Shown piece by piece: positions 1 through 43,515 of a stretch of DNA of 43,515 nucleotides (position 1 is the first letter of the stretch; each line of letters starts with the position of its first letter). Location of the stretch: the NCBI GenBank assembly GCA_040881685.1, contig JBBECS010000006.1:1-43515 (forward strand). The letters run 5' to 3'. Below the pieces are notes generated by a model that made no database searches, was not told where the DNA came from, and saw nothing but the letters and a program-made list of their open reading frames with translations. This stretch comes from Acidimicrobiia bacterium. GTDB lineage: Bacteria; Actinomycetota; Acidimicrobiia; IMCC26256; PALSA-555. The position numbers and the translations under genes are program-made.

Positions 1-186
1 GCGACCGCGCTCCTCCTGCTCGCGGTGCGCGAGGGCCTCACGTCGCTCGTTGCGCCACTCGCGGCGCTGGGTCCTGCGTTCACGGTCGCCTGGGCGTGGA
101 TCGTGCTGAAGGAGCCGATCGCCCGTCTCCAGATCGCGGGCCTTGGTCTCGGTCTCGTCGGCTTGGCGCTCATCGCCGCCGGATAG
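1..186 (+). CDS. EamA/DMT-family transporter, C-terminal fragment
   Basis: The reading frame is open from base 1 to a TAG at 184-186 and gives the last 61 residues of a hydrophobic protein cut by the window edge. It shows two membrane segments: one rich in Ala/Leu/Val that ends in a short polar turn (IVLKEPIA), and a final Gly/Leu helix (LGLGLVGLALIAAG). The turn, with a charged Lys-Glu-Pro between the last two helices, is typical of the second EamA repeat in drug/metabolite transporters (the usual text is 'l.E.lt..q..G..li..Gv'). The inner-membrane export role is family knowledge and the substrate is unknown. Its end lies 39 bp from the convergent crotonase operon. Confidence 0.7.
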   Translation, partial: ATALLLLAVREGLTSLVAPLAALGPAFTVAWAWIVLKEPIARLQIAGLGLGLVGLALIAAG

Positions 187-225
187 AGAGACACACACCA
201 TGCCGACGAATCCGCACAGGGTGTT

Positions 226-1017
226 TCAGAGGCGCCCGGGACGCCGGAACTCCTCGGGCACCCATGCCGGGGACCGCTTCTCGACGAACGCGGCCATGCC
301 CTCGGCGACTTCGGCACCGCGCACCGACTCGTCGAAGCTGATGTGGTCGATCGCGCCATAGCGCGCGTTCAACATGCGCTTCACGGCACGGCGTGCCGCC
401 GGCGCAGTTTGGAGGATGTCGCCGACGGCTCGCTCAGTCTCTTCGGCGAGTTGGGCGTGAGGCACGACGCGCGCGACGAGCCCGTGACGCTCGGCTTCTT
501 CGGCCGACAGCCTCCGCCCCGTGAACAACAAGTCGCGCGCCAGGGCCATCCCGAGGTGCTCGGGGAGGATGGCGGCGTTGTAGGCGTCGGCGACGCCGCG
601 GTGAAGCTCGGGCGCGCCGAACGTCGCGCGGTCACTCGCGACGGCGAGGTCACACATGAGGGCGATGATGAGCCCGCCACCCATGCAGAGCCCGTTCACC
701 GAGGCGATGACCGGCTTCGGGCTGTTGCGGACCGCGTCGAAGGGCAAAACGCCCGAACCGAGCAGAGCCGCGTAGTCGACGTCACCCTCACCGTGCTCAC
801 CGCCGAGCTCCCCACCGGGAGCGAACACGTCACCAGTGCCGGTGATCACGAGAGCGTGCAGGCTGCTGGTGTTCGTGACGCGGTCGACCGCGCGCCGGAT
901 GCCGAAGTACATGTTGGCGGTGAGTGCATTGCGCCGTTGCGGACGGTCGATCGTGACCCACGCGACCGGACCGCGCTGCTCGAAGTGGAGGTACGGCGTG
1001 CCGAGGTCGACGGTCAT
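226..1017 (-). CDS. Enoyl-CoA hydratase/isomerase (crotonase family)
   Basis: A 263-residue crotonase-fold protein, close to the family's usual length. The N-terminal strand (WVTIDRPQRRNALT), the first oxyanion-hole loop (FAPGGELGG, an altered FxAGxD) and the second (NGLCMGGGL) are all visible. One catalytic Glu position is kept in GAPELHRG, but the loop that normally reads PGAGGT is VADAYNA, so hydratase chemistry is uncertain and it could be an isomerase or a CoA hydrolase. The ATG at 1017 overlaps the upstream PPOX stop by 4 nt (ATGA). It is therefore the last gene of a coupled operon with BKACE and two PPOX genes, and probably acts on an acyl-CoA in that pathway. Confidence 0.9.
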   Translation of the reverse strand: MTVDLGTPYLHFEQRGPVAWVTIDRPQRRNALTANMYFGIRRAVDRVTNTSSLHALVITGTGDVFAPGGELGGEHGEGDVDYAALLGSGVLPFDAVRNSPKPVIASVNGLCMGGGLIIALMCDLAVASDRATFGAPELHRGVADAYNAAILPEHLGMALARDLLFTGRRLSAEEAERHGLVARVVPHAQLAEETERAVGDILQTAPAARRAVKRMLNARYGAIDHISFDESVRGAEVAEGMAAFVEKRSPAWVPEEFRRPGRL

Positions 1018-1373
1018 TCCGGCCGCTCGCGGATCTTGGCGAAGTCGAAGCTCGTCACGTGCTCGCTCCGGACGATGACCGTGCCGTCATCACGCGGCTG
1101 GGCGCGTCCGTGCACTGACACACCGCGGATCTCGTAGTAGCTGGAACACGACTCCGCGGCGCAGCACACCCGGTCGTCGGCACCGATCGCGGCGAGCGCG
1201 GGAGAGCTCGCGTCGAGCGTCAGCAGCAGTGCGCGGTCTTCGTATCGGCAGCGCGCGATCGCGACCTCGGGCGCGCCGTCGGGATCGAGCGTCGCCAGCG
1301 CAACGTGCCGGCGCGTGCGGAGGAACTCGTCCACCTCACCCGGCGCCATGGTGATCGGCTCGCGCGGCGACAT
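1014..1373 (-). CDS. Pyridoxamine 5'-phosphate oxidase-like flavin/F420-binding protein
   Basis: A 119-residue split-barrel protein. The opening helix with FLRTRRHVALATLDPDGAP is the signature of the PPOX/FDOR family, in which small dimeric barrels bind FMN, F420, heme or a related cofactor. The C-terminal part (GVSVHGRAQ, then VTSFDFAKI) matches the strand order of the FDOR-B type. The cofactor and substrate cannot be read from the sequence. Its ATG at 1373 shares one base with the stop of the upstream paralogue (TGATG), and its own stop overlaps the crotonase start, so the genes are translationally coupled. The two adjacent PPOX proteins are only distantly similar to each other and could form a heterodimer. 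Confidence 0.85.
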   Translation of the reverse strand: MSPREPITMAPGEVDEFLRTRRHVALATLDPDGAPEVAIARCRYEDRALLLTLDASSPALAAIGADDRVCCAAESCSSYYEIRGVSVHGRAQPRDDGTVIVRSEHVTSFDFAKIRERPE

Positions 1374-1789
1374 CAGGCCAGGAAACCGACGCGGGTCGGC
1401 TCCACCCGGAACATGATCCGCTTGGCCGTGCCCACCCGGTCCGCGACCTTTCGCACGATGCCGCTCGAGACGCCGGCCGGGTTCACCGCCGGTCTCGTGT
1501 CGCCACCTGGGAGCGGCGTGCCCGGTGCCATGAGCTCCGCGGTGCCGTGCACGACGACCGCGGGTGGCACGAGGTCGTCGTCACCACCGAGGACGAGACA
1601 GCACACCCTCGGGTCGCGCTCGATGTTCCGGGTCTTGGCGCTCTTGCGGTAGGTGTTGAACCAGAGGGCGCCCTCGCGCCACAGCGCGAGCATCGGGTGC
1701 ACGGTGGGGGATCCATCGTCGCGCAAGGTCACGAGCATCGTGCGCGTGTGGGTGGCGAGAAACTCGTCGATCTCCTGCGACACGCTCAC
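1373..1789 (-). CDS. PPOX-class F420-dependent oxidoreductase-like protein
   Basis: A 138-residue split-barrel protein. The motif TRTMLVTLRDDGSPTVHPML, followed by LWFNTYRKSAKTRNIERDPRVCCLV, is characteristic of F420-dependent FDOR-A/B proteins: the 'S.K.rNi..dPrv' stretch contacts the cofactor phosphates in the family. The start is a GTG at 1789 whose GTGA overlaps the stop of the BKACE gene by 4 nt. Within the operon it probably carries out a two-electron reduction on the same substrate handled by BKACE and the crotonase. The assignment to F420 rather than FMN is inference. Confidence 0.88.
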   Translation of the reverse strand: MSVSQEIDEFLATHTRTMLVTLRDDGSPTVHPMLALWREGALWFNTYRKSAKTRNIERDPRVCCLVLGGDDDLVPPAVVVHGTAELMAPGTPLPGGDTRPAVNPAGVSSGIVRKVADRVGTAKRIMFRVEPTRVGFLA

Positions 1790-2670
1790 CGGCGCGGTCC
1801 GCCGAAGCGTGCGCGGACGTGGTCGACCGTCGCGATCCGACGACCGAGCGATCGAGCGAGCTCGGCGATCTGTTGCACGCGCTCGAGGTTGCTCGGCGGG
1901 TAGTCAGGATCGGTGGGATTGTCACCGACGCCGACGCGAACGTGCCCGCCGTGGGTGATGCACCAGGTGAGGCACGTCATCGCGTCGGCGTAGTTCACGC
2001 CGTAGGGAAGGAACAGCCACTCGCAATCGAGATCGTCGGGGAGCATGTCGACGTACGCCTGGAGGAACCGCGGCTCGGGCGGAAACCCGAATGGGCGCTC
2101 CTCGCTCATGAAGAACTTCAGGAGCATCGGCCTGACGTAGTGACCCATGCGCCACGCGGCAATCGCGCTCCGAACGCCTCCCGGCTCGAAGACGTCGTGT
2201 GACACCCACAGGTCGTACTCGCGGCACACGTCCAGCTGGTACAGCAGTGACGCGTGGGACTGGAGCAGCACGTACTCGCCACCCACGAACGTCTTGGCGC
2301 TCCAATCAGGGGCCGAGATGTTCGCCGACCCGGAGATCACCGGGCCGATCTCGAGGGGTGCGGTCTCGAACTCGGCCAGCGAGACCACGTGCCGATACGT
2401 CTCTTCCAGCCCGGCGGGGACATACGTGGGGTAGCAGAGGGCGTCGGTTCGCTCGCGCACGGCCGCAAAGATCTCGCGGTAGAGGTCGCCGTCGTTGTAG
2501 CGGGTGCGGCCGGTCTCCGGGTCGCGCGCGTGAAGGTGGAACACCGAGGCGCCCGCCTCGACGCACGCGGCGATGTCCTCACCGATCTCCGCGGGGGTGA
2601 TGGGGACGTGCGGATTCTGCTCCCGGGTCACGTCCTCGTTGACCCCGACCGCGATGATCAGCTCGTCCAC
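1786..2670 (-). CDS. Beta-keto acid cleavage enzyme (BKACE, DUF849)
   Basis: A 294-residue TIM-barrel protein of the 3-keto-5-aminohexanoate cleavage (Kce) family. Members condense a beta-keto acid with acetyl-CoA and cleave it to acetoacetate and a new CoA ester, using a divalent metal. The metal-binding HLHARD (His45 and His47) is intact, preceded by the usual PITPAEIGEDIAACVEAGA helix, and the C-terminal VGVGDNP loop is present. The GTG start at 2670 follows a TAGAAC hexamer (2683-2678) by 7 nt, so the mRNA is almost leaderless. It is the first gene of the operon with two PPOX genes and a crotonase. The substrate is not predictable by eye. Confidence 0.9.
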   Translation of the reverse strand: MDELIIAVGVNEDVTREQNPHVPITPAEIGEDIAACVEAGASVFHLHARDPETGRTRYNDGDLYREIFAAVRERTDALCYPTYVPAGLEETYRHVVSLAEFETAPLEIGPVISGSANISAPDWSAKTFVGGEYVLLQSHASLLYQLDVCREYDLWVSHDVFEPGGVRSAIAAWRMGHYVRPMLLKFFMSEERPFGFPPEPRFLQAYVDMLPDDLDCEWLFLPYGVNYADAMTCLTWCITHGGHVRVGVGDNPTDPDYPPSNLERVQQIAELARSLGRRIATVDHVRARFGGPRR

Positions 2671-2731
2671 GACGGTCGTTCTAGCCGAAGGCTCACATCG
2701 GATTCACACGAACTGCTCGTACGCTGGTCGG
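2671..2731. promoter_or_regulatory. Divergent promoter region with PhoP/OmpR-like direct repeat
   Basis: This 61-bp spacer separates the BKACE operon from the response regulator. The leftward -10 is TAGAAC at 2683-2678. The rightward -10 is TACGCT at 2720-2725, exactly 6 nt before the ATG at 2732. Between them TCACATC (2693-2699) and TCACACG (2704-2710) form two 7-bp half-sites with a 4-bp gap. That is the 11-bp spacing of OmpR/PhoP tandem sites (mycobacterial PhoP prefers TCACAGC repeats). The repeat covers about -39 to -22 of the rightward promoter and also touches the leftward -35 zone. Autoregulation, and control of the BKACE operon, are inferences. Confidence 0.6.
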
Positions 2732-3409
2732 ATGCGGGTGTTGGTGGTCGAGGACGAGATGCGCATGGCCGAGCTTCTTGAACAGGGGCTGCGCGAGGAG
2801 GGCCATGCAGTGGATGTGGCCCGCGACGGCACCGACGCGCTCTGGCTGGGAACCGAAAACGAATACGACGCCATCGTCCTGGACGTGATGTTGCCAGGGA
2901 TGGACGGGTTCGAGGTCTGTCGCAACCTGCGCGAAGCGGGGAGGTGGTCGCCCGTGATCATGCTCACGGCCCGCGACGCGGTCGACGATCGCGTTCGTGG
3001 GCTCGACGCGGGGGCCGACGACTACCTCATGAAGCCCTTCAGTTTTGCGGAGCTCGCGGCGCGCGTGCGCTCATTGGTGCGGCGCCCGAGCGGTGCGCGA
3101 CCGGTCGTGGTTGAGGTCGGCGACCTCCGGCTCGACCCCGCGACGCACCGATCATGGCGCGGGGACGCCGAGATCGCGCTCTCGCCCAAGGAGATGGCGC
3201 TGCTCGAGCTGTTGATGCGCCGGCCGGGTGAGGTGGTCACCCGGACCGCGATCCTGGAGCACGTCTGGGACTTCGCGTACGACGGCCTCTCCAACGTCGC
3301 CGACCAGTACATCGCCTACCTGCGTAAGAAGATTGACCGCCCGTTTGGTCGAGCCGACATCGAGACCGTGCGCGGCGCTGGATACCGGCTGCGGGCCCCG
3401 GACGCTTGA
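2732..3409 (+). CDS. OmpR/PhoB-family response regulator
   Basis: A 225-residue two-domain regulator. The receiver domain has the acidic pocket VEDE, phospho-acceptor Asp51 (IVLDVMLPGMDGF), the Thr in MLTARD and Lys in LMKPFS. Residues from about 125 form a winged-helix DNA-binding domain (LSPKEMALLELLMRRPGEVVTR, ending in VRGAGYRL). An in-frame upstream extension exists, but the ATG at 2732 starts the conserved MRVLVVEDE and lies exactly 6 nt after TACGCT, so a leaderless start here is well supported. The histidine kinase follows after 3 nt. A tandem TCACA-type repeat just upstream is a likely binding site for this protein. Confidence 0.95.
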   Translation: MRVLVVEDEMRMAELLEQGLREEGHAVDVARDGTDALWLGTENEYDAIVLDVMLPGMDGFEVCRNLREAGRWSPVIMLTARDAVDDRVRGLDAGADDYLMKPFSFAELAARVRSLVRRPSGARPVVVEVGDLRLDPATHRSWRGDAEIALSPKEMALLELLMRRPGEVVTRTAILEHVWDFAYDGLSNVADQYIAYLRKKIDRPFGRADIETVRGAGYRLRAPDA

Positions 3410-3412
3410 CCC

Positions 3413-4792
3413 GTGCCGATCCGGATCCGGCTCGCGCTGGGCTTTGCCGTTGCCGCTCTCATCATCTTCGGCGTCAGCGGCGTGCTCTTCGAGCGGTCGT
3501 TTCGCAACGGGGTCGAGAAGTCGCTCGATCCGGGACTCCGCGCGCAGACCGACACGCTCGCGCGCGCCTTGCACGCTTCAGGTGGCGCTGACGTCGGTCT
3601 CAACGAAGCCAGCACGACCGCGCTCGTGCGCACGCGCGAGCTCGTCGCCCAGGTTCTCGACGGGCAGGGCCGCCTCCTCGAGACCACTCGCGAAGCGGGA
3701 GCACGACGCATCGTGACCCGCGCCGAGGCGAGCCGCGCGACCGAGACGACGATCTTCGTGCAGGAGGGCATCGACCGCGAGCGGGAGCCGTTCCGACTCC
3801 TTGCTCGAGCAACCGACACGAGCGGCGGCACGCGCATCGTCGTTGTCGGGACCTCACTCGAAGCCACGAACGAGGCCGTCGATCGCGTCGATGACGCGCT
3901 GCTTTTCGGTGGTATCGCCGTCGTGATCGTCGCCGGCGCCGGGGCCTGGGTGCTCGCGGGCGCGGCGCTCCGACCGGTCGAGCGCATGCGCCGCCAAGCC
4001 GCTGCGATCTCCGAACGCGATCCTTCTCCCCAGCTTCCCGTTCCGGCGACGCGTGACGAGCTCGCCGCGCTGGGCTCGACGTTGAACGACTTGCTGGCAC
4101 GGTTGCGCAGTGCGCTCGAACGGGAGCGACAGTTCGTTGCTGACGCCGGGCACGAGCTGCGGACGCCCCTGGCGATCCTGCGCACGGAGCTGGAGCTCGC
4201 GAGCCGTCGGCCCCGCTCACACGACGAGCTGATGGCAACCGTGATCGCGGCGCAGCGCGAGACCGAACGCATCGCACGCCTCACCGATGAGCTGCTGTTC
4301 CTGGCGTCCACCGACGACGCTCCCGCAGTGCCACGCTCCGGTGCGTCAATCTCGCCGATCCTCGAGGAGGCGGTCGCCTCGCTCGAGGCCGAAGCTGATG
4401 AACGGTCGGTGCGCGTCGAGCTCGATGCCGACCGATCGATCGAGGCATCGGTGGCGCCCGCGCTGTTGCGACGCGCCGTCGAGAACCTGCTCGAGAACGC
4501 GCTGCGCTACGCGCCGGAAGGGTCGACCGTGCTGACCCGCCTCCGTCATACGAACGGCCAGGTGGTCGTGGACGTGCTCGACGACGGCCCCGGGTTCCCT
4601 CAGGACTTCCTCGCGCACGCGTTCGAGCGCTTTCGCCGCGCTGACGATGCCCGCTCGCGGGGTTCCGGTGGTACCGGCCTGGGCCTCGCGATCGTGGCCG
4701 CGGTCGCCCGCGCGCACGGCGGGGAAGCTGTTGCGGCGAATCGGCCCGACGGCGGTGCGGCCGTGGGCATCCGCATTCCCGCGCCAGCCTGA
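3413..4792 (+). CDS. Sensor histidine kinase, partner of the upstream regulator
   Basis: A 459-residue membrane kinase. TM1 is at about 8-25, an extracytoplasmic sensor loop runs to about 160, TM2 at about 163-185, then a HAMP linker (LRPVERMRRQA). The DHp H-box is DAGHELRTPLAI, with His247 as phospho-acceptor. The ATP-binding domain has the N-box (ENLLENALRYAP), G1 (DDGPGF), F-box (FERFRR) and G2 (GTGLGLAI). All catalytic motifs are intact. The start is a GTG 3 nt after the response regulator stop, so the two are co-transcribed. The signal is unknown, and the sensor loop has no family I recognise. TCACATC recurs right after the stop (4794-4800). Confidence 0.94.
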   Translation: MPIRIRLALGFAVAALIIFGVSGVLFERSFRNGVEKSLDPGLRAQTDTLARALHASGGADVGLNEASTTALVRTRELVAQVLDGQGRLLETTREAGARRIVTRAEASRATETTIFVQEGIDREREPFRLLARATDTSGGTRIVVVGTSLEATNEAVDRVDDALLFGGIAVVIVAGAGAWVLAGAALRPVERMRRQAAAISERDPSPQLPVPATRDELAALGSTLNDLLARLRSALERERQFVADAGHELRTPLAILRTELELASRRPRSHDELMATVIAAQRETERIARLTDELLFLASTDDAPAVPRSGASISPILEEAVASLEAEADERSVRVELDADRSIEASVAPALLRRAVENLLENALRYAPEGSTVLTRLRHTNGQVVVDVLDDGPGFPQDFLAHAFERFRRADDARSRGSGGTGLGLAIVAAVARAHGGEAVAANRPDGGAAVGIRIPAPA

Positions 4793-4884
4793 CTCACATC
4801 TTCGACTCACGGGGCACCAACCTTCGAAAGCGCATGGTGCGAGTGCGGCCCCAACTGGGGCGGACACCCCCAGCGACCGTTCGG

Positions 4885-5862
4885 TCAGGGCTCGATCTCG
4901 TCGACAAGCCCCCACGCCAGCGCGGTCAACGCGTCGATCGGGCGCTGCGAGAGGGCCAACCGCGCGGTGCGGTGACGACCGATCCGGCGCGGCAGGCTCA
5001 CCGTCCCCCCAGCCCCGGGGATCAGGCCCATCCCCACTTCGGGGAGCGCGATCACCGTGTCGGCATGAGCGACGACTCGGCTCGCGAACGCCGGCAGCTC
5101 GATCCCGGACCCGAGACACGATCCGTGGATGCGCGCGGTCACACGGTCGGCCATCGCGGCGAGAGCGCGGCCGGCGTTACGCGCCAACCGGACGAGATGT
5201 GCGGTGGCTGGATCGGGACGCGTCCCGAACTCGTCCAAGTCGCCGCCACTACAGAAGGACGGCCCGTCGCCCGCGAGCACGACCTCGGCGATCGAAGGGT
5301 CGTTGGCGGCGATGGCCAACGCATCCAACAGCTCGTCGCGCATGCGCGCGTCGAACGCGTTGTGGACGTCGGGCCGTGAGAGCGTCACGAGAAGGCGCTC
5401 GCCGATCCGCTCGGTGCGAACGGCGGGTTGAGTGTCATCCGGTCGCGCACGAACAGGTGTTGCCGCGCGCCACGTCGCGAACTCGGGTCCACCCTGGAGT
5501 GCCGAGTAGACCGAGGACTCAGCCGCCAGGCCGTCACCCAGGGTCCGACCGAGAGACCCCCGCAGCAGGATCGCCAACGACGTCGCCGTATGGGGGTGCG
5601 AATGGACGGTCTCGAGCACGGCGTCCAACGCGGGTTCGCCGGGCTCGAGCACGACGTCACAGAGATCGCCGATCGCCGACTGCGAGCCGCCGACACCGAC
5701 CACCACGCACGGGAGCGAGGCCATCGCGTCGCCGAGCGCGGTGGAATCGGGGATCGAATCGGTCGTTGCGAGCTCCACCACCACGGCGCCACCGAGCGGG
5801 TGACCGAGCGCGTCGGCGGCGTACGGCGAGCGGAGGGCGTCGAGGAACTCGGCCTCGTCCAA
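4885..5862 (-). CDS. Enoyl-CoA hydratase/isomerase with extra N-terminal domain
   Basis: A 325-residue protein whose second half (from about residue 130) is a full crotonase core: LSRPDVHNAF, first oxyanion loop FCSGGDLDEF, second loop HGSCLGSGIELPAFA, and the catalytic region LPEVGMGLIPGAGGTVSLPRRIG. The first 125 residues look like a degenerate crotonase-type N-terminal half without active-site loops, an arrangement I associate with some actinobacterial crotonase paralogues. The start appears to be a TTG at 5862, 8 nt after TAGAGT (5876-5871). It is divergent from another crotonase and convergent with the histidine kinase gene across a 92-bp spacer that holds only a weak GCCCC/GGGGC hairpin. 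Confidence 0.88.
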   Translation of the reverse strand: MDEAEFLDALRSPYAADALGHPLGGAVVVELATTDSIPDSTALGDAMASLPCVVVGVGGSQSAIGDLCDVVLEPGEPALDAVLETVHSHPHTATSLAILLRGSLGRTLGDGLAAESSVYSALQGGPEFATWRAATPVRARPDDTQPAVRTERIGERLLVTLSRPDVHNAFDARMRDELLDALAIAANDPSIAEVVLAGDGPSFCSGGDLDEFGTRPDPATAHLVRLARNAGRALAAMADRVTARIHGSCLGSGIELPAFASRVVAHADTVIALPEVGMGLIPGAGGTVSLPRRIGRHRTARLALSQRPIDALTALAWGLVDEIEP

Positions 5863-5915
5863 GGAGAGCGACTCTAGAAGCAGGCGACCGGGCTCAGCAT
5901 GTAGGTTGCGCGTCC
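5863..5915. promoter_or_regulatory. Divergent promoters between two crotonase genes
   Basis: The 53-bp spacer carries a leftward -10, TAGAGT at 5876-5871, and a rightward -10, TAGGTT at 5902-5907. Each is 8 nt before a TTG start codon in the same CCTTGG context (TTG at 5862 on the minus strand and at 5916 on the plus strand). The -35 regions overlap, so the two promoters probably interfere or share a regulator. No clear operator palindrome is visible. The TTG starts are inferred from this placement. Confidence 0.45.
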
Positions 5916-6707
5916 TTGGCCGCGAAGCGATCGAACAGCATCTCGGTCGATGTGACCGATCACGTGGCCACGGTCACGCTCGACCGCCCACCGGTGAACG
6001 CGGTCGATCGCCCGACATTCGACGAGATCCGAGACGCGTTCACGTCGTTCAACCAGAACCGAGACGTTCGGATTGCGATCTTCACTGCCGTCGGTGAACG
6101 CGCGTTCATGGCCGGGGTCGACCTGCGCGCCGTCGACGAGCCACTCGTGGATCCGCCACCTACCCGAATCACCGATCCCGGGAGTGCAGCGCGCGACGCC
6201 ATGTGGTCGATCACCGATTGCGCCGTGCCTGTGATCGGTGCGATCAACGGTCCCGCGCTCGGCGCAGGGCTCGCGTTCGCGGCGTGCTGCGACCTGTTGA
6301 TCGCTGCCGACAATGCCACCTTTGGGACGACGGAGATCAACGTGGGCCTCCTCGGGGCCAGCTCGCACCTCTCGATGCTGGTCGGACGGCACAAGGCGCG
6401 CGAGATGTTCTTCACGGGCGAAGTTGTCCCGGCCGACGAGCTGTACCGGCTTGGCGCGCTGCGCGCTGTCGTGCCCCATGCGGAGCTCATGCCCACGGCG
6501 CGAGCGCTCGCCGAGTCGCTGGCGGCCAAGAGCCCGATCGCCCTCCGCCTGGCCAAGGAAGCGATGAACCGCGTCGAGCATCTCCCGCTCAAAGAGGGCT
6601 ACCGAACCGAGCAGGAGTACACCGGGCGTCTCCAGCGCTTCGAGGACGCGGCCGAAGCCCGACAGGCCTATCTCGAGAAGCGCGACCCCGACTGGAAATG
6701 GCGCTAG
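5916..6707 (+). CDS. Enoyl-CoA hydratase/isomerase (crotonase family)
   Basis: A 263-residue crotonase. The motifs are VATVTLDRPPVNAVDRPTF, first oxyanion loop FMAGVDLRAVDE, second loop INGPALGAGLAFAACCDLLIA, and GTTEINVGLLGASSHLSMLVG in the catalytic segment, where Glu is kept but the usual PGxGGT is LGASSH. Function as a hydratase versus an isomerase is open. I prefer the TTG at 5916, shortly after TAGGTT (5902-5907). A GTG at 5952 is the alternative and would remove only 12 residues before the core. Its TAG stop lies in a CTAG shared with the stop of the convergent ferredoxin gene. Confidence 0.87.
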   Translation: MAAKRSNSISVDVTDHVATVTLDRPPVNAVDRPTFDEIRDAFTSFNQNRDVRIAIFTAVGERAFMAGVDLRAVDEPLVDPPPTRITDPGSAARDAMWSITDCAVPVIGAINGPALGAGLAFAACCDLLIAADNATFGTTEINVGLLGASSHLSMLVGRHKAREMFFTGEVVPADELYRLGALRAVVPHAELMPTARALAESLAAKSPIALRLAKEAMNRVEHLPLKEGYRTEQEYTGRLQRFEDAAEARQAYLEKRDPDWKWR

Positions 6708-6895
6708 TCGTCGACGGTGATCGCCGACTCGGGGCAGTTCGCGGCGGCGGTGCGCGCTTGGTCGCGGAGGTGCTCGGGAACGTCGGCCGCGATCACCACG
6801 GAATGGCCGTCGTCGTCGGGTTCGAACACTTCCGGTGCGAGCGAGTAGCAGCGCCCATGACCCGTGCACGCGGCAGCGTCGACGGTCACCTTCAT
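6704..6895 (-). CDS. Ferredoxin, 3Fe-4S type (P450 redox-partner class)
   Basis: A 63-residue acidic ferredoxin with CTGHGRC (Cys10, His13, Cys16) and a distal ANCPESAI (Cys54). Three Cys ligands with His in the fourth position is the pattern of actinobacterial ferredoxins that reduce cytochromes P450. Cluster type is inferred from that pattern. The ATG at 6895 is 9 nt after TAGAGT (6910-6905). No P450 is adjacent, but two are encoded in this window (22.0 and 31.7 kb). Its stop codon overlaps that of the crotonase in a CTAG. Confidence 0.93.
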   Translation of the reverse strand: MKVTVDAAACTGHGRCYSLAPEVFEPDDDGHSVVIAADVPEHLRDQARTAAANCPESAITVDD

Positions 6896-6934
6896 CAGCG
6901 GGGCACTCTACCGGCGTCGCTCTAGGGTCTGGCG
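6896..6934. promoter_or_regulatory. Divergent promoters for ferredoxin and SnoaL-like gene
   Basis: In 39 bp there is a leftward -10, TAGAGT (6910-6905), and a rightward -10, TAGGGT (6923-6928). The latter is exactly 6 nt from the ATG at 6935, so transcription should start on the A of the start codon. The leftward one leaves a leader of about 3 nt. Confidence 0.5.
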
Positions 6935-7387
6935 ATGGACGCGTGGGAGATCGCCGCCCGCCTCGGTGTCGAGGACACGATCGCTCGGTACGCGCGGTGC
7001 GCGGACAGCGGTCGGTCTGCTGAGCTCGCCGACCTCTTCACGAATGACGGCGTGCTGGTCGTCGCTGGCGACGAGCGGCGGGGCCGGACGGCGATCACCG
7101 ACTACCTCGAAGGCAACAAGTCGAGCTTGGCGTCGAGCGCCTCGGGCGGCGGGCGCATCAGGCACCACGTGTCCTCGTTGCGCATCGACTTCCCGACCCA
7201 CGAGGAGGCGCGCGCCACGAGCTATTTCCTCGCGGTCACGGCGGCCGGTCCCGATCACTGGGGTGTGTACCGTGACCAGCTCGTGCTCGACGGCGACCGA
7301 TGGCGGTTCGCGCGACGCGAGGCGATCCCAGAGGGCTTCGCGTCTGGCGGCTGGCAGGGTACGGCGAATGCTGCGTCGCGCGACTAG
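6935..7387 (+). CDS. SnoaL-like / NTF2-fold protein
   Basis: A 150-residue cone-shaped alpha+beta protein. The N-terminal helix (LGVEDTIARYARCADSGRSAELADLFTNDGVLVVAG), a middle GRTAITDYL, and the late strands ending DQLVLDGDRWRFARREA are the usual SnoaL_4 layout (nuclear transport factor 2 superfamily). Members include polyketide cyclases, dehydratases and ring-hydroxylating small subunits, so the reaction is not predictable. The start is fixed by TAGGGT 6 nt upstream and there is no ribosome binding site. The TAG stop shares CTAG (7384-7387) with the stop of the convergent SDR gene. Confidence 0.85.
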   Translation: MDAWEIAARLGVEDTIARYARCADSGRSAELADLFTNDGVLVVAGDERRGRTAITDYLEGNKSSLASSASGGGRIRHHVSSLRIDFPTHEEARATSYFLAVTAAGPDHWGVYRDQLVLDGDRWRFARREAIPEGFASGGWQGTANAASRD

Positions 7388-8145
7388 CGCCGTTGCGCCA
7401 CCAGGGCGCCGCCGTCGACCACCAGCGTCTCCCCGGTGATCCACGACGCAAGGTCGCTGGCGAGGAACAACACTGCGCCGGCAATGTCGATGGGCTCACC
7501 GAGCCGTTCGAGCGGCATCGTGGCGGCGACGAGATCCTCGGCCGGCTCCCACAGTGCGCGTGCGAAGTCGGTCTTCACGAGACCCGGCGCGATTGCATTC
7601 ACGCGCACACCAGGTGCCAGCTCGGCAGCCAGCACCTTGGTGAGATGGACGAGCGCAGCCTTGGTCACGTTGTAGACGCCAATTCCCGAGTCGTGGCGCA
7701 GGCCACCGATCGAGACGACGTTGACGACCGAGCCACCCGCGTCGCGCATGCCCGCCCGCCACGCCTCCTGGGTCCACACCAGCGGGCCGCGCACGTTCAC
7801 CTGGAACGTCTTGTCGTAGCGCGGTAGGTCGACATCGATGACCGGACCCATGTGCGGGTTCGTCGCGGCGTTGTTCACCAAGATGTCGATCGATCCGAAC
7901 CGCTCGACCGTGGCCGCGACGCACGCAGCGGCTTGTTCAGGCTCACCCGCGTTCGCCGCGAACGTCTCGACCCGTCCAGGTCCTTTGATCGTCCCCGCGG
8001 CTTCGTCGAGCGCCTCCTGTTTGCGGGATGAAAGCATCACGTTGGCTCCCGCGCTCGCGAACGCGTCGCAGATCGCGAGCCCGATGCCGCGCGAGGCACC
8101 CGTGACCAGCGCGCTCTTGTCGGTGAGATCCAGTGTGGTCGCCAC
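7384..8145 (-). CDS. Short-chain dehydrogenase/reductase
   Basis: A 253-residue classical SDR. The cofactor loop TGASRGIG, the NNAA motif (VNNAATNP), the catalytic Ser-Tyr-Lys (VVSIGG, then YNVTKAA) and the C-terminal FLASDLASWITGETLVVDGG are all present. The absence of an acidic residue pattern after strand 2 (LSSRKQEAL) suggests NADP(H). The GTG at 8145 lies 7 nt after TAACGT (8158-8153). A longer frame upstream runs antisense-free but has no SDR content. The family oxidises or reduces 3-hydroxyacyl, steroid or sugar alcohol groups. Next to crotonases, a beta-oxidation-like step is plausible. Confidence 0.93.
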   Translation of the reverse strand: MATTLDLTDKSALVTGASRGIGLAICDAFASAGANVMLSSRKQEALDEAAGTIKGPGRVETFAANAGEPEQAAACVAATVERFGSIDILVNNAATNPHMGPVIDVDLPRYDKTFQVNVRGPLVWTQEAWRAGMRDAGGSVVNVVSIGGLRHDSGIGVYNVTKAALVHLTKVLAAELAPGVRVNAIAPGLVKTDFARALWEPAEDLVAATMPLERLGEPIDIAGAVLFLASDLASWITGETLVVDGGALVAQRR

Positions 8146-8192
8146 GGCGCACACGTTACGTGCATTGGCGCGACGTTCCCGTCGACGCTGGA

Positions 8193-8564
8193 TCAGACGC
8201 GACCGTGCTTGACCAAGCGGAATCGGCGTCCGTCGTCGGCGTCGGTCACCGCATGCTCGTCGACCACTCGCGTGAGGATGGTCTCGGTGAACTCGTTGTC
8301 GACGGACGCCCCGGGTGTGCTGGCGAAGCCTTCGACGATCACCGCATTCGGTTCGGTGTGGAAGTCGATGGCCACGGTGCCGGCCGCGCCGGTCCCGATC
8401 AGCACGTGGCACAGCTCGTTGACCCCGATCCGGAGGTCGTCGATCTCCTCGTAGTTGAACCCGGCGCGACTCCCGGCGTCGGCGGCGGCCAGACGGGCCA
8501 ATCGCAGGTACTCGGGGTTCGCCGGGACCACTAGCGTCACGCGCTGTTCGTGGTTCGCAGACAT
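8193..8564 (-). CDS. RsbW/UsfX-like anti-sigma factor (HATPase-fold)
   Basis: A 123-residue protein similar to the RsbW-like protein at 15.1-15.5 kb. Both share VxPAxxxYLRxxRLxAADAxxRAGxxxEExxDxRxxVxELCH. The GHKL-type fold is recognisable, but the N-box reads ELCHV instead of ExxxN and no DxGxG box is seen, so ATP-dependent kinase activity is doubtful. The mycobacterial SigF antagonist UsfX also has an altered N-box. A role in binding a sigma factor or a STAS protein is inferred from family and neighbours. The ATG at 8564 lies 9 nt after TATTCT (8579-8574). Confidence 0.75.
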   Translation of the reverse strand: MSANHEQRVTLVVPANPEYLRLARLAAADAGSRAGFNYEEIDDLRIGVNELCHVLIGTGAAGTVAIDFHTEPNAVIVEGFASTPGASVDNEFTETILTRVVDEHAVTDADDGRRFRLVKHGRV

Positions 8565-8715
8565 CCCGGCGAGAGAATACGACGTCGGACGGCGTTCGAC
8601 CCCGACCGACGAACGGCGACCGACCGGTCGCGCCTGCTTCGGTGTCGTGGATGTGCTGATGGGTCCGATGTACCCGAACGATGAGCCCGCCAATCGCAAT
8701 GGTGGATACCGGGGG

Positions 8716-8740
8716 GTTTCGTGCCCTCGGCGACGGGTAT
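8716..8740 (+). promoter_or_regulatory. SigF/SigB-type promoter
   Basis: GTTTC at 8716-8720 and GGGTAT at 8735-8740, separated by 14 nt, match the general stress sigma consensus (GTTT...GGGTA). The ATG of the downstream gene (8750) follows after exactly 9 nt, the same distance as at two other sites of this type in the window. Confidence 0.7.
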
Positions 8741-8749
8741 CCATCACCC

Positions 8750-9064
8750 ATGAGCATCGAAGCGATCTCCAACGGGCAGGACGAGCAGGTCGAATTGGTA
8801 CCGCGGGGGATGGTCTCGCCGCGCGTGTCGGAGCTTGTTGCGTGGGCGTCGATGGTGGACCCGGGCCGCGCTCCGTCAGCGCCCCGGCACGATCAGGCGC
8901 TCGAGGCCCTCGCTGAGGCCGCGGACGGCGATGGTGACCTCGTGCACCGGGCGTGGCTCGTCGCGCTGCGCGCATTGCGTGACGGCTCGGTCACCCGATC
9001 GTCGGTCAGCTTGCTGCGCGCGACGGCGGACAAGCTCTTGTCAACCGCTCATCGAGCGGGTTGA
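8750..9064 (+). CDS. Hypothetical protein under stress-type promoter
   Basis: A 104-residue acidic, mostly helical protein with no family I recognise. Helices at about 25-35 and 42-90 (ALEALAEAADGDGDLVHRAWLVALRALRDG, then SVSLLRATADKLLSTAH) suggest a small soluble helical bundle. No Cys, no signal peptide and no membrane segment are present. An in-frame ATG upstream exists, but the ATG at 8750 is chosen because it sits 9 nt after GGGTAT. It converges on and overlaps by 16 bp the 3' end of the STAS gene. The promoter and location suggest a general stress response protein. Confidence 0.6.
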   Translation: MSIEAISNGQDEQVELVPRGMVSPRVSELVAWASMVDPGRAPSAPRHDQALEALAEAADGDGDLVHRAWLVALRALRDGSVTRSSVSLLRATADKLLSTAHRAG

Positions 9065-9381
9065 TCGGAGCGTTCGAAGAAGTCCGAGAGGCCGGCCACG
9101 TCGAGGATGCGGCGCGTTCGGTCGTCCAGGCGATGCAGGACGAGCGAGGCGCCCTGCGCCTCGAGGTCGTGGTGTGCCTTGACGAGCACGCTGATCCCAC
9201 TCGAATCGAGGAACGTGAGCCCGCCGAGGTCGAGGCGCACCATGTCGGGCTCCGCGGCGATTGCCTTCTCGCACTCGAGGCGGAGATCGGGTGCCGTCGC
9301 GAGATCGATGTCGCCGGCCACCACGATGACGATGGCGTCGCCGTCGTGAGCCGACTCGATGGAGAAGCCCCCGTCCCTCAT
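9049..9381 (-). CDS. STAS-domain anti-anti-sigma factor
   Basis: A 110-residue SpoIIAA/RsbV-type protein. VAGDIDLATAPDL is the first strand and helix, and the phosphorylatable serine lies in LTFLDSSGISVLV. The rest of the STAS fold (LVLHRLDDRTRRILDVAGLSDFF) is complete. In partner switching the unphosphorylated form binds the RsbW-type protein and frees the sigma factor. The ATG at 9381 is preceded by TAGCCT (9395-9390) with 8 nt between. It is transcribed away from the SGNH gene and faces the hypothetical stress gene. Confidence 0.9.
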   Translation of the reverse strand: MRDGGFSIESAHDGDAIVIVVAGDIDLATAPDLRLECEKAIAAEPDMVRLDLGGLTFLDSSGISVLVKAHHDLEAQGASLVLHRLDDRTRRILDVAGLSDFFERSDQPAR

Positions 9382-9437
9382 GGCGGCGCAGGCTATCGGA
9401 AGCCTTCCCGAGGCGTGCCAGCCGTTCGGGCGACGTC

Positions 9438-9463
9438 GTTTCTGGTCCGTGCGGTACGGGTAT
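9438..9463 (+). promoter_or_regulatory. SigF/SigB-type promoter
   Basis: GTTTC at 9438-9442 and GGGTAT at 9458-9463 with a 15-nt gap, again exactly 9 nt before the chosen start (ATG 9473). It lies divergent from the STAS gene promoter. Confidence 0.7.
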
Positions 9464-9472
9464 GAAGGCCCC

Positions 9473-10090
9473 ATGACAACAGCAACGAGGCATGGTCCTC
9501 GCGCGCTCTGGGTCGGGCTTCTCGCCGCGATCGCGGTCGTCTCGGTGGCCTGCGCGCCTCAGTTCCGAGCCGCGGACACGAAGGTGCTGCTCGTGGGCGA
9601 CTCGTTGCTCGACAGATCGAGGCTGCCGGTGTCGGATGCCCTCACGGAGGCCGGATGGGACCCGCGTATCAAGGCGGATGGCGGCCGGAGCATCACCTTC
9701 TTCCAAGACAAAGTCCCGCTGTTCGCCGGGTCCACCCAGCCCGGCGTGATGGTCATCGAGCTGGGGACGAATGACTGCTCGCCGGTGCTGTGTGTGCCGC
9801 TCGGACCCGCCATCGACCAGATCATGGGCAGTGTGCCGTCCGACTACCCGGTGCTGTGGCTGAACGCGCAAACAGATGTTCCCGCTCCATTCAACGAGAA
9901 CCGCGACTTCGTCAACGGCGAGCTCGAGGACGCCGACTCTCGCTGGCCGAACCTCTATCTCGTCGATCTCGACGGGCACTTCGCCGGGCACCCCGAATGG
10001 CATGAGGACGACGGGCTGCACTTCAACGAAGAGGGAAGGCACGAGTTCGCGCGCTTCCTCGTCGACGAGCTGGACCGTTTCAAGCCCTGA
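9473..10090 (+). CDS. Secreted SGNH/GDSL hydrolase, probable lipoprotein
   Basis: A 205-residue protein with an N-terminal signal (TM about 11-25) ending in VSVACAP, a plausible lipobox with Cys27. The SGNH blocks follow: block I VLLVGDSLL (Ser nucleophile), block III ELGTNDC (Asn) and block V DGLHFNEEG (Asp and His). It should be an extracytoplasmic esterase or lipase acting on acylated sugars, lipids or cell-wall material. The substrate is unknown. A longer frame exists upstream, but the start at 9473 gives the signal peptide and is 9 nt from a GGGTAT promoter. A 13-bp GC hairpin 38 bp downstream is the likely terminator. Confidence 0.88.
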   Translation: MTTATRHGPRALWVGLLAAIAVVSVACAPQFRAADTKVLLVGDSLLDRSRLPVSDALTEAGWDPRIKADGGRSITFFQDKVPLFAGSTQPGVMVIELGTNDCSPVLCVPLGPAIDQIMGSVPSDYPVLWLNAQTDVPAPFNENRDFVNGELEDADSRWPNLYLVDLDGHFAGHPEWHEDDGLHFNEEGRHEFARFLVDELDRFKP

Positions 10091-10128
10091 CGCCGTACCG
10101 ACGTCGCGTCGCTGCACCCGAACGTGCA

Positions 10129-10163
10129 GCGGCCCGGCTGGTGCGGGGGTCCAGCCGGGCCGC
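10129..10163 (+). terminator. GC-rich hairpin terminator after SGNH gene
   Basis: GCGGCCCGGCTGG (10129-10141) pairs perfectly with CCAGCCGGGCCGC (10151-10163) around a 9-nt loop. No U-tract follows, as is common for actinobacterial hairpin terminators. The rest of the 250-bp gap to the phosphatase stop codon holds no gene that I can support. Confidence 0.7.
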
Positions 10164-10340
10164 CGAGCCCGACCCTCAGGTCAGGCGCAAGGAGCTTCCG
10201 ACCCGGCCGCGGGGCGATGACCAGATCACTGCTCCTCCCGAGGTTGGGCTGTTCGCCTCGGTTCTCTGCTCATGTTCCCGCTTGGCGCTGGGCCGAAACC
10301 CCGAATCTGCACCGGGAGCGAAGGGACGGGAACCGGCGCC

Positions 10341-13300
10341 CTACGAGCGGGCCCGCCGGCGGGCCCACCAGCCCCGCACCCCGCGTCTCCGTCGGGGGTG
10401 CCGCGGCCGCGCCCTCGGACGGGGCTCACGCTCCAGGGGCCCGACTTTGGTCACCCGGATGGCCATGAGCGCGACGTCGTCGGCCGGGCCGCTCTCGGGC
10501 AGGGTGTGCTCGAGGACGTGGTCGCTCAGGAGCTCGAGGTCTTCGGGCGCGCTCGTGAGTGCGTCCCGGAGGCGACTCAAGCCGACGTCGATCGACTCGG
10601 CTCGGCGCTCGATGAGCCCGTCGGTGTAGAACACCAGCACGTCACCCTCGCGCAGCCGGATGCTCCGCTCGCGGTACTTGGTGGTCGCGTCGGCACGGAG
10701 CGGTGGTCCGAGTGCTCCGCTGAGATAGCGCGCCTTGCCCGTGCGCCGCATGCGCAAGGTGGGCGGATGCCCGGCGCTCGCGAAGCGGAAGACACGGCTT
10801 CGCGGGTCGTACATCGCAACGGCCACCGTGGCCATGTCGGCATCGGGCAACGTGATCAACCACCGGTTGAGCTGTTCGAGGATCGCCCGAGGCCGAAGGC
10901 GATCGAGTGCGGCGAGCTGAGCTGCCGAGCGCAGCAGGCCCGTCGAGGAAGCAGCTTGCAGGCCGTGACCGACCACGTCACCGATCGCGAACAGCACGTT
11001 CCCGTCCGGCATGGCGAACACGTCGTACCAGTCGCCACCGACGCGCTCGCTCTCGCCAGGGAGGTACCGCACGGCCGTGGCCACGCCGGGAACCGACGGG
11101 ACGTGTTGAGGAAGCAGACTCCGCTGCAAGGTCTCCGCGGTTGCGCGCTCGCGCTCGAACCGCTCTGCGTGTCGGAACGATGCCGCGGCCCTTCGAGCGA
11201 GCTCGTTGGCGATCGGGACGTCGTTGTCGCCGTAGCGCCGTTCCGACCATGCGTACATGAACGAAATGGTGCCGAACGCGTCACCGTTCTCGTCGATGAG
11301 CGGGGCGCAGAGGATGGACAGAACCCCGGCGCCGATGCCCGGGGTGGCGAAGTGATGGGTGCGGTCGCGCCGCACGTCGGGGATGAGCACCGGTTCCCCG
11401 GTGTCACACGCCTCGCGGTTCGGCGTTTGCAGTCCGGGTGGGAGGTCGTTCCATCGATCGATTGCCCGAAACGGCTCGGCCAGATCCGAGTCGGCTACTG
11501 CGAACTCTTCGAGCTCGAACCCGCCTTCGTCGTCCCGGAGGTGGAGGACGCACACATCCGCGAAGTTGGGAACGACATCCCGGACGAAGCGACGCATGCG
11601 CGCATCGACGTTGAGCTCGACGGCGATGAGCTCGCCTGCCCTCGCCAGCACGTCGAGCTGCTCCTGGGAGCGGAGCGCCTCCGCCTCGAGGCGCGCGGCC
11701 TCGATCACCTGGGCAAGGCGCCGCGCCAGCTCCTCGGCCAGGCCGAGATCGGAATGCCGGTACCGGCGCCCTGAGAGGGGCGTGTAGTTGAGAACCAGCA
11801 GGCCGATCACCTCGCCGCGAGTCTCGAGCGGGGCGACGATCGCTGACGTGGCGCCGTGCTCCTCGATGAGGCGGAGGTGCTCTTCGTTCTGGGCGAATCG
11901 CCGGTGCATGTCGGAGGGGACCTCCGCGAGGCGGACTGCCGATCCATCCGCCACCGCGGCGCGGCTGGCGGTGAGATCGAGCGGCCACCGGCGTTCGGCG
12001 TCCTGCAAGAGCGAGCGGGTCTCCTCGCTGGCGTGGCCCACCGCGACGCGCGGTTCGGCCGACGCGGTCTCGAACAGGTACAGCTGGCACGAGTCGGCGA
12101 ACTCGGGGATGACGATCTGGACCGCCTCTTCGAGCGTTGCGTCGAGATCGCTCGTGCGGGCGAAGAGCTCGCTCGCCCGGGCAATGAGGAGTGCGGCGGT
12201 CTCCTGGCGCTTTCGGACGGTGAGGTCGACGAACACCGCGCCGAGTCCGAGCACGTCGCCGCTCGCCGGCCTGACCGGGTAGCACGACACGAGGTAGTGG
12301 CGCTCGAACCACTTCGTTCCGGGCACCCACCCGCTCACCTCCACGTCGACCACCGACTCTTGGGTGGCGATCACGTGCTCGAAGGTGGCCCTCACCTGAT
12401 CCCACAGGTCGGGCAGCACGTCGGCGATCGGTTTGCCGAGATGCTGGGGGATCGGGAGCCCATCCATGGCCGAGAAACGACCGTTGACACGCACGAATCG
12501 AAGCTCGTTGTCGAAGAACGCGAAGGCGAACGGGGAGTGCTCCAGCAGCGTGTCGAGTCGGGCGACGGTCTCTTCGAGCGTTCGTCGGGTGTGTTGCTCC
12601 AGCTCCAGCAGACGCTCGCGTTCCTGCTCGACGGCTTTGCGCTCATGTACGTCGATCGCAACGCCGATCCAGCGAGCGTTCTGAAGGTCGGCGACCCGCG
12701 AGCCGCGCCCCTCGACCCATCGGATCGTTCCGTCGGGGAGCACGACGCGGTGCTCCATCTCGATCTGCGTGTCGTTATGCACCGCGGTGCGGATCGTCTT
12801 GACGACGAGCTCCCGATCCTCTGGGTGCACGTGCTCGATGTACGCGGCGAAGCTTCCCGGGAACGAACCCGGCACGACTCCGAACAGCAGCGAGAGCTCG
12901 GGCGACCATCGGACGTTGTCCGACTCGGGCTGCCACTCCCAAGTGCCCATGCGCCCGGCTTCGAGCGCGAGTCGCAGGTGGGTCTCGCTGGTGCGCAGCT
13001 CGTGCTCCACCCGCTGGCGGGCGAGAGCCGCGCCGAGGATATTCGCGACGTTGCGCAGGAAGTTGACGTCGTCGTTGGTGAAGTCGCCGGGCCGAGAGCT
13101 GTGCGCCGAGAGCACGCCGACGGATCCGTGCTCGTTGCGGATCGGTGCACATGAGCTGGAGCGGATCTTGCGCGTCCCCTCGGGTTCGCCGGACTCGGAG
13201 CGGCGATGCTCGACCCAGTCGTCGATCACGATCGGCTCGGCCAAGACGATCGTGTCCCGTGCAAGCCCGAGAAGCTCTTCGTCGCTCCCGGAGCGGGTGA

Positions 13301-13919
13301 GCCGGGTCCGGCGCGGCCCACGGCTCGCGACCACGCGAAGATCGTGCTCCGGGGTCATCTCCAGCACCATTGCGCTGTCGAGCGCGAGCGCATCGGTGAC
13401 GAGCCGCGCCGCGTCCGCGGCGAGGTCGCGGAAGTCGCGCCCGGTCAAGGCTGCCCGACCCAGGTCGGCGATCGCCGCACGTTGGCGGGTTCGCTGCTCG
13501 AGGTCGGCCCGCACCGTCCGCTGGTCGGTGACATCGTGGGCCGAGACGAGGAAGCCGAGCAGCTCGCCATCCGGCCCGAAGCGTGGATGACCGCGCTCGG
13601 CCACCGTTCGGTACTGACCGTCGACCCGCCGCACTGCGTACTCCGTCCCGTACGCCGCGCGCTCCTCGACCGCTCGTCGGTACCCGTCGCGTACACGGCG
13701 CTCGTCGTCGGGGTGGATGCCTTCGGCCCAACCGGCACCGAGCTCCTCGACGAGCGGACGACCGCGGAACGCGAGCCACGCCCGGTTGCACCACGTGCAC
13801 GTCGTGGCGTCGGGCGCGGTCGTCCGTACCATCACCGGGGCGTCGTCGAGTGCCGCGGAGAGATCCCCGTCCACCTCGAAGCGATCGCGTGCGGAGGTGC
13901 CGCGACGACGCAGCCTCAT
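10341..13919 (-). CDS. Multi-sensor PP2C (RsbU/SpoIIE) phosphatase
   Basis: A 1192-residue cytoplasmic protein. By eye the order is PAS (about 20-140), GAF (150-310), PAS (315-440), PAS (465-590), GAF (595-760), GAF (770-935) and a SpoIIE-type PP2C phosphatase (950-1160). The metal motifs of the phosphatase are intact: GGDWYDVF, IGDVVGHGLQAA, YTDGLIE and PADDVALMAI. No membrane segment is seen. It would dephosphorylate STAS antagonists in response to small-molecule, redox or light cues sensed by the PAS/GAF array. It is the last gene of the operon RsbW-like, sigma, STAS, phosphatase and starts 27 nt after the STAS stop. The C-terminal 30 residues are Arg-rich and low-complexity. Confidence 0.92.
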   Translation of the reverse strand: MRLRRRGTSARDRFEVDGDLSAALDDAPVMVRTTAPDATTCTWCNRAWLAFRGRPLVEELGAGWAEGIHPDDERRVRDGYRRAVEERAAYGTEYAVRRVDGQYRTVAERGHPRFGPDGELLGFLVSAHDVTDQRTVRADLEQRTRQRAAIADLGRAALTGRDFRDLAADAARLVTDALALDSAMVLEMTPEHDLRVVASRGPRRTRLTRSGSDEELLGLARDTIVLAEPIVIDDWVEHRRSESGEPEGTRKIRSSSCAPIRNEHGSVGVLSAHSSRPGDFTNDDVNFLRNVANILGAALARQRVEHELRTSETHLRLALEAGRMGTWEWQPESDNVRWSPELSLLFGVVPGSFPGSFAAYIEHVHPEDRELVVKTIRTAVHNDTQIEMEHRVVLPDGTIRWVEGRGSRVADLQNARWIGVAIDVHERKAVEQERERLLELEQHTRRTLEETVARLDTLLEHSPFAFAFFDNELRFVRVNGRFSAMDGLPIPQHLGKPIADVLPDLWDQVRATFEHVIATQESVVDVEVSGWVPGTKWFERHYLVSCYPVRPASGDVLGLGAVFVDLTVRKRQETAALLIARASELFARTSDLDATLEEAVQIVIPEFADSCQLYLFETASAEPRVAVGHASEETRSLLQDAERRWPLDLTASRAAVADGSAVRLAEVPSDMHRRFAQNEEHLRLIEEHGATSAIVAPLETRGEVIGLLVLNYTPLSGRRYRHSDLGLAEELARRLAQVIEAARLEAEALRSQEQLDVLARAGELIAVELNVDARMRRFVRDVVPNFADVCVLHLRDDEGGFELEEFAVADSDLAEPFRAIDRWNDLPPGLQTPNREACDTGEPVLIPDVRRDRTHHFATPGIGAGVLSILCAPLIDENGDAFGTISFMYAWSERRYGDNDVPIANELARRAAASFRHAERFERERATAETLQRSLLPQHVPSVPGVATAVRYLPGESERVGGDWYDVFAMPDGNVLFAIGDVVGHGLQAASSTGLLRSAAQLAALDRLRPRAILEQLNRWLITLPDADMATVAVAMYDPRSRVFRFASAGHPPTLRMRRTGKARYLSGALGPPLRADATTKYRERSIRLREGDVLVFYTDGLIERRAESIDVGLSRLRDALTSAPEDLELLSDHVLEHTLPESGPADDVALMAIRVTKVGPLEREPRPRARPRHPRRRRGVRGWWARRRARS
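10349..10366. terminator. Perfect 18-bp GC palindrome at the phosphatase 3' end
   Basis: GGGCCCGCCGGCGGGCCC is a perfect palindrome lying in the last codons of the phosphatase gene, 6-25 bp before its stop. It could act as a cruciform-type or loop-less terminator for the leftward operon. Because it is inside coding sequence made of Arg/Ala codons, it could also be coincidental. Confidence 0.35.
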
Positions 13920-13946
13920 GACGGGCCGCCCGCCGAGGGAGTCAGC

Positions 13947-14306
13947 TCAGTTCTCGATCCTGAACAGCTCGGTGAGCCCGGTGATCTCGAACACCCGCCG
14001 AACCGGCTCCTGCAAGTTGCAGAGCATGATGGTGTCACCCTGTTGATCCTTCAGCCGCTTGACAACGCCTACGAGCACCCCGAGTCCCGACGAGTCGATG
14101 AAGCTCATCGCTTCGAGGTCGAGCACGATCGTACGGGCACCGCGCTCCAAGCAGTCGTGGAGCTCGGTGCGCAGCCGCGGCGACGTCGCCACGTCGATCT
14201 CACCGTGCACCGTCACGATCCATTCGTCATCGCCTGCACCGGTCGTGGTCTCGAAGTCAACGGTGGCAAGCGTCTCGCTCTCGGGTTCGTGTGCTGGTGC
14301 GCTCAT
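13947..14306 (-). CDS. RsbV-like STAS anti-anti-sigma factor
   Basis: A 119-residue SpoIIAA/RsbV-type protein with a 25-residue acidic N-terminal tail. VHGEIDVATSPRLRTEL and the phospho-site MSFIDSSGLGVLVGVVKRL are canonical, and the C-terminal VRRVFEITGLTELF completes the fold. The ATG at 14306 has a strong ribosome binding site (GAGGAGG). It lies 22 nt after the sigma gene and 27 nt before the PP2C gene, so it is the natural substrate of that phosphatase and the antagonist of the RsbW-like protein encoded two genes upstream. Confidence 0.93.
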   Translation of the reverse strand: MSAPAHEPESETLATVDFETTTGAGDDEWIVTVHGEIDVATSPRLRTELHDCLERGARTIVLDLEAMSFIDSSGLGVLVGVVKRLKDQQGDTIMLCNLQEPVRRVFEITGLTELFRIEN

Positions 14307-14328
14307 GGAGCCTCCTCGATGCTCGACC

Positions 14329-15087
14329 TCATCCGGACGCGCTCAACACCGTGCGCGCGTGCACTCCCAATGTGTTCAAGCTCCGGGTGAGCAGCCGTGA
14401 CACGTGCATCTGGCTGATCCCGATCTGTTCGGCGATCTCGGCCTGCGTGAGCCCTTCGAAGAAGCGGAGATACACGATCTGACGCTCACGCTCGGGCAGT
14501 GACGCCATGAGCTGCTCGACCGCGAGACGCTCGTCGGCACCCTCGAGCTCGGGATCTTCGTCGCCGATCGTGGCGATCGTGGACTCCTCGGCGTCGGGGC
14601 GCTGGTAGTCGAGCGACGTGAGTCGGTACAACGTCCCTGCTTCCATCGCCTCGAGCACGTCGTCGTCGCGGACGCCGGCGTGCGTGGCGACTTCCGCAGT
14701 CGTCGGCGTGCGTCCGAGGTCCTGGTGGAGGGCTGCCACGATCCCTCGCAGCTGGAGATGCAGCTCCTGCACCCGGCGTGGGACACGGACCGCCCAGCCC
14801 TTGTCACGGAAGTGACGCTTGAGCTCACCGAGGATGGTCGGCGTGGCGAAGGACGTGAACTGAACGCCACGGGCCGGGTCGAACCGCTCGACGGCCTTGA
14901 GCAAGCCCACCAGTGCGACTTGGCGCAGGTCGTCGAGGGGCTCGCCGCGATCGGAGAACCGGGCCGCGAGCGCTTCCGCGAGCCGCATGTGATCGCGGAC
15001 CAGGTCGTTGCGCAGCTCGCGGTCGCCCGATCGACGGTAGTGCTCGAACCGTTCGAGCATCTCGGCCTGCTCTTCCGGCGTTCTCAT
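14329..15087 (-). CDS. SigF/SigB-family RNA polymerase sigma factor
   Basis: A 252-residue group 3 sigma factor. Region 2 spans about 25-105 (DLRQVALVGLLKAVERFDPARG, then FTSFATPTILGELKRHFRDKGW), region 3 about 110-175 (VRVPRRVQELHLQL..., GRTPTTAEVA) and region 4 about 190-245 (LPERERQIVYLRFFEGLTQAEIA, with the HTH IGISQMHVSRLL). This matches stress and sporulation SigF/SigB/SigG sigmas, which recognise GTTT...GGGTA promoters. Its ATG overlaps the stop of the RsbW-like gene by 4 nt (ATGA), so the sigma and its antagonist are translated together. Three promoters of the matching type lie within this locus. Confidence 0.95.
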   Translation of the reverse strand: MRTPEEQAEMLERFEHYRRSGDRELRNDLVRDHMRLAEALAARFSDRGEPLDDLRQVALVGLLKAVERFDPARGVQFTSFATPTILGELKRHFRDKGWAVRVPRRVQELHLQLRGIVAALHQDLGRTPTTAEVATHAGVRDDDVLEAMEAGTLYRLTSLDYQRPDAEESTIATIGDEDPELEGADERLAVEQLMASLPERERQIVYLRFFEGLTQAEIAEQIGISQMHVSRLLTRSLNTLGVHARTVLSASG

Positions 15088-15485
15088 CGGGTCATGGCTC
15101 CCGTATGGCTCCGGTGGACGAAGAAGTGCAGCTCGTCACCGCAGAGGTCGAGCTCGTAGGCGTCGGCCAACGCGGTGACGATGGTCGCCGAGAGCTCGGT
15201 CATCGCCGGCCAGGTGCCGGTTCGAGCCTTCGTCGCACCTCGCGCGACCACACCCGCATCGGTTCGGGTGAACGACAGGTGCAGGGCGTGATCGGTTGCG
15301 ACCATCATCGTGTGGCAGAGCTCATCGACGGCGAGGCGGAAGTCTTCGGTCTCCTCACAGTCCAGCCCTGCCCGTGCGGCGGCATCAGCGGCGACGAGGC
15401 GGACCGACCGCAGGTACCTGGAGTACGGCGGTATGACCATGACGAGCTCGTCACCGAGATCTCCGAACGAATCCCAGGTCACCAT
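15084..15485 (-). CDS. RsbW/UsfX-like anti-sigma factor
   Basis: A 133-residue GHKL-fold protein, first gene of the sigma operon. The conserved block RSVRLVAADAAARAGLDCEETEDFRLAVDELCH matches the paralogue at 8.2 kb. The N-box is ELCHT, without the Asn, and no DxGxG box is visible, as in mycobacterial UsfX. It should bind the sigma factor encoded immediately downstream. Kinase activity on STAS partners is uncertain. I start it at the ATG at 15485, which has GGAGG 7-8 nt upstream. An in-frame ATG 60 bp earlier lacks one. No GGGTAY promoter was found for this operon, so the sigma factor may not be strictly autoregulated. Confidence 0.8.
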   Translation of the reverse strand: MVTWDSFGDLGDELVMVIPPYSRYLRSVRLVAADAAARAGLDCEETEDFRLAVDELCHTMMVATDHALHLSFTRTDAGVVARGATKARTGTWPAMTELSATIVTALADAYELDLCGDELHFFVHRSHTGAMTR

Positions 15486-15621
15486 ATCCCCCTCCTGCCG
15501 GGGAAATCCCGACCGATCCTGGCTTCTGGAGTCACCCGCGACCAATGAAACCCGCCAAACACACTGGCATCTCTTCCCGCTCCGGGTGGCGGCGAAACCC
15601 GCGGCGGCCCGAGATTCCGGC

Positions 15622-15647
15622 GTTTCGGGGTGCCCCTGGCGGGGTAC
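15622..15647 (+). promoter_or_regulatory. SigF/SigB-type promoter for whiB
   Basis: GTTTC at 15622-15626 and GGGTAC at 15642-15647 with a 15-nt gap, 9 nt before the GTG at 15657. It faces away from the sigma operon across the intergenic space. Confidence 0.65.
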
Positions 15648-15656
15648 CTAACCTAC

Positions 15657-16007
15657 GTGCCCACCGCAACGCAGGTTCGGGGCCGCCGGGCATTTGCCGG
15701 GGCGCTCCGGTGGACCCAGCTGGCCCTGTGCCGAGGTCAGACCGAGCTCTTCTTCCCCCCGTTCCACGAACGCCCTGAGCGGCGGGCGAGGCGGGAGCAC
15801 CAGGCGCGCGCCGTCTGCGCCGCGTGTCCCGTGCTCGAGCCATGCCGAGGGTGGGCGCGCGAGAACCACGAGTACGGCTTCTGGGGCGGCGAGAGCGAAG
15901 AGGAGCGCGCCGAAGCCGGGTATCGCGCGGCGATCTCTGGCGGCGAACAGATCGACTGGTCAGCGGCCGAGTGGACCGGCGCCGTGCCGGTTCGTCAGGC
16001 GGTGTGA
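15657..16007 (+). CDS. WhiB-family Fe-S transcription factor
   Basis: A 116-residue Wbl protein. The four cluster ligands are present: Cys in LALCRGQ, then CAACPVLEPC (CxxC...C), followed by the turn GFWGGESEEER, the family's G[VIF]WGG signature. WhiB proteins bind a 4Fe-4S cluster and act with region 4 of a sigma factor to tune transcription in redox or stress responses. The GTG at 15657 is supported by the GGGTAC promoter 9 nt upstream. An ATG nine codons earlier overlaps the promoter spacer. A STAS gene follows after 5 nt, an unusual pairing that ties this regulator to partner switching. Confidence 0.9.
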   Translation: MPTATQVRGRRAFAGALRWTQLALCRGQTELFFPPFHERPERRARREHQARAVCAACPVLEPCRGWARENHEYGFWGGESEEERAEAGYRAAISGGEQIDWSAAEWTGAVPVRQAV

Positions 16008-16012
16008 CGGCG

Positions 16013-16327
16013 ATGGCGGCGCTGTCCGTGGACTCCATGCAGCGCGCGTCGTCGCGTGCGCAGGTGATCGGCAGGGTCGGCAGAGACAACGCCGAATGGC
16101 TGCTCGGGCTGCTCCGCGAGCTCGAAGGTGACGTCACGCTCGACTGTCGGCACTCGTCGTTCGTGGACTCGGCTGCCTTGATGGTGCTCGTCGATTTCGA
16201 CGAGTTCCTGCGAAGTCGGGGCAACAGCTTGACGATCTGCGGTGTGCCCGACGGCGCTGCCGCGGCTATCCCGACGGCGGCGTCGGTGATCGCCCGTGGT
16301 TCTTCGCCCACCGCAGCGTCAAGCTGA
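16013..16327 (+). CDS. STAS-domain protein co-transcribed with whiB
   Basis: A 104-residue protein with a divergent STAS fold. VIGRVGRDNAEWLLGLLREL is followed by LDCRHSSFVDSAALMVLVDFDEFL, where FVDSAAL matches the phosphorylatable (F/L)DSSGL loop of RsbV-like proteins, and then NSLTICGVPD. The C-terminus is short and Ala/Ser-rich. It begins 5 nt after the whiB stop and its last 62 bp overlap the 3' end of the convergent alkB gene. It is probably a third anti-anti-sigma protein, possibly partnering the second RsbW-like protein. Confidence 0.7.
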   Translation: MAALSVDSMQRASSRAQVIGRVGRDNAEWLLGLLRELEGDVTLDCRHSSFVDSAALMVLVDFDEFLRSRGNSLTICGVPDGAAAAIPTAASVIARGSSPTAASS

Positions 16328-16895
16328 TTCGCGGGCCCGCGTGCACGACCTTCGGCACGCCGTGCTCCCACGCCAGCTGACACCGACCACCCATCACGAG
16401 CAGGTCGCCCGAGCCAGGTCGTAGGTCGCGCGAGCGGCCGCCTCCGAGAGGGCGAACGAGGAACGGGCGAGTTGCGCCGAGCGTCACGATCGCGATGAGC
16501 GTGTTGTCGAGTCGTCGCAGCTCGCGATCTCGATGGAACGCCACGCTGTCGCTGCCGTCGCGGTAGTAGTTGAGCCCGAAGCCGCCGAGCTCCACGTCGT
16601 AGTGCTCGGTCAGTGCGGCGCGGATCTGACCGAATGCGTCGTGCGGGAGCTCGTGCTCGCGGCGATACCACCGCGAGAGTCGGGGGTCGTCGACCATGCG
16701 GTCGTACATCCACCGCCGGCCGTGTCTCCAGTCGACGCAATCCACCAACGCGTCGAGCAGTGTGTCGGCCCCGTGAAGCCACGCGCGCGCGAGGTCGATC
16801 CACGAGCCGGCACCGAGATCGATGCGCTCGATCGCGGCCGAGTCGTCGACGCGAGGCTCGGTTGCGCCGAGGAGCGTGCCCTGGAGAGCGACCAC
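16266..16895 (-). CDS. alkB: AlkB-family 2-oxoglutarate/Fe(II) DNA repair dioxygenase
   Basis: A 209-residue AlkB homologue. The iron ligands are His121 and Asp123 (SVAFHRDRE) and His185 (KVVHAGPRIS). The 2-oxoglutarate contacts are Arg189 and Arg195 (GPRISLTLRW), and the substrate-loop Asn-Tyr-Tyr (LNYYRDGSD) is present. AlkB removes alkyl groups from 1-methyladenine and 3-methylcytosine by oxidation. The start is a GTG at 16895, exactly 6 nt after TAGGCT (16907-16902), so the message is leaderless. A perfect LexA box abuts that -10. Repair of alkylated DNA under SOS control is a strong inference. Confidence 0.93.
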   Translation of the reverse strand: MVALQGTLLGATEPRVDDSAAIERIDLGAGSWIDLARAWLHGADTLLDALVDCVDWRHGRRWMYDRMVDDPRLSRWYRREHELPHDAFGQIRAALTEHYDVELGGFGLNYYRDGSDSVAFHRDRELRRLDNTLIAIVTLGATRPFLVRPLGGGRSRDLRPGSGDLLVMGGRCQLAWEHGVPKVVHAGPRISLTLRWAKNHGRSPTPPSG

Positions 16896-16901
16896 CCGGT
16901 G

Positions 16902-16923
16902 AGCCTATCGAACGTGCGTTCGA
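16902..16923 (-). promoter_or_regulatory. LexA (SOS) box and -10 of alkB
   Basis: TCGAACGTGCGTTCGA at 16908-16923 is a perfect match to the actinobacterial LexA operator TCGAAC-N4-GTTCGA. On the minus strand it occupies about -13 to -28, immediately upstream of TAGGCT (16907-16902). It directly abuts the stop of the upstream gene. Confidence 0.85.
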
Positions 16924-17928
16924 TCAGCCAGACTTCTCCTCCGTCTGATCAGTCAGCTCGGGCTCGACCAGCACCTTGCCCGTCGCCCGGCGCTCACCGA
17001 CCTCGCGCAGCGCCTCGGCGGCCTGCTCGAGCGGATACGCGCTCGAGATGTGCGGGTGGATGCGCCCGGCGGCGAAGTGGGCGAGCAGCTCCTCGCGATC
17101 GCGCCGAGCGGCCTCGGGTGCCTTCTGGGCGAAGCTGAGGAACTCGAACCCCATGATGACCATCCCCTTGAGCAGCACCAGGTTCAGCGGGATGCGCGGG
17201 ATCTCGCCCGAGGCGAACCCCACGGTCACGAACCGGCCGCCGAAGCGCGTGGAGCGCAGCGCCTGCTCGGCGTACGGGCCGCCGACCGGGTCGATGACCA
17301 CGTCGGCGCCGCCATCGGTGAGCTCACGCAGGCGGGTCTTGAGGTCTTCGGTGTCGTAGTTCACGACCGCGTCGGCGCCGCGTTCGCGGCAGACGCGCAG
17401 CTTGTCATCCGACGAGGCTGCTGCGAGCACCTTCGCTCCGAGCAGCCGCGCCACCTCGACCGACGCGAGCCCGACGCCGCCGGCCGCGCCCAGCACGGCC
17501 ACCCACTCGCCGGGCTGTACGTCGGCGACGCTGCGAAGGGAGTGGTACGCGGTGAAGTAGACGACACCGAACGCCGCCGCCGCGCGCAGATCGACGCCAT
17601 CGGGCACCGGCGAGAGCGACGTGGCCGGCATCGCGATCTGCTCGGCGAACGCGCCCATCAGGCCGGTCCCCATGACCCGGTCGCCCACCGAGACGTCTCG
17701 CACGTCGCTGCCGACCGCGCTCACTTCGCCCGCGAACTCGCTCCCCGGCGTGAACGGGACCGGAGCGGAGATCTGGTACAGGTCCTGGACCAGCAGCACG
17801 TCGGGGAAGTTGACCGCGGCCGCGTGCACGTCGACGAGCGCGTCGTTCGGACCGAGCGCGGGCGCGGGCACGTCTTCGACCACGAGGTTTTCGAGCGGCC
17901 CGTACGCGTTGCACCTCAGTGCCCTCAT
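16924..17928 (-). CDS. Zinc-less NAD(P)H:quinone oxidoreductase (MDR family)
   Basis: A 334-residue medium-chain dehydrogenase/reductase of the quinone reductase (Qor) type. The N-terminal GroES-like part has NFPDVLLVQDLYQ and PGSEFAGEVSAVG. The Rossmann loop is LGAAGGVGLASVEVA, and the domain ends with VYPLE-type text (SSAYPLEQAAEALREV, then GKVLVEP). No zinc-binding Cys cluster is present. The family reduces quinones or enoyl groups with NADPH. It follows the amidohydrolase gene in the same direction, with a palindromic repeat in the 79-bp gap. Confidence 0.92.
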   Translation of the reverse strand: MRALRCNAYGPLENLVVEDVPAPALGPNDALVDVHAAAVNFPDVLLVQDLYQISAPVPFTPGSEFAGEVSAVGSDVRDVSVGDRVMGTGLMGAFAEQIAMPATSLSPVPDGVDLRAAAAFGVVYFTAYHSLRSVADVQPGEWVAVLGAAGGVGLASVEVARLLGAKVLAAASSDDKLRVCRERGADAVVNYDTEDLKTRLRELTDGGADVVIDPVGGPYAEQALRSTRFGGRFVTVGFASGEIPRIPLNLVLLKGMVIMGFEFLSFAQKAPEAARRDREELLAHFAAGRIHPHISSAYPLEQAAEALREVGERRATGKVLVEPELTDQTEEKSG

Positions 17929-17947
17929 CGCGCTCTCACACCGATGG

Positions 17948-17994
17948 TTTTGGCGTCGCTGACTGTCGGTATGCGACAGCTCTCGACGCCAAAA
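17948..17994. repeat. Dispersed palindromic repeat, copy 1
   Basis: TTTTGGCGTCG (17948-17958) is the inverted complement of CGACGCCAAAA (17984-17994), and inside it CTGTCG (17963-17968) pairs with CGACAG (17974-17979) around a 5-nt loop. The T run is on the 5' side and the A run on the 3' side on both strands, the reverse of an intrinsic terminator. A near-identical copy lies at 24600-24644. Confidence 0.8.
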
Positions 17995-18007
17995 AGCGAG
18001 GGGTTGG

Positions 18008-19189
18008 TCAACGACCGTTGAGGTGGTACAGGTCGACTGCGTTGCCGCAGATCATCTTGTACTTCTCGTCCTCGGGCACGCCGCCCATCGACTCCTCGAT
18101 GATGCGCCGGCTGTACGGCCAGTCGTGCCGGTGGTGCGGGTAGTCGGTCGACCACATCATGTTGTCGATCCCGATCCAGTGCCTCACCGCCACCGCGAAC
18201 GGCTCGCGGATGAAGGTGACCTTCCAGTTCCGCCGGAAGTATTCGCTCGGCAGCGTCTTGAGACCTGAGCCGGTCCACGTGCGGTTGCGCCACCAGTGGT
18301 CGTCCATGTGCTCGAGGAAGTTCGGGACCCAGCCGGCGCCCACCTCCGCGGCGACCATCTGGAGGCCGGGGAAGCGGTCGAACATCTCCGAGTAGATGAG
18401 CTTGGAGATCCAGTCGGATGCACCGGCGACCGCGCCACCCATCGTCTTGAGGTCCGGCAGGCGCGTCAGGAACTCCGGCACGCGCGGGCCGTCGGCCGAT
18501 CGAGCCTCGCCCTTCTGGCGTCCACCAGCGAGACCGAAGCCCACGTGGATGTGGATCGGCATCTGCTCTTCCTCGGCGGCGGCCCAGTAGGGGTCGTCGT
18601 CGTCCGAGACGTCGGGGTTGCCCGACGGCCACGCCGACAGGATCATGCCGCGGTACCCGAGCTTCTTCGCCTCGCGCAGCTTCGCGACGGACGTGGCCAC
18701 GTCGACGCACGGAGTCTGGTACAGACCGATGAGCCGGGCCGGGTCGTTGGCCATGAACTCGTCGTGCATCCATTGGTTGTACGCGTCCACGCCAGCGAGG
18801 TGGTACTCATCGTCGGGCTGACCCATGAAGGTATTCATCGTGCGCTGCGACGGGTAGAGCACCTCGGCGTCCACCCCGTCGATGTCCTGCTCCTCGAGAC
18901 GCGCCTTGCCGTCGAACGCGCCGGCGCGGATGTTGTCGTACGACGAGCCGTACCACTCGAGATCCTCGTAGCGCTTGCCCCACTCACCGGCGTTCGTCAC
19001 GAGGCCGATGGCCATCGGCGGCGCGCCGGGCACGAGCTCCCACGCATCGCCACCCTTCGGGTCCTTCACGAGCTTGGGCATGATGTCGTGGAACTTCTTC
19101 GGGAGGTACTTCTCCCACATGTCCGGCGACTCCAGCGCGTGCCCGTCGGTGGAGACGACCTTGTAGTCGATGGTCTTGGCTGTCGCCAT
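18008..19189 (-). CDS. Amidohydrolase family 2 metal-dependent hydrolase
   Basis: A 393-residue TIM-barrel hydrolase or decarboxylase of the amidohydrolase-2 group (relatives include ACMSD and gamma-resorcylate decarboxylase). The first strand shows VSTDGHALE, where DxH is reduced to DGH. The central metal His is in MPIHIHVGF, and the last-strand Asp is in MWSTDYPHHRHDWP. FPGLQMVAAEVGAGWVP is typical of the family. The SD GGAGG sits 7 nt before the ATG at 19189. A short unknown gene precedes it by 15 nt, and a quinone oxidoreductase follows. The substrate is unknown; decarboxylation or hydrolysis of an aromatic or cyclic acid is likely. Confidence 0.88.
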   Translation of the reverse strand: MATAKTIDYKVVSTDGHALESPDMWEKYLPKKFHDIMPKLVKDPKGGDAWELVPGAPPMAIGLVTNAGEWGKRYEDLEWYGSSYDNIRAGAFDGKARLEEQDIDGVDAEVLYPSQRTMNTFMGQPDDEYHLAGVDAYNQWMHDEFMANDPARLIGLYQTPCVDVATSVAKLREAKKLGYRGMILSAWPSGNPDVSDDDDPYWAAAEEEQMPIHIHVGFGLAGGRQKGEARSADGPRVPEFLTRLPDLKTMGGAVAGASDWISKLIYSEMFDRFPGLQMVAAEVGAGWVPNFLEHMDDHWWRNRTWTGSGLKTLPSEYFRRNWKVTFIREPFAVAVRHWIGIDNMMWSTDYPHHRHDWPYSRRIIEESMGGVPEDEKYKMICGNAVDLYHLNGR

Positions 19190-19204
19190 CGTGGAACCTC
19201 CAGC

Positions 19205-19453
19205 TCAATCCGCGGGGACGTCGGTCAGCGTGACGAACCCATTGTTGAATGCTTCCACATCGTCGGCCGGATCTTCGAGGGTCGAGTCGCAATGAACCGC
19301 CTCCGCTTGGAGTACGGCGTTGACGTCGTCGCCGGCGGTGGCGATTGGCACTTCCACCACGCCACGCGCCTCTGCCGGCACGACCACGGTGACCTTCACC
19401 TTTGGTTGGTCGAGGAGCCCTTCGACGATCGCGTCGATGCCCTCCGCGTGCAC
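19205..19453 (-). CDS. Small hypothetical protein
   Basis: An 82-residue acidic protein with alternating strands (VKVTVVVPAEARGVVEVPIA, then GFVTLTDVPAD) and no recognisable family. The GTG at 19453 is used because no other start is in frame, and it lacks an SD. An AGGAG-N5-ATG lies at 19502 in another frame, so a frameshift may have split a longer gene, or the start is wrong. It ends 15 nt before the amidohydrolase start and would be co-transcribed with it. It may be spurious. Confidence 0.4.
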   Translation of the reverse strand: MHAEGIDAIVEGLLDQPKVKVTVVVPAEARGVVEVPIATAGDDVNAVLQAEAVHCDSTLEDPADDVEAFNNGFVTLTDVPAD

Positions 19454-19795
19454 GCCGTCGTCGTTGGGCGAGCGCGGCGACGACCAAGCGGCGTTGCGGC
19501 ATCGGTGCTCCTGAATCGGCGGCGGGCGATTCTCGCATAGGACGCTGACGCCGGCCGAGGCCCTACCTGCTGGGTTGGAGCGGAGTTGGCTACAGGGTGC
19601 TGCAGGCCGGCGTGGACGTCACGTGCCGTCACTCGCCGTGTAGTTGATCGTGAAGCCGTTCGTGGCGACGGGCGCGCTCCGGAGGAACCTCGCCGTGACC
19701 ATTGCGGCGATGTTCGCTTCCACGGCCTGGCCTGATGGCGATCTTTCGAGGACGGGCCAGGGCGCATGAATCCTGCCGGCGCATACGCTGCGCCG
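19454..19795. other. Intergenic region with a single clear promoter
   Basis: This 342-bp stretch separates a leftward from a rightward gene. The only clear element is TACGCT at 19784-19789, 6 nt before the ATG at 19796. A minus-strand frame ending at 19619 gives a protein-like tail (FTINYTASDGT), but I cannot tie it to a gene. Nothing else is evident. Confidence 0.4.
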
Positions 19796-20875
19796 ATGTT
19801 GGACCCGGCGATCCCCGTCGATGTCGACGACGTCACGCCCGAGTGGCTGGGTGCCGCGCTCGGAGCGGGTGTGACCGGGGTCGAGGTCCTCGATCGCCAC
19901 TCCGGCACCACCGGACGCGCCCGGGTGGGCGTGACGTACGCGGCCGGTGATGACGGCGCGTTCCCGCCGTCGCTCTTCGTGAAGCTCCCGCCGTTCGACG
20001 AAGCGCAGCGCAAGTTCGTGGACATGGCCGGGCTCGGCGTGGCCGAGGCGCTCTTCTACCGTGACCTCGCGCAGGAGATCGTGCTGCGCATCCCTGCTGT
20101 GCACTACGCGGCCGTCGACGATGACGGGCGCTACGTGATGGTGATCGAAGACCTCGCGGCGGTCGGTTGCCGCTTCCCGCGTCCCGGCGACGACGACGTG
20201 GCCGAATGGGGTGGCTCGCTCGTCGAAGAGCTCGCACGGCTGCACGCGCCGTTCTGGGACAGCCCGCGCCTGCAACAGGGAGGCGACCTCGTGTGGGTCA
20301 CGAACGGCGGGCGAACCGGTCGCAACGTGCCCAAGGGCAGTGGCGGTGGCTACATCGGTCTCGCGCTCGAGCAGTTCGGCGACGAGATGGGGAGCGCGTT
20401 TCGCCGCCTCGCCGAGCTCTACATGGCGAATGCGGCTCGGATCATGGAAGACGTGCTGGACGAGGGAACGCCGACGCTGATCCACGGCGACCCGCACCTC
20501 GGCAACCTGTTCATTGACGGCACGAAGGTCGGCTTCCTGGACTGGGCGATGCTCGACCGTCGCACCGGGATGCGCGACGTGTCGTACGTGCTCTGCAACT
20601 CGATCCCGGCGGAGATCCGGCGCGGGCACGAGAAGGAATGGGTCGCGCGCTACCTCGCCACACTTGCCGAGGGCGGCGTTGTCCTCGACGCCGACACGGC
20701 GTGGGAGCAGTACCGGTTGTACGCGACCTACTCGTGGGTGTCGGCCACGTCCACGGCGGCCGTCGGCAACCGGTGGCAGGCGGCGAAGATCGGCCAGGGC
20801 GGCATGCGTCGCGCAACCGCGTCGATCGAGGACCTCGATACCGTCACGATCCTCGAAGACCGCTTAGGGGTGTGA
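19796..20875 (+). CDS. Aminoglycoside phosphotransferase/CHK-like kinase
   Basis: A 359-residue protein kinase-like-fold enzyme of the APH/ecdysteroid-kinase-like group. The N-lobe strand reads RVGVTYA...SLFVKLPP, with the Lys. VMVIEDL is the hinge, LIHGDPHLGNLF is the Brenner-type catalytic loop, and VGFLDWAM the metal-binding Asp. The start at 19796 lies exactly 6 nt after TACGCT. An ATG ten codons earlier would overlap that -10. The family phosphorylates small hydroxyl compounds, and in lipid-degrading actinomycetes homologues often sit near acyl-CoA genes. It overlaps the convergent phosphodiesterase by 32 bp. Confidence 0.88.
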   Translation: MLDPAIPVDVDDVTPEWLGAALGAGVTGVEVLDRHSGTTGRARVGVTYAAGDDGAFPPSLFVKLPPFDEAQRKFVDMAGLGVAEALFYRDLAQEIVLRIPAVHYAAVDDDGRYVMVIEDLAAVGCRFPRPGDDDVAEWGGSLVEELARLHAPFWDSPRLQQGGDLVWVTNGGRTGRNVPKGSGGGYIGLALEQFGDEMGSAFRRLAELYMANAARIMEDVLDEGTPTLIHGDPHLGNLFIDGTKVGFLDWAMLDRRTGMRDVSYVLCNSIPAEIRRGHEKEWVARYLATLAEGGVVLDADTAWEQYRLYATYSWVSATSTAAVGNRWQAAKIGQGGMRRATASIEDLDTVTILEDRLGV

Positions 20876-21926
20876 ACCCGAGCAATGCCGCGATGGTCGG
20901 TGCCCACGAGCGGGCGTCGAAGCCGCCGACCGTCACTCGGGAGTCGATGTCATGCACCGCTGGGTGCGAGCCGAGGACGGCGCCGAGCTGGAGTGCGGAG
21001 CGCGGGCTGCCGTGCATGCCGGGTTCGCTGCCGACGCCGGTGAAGCACATCCAGCGTCCGGGCTCGGCCCACGCGATGCGAACTCCGGGCGACAACACCC
21101 GCCATCCGTCGACGCCGGGCGCGTCCCGCAGCACGCGGTCCGCGTCGGGATGGTCGCCGTAGACGAGTGCGGCCGTGCCCTCGGGGAACCACTCGAGTCC
21201 CGTGCCGTCGAGCGCGTCGGTGAGGTCGACCGGCTCGTCGATCGTCACGGGCTCCATGGAGTGGTCGCTCACCACGATCGTGACCGTGTCAGCCGCACGC
21301 GCTTCGATCGCGGCGCGGATCTCCGCCAACGACGCGTCCACAGCGCGGTACACGTCGCGGGCGCCACGCGCGTCTGGACCGTGCACATGGCCGGCGGTGT
21401 CGGGACTGTTGAGATGGGCCACCACCAGGTCGGCGTCGCCCGCGAGCGCTCCGAGGATCTGCGGGAGCGTGACCGTGTCGTCGAGGTAGCCGTGCGCGTC
21501 GAGCGCCACGCCATCGGGGACCACGCCGTTGTGCGGCCAGTGCTCGCTCGCGCCGCGACCACCCATCACACCGACGAGCTCCTGGTCGCCGACCACGAGC
21601 GCGGAGCGGCGGTCGGCCGCGGTCGCGGCTTCGAACAGGGTGGGCCCGCTCGGCCCGAGCTGCGCCGCGGGCCGGAACCGGCCGTCGTCACCGCGCACGT
21701 GGTTGCCGACGATCCCGTGCCGCGCCGGCTCCACCCCGGTGGCGAACGTCGCGTGGTTGGCGTACGTGCTCGCTGGCAGGACGGCCTCGACCGTTCGCGG
21801 CGCCGTGCCGGACGCGCCCGCCCACTCCAACAACGTGGGGGTGAGGTCGGCCCCGACCACCGCCGGCGGCAACCCGTCCAGCACGAGGAACACCACTCGG
21901 GTGGGCAGCTCGGAGCGCGGCGTCAT
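20844..21926 (-). CDS. Alkaline phosphatase-superfamily phosphodiesterase (PDE/NPP type)
   Basis: A 360-residue type I phosphodiesterase/nucleotide pyrophosphatase-like enzyme. The first metal Asp is in VVFLVLDGLPP, the Thr/Ser nucleophile region in STYANHATFATGV, the second metal site in NSPDTAGHVHG (Asp, His, His), the third in IVVSDHSM (Asp, His), and a late His in PGMHGS. All metal ligands seem present. It would hydrolyse phosphodiester or phosphonate monoester bonds. There is no signal peptide, so it acts in the cytoplasm. The ATG at 21926 follows a TTG at 21929, and either could be the start. Confidence 0.88.
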   Translation of the reverse strand: MTPRSELPTRVVFLVLDGLPPAVVGADLTPTLLEWAGASGTAPRTVEAVLPASTYANHATFATGVEPARHGIVGNHVRGDDGRFRPAAQLGPSGPTLFEAATAADRRSALVVGDQELVGVMGGRGASEHWPHNGVVPDGVALDAHGYLDDTVTLPQILGALAGDADLVVAHLNSPDTAGHVHGPDARGARDVYRAVDASLAEIRAAIEARAADTVTIVVSDHSMEPVTIDEPVDLTDALDGTGLEWFPEGTAALVYGDHPDADRVLRDAPGVDGWRVLSPGVRIAWAEPGRWMCFTGVGSEPGMHGSPRSALQLGAVLGSHPAVHDIDSRVTVGGFDARSWAPTIAALLGFTPLSGLRGS

Positions 21927-22015
21927 CAATACGGTCGATTCCGCTCCGGCGTCCCGGCCATCCGGCCACGCCTCCGCTTCATCTCCATGACTTCGCAGGC
22001 TAGAACGGTCGGCGA

Positions 22016-23233
22016 ATGGCGCTGACCCGTGAGCACATCGACCTCTACAGCCCGGATGGCTACGTCGACGCGCCGCCGCACGAGGTGTTCGCGTACCTGC
22101 GGCGCGAGTGCCCGGTGTTCCGCCAGGAGATGCCCGATGGCACCTGGTACTGGGCGGTTCTGAAGCACGCCGACGTCGTGGAGGTGTCGCGTAGCCCGCT
22201 CGTGTTCTCGGCCGAGGTGGGCGGCGTGGTCCTCGAGGACCAGCCGCCCGAACAGCTCGAGCAGACCAAGAACATGCTGTTGATGATGGATCCGCCTCGC
22301 CACAGCGAGCTGCGCAAGAACGTGTATCCGCATTTCCGGCCGCGCCAGATCGGCCAGCTCGAGGAGCGGATCCGCACGATCTGCCGCGACCTGGTGGCCA
22401 AGGGCCTGGAGGCGGGCGAGGTCGAGTTCGTGCACGACCTCGCGGCGCTCGTGCCGTCGGAGGTCTTCGGCGAGATGATGGGCATCCCGCCCGAGGACCG
22501 GCCTCAGATCAACCGGTGGGCCGAGATGATGACCGGGGGCCAAGACCCCGAGGTGAATCCCGGCGGCTATGCAGCGGAGAGCGGCAACGACGGCTCGGTG
22601 AGCATGGCGATGTACGGGATGGAGTTCGCCAAGGCGCGACGCGGCCGAGACCGTGACGACCTCGGCGACCTGCTCCTCGCGACCGAGGTGAACGGGCAGC
22701 CGATGACCGATCTCGAGTTCGGGTACTTCTTCGTCCAGCTCGTCACCGCCGGCAACGACACGACCCGCACGATGATCTCGTCAGGACTGCTCGCGCTGCT
22801 CGAGCATCCCGACCAGCTCGAACGGCTGCGCGCCGACCGCTCGCTCGTCCCGTCTGCGCTCGAGGAGATCCTGCGCTACGCGAACCCCCTCCATTACTTC
22901 CGTCGCACCGCGACGGCCGACGCCACCGTGCGGGGTCAGGAGATCAAGACGGGCGAGAAGCTCGCAATGATCTACACGTCGGCGAACCGCGACGAGGACG
23001 TGTTCGATGCGCCGGACAGCTTCGACATCGGGCGGACCCCGAACACCCAGTTGTCGTTCGGCATCGGCGAGCACTACTGCCTCGGTGTGCATCTCGCGCG
23101 GCTCGAAGGTCGCGTGTGGCTCGAGGAGCTGCTCGACAGCGGCGCCACGGTCGAGCTCATCGGAGAGCCGCGCCGGCAACGCTCGAACCTCAACAACGCG
23201 CTGAAGTCGCTGCCGGTTCGCCTGCGCAGGTGA
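22016..23233 (+). CDS. Cytochrome P450
   Basis: A 405-residue soluble bacterial P450. The I-helix has AGNDTTRT with the acid-alcohol pair, the K-helix ExxR is EEILRY, and the heme-binding loop is FGIGEHYCLGVHLARLE with the Cys ligand. The length and motifs resemble CYP125/CYP124/CYP142-like steroid and lipid hydroxylases, but the subfamily is not assigned. The ATG at 22016 is 9 nt after TAGAAC (22001-22006). A flavin disulfide oxidoreductase follows with a GTGA overlap. It needs a ferredoxin, and the one at 6.7-6.9 kb is a candidate partner. Confidence 0.95.
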   Translation: MALTREHIDLYSPDGYVDAPPHEVFAYLRRECPVFRQEMPDGTWYWAVLKHADVVEVSRSPLVFSAEVGGVVLEDQPPEQLEQTKNMLLMMDPPRHSELRKNVYPHFRPRQIGQLEERIRTICRDLVAKGLEAGEVEFVHDLAALVPSEVFGEMMGIPPEDRPQINRWAEMMTGGQDPEVNPGGYAAESGNDGSVSMAMYGMEFAKARRGRDRDDLGDLLLATEVNGQPMTDLEFGYFFVQLVTAGNDTTRTMISSGLLALLEHPDQLERLRADRSLVPSALEEILRYANPLHYFRRTATADATVRGQEIKTGEKLAMIYTSANRDEDVFDAPDSFDIGRTPNTQLSFGIGEHYCLGVHLARLEGRVWLEELLDSGATVELIGEPRRQRSNLNNALKSLPVRLRR

Positions 23234-24594
23234 GCGAACGCGTCGACGCGGTCGTGCTCGGTTTGGGCGTGGGGGGCGAACGGGTCGGTGGTCGCTTGGC
23301 CGAGGCCGGTTGGTCCGTCGTCGGGATCGAGCGTGACCTCGTCGGCGGCGAGTGTCCCTACTGGGGCTGCATTCCCACGAAGATGATCGTGCGCGCCGCC
23401 AACCTGCTCGCCGAAGGCCGGCGCATCCCTGGCGTGGCGGGCACGAGCACGGTCACACCCGATTGGTCGCCGGTCGCGGCACGCATCCGGTCGGAAGCCA
23501 CCGACAGCTGGGACGACCGCGTGGCGGTCGAACGATTCGAGCACCAGGGCGGCCGATTCGTCCGGGGTGCGGGGCGCTTCGAAGCGCCGAACGTAGTGAC
23601 CGTCGGTGACCAGACCTTCGAGGCGACCCGAGCCGTCGTGATCGCGACCGGCTCCGCCGCGGTGATCCCTCCGATCCCCGGGATCGCCGACGTGGAGCCC
23701 TGGACGAACCGCGAGGCCGTCATGACCGAGACGTTGCCCGCGTCGCTCGTCGTCCTCGGTGGCGGCGCGATCGGGCTCGAGCTCGCGCAGGCGTTTGCGC
23801 GCTTTGGTGTTGCGGTCACGGTGGTCGAGGGAGAGCACCGGCTGCTCGGACGCGAAGAGCCCGAGGTCTGCGACCTCATCAACGAGGTGCTCGCCAAGGA
23901 GGGACTCGAGCTGCGGACTGGCGTCTCCGCCGATGCGGTCCGGCGCGCTGACGGGCAGACCGTGGTGGAGCTCTCGGACGGCACCGAGGTCTCCGGTGAG
24001 CGGCTGCTGGTGGCGACCGGTCGGCGGGCCGATCTGGCGGCGTTTGGCGCGAGCAAGGCCGGGCTCGACGAGTCGGCGCACTTCGCCGAGGTCGATGACC
24101 ACCTGCGCGCGGGAGAAGGTATCTGGGCCGTCGGCGACGTCACCGGCAAGGGCATGTTCACCCATATCGCCGTGTACCAGGCCGACATCGCGGTTGCCGA
24201 CATGCTCGGCGAAGATCACGCGCCTGCCGACTACCACGCACTTCCGCGCGTGACGTTCACCGACCCCGAGGTCGGCTCGGTCGGCCTGAGTGAAGCCGAC
24301 GCGCGTCGCGCGGGCATCCGCGTGCGCGCCGGGACCGCATCCGTCCCCTCATCGGCGCGTGGTTGGATGCACAAGGTCGGCAACGAGGGCGTGATCAAGC
24401 TGGTCGAGGACGCTGACCGTGGCGTGCTCGTAGGCGCGACGTCGGCCGGACCGTGGGGCGGCGAAGTGCTCGGCCTGCTCGCGCTCGCCGTGCAAGCGAA
24501 GATCCCGACCCAAGACCTCCGCGGGATGATCTACGCCTACCCCACCTTCCACAGAGGCATCGAAGACGCACTGAGAGATCTCGCCAGCGCTTGA
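23230..24594 (+). CDS. FAD/NAD-dependent disulfide oxidoreductase (Lpd/MerA family)
   Basis: A 454-residue class I pyridine nucleotide-disulfide oxidoreductase. The N-terminal FAD motif is degenerate (VLGLGVGGERVGGRLAEAG). The redox disulfide is GGECPYWGCIPTK, the NAD motif LGGGAIGLELAQAF, and the second FAD motif IWAVGDVTG. At the C-terminus, where lipoamide dehydrogenases and mercuric reductases carry His-Pro-Thr or related text with the catalytic His-Glu dyad, this protein has YAYPTFHRGIEDAL, so the usual His is Tyr. The GTG at 23230 overlaps the P450 stop by 4 nt. It could serve as a reductase coupled to the P450, but that is inference. Confidence 0.9.
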   Translation: MSERVDAVVLGLGVGGERVGGRLAEAGWSVVGIERDLVGGECPYWGCIPTKMIVRAANLLAEGRRIPGVAGTSTVTPDWSPVAARIRSEATDSWDDRVAVERFEHQGGRFVRGAGRFEAPNVVTVGDQTFEATRAVVIATGSAAVIPPIPGIADVEPWTNREAVMTETLPASLVVLGGGAIGLELAQAFARFGVAVTVVEGEHRLLGREEPEVCDLINEVLAKEGLELRTGVSADAVRRADGQTVVELSDGTEVSGERLLVATGRRADLAAFGASKAGLDESAHFAEVDDHLRAGEGIWAVGDVTGKGMFTHIAVYQADIAVADMLGEDHAPADYHALPRVTFTDPEVGSVGLSEADARRAGIRVRAGTASVPSSARGWMHKVGNEGVIKLVEDADRGVLVGATSAGPWGGEVLGLLALAVQAKIPTQDLRGMIYAYPTFHRGIEDALRDLASA

Positions 24595-24599
24595 ACCGC

Positions 24600-24644
24600 T
24601 TTGGCGTCGCAACTGTCGGATACCGACAGCTATCGACGCCAAAA
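24600..24644. repeat. Dispersed palindromic repeat, copy 2
   Basis: TTTGGCGTCG (24600-24609) pairs with CGACGCCAAA (24634-24643), and the inner CTGTCG (24613-24618) pairs with CGACAG (24624-24629). The loop and flanks differ from copy 1, but the stems are identical. It fills the 53-bp gap between the convergent disulfide oxidoreductase and GH4 genes. Confidence 0.8.
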
Positions 24645-24647
24645 CCT

Positions 24648-26006
24648 TCAGAATTGGGGGAGCCAGGGTTTGGTGGCCTCGAGGAGCTCGTCGGTCATCG
24701 ACACGACGTCGTCGTACGGGAGGGAGCCGGCGACCGGGTCGGCGAGCATGGCTTCGAGCACCTTCGTGCGATCGCCGGTCACGGCGGCCTCGACGGTGAG
24801 CTCTTCCGCGGCAGCCACGCGGCGGAGCTGCTCGCCGAGCACGGACGGCACCTGCACCTGGTCGCGCGGCCGAACCTTCCCGCCTTCGGCCATCCCGATG
24901 CTCTCCACGATCACGTCGTGCGCGAGGTTCTCGACCTGGCCCTGGTTCGGCAGGTTCACGGGCAGCGGGAGCGGGACGCCCGTGATCAGCGAGTCGATGA
25001 GCTCGGCGACGAGCTCACCTGACGGAAAGGTCGTGATCTCGTCGTTGGCGAGCAGCCCGTCGACGTACGCGTCGTCGTCCTCTTTGTCGGCCATGTGGCC
25101 GTCCAGCCCGTAGTGGAAGACGTCCACGTCTTGGAAGCCGGCGAAGAACTCGACGACGTGCACGTCTGACGATCCCGGCATCACGCCGAAGCGGCGGAAC
25201 AGCTCGAGCTTGACGGCGTTGCCCGCGATCACGTCGGCCTTCGTCCATTCGGGGCCGTCGGAGACCTTGCGGTAGTGCATGCCGGCGGGCGGCGTCATCC
25301 ACACGGGCTCACGCTGCTTGTCTTCGTCGTCGCACAGCTCCCGGAGCTGTGCGAAGCCATCCTCCTTGCCGCCTTTCCCCAACCGCATCTCGGTGACGAG
25401 GGGGAGGTGGTTCACGCCGGCGACGACGGGATCGACGGCGCGCAGGTCGGTGTCGAGCAGCAGGCTCATCACGAACTTGCAGCCGACCATCTCGTTGCAC
25501 AGCCCGACCGTCTGCACGCCGGTCTCGCGGGTGACGGATCGGCAGAGCGCGGAGAGCGGGTTGGTCACGTTGAGCAGCAGCGCGTCGGGGACGCGGCGCT
25601 CGATGGCGCGTGCGATGTCGAGCAGCACCGGCACGCTGCGCAGCGCCCGAGAGATTCCGCCTGGCCCCACACTGTCGCCGACCGTCTGGTCAACGCCGTA
25701 CTTGGACGGGATGTCGAGGTCGTGCTTCATGCTGGCGAAGCCACCGACGGAGAACGCGGTGATCACGAAGTCGGCGTCGTCGATCGCGGCGTCGAGATCC
25801 GTGGTCGCGGTCACCGAGAGCCCGATGCCGGGCCGGTTCTGCTTGATGTGTGCCGCAACGTCGAGCATGCGCGGCAGAGCAGACTCGCTGAGGTCCATGA
25901 GCACCACGTCGGCGTCGTGGAGTGACGGCGTGTTGGCGAAGTCGCACAGCAACCGCGGCGTCCAGTGCGTGCTCCCCCCACCAATGATCGTGATCCGCGG
26001 CGTCAC
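24648..26006 (-). CDS. Glycoside hydrolase family 4 (NAD- and Mn-dependent)
   Basis: A 452-residue GH4 enzyme (alpha-glucosidase, 6-phospho-glucosidase or galacturonidase group). The Rossmann opening is RITIIGGGSTHWTPRLL, followed by VLMDLSE and the substrate motifs LLNVTNPLSALC, VGLCNEMVGCKF and VNHLPLVTE (metal-binding Cys and His). GH4 cleaves glycosides through an oxidation-elimination cycle with NAD. The GTG at 26006 is exactly 6 nt after TAGGCT (26018-26013), so the message is leaderless. It is divergent from the cupin gene. Confidence 0.92.
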   Translation of the reverse strand: MTPRITIIGGGSTHWTPRLLCDFANTPSLHDADVVLMDLSESALPRMLDVAAHIKQNRPGIGLSVTATTDLDAAIDDADFVITAFSVGGFASMKHDLDIPSKYGVDQTVGDSVGPGGISRALRSVPVLLDIARAIERRVPDALLLNVTNPLSALCRSVTRETGVQTVGLCNEMVGCKFVMSLLLDTDLRAVDPVVAGVNHLPLVTEMRLGKGGKEDGFAQLRELCDDEDKQREPVWMTPPAGMHYRKVSDGPEWTKADVIAGNAVKLELFRRFGVMPGSSDVHVVEFFAGFQDVDVFHYGLDGHMADKEDDDAYVDGLLANDEITTFPSGELVAELIDSLITGVPLPLPVNLPNQGQVENLAHDVIVESIGMAEGGKVRPRDQVQVPSVLGEQLRRVAAAEELTVEAAVTGDRTKVLEAMLADPVAGSLPYDDVVSMTDELLEATKPWLPQF

Positions 26007-26113
26007 CTTCGGAGCCTACGCAGCGCCCAAGGCGAGCGTCCGTGGCGCAGGTATCCTGCGCCGCAGCGAGCCGGGGCCCGAGCGGCCCGGCCCACAAGGC
26101 CAGGAGCGGGAAT

Positions 26114-26497
26114 TTGGACGTGAGGTCGATCGAAGACGTGGCGCCGGTCGTCGAGCACAACGGGACGGTTCCGGTGTGGTGGCTCGTGAACCCGCGCGAG
26201 ATGAAGGACATCACCGACGGCGGGTACCTCGAGCTGGCCAACGAGTTCGAGGTGAAGGGCGGCGAGCAGGTCTTCCCGCACACGCATCCGACGCACGAGT
26301 TCTATTACGTCACCTCGGGCCGCGGCATGATGACGATCGACGGCGAAGAGCGTGAGGTCTCACAAGGAGACTTGATCTACATCCCGCCCGACAAGGTGCA
26401 CAGCCTGCGCCCGATCAGTGACCACGCGCCGATCCACTGCTTCTGCTTCGCCGTCGGGTGCAAGGACGCCGGCGAGATCGACTACGCGACGCACTAG
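26114..26497 (+). CDS. Cupin-domain protein
   Basis: A 127-residue single cupin_2 barrel. Motif 1 is EQVFPHTHPTHEFYYVTSGRG (His, His, Glu ligands) and motif 2 is GDLIYIPPDKVHSLRPI (His). GMMTIDGEEREV sits between them. Metal binding is therefore expected, and the role may be sugar isomerase-like, dioxygenase-like or sensory. The start is not obvious. I prefer the TTG at 26114, which has AGGAG 7 nt upstream (26102-26106), in frame and just before the conserved part. A GTG at 26042 would add 24 unconserved residues. TATCCT at 26052-26057 is the probable -10. Its divergence from GH4 hints at sugar metabolism. Confidence 0.85.
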   Translation: MDVRSIEDVAPVVEHNGTVPVWWLVNPREMKDITDGGYLELANEFEVKGGEQVFPHTHPTHEFYYVTSGRGMMTIDGEEREVSQGDLIYIPPDKVHSLRPISDHAPIHCFCFAVGCKDAGEIDYATH

Positions 26498-26505
26498 CTC
26501 CGGAA

Positions 26506-27729
26506 CTAGCCGAGAGCGCCGGATTCTCTGAGCGACGCGACGCGCGCTTCGTCGTAGCCGAGCACCCGGGCGAGCACGTCGTCGGTGTGCTCACCGACGG
26601 TCGGCGCGTGCTCGGGCACCGGTTGCTCGTCGTCGATCACCTTGATCGGGATGGGGAGCTCGTCCGCGCCGAGGCGGTCTTGGGAGATCCAGGGCAGGCG
26701 CGCTTGAAACTGCGGATCGGCGGCGATCGTCTTGGGTGTGTTGACCGGCGCGATCGGCGTGTTGACCTCGTTCGAGAACGCGATCCACTCGTCGCTCGTC
26801 TTGGTCTTGAAGATGTCGCGCAGCTCGCCTTGGAGCTCGCGGTTGTTGCGTGCGTGGTCGGCGTACTGCTCTCCCGGCCAACGCTCGAACAGATCGGCTC
26901 GCCCGACGCCGCGACAGAAGTTCTCCCAGAACTCGCGTTCTGACGCCATGAACAGCACATGGCCGTCGGCGGTGTCGTAGATCTGGTACCGGACCCCCTC
27001 GCGCATCCCGGCGGTGCCGGGCGCGCGCCGCTCGAAGTTGTCGGTCGGGTTGCCCGTGACCTCTGACTCCGGCCGCTCGTACGCCCGCCACGTCTCGCTC
27101 CGGTACCAGTCCATGTACGCCGCGGCGTCGGACTGCGCGATCTCCATCCGACAGCCCTCGCCCGTCGCCCGGGCGCGCACGATGCCGGCCAGGATGCCGA
27201 ACGCGCCGAACAACGGGCCCGCATGAATCCCCATCGACGGGTGCTCAGGCATGTAACAGAAGCCCTCGTCGTCGTACGCGGGCTCCACGAGCCCGGCCCA
27301 CGTGTCGTACGCGATGCCGTGACTCGGCATGTCCTTGTAGGGGCCGGTCATGCCGTAGCCCGAGATCGTGCAGAACACGATGCGGGGGTTGACCTCGCGC
27401 AGGCGCTCGTACCCGAGCCCGCGCTTCTCGAGCGCTCCCGGCCGCATCGCCTCGACCACTGCGTCGGCGCTGCGCACGAGGTCGAGGTACACCTCGACCG
27501 CTTCGGGGGTGCGCAGGTCGAGCGCGAGGCTGTGCTTGCCCCGGTTGATGTGGAGGTGCATCAGCGAGACGCCCTCCACGATCGGCCACGTCATCCGGCG
27601 CACGTAGTCGCCCTGAGGCGGCTCGACCTTGATCACCTCGGCGCCGAGATCGGCAAGGTGCAACGTGATCGCGGCCGGCCCGAGCAGCGAGCTCTCGATG
27701 ACCCGGACGCCCCCCAGCAGTCCTGTCAT
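26506..27729 (-). CDS. CaiB/BaiF (class III) CoA-transferase family protein
   Basis: A 407-residue class III CoA-transferase/racemase-fold protein. The N-terminal motif is GVRVIESS, followed by LGAEVIKVEPPQGDYVR, LDLRTPEAV and the motif FCTISGYGMTGPYKD. The segment that normally carries the catalytic Asp (GYD...SGL in formyl-CoA transferase) reads SHGIAYDTWAGL, with Gly at the Asp position by my alignment. The His aligns with the catalytic His of alpha-methylacyl-CoA racemase. It may be a racemase or a divergent transferase. It starts 10 nt after the blue copper gene and could share its transcript. Confidence 0.9.
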   Translation of the reverse strand: MTGLLGGVRVIESSLLGPAAITLHLADLGAEVIKVEPPQGDYVRRMTWPIVEGVSLMHLHINRGKHSLALDLRTPEAVEVYLDLVRSADAVVEAMRPGALEKRGLGYERLREVNPRIVFCTISGYGMTGPYKDMPSHGIAYDTWAGLVEPAYDDEGFCYMPEHPSMGIHAGPLFGAFGILAGIVRARATGEGCRMEIAQSDAAAYMDWYRSETWRAYERPESEVTGNPTDNFERRAPGTAGMREGVRYQIYDTADGHVLFMASEREFWENFCRGVGRADLFERWPGEQYADHARNNRELQGELRDIFKTKTSDEWIAFSNEVNTPIAPVNTPKTIAADPQFQARLPWISQDRLGADELPIPIKVIDDEQPVPEHAPTVGEHTDDVLARVLGYDEARVASLRESGALG

Positions 27730-27739
27730 GCGCGGTCGG

Positions 27740-28144
27740 CTACGGCGCCGGCGGCGCGAGCGTGGTCGTGGGTGCCGGTGGTGCCGGCGTCACCGTGAGC
27801 TTCATGTCCATGCCCGGGTGCAGCGTGCACACGATCTTGTAGGCGCCCGGTAGAACCATCACGTGCTTGAACTTCCCGCTCGCGAACTTCTTCGACTTGA
27901 ACTTCTCGGGGTTCTCCTTGCCCGAGACCACGTCGTGGATGGCCGTGCCGACCCACTTCCACTTCACGGTGTCGCCGACGAGGACCGTGACCTTCTTGGG
28001 CTTGAAGTAGTTGTCCCCGACCTTGACCTTCTTGACTGCACCGGCAGGGTCCGTAGGTGTCTGCGCTCCGGACGGAAGGATCGCGAGCGTTCCCAGCGCC
28101 AGCATGAGCAGAGCGGCTGCTGCAATCCTGCGGAACGCCTTCAC
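27740..28144 (-). CDS. Secreted cupredoxin (plastocyanin/azurin-like)
   Basis: A 134-residue exported type 1 copper protein. The signal peptide is residues 1-28 (two Arg, hydrophobic core, then PSGAQT). The strand GDNYFKPKKVTVLVGDTVKWKW opens the beta-sandwich. The ligands are His70 (AIHDV), Cys106 and His109 (VCTLHPGM) and Met112 or Met114. The C-terminus is a Pro/Thr/Ala tail. It should carry electrons outside the membrane. The GTG at 28144 is preferred because it begins the signal peptide and has AAGGA upstream. TAGCGT (28199-28194) is a likely -10 with a leader of about 42 nt. Confidence 0.88.
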   Translation of the reverse strand: MKAFRRIAAAALLMLALGTLAILPSGAQTPTDPAGAVKKVKVGDNYFKPKKVTVLVGDTVKWKWVGTAIHDVVSGKENPEKFKSKKFASGKFKHVMVLPGAYKIVCTLHPGMDMKLTVTPAPPAPTTTLAPPAP

Positions 28145-28322
28145 CGGACACCATCCTTCTTCATCTTCGGGGTGACGCGTCGGGGGTGACGGGACGCTAC
28201 CGATCGCGCCTTGGTGGTCTCCAACTGTGCCGCTTGGCTCTGCCCAGGAAACGCCCAGGGGCCGCTCTGGTGTTCCGTGACGCAGGCCACAGGCCCGGCG
28301 TCGGCGCACTACGGTCGAGGGC

Positions 28323-29384
28323 GTGGGCGCCGTGTCGAGCCGCACCGCGACCGACCCCGCGGCGGCGGGTTTTCGTCCGCGCTGGGGCCGCATCGCGCTC
28401 CTCGCCATCACCGGCATCTGCCTCTATGTGTTCGCTCCGAGCCTGGCCGAGGTGTTCGAGGCCTGGGACCGGCTCGGTGAGGTCCACCCGCTCGCGGTCA
28501 TCGCAGTGGTTGCGTGCGAAGCCGCGAGCTTTCTGTGCGTGTGGATGCTCCAGCGCATCTCGATCGGGACCACCCAGTGGTTCTCCGTGGCCATGTCCCA
28601 GCTCGCCGGGAACGCGTTCAATCGCGTGACGCCCGGCGGCGGTGCCACCGGTACCGCGCTCCAAGCGCGCATGCTGGGCGATGCGGGCATTCCCACGACC
28701 AGGGCTGCAACCGCGCTGACCGTCCAGTCGCTCCTCATCACCGCCGCGGTCGCAGCGATGCCGCTCCTGTCGCTCCCTGCCATCATCATCGCGGGCATCG
28801 ACGTGCCCGGTGACCTCGCCGACGGCGCATGGTTCGGCGCGGGGCTCTTCCTGGTGATGCTCGTGCTCGGCGCGCTGCTCCTCGGCTCGCGGCAGTTCGC
28901 CTGCCGACTCGGGAGCACGATCGAGAAGGTCGCCAACGCGTTCCCGCGCGAGACACCACTCAAAGGACTCGGCGAGCGCATCCTGCGCGAGCGCGACGAG
29001 ATCCGCCGCACGATGGGCGAGCGCTGGCCGGCCGCGCGCGGCGCGGCGGTGGGGCGCTGGGCCTTCGAGTACTTCGCGCTGTTGGTGACGCTCTATGCGA
29101 TTGGTGCGACTCCCGACCCGTGGCTCGTGTTGCTCGCCTTCGTCTTCGCCTCGGCGCTCGGGATGATCCCGTTCACGCCGGGTGGTCTCGGGTTCGTCGA
29201 GGCCGGGCTCACCGGCGCGCTCGCGCTTGCAGGCGTGAGCGCGGAGGAGGCAGTGCTCGGCACCTTGGTGTTCCGGCTCGTGTCGTTCTGGTTGCCGCTC
29301 CCGGTGGGGGCGGTGGCGGGCTACCTGTTCCGCCGCCGCTACCCGAGCAAGCGCTCCGCGAAAGCGCGCGCTGCACCGGCCTGA
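28323..29384 (+). CDS. Flippase-like integral membrane protein (LPG synthase TM region/UPF0104)
   Basis: A 353-residue protein with about eight membrane helices. The motif NRVTPGGGATGTALQARML after the second helix and the late IPFTPGGLGFVEAGLTGAL are signatures of the lysylphosphatidylglycerol synthetase TM / AglD / UPF0104 family. Members lie in the membrane and are associated with lipid-linked sugar or lipid translocation. The GTG at 28323 follows TACGGT (28310-28315) by 7 nt. It converges with the sulfatase gene, with a 9-bp gap. Confidence 0.87.
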   Translation: MGAVSSRTATDPAAAGFRPRWGRIALLAITGICLYVFAPSLAEVFEAWDRLGEVHPLAVIAVVACEAASFLCVWMLQRISIGTTQWFSVAMSQLAGNAFNRVTPGGGATGTALQARMLGDAGIPTTRAATALTVQSLLITAAVAAMPLLSLPAIIIAGIDVPGDLADGAWFGAGLFLVMLVLGALLLGSRQFACRLGSTIEKVANAFPRETPLKGLGERILRERDEIRRTMGERWPAARGAAVGRWAFEYFALLVTLYAIGATPDPWLVLLAFVFASALGMIPFTPGGLGFVEAGLTGALALAGVSAEEAVLGTLVFRLVSFWLPLPVGAVAGYLFRRRYPSKRSAKARAAPA

Positions 29385-29393
29385 GCGTGCCGG

Positions 29394-31679
29394 TTACTGC
29401 GTGCGGAGGCTCGATTCCACGGCGGCTTGGAAGTCGAGCTTGGCGTCGCCCTGCACCTCCACCACCACGGTGTGCAGCGTGCCGGTGAAGGGGAACGGTG
29501 GGCGGTAGCGCGGTGTGACCGCGGACCCGGCGTCTTGCCCGCACGTCAAGCCGGCGTCGGTGATCGAGAAGCGCACCGGTGTGAAGCGCGCGATCTCGCC
29601 TTGGGCAACGGTGGCACCGTTCACCTTGAGGCGTGCGTTCCCTCCCTTGAACCGCCCTTCGCTGTCGAACTCGAAGCCGAGCTCGCAGGGTCCGGTGGGG
29701 ATCGGCGCGTCGGCGATGAGGTGATCCTCCGAACGGCCGAGGAAGTTGTGCACGTACTGGAGACGGCCGTCGGCGACGAACAGGCTGTAGCCACCGAGGA
29801 TCGATCCCATCGCGAGGAGCGCGCCCTCAGCACCACCCTCTGGGATCTGCACCGACGCGGTGATCGTGTGCGATCGGCCCTTCACGTCGACCGCGACCTC
29901 TTCGGGCACGCGCCCGCTTCTCGGCCGGTACACGAAGCGCGAGCGTTCGGGGATGCCGGTCGGTGGTGGATCCATCATCGCCATGCCCGGCCGGTTGTCG
30001 AGCGGCAGCACCTTGTAACGCTCGGCCTCGCGCCACCACAGGTCGACGAGCTCCTGCACCTTCTCCGGTTGCTCGTCTGCGAGGTCGTTGCACTCCGAGA
30101 AGTCCTCGGCCACGTGGAACAGCTCCCACACATCGTCCTCGAAGGGAATGTCGGGATTGTCGTCGGGCGAGTACATCGCACCCAACGGCTTGAACACGAC
30201 GGCCTTCCAACCCTGGTGGTGGATGGCACGCGAGCCCAGCATCTCGAAGTACTGCGTTTCGCGCGTGGGTGCTGACGCGTCGGCGAACGTGGCGGTGATG
30301 CTTGCACCCTCGTGCGGACGCTGCTCGATGCCACCGATGGTCGCGGGCGCGTCGATCCCGCACGCGTCGAGGATCGTGGGCGTGACGTCGATCGCGTGCA
30401 CGAACTGGCGCCGTACCTCGCCGCGCGCGGCGACACCTGCGGGCCAGTGCACGATGCAGGGGTCGGCGATACCGCCCTCGTGCGTCTCGCGCTTCCAGCG
30501 CCGCAGCGGCGTGTTGCCCGCCATGGTCCAGCCCCACGGGTAGTTGTTGTGCATGGTGGGGCCGCCGATCTCGTCGACGCGGGCCACCATCTCCTTCACT
30601 CCAGCCATGGCCATGTTCCACGAGCGCGCGTCGTTGATCGAACCGTGCGCACCGCCTTCGGAGCTTGCGCCGTTGTCGGACACGAGGATCACCAGCGTGT
30701 TGTCGAGCTCGCCGAGCTCTTCGATGAAGTCGACCACGCGGCCGATCTGGGCATCGGCGTGCGACAGGTAGCCGGAGAACGCCTCCATGAAGCGCGCCGC
30801 GAGTCGCTGCTCGTCGGTCGAGAGCGAGTCCCACGCCGGCACCCAATCCGGTCGGGGCGAGAGCTGCGTGCCCTCGGGGATGACGCCGTTCGTCACCTGG
30901 CGCGCGAACGTGGCCTCGCGCCACACGTCCCATCCCGCGTCGAAGTGCCCTCGGTAGCGCTCGATCCACTCGGCTGGCGCGTGGTGCGGTGAGTGGCACG
31001 CGCCCGTCGCGAAGTAGAGGAAGAACTGCTTTTCGGCGTCGACCGCGCGCAGATCGGTGAGGAACTCGATCGCGTGGTCGGCGAGGTCCACGGTGAGGTG
31101 GTAGTCGTCCCGATAGGGAGCCTCGACGAAGTGGTTGTCGTGCGCGAGCGCGGGCGAGAACTGATGTGTCTCGCCGCCGAAGAAGCCATACCAGCGCTCG
31201 AACCCGCGTCCGAGGGGCCAGCGCGCGCGCGATCCACCCAGATGGGCTTCTTCATGGGGAGTGAGGTGCCACTTCCCGCATGCGTAGGCGGCGTAGCCGG
31301 CGTCGCGCAGGATCTCGGGGAGAAAGCCGCAGGTCTTGGGGATGCGCCCCGAGTAGCCGGGAAAGCCGCGAGCGAGATCCGTGATGCGACCCATGCCGAC
31401 GGAGTGATGGTTGCGGCCGGTCATCAGGCACGCCCGGGTCGGCGAGCACAGCGCGGTCGTGTGGAAGTTGGCGTAGCGCAGACCGCCGGACGCGAGCCGA
31501 TCAAAGTTGGGCGTGCTCAGGTCGGAGCCGAAGCACCCGAGCTGGGCGAAGCCAACGTCGTCGAGCACGAACAGCGCGACGTTCGGCGATCCGGCCGGCG
31601 GACGTGGTTCTGGCGGCCAATACGGCTCCGAGTCGCGCCAGTCGCGGCCGACCTTGCCCTTGAAGTCCGCTGGCTCCAC
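29394..31679 (-). CDS. Arylsulfatase (formylglycine type I sulfatase)
   Basis: A 761-residue sulfatase, longer than the common 500-600 because of a C-terminal beta-rich domain. Asp40-Asp41 (FVLDDVGFAQLG) bind the metal. Cys78 in LCSPTRACLMTGRN is the CxPxR motif, which an FGE or anSME enzyme converts to formylglycine. GKWHL and the third metal region VSDNGAS are present. It hydrolyses sulfate esters. No signal peptide is evident, so it is probably cytoplasmic. The GTG at 31679 lies 9 nt after the P450 stop. The operon CaiB, P450, sulfatase suggests removal of sulfate from a lipid or steroid before or after CoA activation and hydroxylation. Confidence 0.95.
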   Translation of the reverse strand: MEPADFKGKVGRDWRDSEPYWPPEPRPPAGSPNVALFVLDDVGFAQLGCFGSDLSTPNFDRLASGGLRYANFHTTALCSPTRACLMTGRNHHSVGMGRITDLARGFPGYSGRIPKTCGFLPEILRDAGYAAYACGKWHLTPHEEAHLGGSRARWPLGRGFERWYGFFGGETHQFSPALAHDNHFVEAPYRDDYHLTVDLADHAIEFLTDLRAVDAEKQFFLYFATGACHSPHHAPAEWIERYRGHFDAGWDVWREATFARQVTNGVIPEGTQLSPRPDWVPAWDSLSTDEQRLAARFMEAFSGYLSHADAQIGRVVDFIEELGELDNTLVILVSDNGASSEGGAHGSINDARSWNMAMAGVKEMVARVDEIGGPTMHNNYPWGWTMAGNTPLRRWKRETHEGGIADPCIVHWPAGVAARGEVRRQFVHAIDVTPTILDACGIDAPATIGGIEQRPHEGASITATFADASAPTRETQYFEMLGSRAIHHQGWKAVVFKPLGAMYSPDDNPDIPFEDDVWELFHVAEDFSECNDLADEQPEKVQELVDLWWREAERYKVLPLDNRPGMAMMDPPPTGIPERSRFVYRPRSGRVPEEVAVDVKGRSHTITASVQIPEGGAEGALLAMGSILGGYSLFVADGRLQYVHNFLGRSEDHLIADAPIPTGPCELGFEFDSEGRFKGGNARLKVNGATVAQGEIARFTPVRFSITDAGLTCGQDAGSAVTPRYRPPFPFTGTLHTVVVEVQGDAKLDFQAAVESSLRTQ

Positions 31680-31688
31680 GCGGACTTC

Positions 31689-32873
31689 CTACACCAGGTC
31701 CCAGCCGCAATGCAGGGCGTCGGGGTGGCGGAGCACGCCGCCGCGTGGCTCGGATCCTTCGGGATCGGAGAGGTGGAGTCCGGGGAGACGCTCGAGCACG
31801 ACGGTGAGCGCGGTGAGCAGCTCGCGACGCGCGAGGTGCGACCCCGGGCAGAACTTCGGTCCGAAGCCGAACGTGAGAAGGTCGCCGGGCGGGCGCTCGG
31901 GGTCAAACGTGTCGGGGTCTTCCTCGAACACGCGCGGATCGCGGTTGGCCGACGCCAACCCGAACAGCATGATCGTGCCGGCGGGGATGTCGGCACCGGC
32001 GTGGCGCGCGTCTTTGGCTGCGAGGCGCGGCAACGTGGGGAGCGGCCCTTCCCACCTCAGGAGCTCGTGCACGATGCCGGCGCGCAGAGACTCTTCCTCG
32101 CGCGCCCGCTCGAGCAGCTCGGGTCGCTCGAGCAGCGTCCAGAGCATGTTGGCCATCGCGTGCGACGTGGTGGTGGCACCCACGGCGAAGAGCAGCCGGA
32201 TGGTGGCGCAGATCTCGTCGTCGGACAGCTTCTCGCCACCGAGCTCGGTTGCCGCCAGCTCGGAGAGGAGGTCGTCGCCCGGGTTGGCGCGTCGCTCGTC
32301 GAGCAACGGTCCCAGTGCTTCGGAGAACTCGTTCGCGGCGCCGACCGCGCCCTCGGGGTCGCTAGGAAAGCTGAGCATGAGATCGGCCCACTCGCGCATC
32401 TGCTGATCGGCGCGCCGCGGTACCCCGAGCTTGCGGGTGATCGCCGCGAACGGGAGCACGGTGGTGAGCTCGGCGACGAGGTCGGCGTGACCCCAGTCGG
32501 CGAACTTGTTGACGACTTCATGGGCAAGGGGAACGAGTGCTTCCTCGTCGAACTGCGACACGGCGCGCGAGCGGAACGCGGGCGTGGCCAGCTTGCGGTG
32601 CAGGTCGTGCTCGCGGCCGTTCATGCTGATGAACGTGCGACCCACGACGGGCTCGATCGCCGACTCGTAGAAGTCGCCGCCCGGGAACTTCTGGTCGTCG
32701 CGGAACGCCTCGTGCACGTCCTCGAAGCGTGTGAACAGCACGGCGTCGCCCCCGTGGAACCGAACCGGCGCCACGCGCTGGCTCTCGCGCAACGACGCCA
32801 GCGTCTCGTGGAGCTCCGCTCCCTGGAGGGGATCGCTGCCGAAGTCCACCCTCGACAAGTCCACGCTGGTCAT
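31689..32873 (-). CDS. Cytochrome P450 with non-canonical I-helix
   Basis: A 394-residue P450. The ExxR is HELLRW and the heme loop FGFGPKFCPGSHLARRE, with the Cys ligand. The I-helix reads AVGATTTSHAM, where the acidic residue of [AG]Gx[DE]T is replaced by Thr, which could alter proton delivery. The rest (LATPAFRSRAVSQF, FGLASANRDPRVFEDPDTFD-like text) is ordinary. It is the middle gene of a three-gene operon and starts 19 nt after the CaiB stop. Confidence 0.92.
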   Translation of the reverse strand: MTSVDLSRVDFGSDPLQGAELHETLASLRESQRVAPVRFHGGDAVLFTRFEDVHEAFRDDQKFPGGDFYESAIEPVVGRTFISMNGREHDLHRKLATPAFRSRAVSQFDEEALVPLAHEVVNKFADWGHADLVAELTTVLPFAAITRKLGVPRRADQQMREWADLMLSFPSDPEGAVGAANEFSEALGPLLDERRANPGDDLLSELAATELGGEKLSDDEICATIRLLFAVGATTTSHAMANMLWTLLERPELLERAREEESLRAGIVHELLRWEGPLPTLPRLAAKDARHAGADIPAGTIMLFGLASANRDPRVFEEDPDTFDPERPPGDLLTFGFGPKFCPGSHLARRELLTALTVVLERLPGLHLSDPEGSEPRGGVLRHPDALHCGWDLV

Positions 32874-32892
32874 GGAAGGCCCGGACGGCTCG

Positions 32893-34143
32893 TCATGCGA
32901 TCACGCCTGCTTCGCGAAGGCGGAGGAGGGCCTGCTGGTCCAGGCCGAGATCGGCGCGCAGCACGGCGTCGGTGTGCTCGGCCACATTTGGAGGCCGGAC
33001 ATCCGGACCATCCATGACCTTCGACATCTTCACCGGGTTCCCCGGGATCAACACCGGATCCAGCACTTCTCCCGGCGATGAATCTGTTCGCTCGAGCTCG
33101 ACGAGCATGCGGTGCGAGGCGACGTGCGGATCGGCGATCACCTCGGGCGCGGAGTAGCACGGCCCGGCGGCAAGGCCGGCGTCGCTCAACGCCGCGCAGG
33201 CCTCGAGCTTCGTCATGTCACCGGCCCACGTGGCGACCGCGGGGCGGATCACGTCGTCGAGGTGCTCGACCCAGCCCGAACGCGTTGCGAAGCGCTCGTC
33301 GTCGACCCATTCGGGATGCCCGACGAGCTCGGCGAGCCTCTTGAACTGATGCTCGCGGCCGACCTGGAGGATGAACCAGCCATCGCTCGCTTCGAACCCG
33401 TCCATGATGAGGTTGGCGCGCTGCTCGCGCAGGCCCATCGACCAGAAGTTCGTGACGAGATCGGTCATCGCGACCATCGAGTCGAGCATCGCGACATCCA
33501 CGTGCTGGCCTTCACCTGTCGCATCTCGATGTCTGAGTGCGGCGAGCACACCGATCACACCGAAGAGGGAGGTGCCGATGTCGCCAAGCGCTCCTGCAGG
33601 TGCCGGCACGGGCGGTTGACCCGGAGGACGCTTGTACTCGTAGATGCCCGACATCGCCTCGACGACCGGCGCGTACGCGGGCCATCCCGAATACTGGCTG
33701 GGCGCGTTGCCGAAGCCCGAGACAGAGAGATAGATGACACGGGGTGCTGCCGCGGCGACGTCCGCGTATCCGAGCCCCAAGCGGTCCATGGTGCCGGCCT
33801 TGAAGTTCTCCGCGACCACATCGAACTTCGGGCACAGCTGGAGAAAGAGCGAGCGCCCCTCCGGCTGCTTGAGGTCGATGCCGATGCTGCGCTTGTTCAG
33901 GTTGTTGCGCAGGAACGTGGCCCCCGCCGGCCGGCCCGTGGAGTCGGTCATCGCCGGGAGCGCGCCCCGACCTGACTCACCCTCGGTCGGGTGCTCGACC
34001 TTCACGACATCGGCGCCGAGTCGTGCGAGCAGCTGCGTGCCGTAGGGGAGCGCCTGCATCTGCTCCGCCGCGAGGATGCGGACCCCGTCGAGCGGCTTCC
34101 CGTACCCGGCCGCGTCGGGGTTGCGCACCTCCTCCAGCCTCAT
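32893..34143 (-). CDS. CaiB/BaiF (class III) CoA-transferase family protein
   Basis: A 416-residue CaiB/BaiF protein: GVRILAAEQM, LGADVVKVEHPTEGESGRG, NNLNKRSIGIDLKQPEGR, VVAENFKAGTMDRLGLGY, and YLSVSGFGNAPSQYSGWPAYAPVVEAMSGI. The catalytic Asp of formyl-CoA transferase (GYD...SG) would fall on the Ala of PAYAP, so this protein also lacks it by my alignment. The ATG at 34143 is chosen over upstream frame extensions because CATAAT (34155-34150) lies exactly 6 nt before it. It is the first gene of the operon with a P450 and a sulfatase, and probably moves CoA onto a carboxylic acid or epimerises an acyl-CoA. Confidence 0.9.
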   Translation of the reverse strand: MRLEEVRNPDAAGYGKPLDGVRILAAEQMQALPYGTQLLARLGADVVKVEHPTEGESGRGALPAMTDSTGRPAGATFLRNNLNKRSIGIDLKQPEGRSLFLQLCPKFDVVAENFKAGTMDRLGLGYADVAAAAPRVIYLSVSGFGNAPSQYSGWPAYAPVVEAMSGIYEYKRPPGQPPVPAPAGALGDIGTSLFGVIGVLAALRHRDATGEGQHVDVAMLDSMVAMTDLVTNFWSMGLREQRANLIMDGFEASDGWFILQVGREHQFKRLAELVGHPEWVDDERFATRSGWVEHLDDVIRPAVATWAGDMTKLEACAALSDAGLAAGPCYSAPEVIADPHVASHRMLVELERTDSSPGEVLDPVLIPGNPVKMSKVMDGPDVRPPNVAEHTDAVLRADLGLDQQALLRLREAGVIA

Positions 34144-34164
34144 GCACTGATTATGGTCCCCCGC

Positions 34165-34196
34165 GGCTTTCTGAAGTCTCCCCAGGCTTTCTGAAG
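34165..34196 (+). repeat. 12-nt direct repeat in the lipoprotein gene leader
   Basis: GGCTTTCTGAAG occurs at 34165-34176 and again at 34185-34196, a 20-bp period. The second copy runs into the ribosome binding site AAGGAG (34194-34199). TATGGT (34152-34157) is a likely -10, so both copies lie in the 5' leader. CTCC at 34178-34181 can pair with GGAG at 34196-34199. Confidence 0.7.
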
Positions 34197-34206
34197 GAGT
34201 AGGGAC

Positions 34207-34620
34207 GTGCGGGTTCGTGTGCTCATCGCAGCGCTGGTGATCGTGCTGCTCGCAGCATGCGGTGGCACGGACGGCGACAAGCACACGAAGAAGAAGCGCT
34301 CAGCGACGACTACCACCACCCTGGCGGCCGCCACCACGACGACCACGACCACCACCACTCCAGCGGTGGGCTTCGCGACCCCGGAGGACGCGATCCGGGC
34401 GTACGTGGAGGCGCAGGGAAACCAGTACGCCGGCGACTGTGCCGGCACCGATCTCGAGACGGACGTGGGGAAGTGGTGCTCCGTCGTGCGCGCGAACGAC
34501 GGTACGAACGCGACCTACGGCATCGGTCCGGCGTTCGCCGAGTTCGCGGAGGAGCTCACGCTCGTCAACGGACCTGGCGGCTGGACCGTGACCTCCTCCG
34601 CGCCCGTCCCGGGGATCTAG
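34207..34620 (+). CDS. Small secreted lipoprotein
   Basis: A 137-residue protein with a signal peptide and lipobox (VIVLLAACGG, Cys18), a Lys-rich and poly-Thr linker of about 35 residues, and then a small folded domain (ATPEDAIRAYVEAQGNQYAGDC...WCSVVRANDG...GPAFAEFAEEL...GGWTVTSS) with two cysteines that may form a disulfide. The domain resembles small actinobacterial surface proteins of unknown function. The GTG at 34207 has AAGGAG 7 nt upstream. It is divergent from the CaiB-P450-sulfatase operon and convergent with a VOC gene. Confidence 0.85.
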   Translation: MRVRVLIAALVIVLLAACGGTDGDKHTKKKRSATTTTTLAAATTTTTTTTTPAVGFATPEDAIRAYVEAQGNQYAGDCAGTDLETDVGKWCSVVRANDGTNATYGIGPAFAEFAEELTLVNGPGGWTVTSSAPVPGI

Positions 34621-34633
34621 CCGGACCAGCCCG

Positions 34634-35104
34634 CTATCCGGACATTTCTTCCATAGCCTTGGCCGCGCGCTTCTCCATCTCGTCGGGCGGCACGTCTTCG
34701 ACGTGCGTCATGATGTTCCAGCTATGTCCGAACGGGTCCTTGAAGGATCCGGAGCGGTCGCCGTAGAACTTGTCCTCGACGGGCTGGATCTCGGTCGCGC
34801 CTTCCTTGATCGCCTTGGCGAACACGGCGTCGACGCTCTCGACGTAGAGGCAGATCGACACCGGCGTGCCGCCGAGCTTCTTCGGGCTCAGGTGCCCGAT
34901 GTCCTCGAACTCGTCGGCGAGCATGATCACCGCGTCACCGATCTCGATCTCGGCGTGGCCGACCGTGCCGCCGGGACCTTCCATGCGCACGCGCTCGGTG
35001 GCACTGAGGACGCTCGTATACCAGTCGAGCGCCTTCGCGGCGCCGTCGATCGCGAGATAGGGGATGACCCGGGGGTATCCCTCGGGAATCGGATGTACGG
35101 CCAT
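34634..35104 (-). CDS. VOC (glyoxalase/bleomycin-resistance) superfamily protein
   Basis: A 156-residue protein of the PhnB/YdcE-like VOC type. VIPYLAIDGAAKALDWYTSVL is the first beta-alpha-beta unit, followed by HAEIEIGDAVIMLADEFEDIG and the second unit VSICLYVESVDAVFAKAIKEGA..., ending DRSGSFKDPFGHSWNIMTHVED (metal Glu/His region). Metal ligands are partly kept, and the function is unknown. The ATG at 35104 has a strong SD (GAGGAGG). A 12-bp perfect palindrome (GAACGTACGTTC, 35136-35147) lies 31 bp upstream and may be an operator. Confidence 0.9.
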   Translation of the reverse strand: MAVHPIPEGYPRVIPYLAIDGAAKALDWYTSVLSATERVRMEGPGGTVGHAEIEIGDAVIMLADEFEDIGHLSPKKLGGTPVSICLYVESVDAVFAKAIKEGATEIQPVEDKFYGDRSGSFKDPFGHSWNIMTHVEDVPPDEMEKRAAKAMEEMSG

Positions 35105-35135
35105 GGCGAGCCTCCTCGTGCCAGATGGGGTGGGG

Positions 35136-35147
35136 GAACGTACGTTC
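35136..35147. promoter_or_regulatory. Perfect palindrome upstream of VOC gene (LexA-like core)
   Basis: GAACGTACGTTC is a perfect 12-bp palindrome with the GAAC-N4-GTTC core of a LexA box, but the left flank is GG instead of TC. TAGGTT at 35156-35151 could be the -10, which would put the operator at the start site. Identity of the regulator is uncertain. Confidence 0.45.
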
Positions 35148-35296
35148 GGGAACCTAACCCCCGCACCACGTGCTTGGCAAGAGCGCGTTCTCCGCGAAGG
35201 GAGGTGGGGTCCTTGAGGCCCGGTGTTGCGGGTGAGGCTGGCCTCGAAGTCCGGAGACCGGAACCCGCCCATTGCTGCCGCTCGCCCTCCCGTGCG

Positions 35297-36463
35297 TCAT
35301 GGCGGACCCCGATCGCCGGGCCCGACGCGGTCGGGTGGGACGAGCTCCCACTGTTGCGGGCTGCCGGTGGCTTTCCAGCCTCGGTTGGTCTTGAGGTCGT
35401 GGTGGTACCAGCAGATCCGCCAGAGGTTGTCGACCTCGGTGCGGCCGCCTTCGCTGAGCGGCACGACGTGGTCGGTCTCGAGGAGGAAGTCGCGGTCGCA
35501 CCCCTCGACGCCGCACACCGGATACTGCTGGTCGAGCCAGGCGACGAGCCACGGCGGGTAGTAGCGCCGGCCTGACGAGTAGTCGGGCAGCGCCGACGAC
35601 TCGGCCGGAACCTCGCGGACCTTGGCGGCGGCCAGCATCCGTGTACCGATGGCGACCGGGATGGGCCCAACGCCGGGGATCTCGCACCGTTCGCCGGGCG
35701 ACGCGTAGCCGCGCTCGGCGAGCGCTGCGCTCATCACCAAGGTCGCACCGGTGGCCTTGCGCGGCCCGCGGGTGATCAGCGCGTACAGCGCGTCAGCGGC
35801 GTAGGCGTCACGCGATTCGCGGCAGCCCGCGGCGCGCGCTTCGCGGAAGATCAAGTCGGTCTCGGCATCGATCGCCGCGTTGACCTCGGCGCCCTTGTCT
35901 GGCGACATCCGCCACATGCCACACGTCGCGCTGTCGGGATCGATCCAGGTGCGCAATGAGCGGGTGTCGTGAAGGCGCTGGGCCCACGCGGCGTCGTCGG
36001 CCTCTGCCCCGGCGCGAACGCGACGGCACCGGTCCTTCAAGCCCTTGAGCGAGGTGCGCTGCGCGGCGGCCACAAGCTCGGCTTCGGCGCTCGGGTCCTT
36101 GCGCGCGGCGCCGGTGATCTCGTGCGCCTGGACGTCGGAGAGCTTTCCGGCGCGGAATGCTGCGTTCGTGGCGGGGAGCGCGGCGAGGTCTTCCGCCGTC
36201 TCGAGCGCTCGGAACGCCGCGGCCACCGGCAGTCCCACCTTGCGGGCCAACCAGTCGCCCGCTGAGCGCGCTCCGCTCTCGCGGTACGCACCGGTCTCGT
36301 CGACCCGCTGGGCTGCGAGGGCGGCGCCGGCCGCGCCCAGGTGCTGCACCTTGGCGAACCGCTCCACCAGTCGCACCGCGCCCCGGGCATCGAGGAGCCG
36401 CGGCTCGAGGCCCCGCACGACCTCCTCGATGGCGGCGATGTGAGCGTCGAGTTCCTTGAACAT
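35297..36463 (-). CDS. DUF222/HNH endonuclease (13E12 repeat family)
   Basis: A 388-residue protein. Residues 1-250 form the DUF222 helical domain (VERFAKVQHLGAAGAALAAQRV, GDWLARKVGL, LSDVQAHEI). The C-terminus is an HNH nuclease: CGVEGCDRDFLLETDHVVPLSEGGRTEVDNLWRICWYHHDLKT, with the His-Asn-His residues and zinc Cys. It resembles the mycobacterial 13E12 repeat family, some members of which are LexA-regulated. The ATG at 36463 has GGGGAGG upstream. The promoter carries a LexA box in its spacer. Such genes occur in multiple copies per genome and may behave as mobile elements. Confidence 0.93.
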   Translation of the reverse strand: MFKELDAHIAAIEEVVRGLEPRLLDARGAVRLVERFAKVQHLGAAGAALAAQRVDETGAYRESGARSAGDWLARKVGLPVAAAFRALETAEDLAALPATNAAFRAGKLSDVQAHEITGAARKDPSAEAELVAAAQRTSLKGLKDRCRRVRAGAEADDAAWAQRLHDTRSLRTWIDPDSATCGMWRMSPDKGAEVNAAIDAETDLIFREARAAGCRESRDAYAADALYALITRGPRKATGATLVMSAALAERGYASPGERCEIPGVGPIPVAIGTRMLAAAKVREVPAESSALPDYSSGRRYYPPWLVAWLDQQYPVCGVEGCDRDFLLETDHVVPLSEGGRTEVDNLWRICWYHHDLKTNRGWKATGSPQQWELVPPDRVGPGDRGPP

Positions 36464-36530
36464 GGCACCTCCCCGCGGACGGGTGGTCACGGACCGGGGG
36501 AAGTGAAGGGAAGTGGGACGCTCGAAAAGC

Positions 36531-36560
36531 ACCCTATCGAACATATGTTCGGTCTGTCAA
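36531..36560 (-). promoter_or_regulatory. SOS promoter of the HNH gene
   Basis: On the minus strand TTGACA (36560-36555), an 18-bp spacer and TAGGGT (36536-36531) form a near-perfect promoter. The LexA box TCGAACATATGTTCGG (36537-36552; 15 of 16 to TCGAAC-N4-GTTCGA) fills the spacer. Transcription should start near 36524, giving a leader of about 61 nt. Confidence 0.88.
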
Positions 36561-36656
36561 GTCCAGAAGGCCGGATCTGGGGGATTGGCAGCTTCCTAGC
36601 GATCAGGCGGAAATCTGCCACCGGACCCAGGCCCGGTCTCCAATGGAGGGCTGGCC

Positions 36657-38126
36657 CTACTCGTTGGTGATGGTGAAGGTGGCGCTGGCCTCGGCGGTGT
36701 TCCCGGCCCGGTCGGTGGCGACGGCGCGGACTGTGTAGTCGCCGTCGGCCGGGAAGTCCTTGGCGGCGAACGCGAAGGACCAGTCGGTGGTGCCGTCGCC
36801 GGGGAGGAGGATCTCGGTGGAGCTGTTGAAGGCGGTGCCGTCCCAGTAGTTGCCGCTGTTGTCGTCCCGGATGCTGACCGCCATGGACGCGACGCCCGAC
36901 CCGGTGTCGGCCGCGGTACCGCAGATCCGCGAGCTGCAGCCGGCATCCCAGGCCGCGGTGTCGTAGATCCCGCTCTCTTCGGGGAACGCGATCTCAACGG
37001 TCGGCTGTGTGTTGTCGATGGTGAAGGCCGTCGTCGCCTCGGCGGTCAGTCCCGCGTTGTCGGTGGCGACGGCGCGCACGGTGTAGTCGCCGTCGGCGGG
37101 GAAGTTGGCGGCCGGAAACGCGAGGGCCCAGTTCGTGGTGCCGGTGGCGGGCACGAGGACCTCGGTGTTGCTCGCGAATGCCGCGCCGTCCCAATAGTTG
37201 CCAATCGCGTTGCGGATGCTGAGCGAGACCGACGCCAGGCCGGAGCCGGTGTCGGCGGCCGTGCCGCAGATCTGATCGAAGCAGCCGGCGGTCCATCCCG
37301 CGTCGTCGTAGGCCCCGTCGCTTCCGGGGAAGGCGATCGCGACCGTGGGCTGCACGGTGTCGAGGGTGAACGTGGTGGTGGCGTCGGCGGTCAGGCCGAC
37401 GTTGTCCGTGGCGACGGCGCGGACGGTGTAGATGCCGTCGCTCGCGAAGTTCGTGGCGCGGAACGAGCGCGCCCAGCTGGTGGTGCCCCTGGCGCGGAGG
37501 AGGACCTCGGTGTTGCTGGCGAAAGCGGTGCCGTTCCAGTAGTTGCCGTTCGGGGCGCGGATGCTGACCGCCACGGACTCGACGCCGGTGCCGGCGTCGG
37601 CCGCGGTGCCGCAGATCTGGCCGGCGCATCCGCTGCTCCAACCGGCGGAGGAATACGCCCCACCGGCAACAGGGAACGTGATCGCGACGGTCGGTGCCGT
37701 GGTGTCGACCACAACCGTGTTGCTCTTCGCGCTCTCGGCGCCGCCCCACAGTCCCTGGTGCGGCTCGACGGAGTACTGCCAGCTGCCGTCCGGCGCGCTC
37801 GTCTCCGTACAGGTGGTAGCGACGACGGCGTCGCAATCCGCGCCGATCGCCCTCGCCGCGCCGCTCGTCGCGTTGTAGGCGCGGACTACGTAGGCGGCAA
37901 CGCCGGTGCCGTCCGGGAGCGTGGTCGCGGTCCATGCCACCGTGACGCTGGCTCCGCCCGCGTTCGTCGCGGTCGGGGTGTTGCCCACCGGAAGCGTGGC
38001 GGCCCGAGCGCCGGACACGCCGCCCGTTGCGGTCGTGGCGGTCCAGGCGGCGAGGACGACCGTCGTCAGCGCGACCGACGCCACCGAGCCGACGAGGAGC
38101 GCGAGGGGGATCAGCCGGCGCTTCAT
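36657..38126 (-). CDS. Secreted protein with SipW-like signal, FN3-like and three Ig-like repeats
   Basis: A 489-residue exported protein. Residues 1-27 form a SipW-type signal (VASVALTTVVLAAWTAT). Residues 42-140 look like an FN3-type domain. Three tandem repeats follow at 141-256, 257-371 and 372-489, each with a Pro-Thr-Val start, two Cys in a GC...ICGTAAD loop, NYW.G.AF.S.TE and YTVRAVATD. The repeats are conserved enough at the DNA level (about 115 codons each) to suggest duplication. It is the last gene of a surface locus; its start overlaps the LPXTG gene by 4 nt (ATGA). It has no anchor of its own, so it may associate with the LPXTG protein. Confidence 0.85.
   Translation of the reverse strand: MKRRLIPLALLVGSVASVALTTVVLAAWTATTATGGVSGARAATLPVGNTPTATNAGGASVTVAWTATTLPDGTGVAAYVVRAYNATSGAARAIGADCDAVVATTCTETSAPDGSWQYSVEPHQGLWGGAESAKSNTVVVDTTAPTVAITFPVAGGAYSSAGWSSGCAGQICGTAADAGTGVESVAVSIRAPNGNYWNGTAFASNTEVLLRARGTTSWARSFRATNFASDGIYTVRAVATDNVGLTADATTTFTLDTVQPTVAIAFPGSDGAYDDAGWTAGCFDQICGTAADTGSGLASVSLSIRNAIGNYWDGAAFASNTEVLVPATGTTNWALAFPAANFPADGDYTVRAVATDNAGLTAEATTAFTIDNTQPTVEIAFPEESGIYDTAAWDAGCSSRICGTAADTGSGVASMAVSIRDDNSGNYWDGTAFNSSTEILLPGDGTTDWSFAFAAKDFPADGDYTVRAVATDRAGNTAEASATFTITNE
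36660..37706 (-). repeat. Three tandem Ig-like repeat units
   Basis: Units of about 345 bp at 37706-37359, 37358-37014 and 37013-36660, all within the surface protein gene. Common blocks (ICGTAAD, YTVRAVATD) recur at fixed spacing. Confidence 0.8.
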
Positions 38127-38641
38127 CGGGCCGCCTGTCGCGCGCGCCGGCGGAGCGCGAGCCCGAGCGCAACGAGCGCGCTCCCCGCAAGGAGCGGTCC
38201 CTCGATCGAGCCGCCGGTGGTGGGCAGCGTGCTCGACCCCGCGACCGCTTCGACAATGGTGCCGGTGAAAGCGACGGTGAACGTCGCGCCCTGGCAGGCA
38301 TCGCCCGCGTTGCGGTCGAGGTGAACCTGGAGCGGCACGCCAGCCGTCGCTCCCGGCTCGACCACGACATCCCTGCTCGATCTGGTCACGTTCAGCATCG
38401 ACGCGGGACAGGCGCCCGCTTCAGCCGGTGTCGCGTCGACCGAGGTCACCCGAATCGCGAACGGGAACGGGTTCGTGACCTTGGCGACGAGCGTCACCGT
38501 GCCACCGGGGTACAAGCCGTCGACCTCACCGCTGATCGGGACGCTGTCAGCGCTGACGGAGGCGCTCGCGGGCGCGCCGAACGCAGCCGCGGCGAGCACG
38601 GCAACGAACAGAGAACCGGCGAGTCGCATGACGGCGCGCAT
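38123..38641 (-). CDS. LPXTG-anchored surface protein
   Basis: A 172-residue secreted protein. The signal peptide is about 1-27 (ends APASA). A beta-rich domain follows with VTNPFPFAIRVTSV...ACPASML and DACQGATFTVAFTG, similar to the protein encoded next upstream. The C-terminus is a sortase signal: LPTTGG, a hydrophobic helix (LLAGSALVALGLAL) and RRRARQ. The ATG at 38641 is preferred over the GTG at 38650, which sits on the SD. No sortase gene lies in the window. It is the middle gene of a three-gene surface operon. Confidence 0.9.
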   Translation of the reverse strand: MRAVMRLAGSLFVAVLAAAAFGAPASASVSADSVPISGEVDGLYPGGTVTLVAKVTNPFPFAIRVTSVDATPAEAGACPASMLNVTRSSRDVVVEPGATAGVPLQVHLDRNAGDACQGATFTVAFTGTIVEAVAGSSTLPTTGGSIEGPLLAGSALVALGLALRRRARQAAR

Positions 38642-38707
38642 GAGTGACACGTCCTCGGTGCGGCGGCCGCGTGACCGGTCACCCGGCCACGCGCACCGAC
38701 CGAACGG

Positions 38708-39169
38708 TCAGTCCTGCGAGCCGCTCAACGTGATCGACACGTTGAACGTGACGCCCTGACAGCCGTTGGGCGCGCCGCTCGCCAGGCTCACCACGTCGGC
38801 GATCGAGAGCTGGCCGCTCGTCGAGTTCGCCGCCACCTTGAGACTCCGGCCCGAGGCGTTGCCGACCGTCGCGTTGCTGGCCGGGCAGCCCGTCGAGTCC
38901 GACGACGTCACTGTGCCCGCCGTCATGGACGTGAACGTCACGGCGTATGGGTTCGAGTTGGTGAGCGTGAAGTACAGGTCGCCGCCGGTGAATCCCGGGT
39001 AGAGATCCGCAGCTCCCGTGCTCGCGTTCACCGTGATCGTGTGAGCCGTGAGGGCCTTCGCCTGGCCGGTCCCGGTCCCCGACGCGCTCCAGAGCGCGAT
39101 CGCGACACCGGTTCCAGTGGCAAGGGCCAGTACGACCGCGACGAGTGCAGCCTTGCGCTTGCGGGACAT
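38708..39169 (-). CDS. Secreted protein with SipW-type signal and paralogous domain
   Basis: A 153-residue exported protein. Residues 1-30 (SRKRKAALVAVVLALATGTGVAIALWSASGTGTG begins here) match SipW/TasA-type signals. The domain DLYFTLTNSNPYAVTFTSMT...GCPASNA...NGCQGVTFNVSITLSG shares the CPAS and CQG.TF cysteines with the LPXTG protein. It could be the fibre-forming or secreted partner of that protein. The ATG at 39169 has AGGA close upstream. No membrane anchor is present. Confidence 0.82.
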   Translation of the reverse strand: MSRKRKAALVAVVLALATGTGVAIALWSASGTGTGQAKALTAHTITVNASTGAADLYPGFTGGDLYFTLTNSNPYAVTFTSMTAGTVTSSDSTGCPASNATVGNASGRSLKVAANSTSGQLSIADVVSLASGAPNGCQGVTFNVSITLSGSQD

Positions 39170-39411
39170 TGTTTCCTGCCTCCCTGTTGAGCCGCGCCCC
39201 CGCCCCCGGATGCCCGGTTTTCTCAGGAAGAGGAATCGGCGCCCTGCGATGGCGTCTTGAGGCCGTTGTTGGGTTCTGTTGGCCGAGGGTTGGCCTGGGA
39301 TTGGCCTGGCATGGAGGGCCGGCAAAGGCCGGCGGGCCCTGCCCCGGCGAGTCGAGCGCGGCGTGGACGCGAGCGAGCCGTTTCATTTCGAGGCGGGAGG
39401 CGTCCAACGCC
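39170..39411. promoter_or_regulatory. Upstream region of surface operon with 11-bp TTGGCC repeats
   Basis: TTGGCC occurs at 39279, 39290 and 39301, a strict 11-bp period, giving three tandem units that would put the motif on one face of the helix. It lies about 110-135 bp upstream of the surface operon start. A GCCGGC-AAAG-GCCGGC hairpin follows nearby. It may bind a tandem-site regulator, perhaps OmpR-like. No clear -10 was found. Confidence 0.5.
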
Positions 39412-39510
39412 GGTCCCGATCCGCAGCGCGCCGACTACGGAACGTTCATGACCTTCAATGATCCCGACGGCAACGGCTGGCTGGTGCAGGAGGTCGGGCG
39501 GAAGGACTGA
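39412..39510 (+). pseudogene. VOC-family gene remnant (C-terminus)
   Basis: Only the last 32 codons resemble a protein family: GPDPQRADYGTFMTFNDPDGNGWLVQEV matches the usual C-terminal strand of VOC/glyoxalase proteins. The frame upstream is unrelated, and the surface operon promoter region lies where the N-terminus should be. It is therefore a truncated gene, probably left by insertion or deletion. An intact VOC gene begins 57 bp downstream. Confidence 0.7.
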
Positions 39511-39567
39511 GGGATACGAGTGCCGAGATTGGGTATCGCGAGGGGACGCAAGAGAGAGGAGTTGACG

Positions 39568-39915
39568 ATGCCTGTCACCACTGTGCTCGCCGTGGTCTCG
39601 GTCTCCGATCCCGACAAGTCGCAGCGCTTCTACGAGCGCCTCTTCGGACGACCGGCCGACACCAACCCGATGGGAGTCCTCCTCGAGTGGAAGGTCACCG
39701 ACGACGGCTGGCTCCAGGTGTTCCAGGACGCAGAGCGCGCCGGTACCTCGTACCTCACGCTAGGCGTCGACGGCCTCGACGAGCAGATCGCCGAGCTCGC
39801 GGCTCGCGACCTCACGCTCGAGGAGATCGAAGCCGACCCTCCGATGCGGCTCGCGCAGATCAAGGACCCCGACGGCAACCTCATCACGTTCGGGCAGAAG
39901 CTCAAGGGTCACTAG
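39568..39915 (+). CDS. VOC (glyoxalase-like) superfamily protein
   Basis: A 115-residue protein with one VOC module pair: VLAVVSVSDPDKSQRFYERLFG, WLQVFQDAERAG, YLTLGVDGLDEQIAELAARDL and the closing RLAQIKDPDGNLITFGQ. The closing Glu typical of metal binding is Gln/Phe here, so catalysis is doubtful. The ATG at 39568 has GAGGAG 6 nt upstream. Its neighbour is a VOC remnant, so this may be its paralogue or replacement. Confidence 0.9.
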   Translation: MPVTTVLAVVSVSDPDKSQRFYERLFGRPADTNPMGVLLEWKVTDDGWLQVFQDAERAGTSYLTLGVDGLDEQIAELAARDLTLEEIEADPPMRLAQIKDPDGNLITFGQKLKGH

Positions 39916-39983
39916 CTGTAGCCCCGGCGCGTCGCACCACCACCGGGCAGAATCACGGGCCATCCGACGCCGGAGGGATGCCC

Positions 39984-40787
39984 GTGTCCGTGCAGGAGCA
40001 GGTGCAAGCGATCGTCGACGACGCGCTCGGCACGTTCGGGATCTATGCGCGCAACCTCGGCACGAGCGAGACCGTGGATGTGAACGCCGATCGAGTGATG
40101 AACACCGAGAGCGCCGCGAAGGTCTTCATCCTCTTGTATTACCGGCAGCTCGTGGCGTCCGGGGCCTGCAATCCGGCCCAGCGCGTCGCGCTCACCGACG
40201 ACGATCGGTACTGGGGCACTGGCGTGCTCCGCTACCTCGGCGCCGGGATCCAGCCGACGCTCGACGATCTGGCGTGGTTGATGATCATCGTGTCCGACAA
40301 CGTCGCGACGGCAATGCTGCTGCAGCAGATCGGCGATCAGAACACCGTCAACGCGGCGATGAAGGAGCTCGGGCTCGAGTCGGCGCAGCTGAACCCGTCG
40401 ATCACCGTCGAGAATGCGATGGCCGGCGAGGCGTTCGCAACGGCGACGCCGCGCGATCTCGCGGAGGCGTTCACATTCCTCGACGAGCCCGCGAAGGCGA
40501 TCCTGTTCCGGCAGCAGAACCAGATCTCACTTCCGCGTCGGCTTCCCCACGCGGCCGACGCGAGCGACGTCGACATCGAGATGCCGCTGCGCGTCTACAA
40601 CAAGCCCGGGAACGGCATGGGCACGTGCACCGACTCGGGCCTCTTCGAGACGCCCAACGCGTCGTGGATCGTGGCCGCCATGGCGGCCGACCAGACCGAC
40701 CTCGCGAGTCGTCCCGACGACGCCGCGCCGCTTGCCTTCAGCCGCATCGGCGAGCTGCTCTTCGACGCCTGGGGTCGGTCGCCCTAA
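39984..40787 (+). CDS. Class A beta-lactamase-like serine hydrolase
   Basis: A 267-residue penicillin-recognising fold protein. Ser43-Ala-Ala-Lys46 (TESAAKVF) is the SxxK catalytic motif, Ser104-Asp-Asn106 the SDN motif, and ATPRDLAEAF follows as in class A enzymes. The KTG motif is altered to KPG (Lys207, YNKPGNG). Omega-loop Glu166 is not identifiable. No signal peptide is present, so it is probably not a secreted resistance enzyme. The GTG at 39984 is 7 nt after GGAGG (39972-39976). An ATG at 39978 would sit too close to it. Confidence 0.85.
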   Translation: MSVQEQVQAIVDDALGTFGIYARNLGTSETVDVNADRVMNTESAAKVFILLYYRQLVASGACNPAQRVALTDDDRYWGTGVLRYLGAGIQPTLDDLAWLMIIVSDNVATAMLLQQIGDQNTVNAAMKELGLESAQLNPSITVENAMAGEAFATATPRDLAEAFTFLDEPAKAILFRQQNQISLPRRLPHAADASDVDIEMPLRVYNKPGNGMGTCTDSGLFETPNASWIVAAMAADQTDLASRPDDAAPLAFSRIGELLFDAWGRSP

Positions 40788-40824
40788 GGTCGGGCGACGA
40801 GAAGCGATGAGAGAGGGGACCCGA

Positions 40825-41115
40825 ATGGCGTACGGGATCGTGAACTACTTCAAGGGCGGCACCAAGGCGCAGTACGACGCGACCGCGGAGAAGGTGCACC
40901 CAGGGTCCAGCGGCTTGCCGCCCGGGCAGACGCACCGCAGCGCGGGTGAGACCGGCGACGGGTTCATGGTGTGCGCGACGTGGGAGTCCAAGGCGGCCTG
41001 GGAGAAGTTCCGCGACGGGACGCTCCTCCCCGCGTTCGGCGACCTCGGCGACAAGGGCCTCCCGGGCCCGCCCCAGATGTGGGCGTTCGAGGTCCAGAAC
41101 GAGGCGCACACCTAG
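40825..41115 (+). CDS. Small dimeric alpha/beta-barrel-like hypothetical protein
   Basis: A 96-residue protein: YGIVNYFKGGTKAQYDATAEKVHPG..., then GDGFMVCATWESKAAWEKFRDGTLLPAF and a closing strand MWAFEVQN. Two beta-alpha-beta halves resemble an ABM/EthD or Dabb monomer, but I cannot confirm a family. The ATG at 40825 has AGAGGGG 7 nt upstream. It lies 37 bp after the lactamase-like gene and 67 bp before the HMG-CoA synthase-like gene. Confidence 0.7.
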   Translation: MAYGIVNYFKGGTKAQYDATAEKVHPGSSGLPPGQTHRSAGETGDGFMVCATWESKAAWEKFRDGTLLPAFGDLGDKGLPGPPQMWAFEVQNEAHT

Positions 41116-41148
41116 CCGCCAAGAAGAGAGAGTGACGCCAGTGTCATA

Positions 41149-41196
41149 GAATCCCTGGGCCCACCAGCGACAGGAAGAGTGGATGCAAGGGATTCT
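41149..41196 (+). promoter_or_regulatory. Promoter with 9-bp inverted repeat across the start codon
   Basis: AGAATCCCT (41149-41157) is an exact inverted complement of AGGGATTCT (41188-41196), which lies in codons 2-5 of the next gene. TAGAAT (41147-41152) is a probable -10, so the repeat is most likely a DNA operator. If transcription starts further upstream it would form a hairpin around the start codon. Confidence 0.5.
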
Positions 41197-42565
41197 GAGT
41201 GCCGCCGGCTACGTCCCCTATTGGCGGCTCGACCGGGGACAGATCAAAGAGACCTTCGGCGCCGGCGGCGGCAAGGGTGAACGGGCGGTCGCCTCCTACG
41301 ACGAGGACACCACCACCATGGGTGTGGAGGCGTCGCGTCTGGCGCTGAAGTCGGCCGGAGGGGTCACGCCGCGGGCGGTCACCTTCTCTACTGCTGAGCC
41401 GGCGTACCTCGACAAGACGAACGCCACCGCCATCCACGCCGCGCTACGTCTCGACTCCGACGTGCTCGCGTTCGACGCGATGGGCTCGGTGCGTTCGGGC
41501 ATCGGCGCACTGCTCGCGGGACTGTCCACGCCCGGCCCTGCGCTCGTGGTGAGCAGCGACCTGCGTGGCGGCATGCCGACCAGCGCCGACGAGTCGGCCG
41601 GCGGCGACGGCGCCGCCGCGCTGCTCGTGGGCTCCGACGCCGCGGGCGCAGTGATCGCCGAGCTCATCGGCATCGGCACCGCCACCGAAGAGTTCATCGA
41701 CCACTGGCGCCTCCCGGGCGAGAAGCGCTCGAAGAGCTGGGAGGAGCGCTACGGCGAGACGAAGTACCTCCCGCTCGGCGACCAGGCGTTCACCGCGGGG
41801 CTGAAGAACGCGGAGATCTCGGCCGGTGACGTGGACCACCTCATCGTGACGGGCCCGCACGCACGGGCGGTGCGGGCAATCACGCCGCGCCTCGGTGTCG
41901 ACAAGGAGAAGGTGGTCGACGCGCTCGACGCCACGGTCGGCTGGACCGGCACCGCGCACCCGGCGCTGCTGCTCACGAGCGTGCTCGAGAACGCCGAGCC
42001 CGGGAAGGTGATCGCCGTCCTCTCTCTTGCCGACGGCGCCGACGCGCTGATCTTCCGCACCACCGACGCCATCAAGAAGTGGAAGCCGGCGCGCACGATC
42101 GCCACGCAGATCGCGGCGTCGGGCCAAGTGGCTTACGGCAAGTACCTGTCGTGGCGCGACTGGGTGCAGGTGGAAGGGCCCCGGCGGCCCGAGCCGTCGC
42201 GCATCTCGGCCGCGGCCGCAGGCCGTCGCACCGAGTGGAAGTACGCGTTCGTGGGGTCGAAGGACGCTGAGGGCGAGATCCACGCACCACCGCACCAGGC
42301 CGACGCCGAGGCCGTGCCGATGTCCGACGTGGAGGGGACGATCTCCACCTTCACGATCGACCGGATCGCCTACTCGCCGAGCCCGCCGATCGTCTACGCC
42401 GTCGTCGACTTCGACAACGGCACCCGCTCCGCGTTGGAGCTCTGCGACGTCGACGCCTCGCAGCTGAAGATGGGCGACCGGCTCGAGCTGACCTTCCGCA
42501 AGCTCTTCACGAGCGACGGCATCCACAACTACTTCTGGAAGGCCCGCCCCATCCGCGGCGGGTGA
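41183..42565 (+). CDS. HMG-CoA synthase-like protein fused to DUF35 OB-fold, catalytic Cys missing
   Basis: A 460-residue fusion. Residues 1-325 have the thiolase-like fold of hydroxymethylglutaryl-CoA synthase (ILSAAGYVPYWRLDR, STAEPAYLDKTNA, SDLRGG, GDGAAALLVG). Glu72 and His226 correspond by eye to the catalytic Glu and His, but the catalytic Cys position is Met100 (LAFDAMGS) and the only Cys in the whole protein is in ELCDVD near the C-terminus. Residues 345-460 are a DUF35 OB-fold (STFTIDRIAY, VVDFDNGTRSALELCD, GDRLELTF) whose zinc ribbon has lost its Cys residues. Paired with a thiolase downstream, it is probably structural. Confidence 0.9.
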   Translation: MQGILSAAGYVPYWRLDRGQIKETFGAGGGKGERAVASYDEDTTTMGVEASRLALKSAGGVTPRAVTFSTAEPAYLDKTNATAIHAALRLDSDVLAFDAMGSVRSGIGALLAGLSTPGPALVVSSDLRGGMPTSADESAGGDGAAALLVGSDAAGAVIAELIGIGTATEEFIDHWRLPGEKRSKSWEERYGETKYLPLGDQAFTAGLKNAEISAGDVDHLIVTGPHARAVRAITPRLGVDKEKVVDALDATVGWTGTAHPALLLTSVLENAEPGKVIAVLSLADGADALIFRTTDAIKKWKPARTIATQIAASGQVAYGKYLSWRDWVQVEGPRRPEPSRISAAAAGRRTEWKYAFVGSKDAEGEIHAPPHQADAEAVPMSDVEGTISTFTIDRIAYSPSPPIVYAVVDFDNGTRSALELCDVDASQLKMGDRLELTFRKLFTSDGIHNYFWKARPIRGG

Positions 42566-42604
42566 CACACTGGTTATGGGTCTAGGTACATAAGGAGCGC
42601 CATC

Positions 42605-43515
42605 GTGGGTTCGCACGGCATCAAGGACCAGGTCGCCATCGTCGGCATGGGCTGCACGAAGTTCGGCGAGCAGTGGGACAAGGGCACCGACGAGCTCCTG
42701 CTGTGGTCCACCAAGGAGGCGTTCGACTCCGTCGGGCTCTCGAAGGACGACATCGACGCGTTCTGGCTCGGCACTGCGATGGGCAGCGGCGCGCAGACGC
42801 TCTCCCGCCCGCTCCAGATGCGAAAGCCCGTCACCCGGGTCGAGAACTACTGCGCCACCGGCTCCGAGGCGCTGCGCAACGCGTCGTACGCCGTGGCCTC
42901 GGGTGCGTACGACGTGGCGATGGCCGTGGGCGTCGAGAAGGTGAAGGACCCCGGCTACCAGGGCCTCGCCAGCGGCGGCGGCCCGTCCACCGACGGCACC
43001 AACCGCACGCTCGCCGCGGCGGCGATGTACGCCATGTGCGCGCCGGCCTACGGCAAGAAGTACGGCGTGAGCGACGAGCAGATGCGTGAGGTGCTCGCCC
43101 GCATCGCATGGAAGAACCACCAGAACGGTGCGCGCAACGAGCGGGCGCAGTTCCGCAAGGAAGTGTCGATGGACACGATCTGCTCGGCGCCGCTCATGGC
43201 CGGTGGCCTGGGTGTGTACGACTGCTCGGGTGTGGCCGACGGCAGCGCCGCGGCGATCGTCGTGCGGGCCGAGGACGCGCACAAGTACACGGATAAGCCG
43301 CTGTACATCAAGGGGATCCAGTTCATCGCCGGTGACGCGACCGGCAACAGCGACCCCGACTACGACTACACGCACTTCCCGGAGATCGAGCAGTGCGGCA
43401 ACGACGCGTACGAGCAGGCCGGCGTGACTGACCCGCGCTCACAGATCGCGATGGCCGAGGTGCACGACTGCTTCACCCCGGCCGAGCTGCTCATCTACGA
43501 GGACCTCGGCTTCGC
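42605..43515 (+). CDS. Thiolase/acetyl-CoA acetyltransferase, partial
   Basis: The N-terminal 303 residues of a thiolase (SCP2/lipid-transfer type) cut by the window edge. The nucleophile Cys83 lies in VENYCATGSEALRNA, and the later His in AMAEVHDCFTPAELL. KFGEQWDKGTDELL and the substrate loop are present. The GTG at 42605 has AGGAG 7 nt upstream. It follows the HMG-CoA synthase-like/DUF35 fusion after 39 bp. In this lineage thiolase plus DUF35 partners act in sterol side-chain or other beta-oxidation. Here the thiolase keeps its catalytic residues while its partner does not. Confidence 0.93.
   Translation, partial: MGSHGIKDQVAIVGMGCTKFGEQWDKGTDELLLWSTKEAFDSVGLSKDDIDAFWLGTAMGSGAQTLSRPLQMRKPVTRVENYCATGSEALRNASYAVASGAYDVAMAVGVEKVKDPGYQGLASGGGPSTDGTNRTLAAAAMYAMCAPAYGKKYGVSDEQMREVLARIAWKNHQNGARNERAQFRKEVSMDTICSAPLMAGGLGVYDCSGVADGSAAAIVVRAEDAHKYTDKPLYIKGIQFIAGDATGNSDPDYDYTHFPEIEQCGNDAYEQAGVTDPRSQIAMAEVHDCFTPAELLIYEDLGF

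Follow-up and report, generated by a model that had tools for sequence, protein, structure and literature searches.

A predicted UsfX-type SigF switch in a discrete 8.1-kb block of an Acidimicrobiia genome

Background

The SigF system of mycobacteria includes UsfX/RsbW1, RsbW2, RsbW3, RsfA and RsfB. In M. smegmatis, RsbW1 is kinase-negative, RsbW2 is a kinase and RsbW3 is a kinase-negative antagonist that forms pairs with RsbW1 and whose gene is preceded by a SigF promoter (PMC7693655). In the B. subtilis RsbU/RsbV/RsbW-SigB system, the PP2C, STAS, RsbW and sigma factor genes lie within one operon that is autoregulated by the sigma factor. The Streptomyces SigH (UshX/PrsH) locus couples an anti-sigma gene to the sigma gene, and has one RsbW-type gene and a WhiB-like gene (wblE) about 2 kb away. 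A WhiB gene near SigF has been noted for wblE and others (PMC6282962). Promoters that read GTTTCG...GGGTAC are known experimentally from Streptomyces coelicolor (PMC8346170). A literature search on partner switching in Acidimicrobiia and on WhiB with STAS returned nothing useful.

The locus described here lies in a 43,515 nucleotide stretch of an Acidimicrobiia contig (JBBECS010000006.1), referred to as the window. It resembles the mycobacterial system in that SigF is encoded together with a kinase-negative RsbW, that there are several STAS antagonists and a separate kinase (here a candidate), that a further kinase-negative RsbW has a SigF-type promoter (here a putative one, a weaker GATT variant) and that promoters are of the GTTT-N-GGGTA form. 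Unlike that system, it forms one compact 8-kb block, possesses a dedicated six-sensor PP2C phosphatase inside the sigF operon, carries an additional RsbW (RsbW-A) that derives from a second RsbW-SigF pair, and has WhiB and STAS3 genes divergent from the operon. With B. subtilis it has in common the single operon of PP2C, STAS, RsbW and sigma factor, as well as autoregulation, here predicted from a promoter motif. Unlike in B. subtilis, both RsbW proteins are without kinase motifs, so that RsbW cannot be the RsbV kinase, and the PP2C, unlike RsbU, has PAS and GAF domains of its own and is closer to RsbP. An anti-sigma gene coupled to the sigma gene is also found in the Streptomyces SigH locus, unlike which the WhiB gene is divergent and immediately adjacent here, and is followed by a truncated STAS gene.

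Results

The gene content, motif losses, clades, empty site and promoter-motif enrichment reported below are all sequence-based. SigF (14329-15087, minus strand) matched TIGR02980 with 271.8 bits against a cut-off of 234 (4.5e-81) and belonged to the SigF-B clade in the tree. Its start overlaps by 4 nt with the gene of RsbW-B (15084-15485, minus), a predicted UsfX-type anti-SigF protein. Both RsbW-B and RsbW-A (8193-8564, minus), an orphan homologue of UsfX-type anti-sigma factors, matched HATPase_c_2 slightly under the Pfam cut-off. The predicted anti-sigma antagonist STAS1 (9049-9381, minus; STAS 9.8e-20) and the RsbV/RsfB-like predicted antagonist STAS2 (13947-14306, minus; STAS 9.1e-23) were above the TIGR00377 cut-off. 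In the alignment, the phospho-acceptor site was DSSG in these two proteins and DSAA in STAS3 (16013-16327, plus). The RsbU/RsbP-like PP2C (10341-13919, minus; SpoIIE 1.1e-45) contained the motifs GGDWYD, GDVVGHG, YTDG and DDVAL in its translation. Its sensor region has the order PAS-GAF-PAS-PAS-GAF-GAF, and the six sensor domains counted in the initial annotation were correct, being three PAS and three GAF domains. A WhiB-like protein (15657-16007, plus; Pfam Whib 6.2e-15) has a probable leaderless GTG start. The whole of the initial gene list (one SigF, two RsbW-like, three STAS, one PP2C and one WhiB) thus consisted of open frames with family support. A small leaderless gene, a GDSL-like lipoprotein gene, the loss of kinase motifs in both RsbW proteins and the truncation of STAS3 had been missed.

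The N, G1 and G2 kinase motifs were missing from both RsbW proteins; RsbW-A has ELCH where E-x-x-x-N is expected, and is without G1 and G2. An RsbW profile matched M. tuberculosis UsfX over nearly its full length, whereas the match to B. subtilis RsbW was confined to the N-terminal part. Matches of RsbW-B in the PDB, by sequence and by fold, were M. tuberculosis UsfX and B. subtilis RsbW, with UsfX the best by fold. The AF2 model of RsbW-B (pLDDT 90.6) had the UsfX-RsfB and UsfX-SigF complexes as its best fold matches. Both proteins are assigned to the UsfX/RsbW1 type, which is the norm beside actinobacterial SigF. We rejected the notion that two kinase-less RsbW proteins are exceptional, since, in named loci, 47 of the 48 RsbW genes no more than 300 bp away from SigF lacked the N-box. 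The classic RsbU/V/W/SigB set had been described as present once. As neither RsbW has the kinase motifs, this set is incomplete here, and STAS phosphorylation needs a kinase encoded elsewhere in the genome. Our inferred candidate (C9:38909-39367) is a stand-alone protein of the GHKL type, which carries N, G1 and G2-like motifs and is not linked to the SigF locus. Linked kinases were present in three other genomes (G034, G008 and G043).

A motif scan of the window detected five SigF-type matches (three GGGTA and two GGGAA) against 0.39 expected, all of them inside the block. The three exact GTTT-N15/16-GGGTA sites were each located exactly 11 nt ahead of a start codon. One (8716-8739, plus, N15) precedes the gene of a small protein (8750-9064, plus), the next (9438-9462, plus, N16) that of a GDSL/SGNH-like putative lipoprotein (9473-10090, plus), and the last (15622-15646, plus, N16) the GTG start of WhiB-STAS3. 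The first two genes are predicted leaderless SigF targets. The small protein, an open frame, had no match in Pfam or NCBIfam and no homologue among the fetched loci; the putative lipoprotein matched Lipase_GDSL_2 slightly under the cut-off (3.3e-7) and has a lipobox-like VSVAC. A GTTT-N16-GGGAA promoter (15574-15598, minus) was assigned to the RsbW-B-SigF-STAS2-PP2C operon, and a promoter-like site of the same form was found at 10275-10299 (minus). Genome-wide there were 10 strict sites, three of them in the block (P ~2e-6), and 12 of the 58 motif sites in the order had a start codon exactly at +11, again including these three. A script scan also recovered a variant, GATT-N16-GGGTA, upstream of RsbW-A (8671-8695, minus), which is less certain because the motif is weaker and there is no leaderless start. 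In G008, a genome of the same family, WhiB is preceded by the same SigF-type motif as here.

The translated WhiB has the features of the Wbl family, with four cysteines (C + CAACPVLEPC) and the loop GFWGG. Only 5 nt separate it from STAS3, with which it shares its SigF-type promoter. WhiB as an unusual neighbour of SigF was rejected, as 49 of the 80 named loci have WhiB nearby. The original claim was that the link of a WhiB protein to a STAS partner is out of the ordinary; adjacency of WhiB and STAS is indeed rare, but the STAS protein in question is truncated. Pfam matches of STAS3 end at 71/80 and 82/106, the junction and the alignment show AlkB-like antisense sequence in place of its C-terminal helix, and its AF2 confidence collapses beyond residue ~88. 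By Pfam, alignment and AF2 model, STAS3 falls short of a complete STAS fold with the C-terminal helix. The last part of the fold is lost because, at the junction of the block, the gene runs on at its 3′ end into the adjacent AlkB-like gene. A WhiB tree built for possible wblE descent of this protein had few columns and long branches.

The whole block (~8150-16290, no strand assigned; 8.1 kb) was missing from all three congeners (G001, G002 and G003), in which the flanking SDR and AlkB-like genes are only 29-89 bp apart. Its breakpoints are approximate (left ~8137-8192, right ~16266-16305), and the interval initially annotated (8193-16327) almost matches it. Absence of the extra genes from close relatives had been named in advance as a result that would weaken a branched switch; unexpectedly, it was the entire locus that these congeners lacked. 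At the sequence level the block is a discrete insertion or deletion, and we interpret it as inserted rather than lost. No flanking repeat longer than 10 nt, and none that was convincing, was found at its ends, and no integrase was found at the block. A search for RsbW relatives in phages and plasmids gave no matches, and hence no sign of a mobile vector. The GC3 was 0.84 in the block and 0.88 in its flanks.

Two head-to-head RsbW-SigF pairs were found in four genomes of the order (G014, G016, G029 and G030). These double loci have the same RsbW-A and RsbW-B clades, each with its own SigF, and SigF-B with STAS2 downstream; unlike the present genome, they retain SigF-A. The RsbW-B clade had a support of 98 and the branch that groups RsbW-A with its clade 86%. 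The SigF-A clade (support 97) included neither this genome nor G008. The clade-mates of RsbW-A are the RsbW proteins paired to SigF-A in relatives, and its branch was longer than in most paired copies. On this tree, RsbW-A and RsbW-B are old paralogues, and SigF-A is lost, with RsbW-A orphaned, both here and in G008. A third family (f14, with G034 and G024) showed the mirror loss, keeping SigF-B with RsbW-A as the only one of the two RsbW proteins, although the G034 genome is only 80% complete. The branched switch first suggested for this locus therefore holds as ancestry, with two RsbW clades that each have a SigF in four genomes. Since the second sigma factor is gone from this genome, the branch is vestigial or rewired here.

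Discussion

The locus is probably a UsfX (RsbW1)-type actinobacterial SigF switch, in a discrete block with promoters for its own sigma factor and an RsbW3-like spare anti-sigma. In the proposed mechanism, for which we infer all binding events, SigF would be bound and held by RsbW-B, and unphosphorylated STAS2, probably together with STAS1, would push it off. A distinct GHKL kinase of the RsbW2 kind, encoded outside the locus, would phosphorylate the STAS proteins, the protein on C9 being the candidate, and under stress the six-sensor PP2C would take the phosphate off again. Freed SigF would then transcribe RsbW-B-SigF-STAS2-PP2C, WhiB-STAS3, the small leaderless gene, the GDSL lipoprotein gene and perhaps RsbW-A, along with a few chromosomal genes such as that of a GlsB-like membrane protein. 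RsbW-A would be the remnant of a second SigF-RsbW pair. Its present role most likely lies in the switch that is left, where it would either strengthen the response by pairing with RsbW-B, in the manner of RsbW3, or serve as an additional brake on SigF. RsbW-A could also be decaying.

RsbW-A adjoins STAS1 and RsbW-B belongs to the STAS2 operon, as might be expected if RsbW-A were a second working anti-sigma of the remaining SigF in a two-input branched switch, with STAS1 for RsbW-A and STAS2 for RsbW-B. The presence of SigF-B with only RsbW-A in f14 suggests that RsbW-A can serve SigF-B, and RsbW-A without SigF-A has been retained in two genera (this one and that of G008). However, the analogous kinase-negative RsbW3 of M. 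smegmatis does not bind SigF (PMC7693655) and one of the two f14 genomes is the incomplete G034, and we hold this reading to be possible rather than probable. It is unlikely that only the RsbW-B-SigF-STAS2-PP2C operon works and that RsbW-A, STAS1 and WhiB-STAS3 are decaying leftovers. The loss of SigF-A, the truncated STAS3 and the congeners without the locus would fit such decay, but the core motifs of RsbW-A and STAS1 are intact and neither protein is shortened, SigF-type promoters precede WhiB and, in variant form, RsbW-A, and G008 also retains the orphan.

It appears very improbable that WhiB, acting via STAS3, feeds a redox or NO signal into the switch. WhiB and STAS3 lie under one SigF-type promoter with 5 nt between them, the WhiB cysteines are retained, and the same WhiB-to-STAS order is found next to a Pseudonocardia SigF and also close to SigF in G043. 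Against this, STAS3 is missing the C-terminal part of its fold, the WhiB of G008 has no STAS, and the known action of WhiB is with sigma region 4 (PMC6282962) and not with STAS. As to the origin of the block, we doubt that an ancestral locus was deleted in the three congeners and retained here. G008 likewise carries RsbW-A and SigF-B genes, and an integrase, repeats and a strong composition shift are all lacking. The tight SDR-AlkB junction is, however, shared by all three congeners, the STAS3 tail runs into AlkB antisense sequence, as expected of a foreign end joined there, and the G008 locus sits in another neighbourhood. We tentatively suggest a horizontally acquired, nearly closed circuit, with sensor, brakes, antagonists and promoters in 8 kb. 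It would be mostly self-controlling in its new host, borrowing a host kinase and turning RsbW-A, the orphan left by a lost twin switch, into a modulator.

The UsfX-type SigF switch as such is known, and RsbW without an N-box and WhiB beside SigF are ordinary in named loci. The present locus is a compact case, in which one block holds both the sigma factor and a considerable part of the promoters that can be detected for it. It also represents a natural experiment on the gain and loss of branches in partner-switching networks: related families have kept both RsbW-SigF pairs, one family has lost SigF-A and kept RsbW-A, and another has lost RsbW-B and kept SigF-B. Because of these uneven losses, specificity or cross-talk between paralogous switches is directly testable by a few pairwise binding assays.

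Gene content and boundaries of the block

The genes listed in the initial annotation were all present as open frames with family matches. On the reverse strand these were RsbW-A (8193-8564), STAS1 (9049-9381), a PP2C phosphatase with three PAS and three GAF stretches ahead of its SpoIIE domain (10341-13919), STAS2 (13947-14306), SigF (14329-15087) and RsbW-B (15084-15485), and on the forward strand WhiB (15657-16007) and STAS3 (16013-16327). Two further forward-strand genes had not been listed, one for a small protein of unknown function (8750-9064) and the other for a GDSL-like putative lipoprotein (9473-10090). The locus is real, and its interpretation as a branched switch around a classic RsbU/V/W/SigB set is corrected here.

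The left flank SDR gene, ending near 8145, and the right flank AlkB-like gene were 29-89 bp apart in all three congeners (G001, G002 and G003), and therefore the whole block (8150-16290) is either a single insertion in this genome or a single deletion in the congeners. Misassembly at contig ends is argued against by the mid-contig position and by the match of both flanks to the congeners. Neither an integrase nor a repeat was detected, and the block did not differ strongly from its flanks in composition. Gain is tentatively favoured over loss. At the right junction the STAS3 frame runs on into the antisense sequence of the AlkB-like gene. The two gene ends overlap tail to tail (16266-16300), where the C-terminus of the AlkB-like 2OG-Fe(II) oxygenase is unlike that of the congeners.

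STAS3 is probably truncated, since its Pfam match ends early, the C-terminal helix VRRVFEITGL of other STAS proteins is absent from it in the alignment, and the confidence of its structure model collapses past residue ~88. The pairing of WhiB with a STAS protein had been considered unusual. This holds for the adjacency, found elsewhere only in one relative (G043) and one Pseudonocardia locus, but the rare part depends on the truncated STAS, and WhiB near SigF is ordinary (49 of 80 named loci across many genera, usually ~2 kb downstream). In S. coelicolor, wblE, whiD and wblJ are close to sigma-factor genes (review, PMC6282962). In G008, from another genus of the family, WhiB is divergent from an RsbW-B gene, with the same promoter motif upstream and no STAS gene after it.

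Two RsbW-SigF pairs and their losses

Four relatives (G014, G016, G029 and G030) carried two head-to-head RsbW genes, each followed by its own SigF. In the trees, RsbW-B of the window clustered with the SigF-B-side RsbW (SH-aLRT 98) and RsbW-A with the SigF-A-side RsbW (SH-aLRT 86). The SigF-A clade (support 97) had no member from this genome or from G008, the only other family member having the system, which marks RsbW-A as a predicted anti-sigma homologue without its sigma factor, retained in two genera. G008 also has two SigF-B-RsbW-B pairs, one RsbW-B being very divergent, beside its orphan RsbW-A (L126:7060-11124).

The opposite loss was found in family f14, where G034 carries RsbW-A, SigF-A and SigF-B consecutively but no RsbW-B; G024 is consistent with this as far as its broken contigs allow. 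The three G034 genes (L136:1789-5571) are co-oriented and a kinase-STAS pair diverges from them, an arrangement that mirrors the loss in the window. The strongest indication that the two branches could cross-talk comes from these mirror losses, which do not resolve individual contacts.

RsbW type and candidate kinases

Both RsbW proteins have ELCH in place of the GHKL-kinase E-x-x-x-N, and neither has a recognisable G1 or G2 box; judged by sequence, they are not kinases. The match of the RsbW family profile to M. tuberculosis UsfX spanned positions 3-106 of 122, whereas that to B. subtilis RsbW was limited to positions 4-89. The structures nearest to the AF2 model of RsbW-B (pLDDT 90.6) were UsfX with RsfB or SigF, followed by RsbW and SpoIIAB. 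Kinase-less RsbW beside SigF is ordinary for actinobacteria: of the 48 RsbW genes lying no more than 300 bp from SigF in the 80 named loci, 47 lacked the N-box. Experiments in M. smegmatis showed RsbW1 to be an anti-sigma factor without kinase activity, RsbW2 to be the kinase of the three, and RsbW3 to be a kinase-negative antagonist that partners RsbW1 and has its own SigF promoter (PMC7693655).

Among the above-cut-off PF13581 matches in this genome, the sole stand-alone GHKL protein was at C9:38909-39367 (motifs ELVTNAVRHA, DTG and GGYGL), the remainder being parts of long sensor kinases. Stand-alone GHKL kinases also occurred near related loci in G034, G008 and G043. That of G008 is intact and shares an operon (L126:16555-17876), 5 kb from the SigF/WhiB cluster, with a STAS gene and a 162-residue protein without a Pfam match.

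SigF-type promoters

The 43.5-kb window contains five GTTT-N14-18-GGGWA sites where 0.39 would be expected, a number reached in no shuffle out of 100, and each of the five lies within the block. Experimentally mapped SigB-family promoters of S. coelicolor have the same form (PMC8346170). A GGGAA variant (15574-15598) precedes the sigF operon and a GATT variant (8671-8695) precedes RsbW-A. Genome-wide, the strict motif GTTT-N15-17-GGGTA gave 10 sites against 5 in the backwards control, and three of the 10 were in the block (P ~2e-6). Two more formed a divergent pair on contig C32, flanked on one side by a GlsB-like Transgly_assoc gene and on the other by a frame for a hydrophobic peptide of 19 residues, MYIGVGTLVLIIVLVLLFA (L280:4650-4850; G000:C32:49650-49850), the clearest predicted chromosomal target of the window SigF; the other five were unremarkable. 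G014 and G029, which kept both pairs, had 15 and 19 strict sites against 2 and 5 in controls.

Across the order, a start codon lay exactly 11 nt past the GTTT-N-GGGWA motif at 12 of 58 sites, far above other offsets, which suggests that many SigF transcripts are leaderless. Likely starts predicted on this basis are 8750 (small protein), 9473 (lipoprotein) and GTG 15657 (WhiB).

Proposed mechanism

A UsfX-type switch is the best model for the block, its binding and phosphorylation steps all being inferred. SigF would be held by RsbW-B and set free by unphosphorylated STAS2 or STAS1, whose phosphorylation state would be set by a kinase encoded elsewhere and by the PP2C with its six sensor domains, and SigF would feed back on the block. 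By analogy, RsbW-A would most likely modulate the switch, as RsbW3 does, or act as a second brake. The main value of the locus lies in an island with predicted self-directed promoters and an orphan anti-sigma homologue, with mirror-image losses in relatives.
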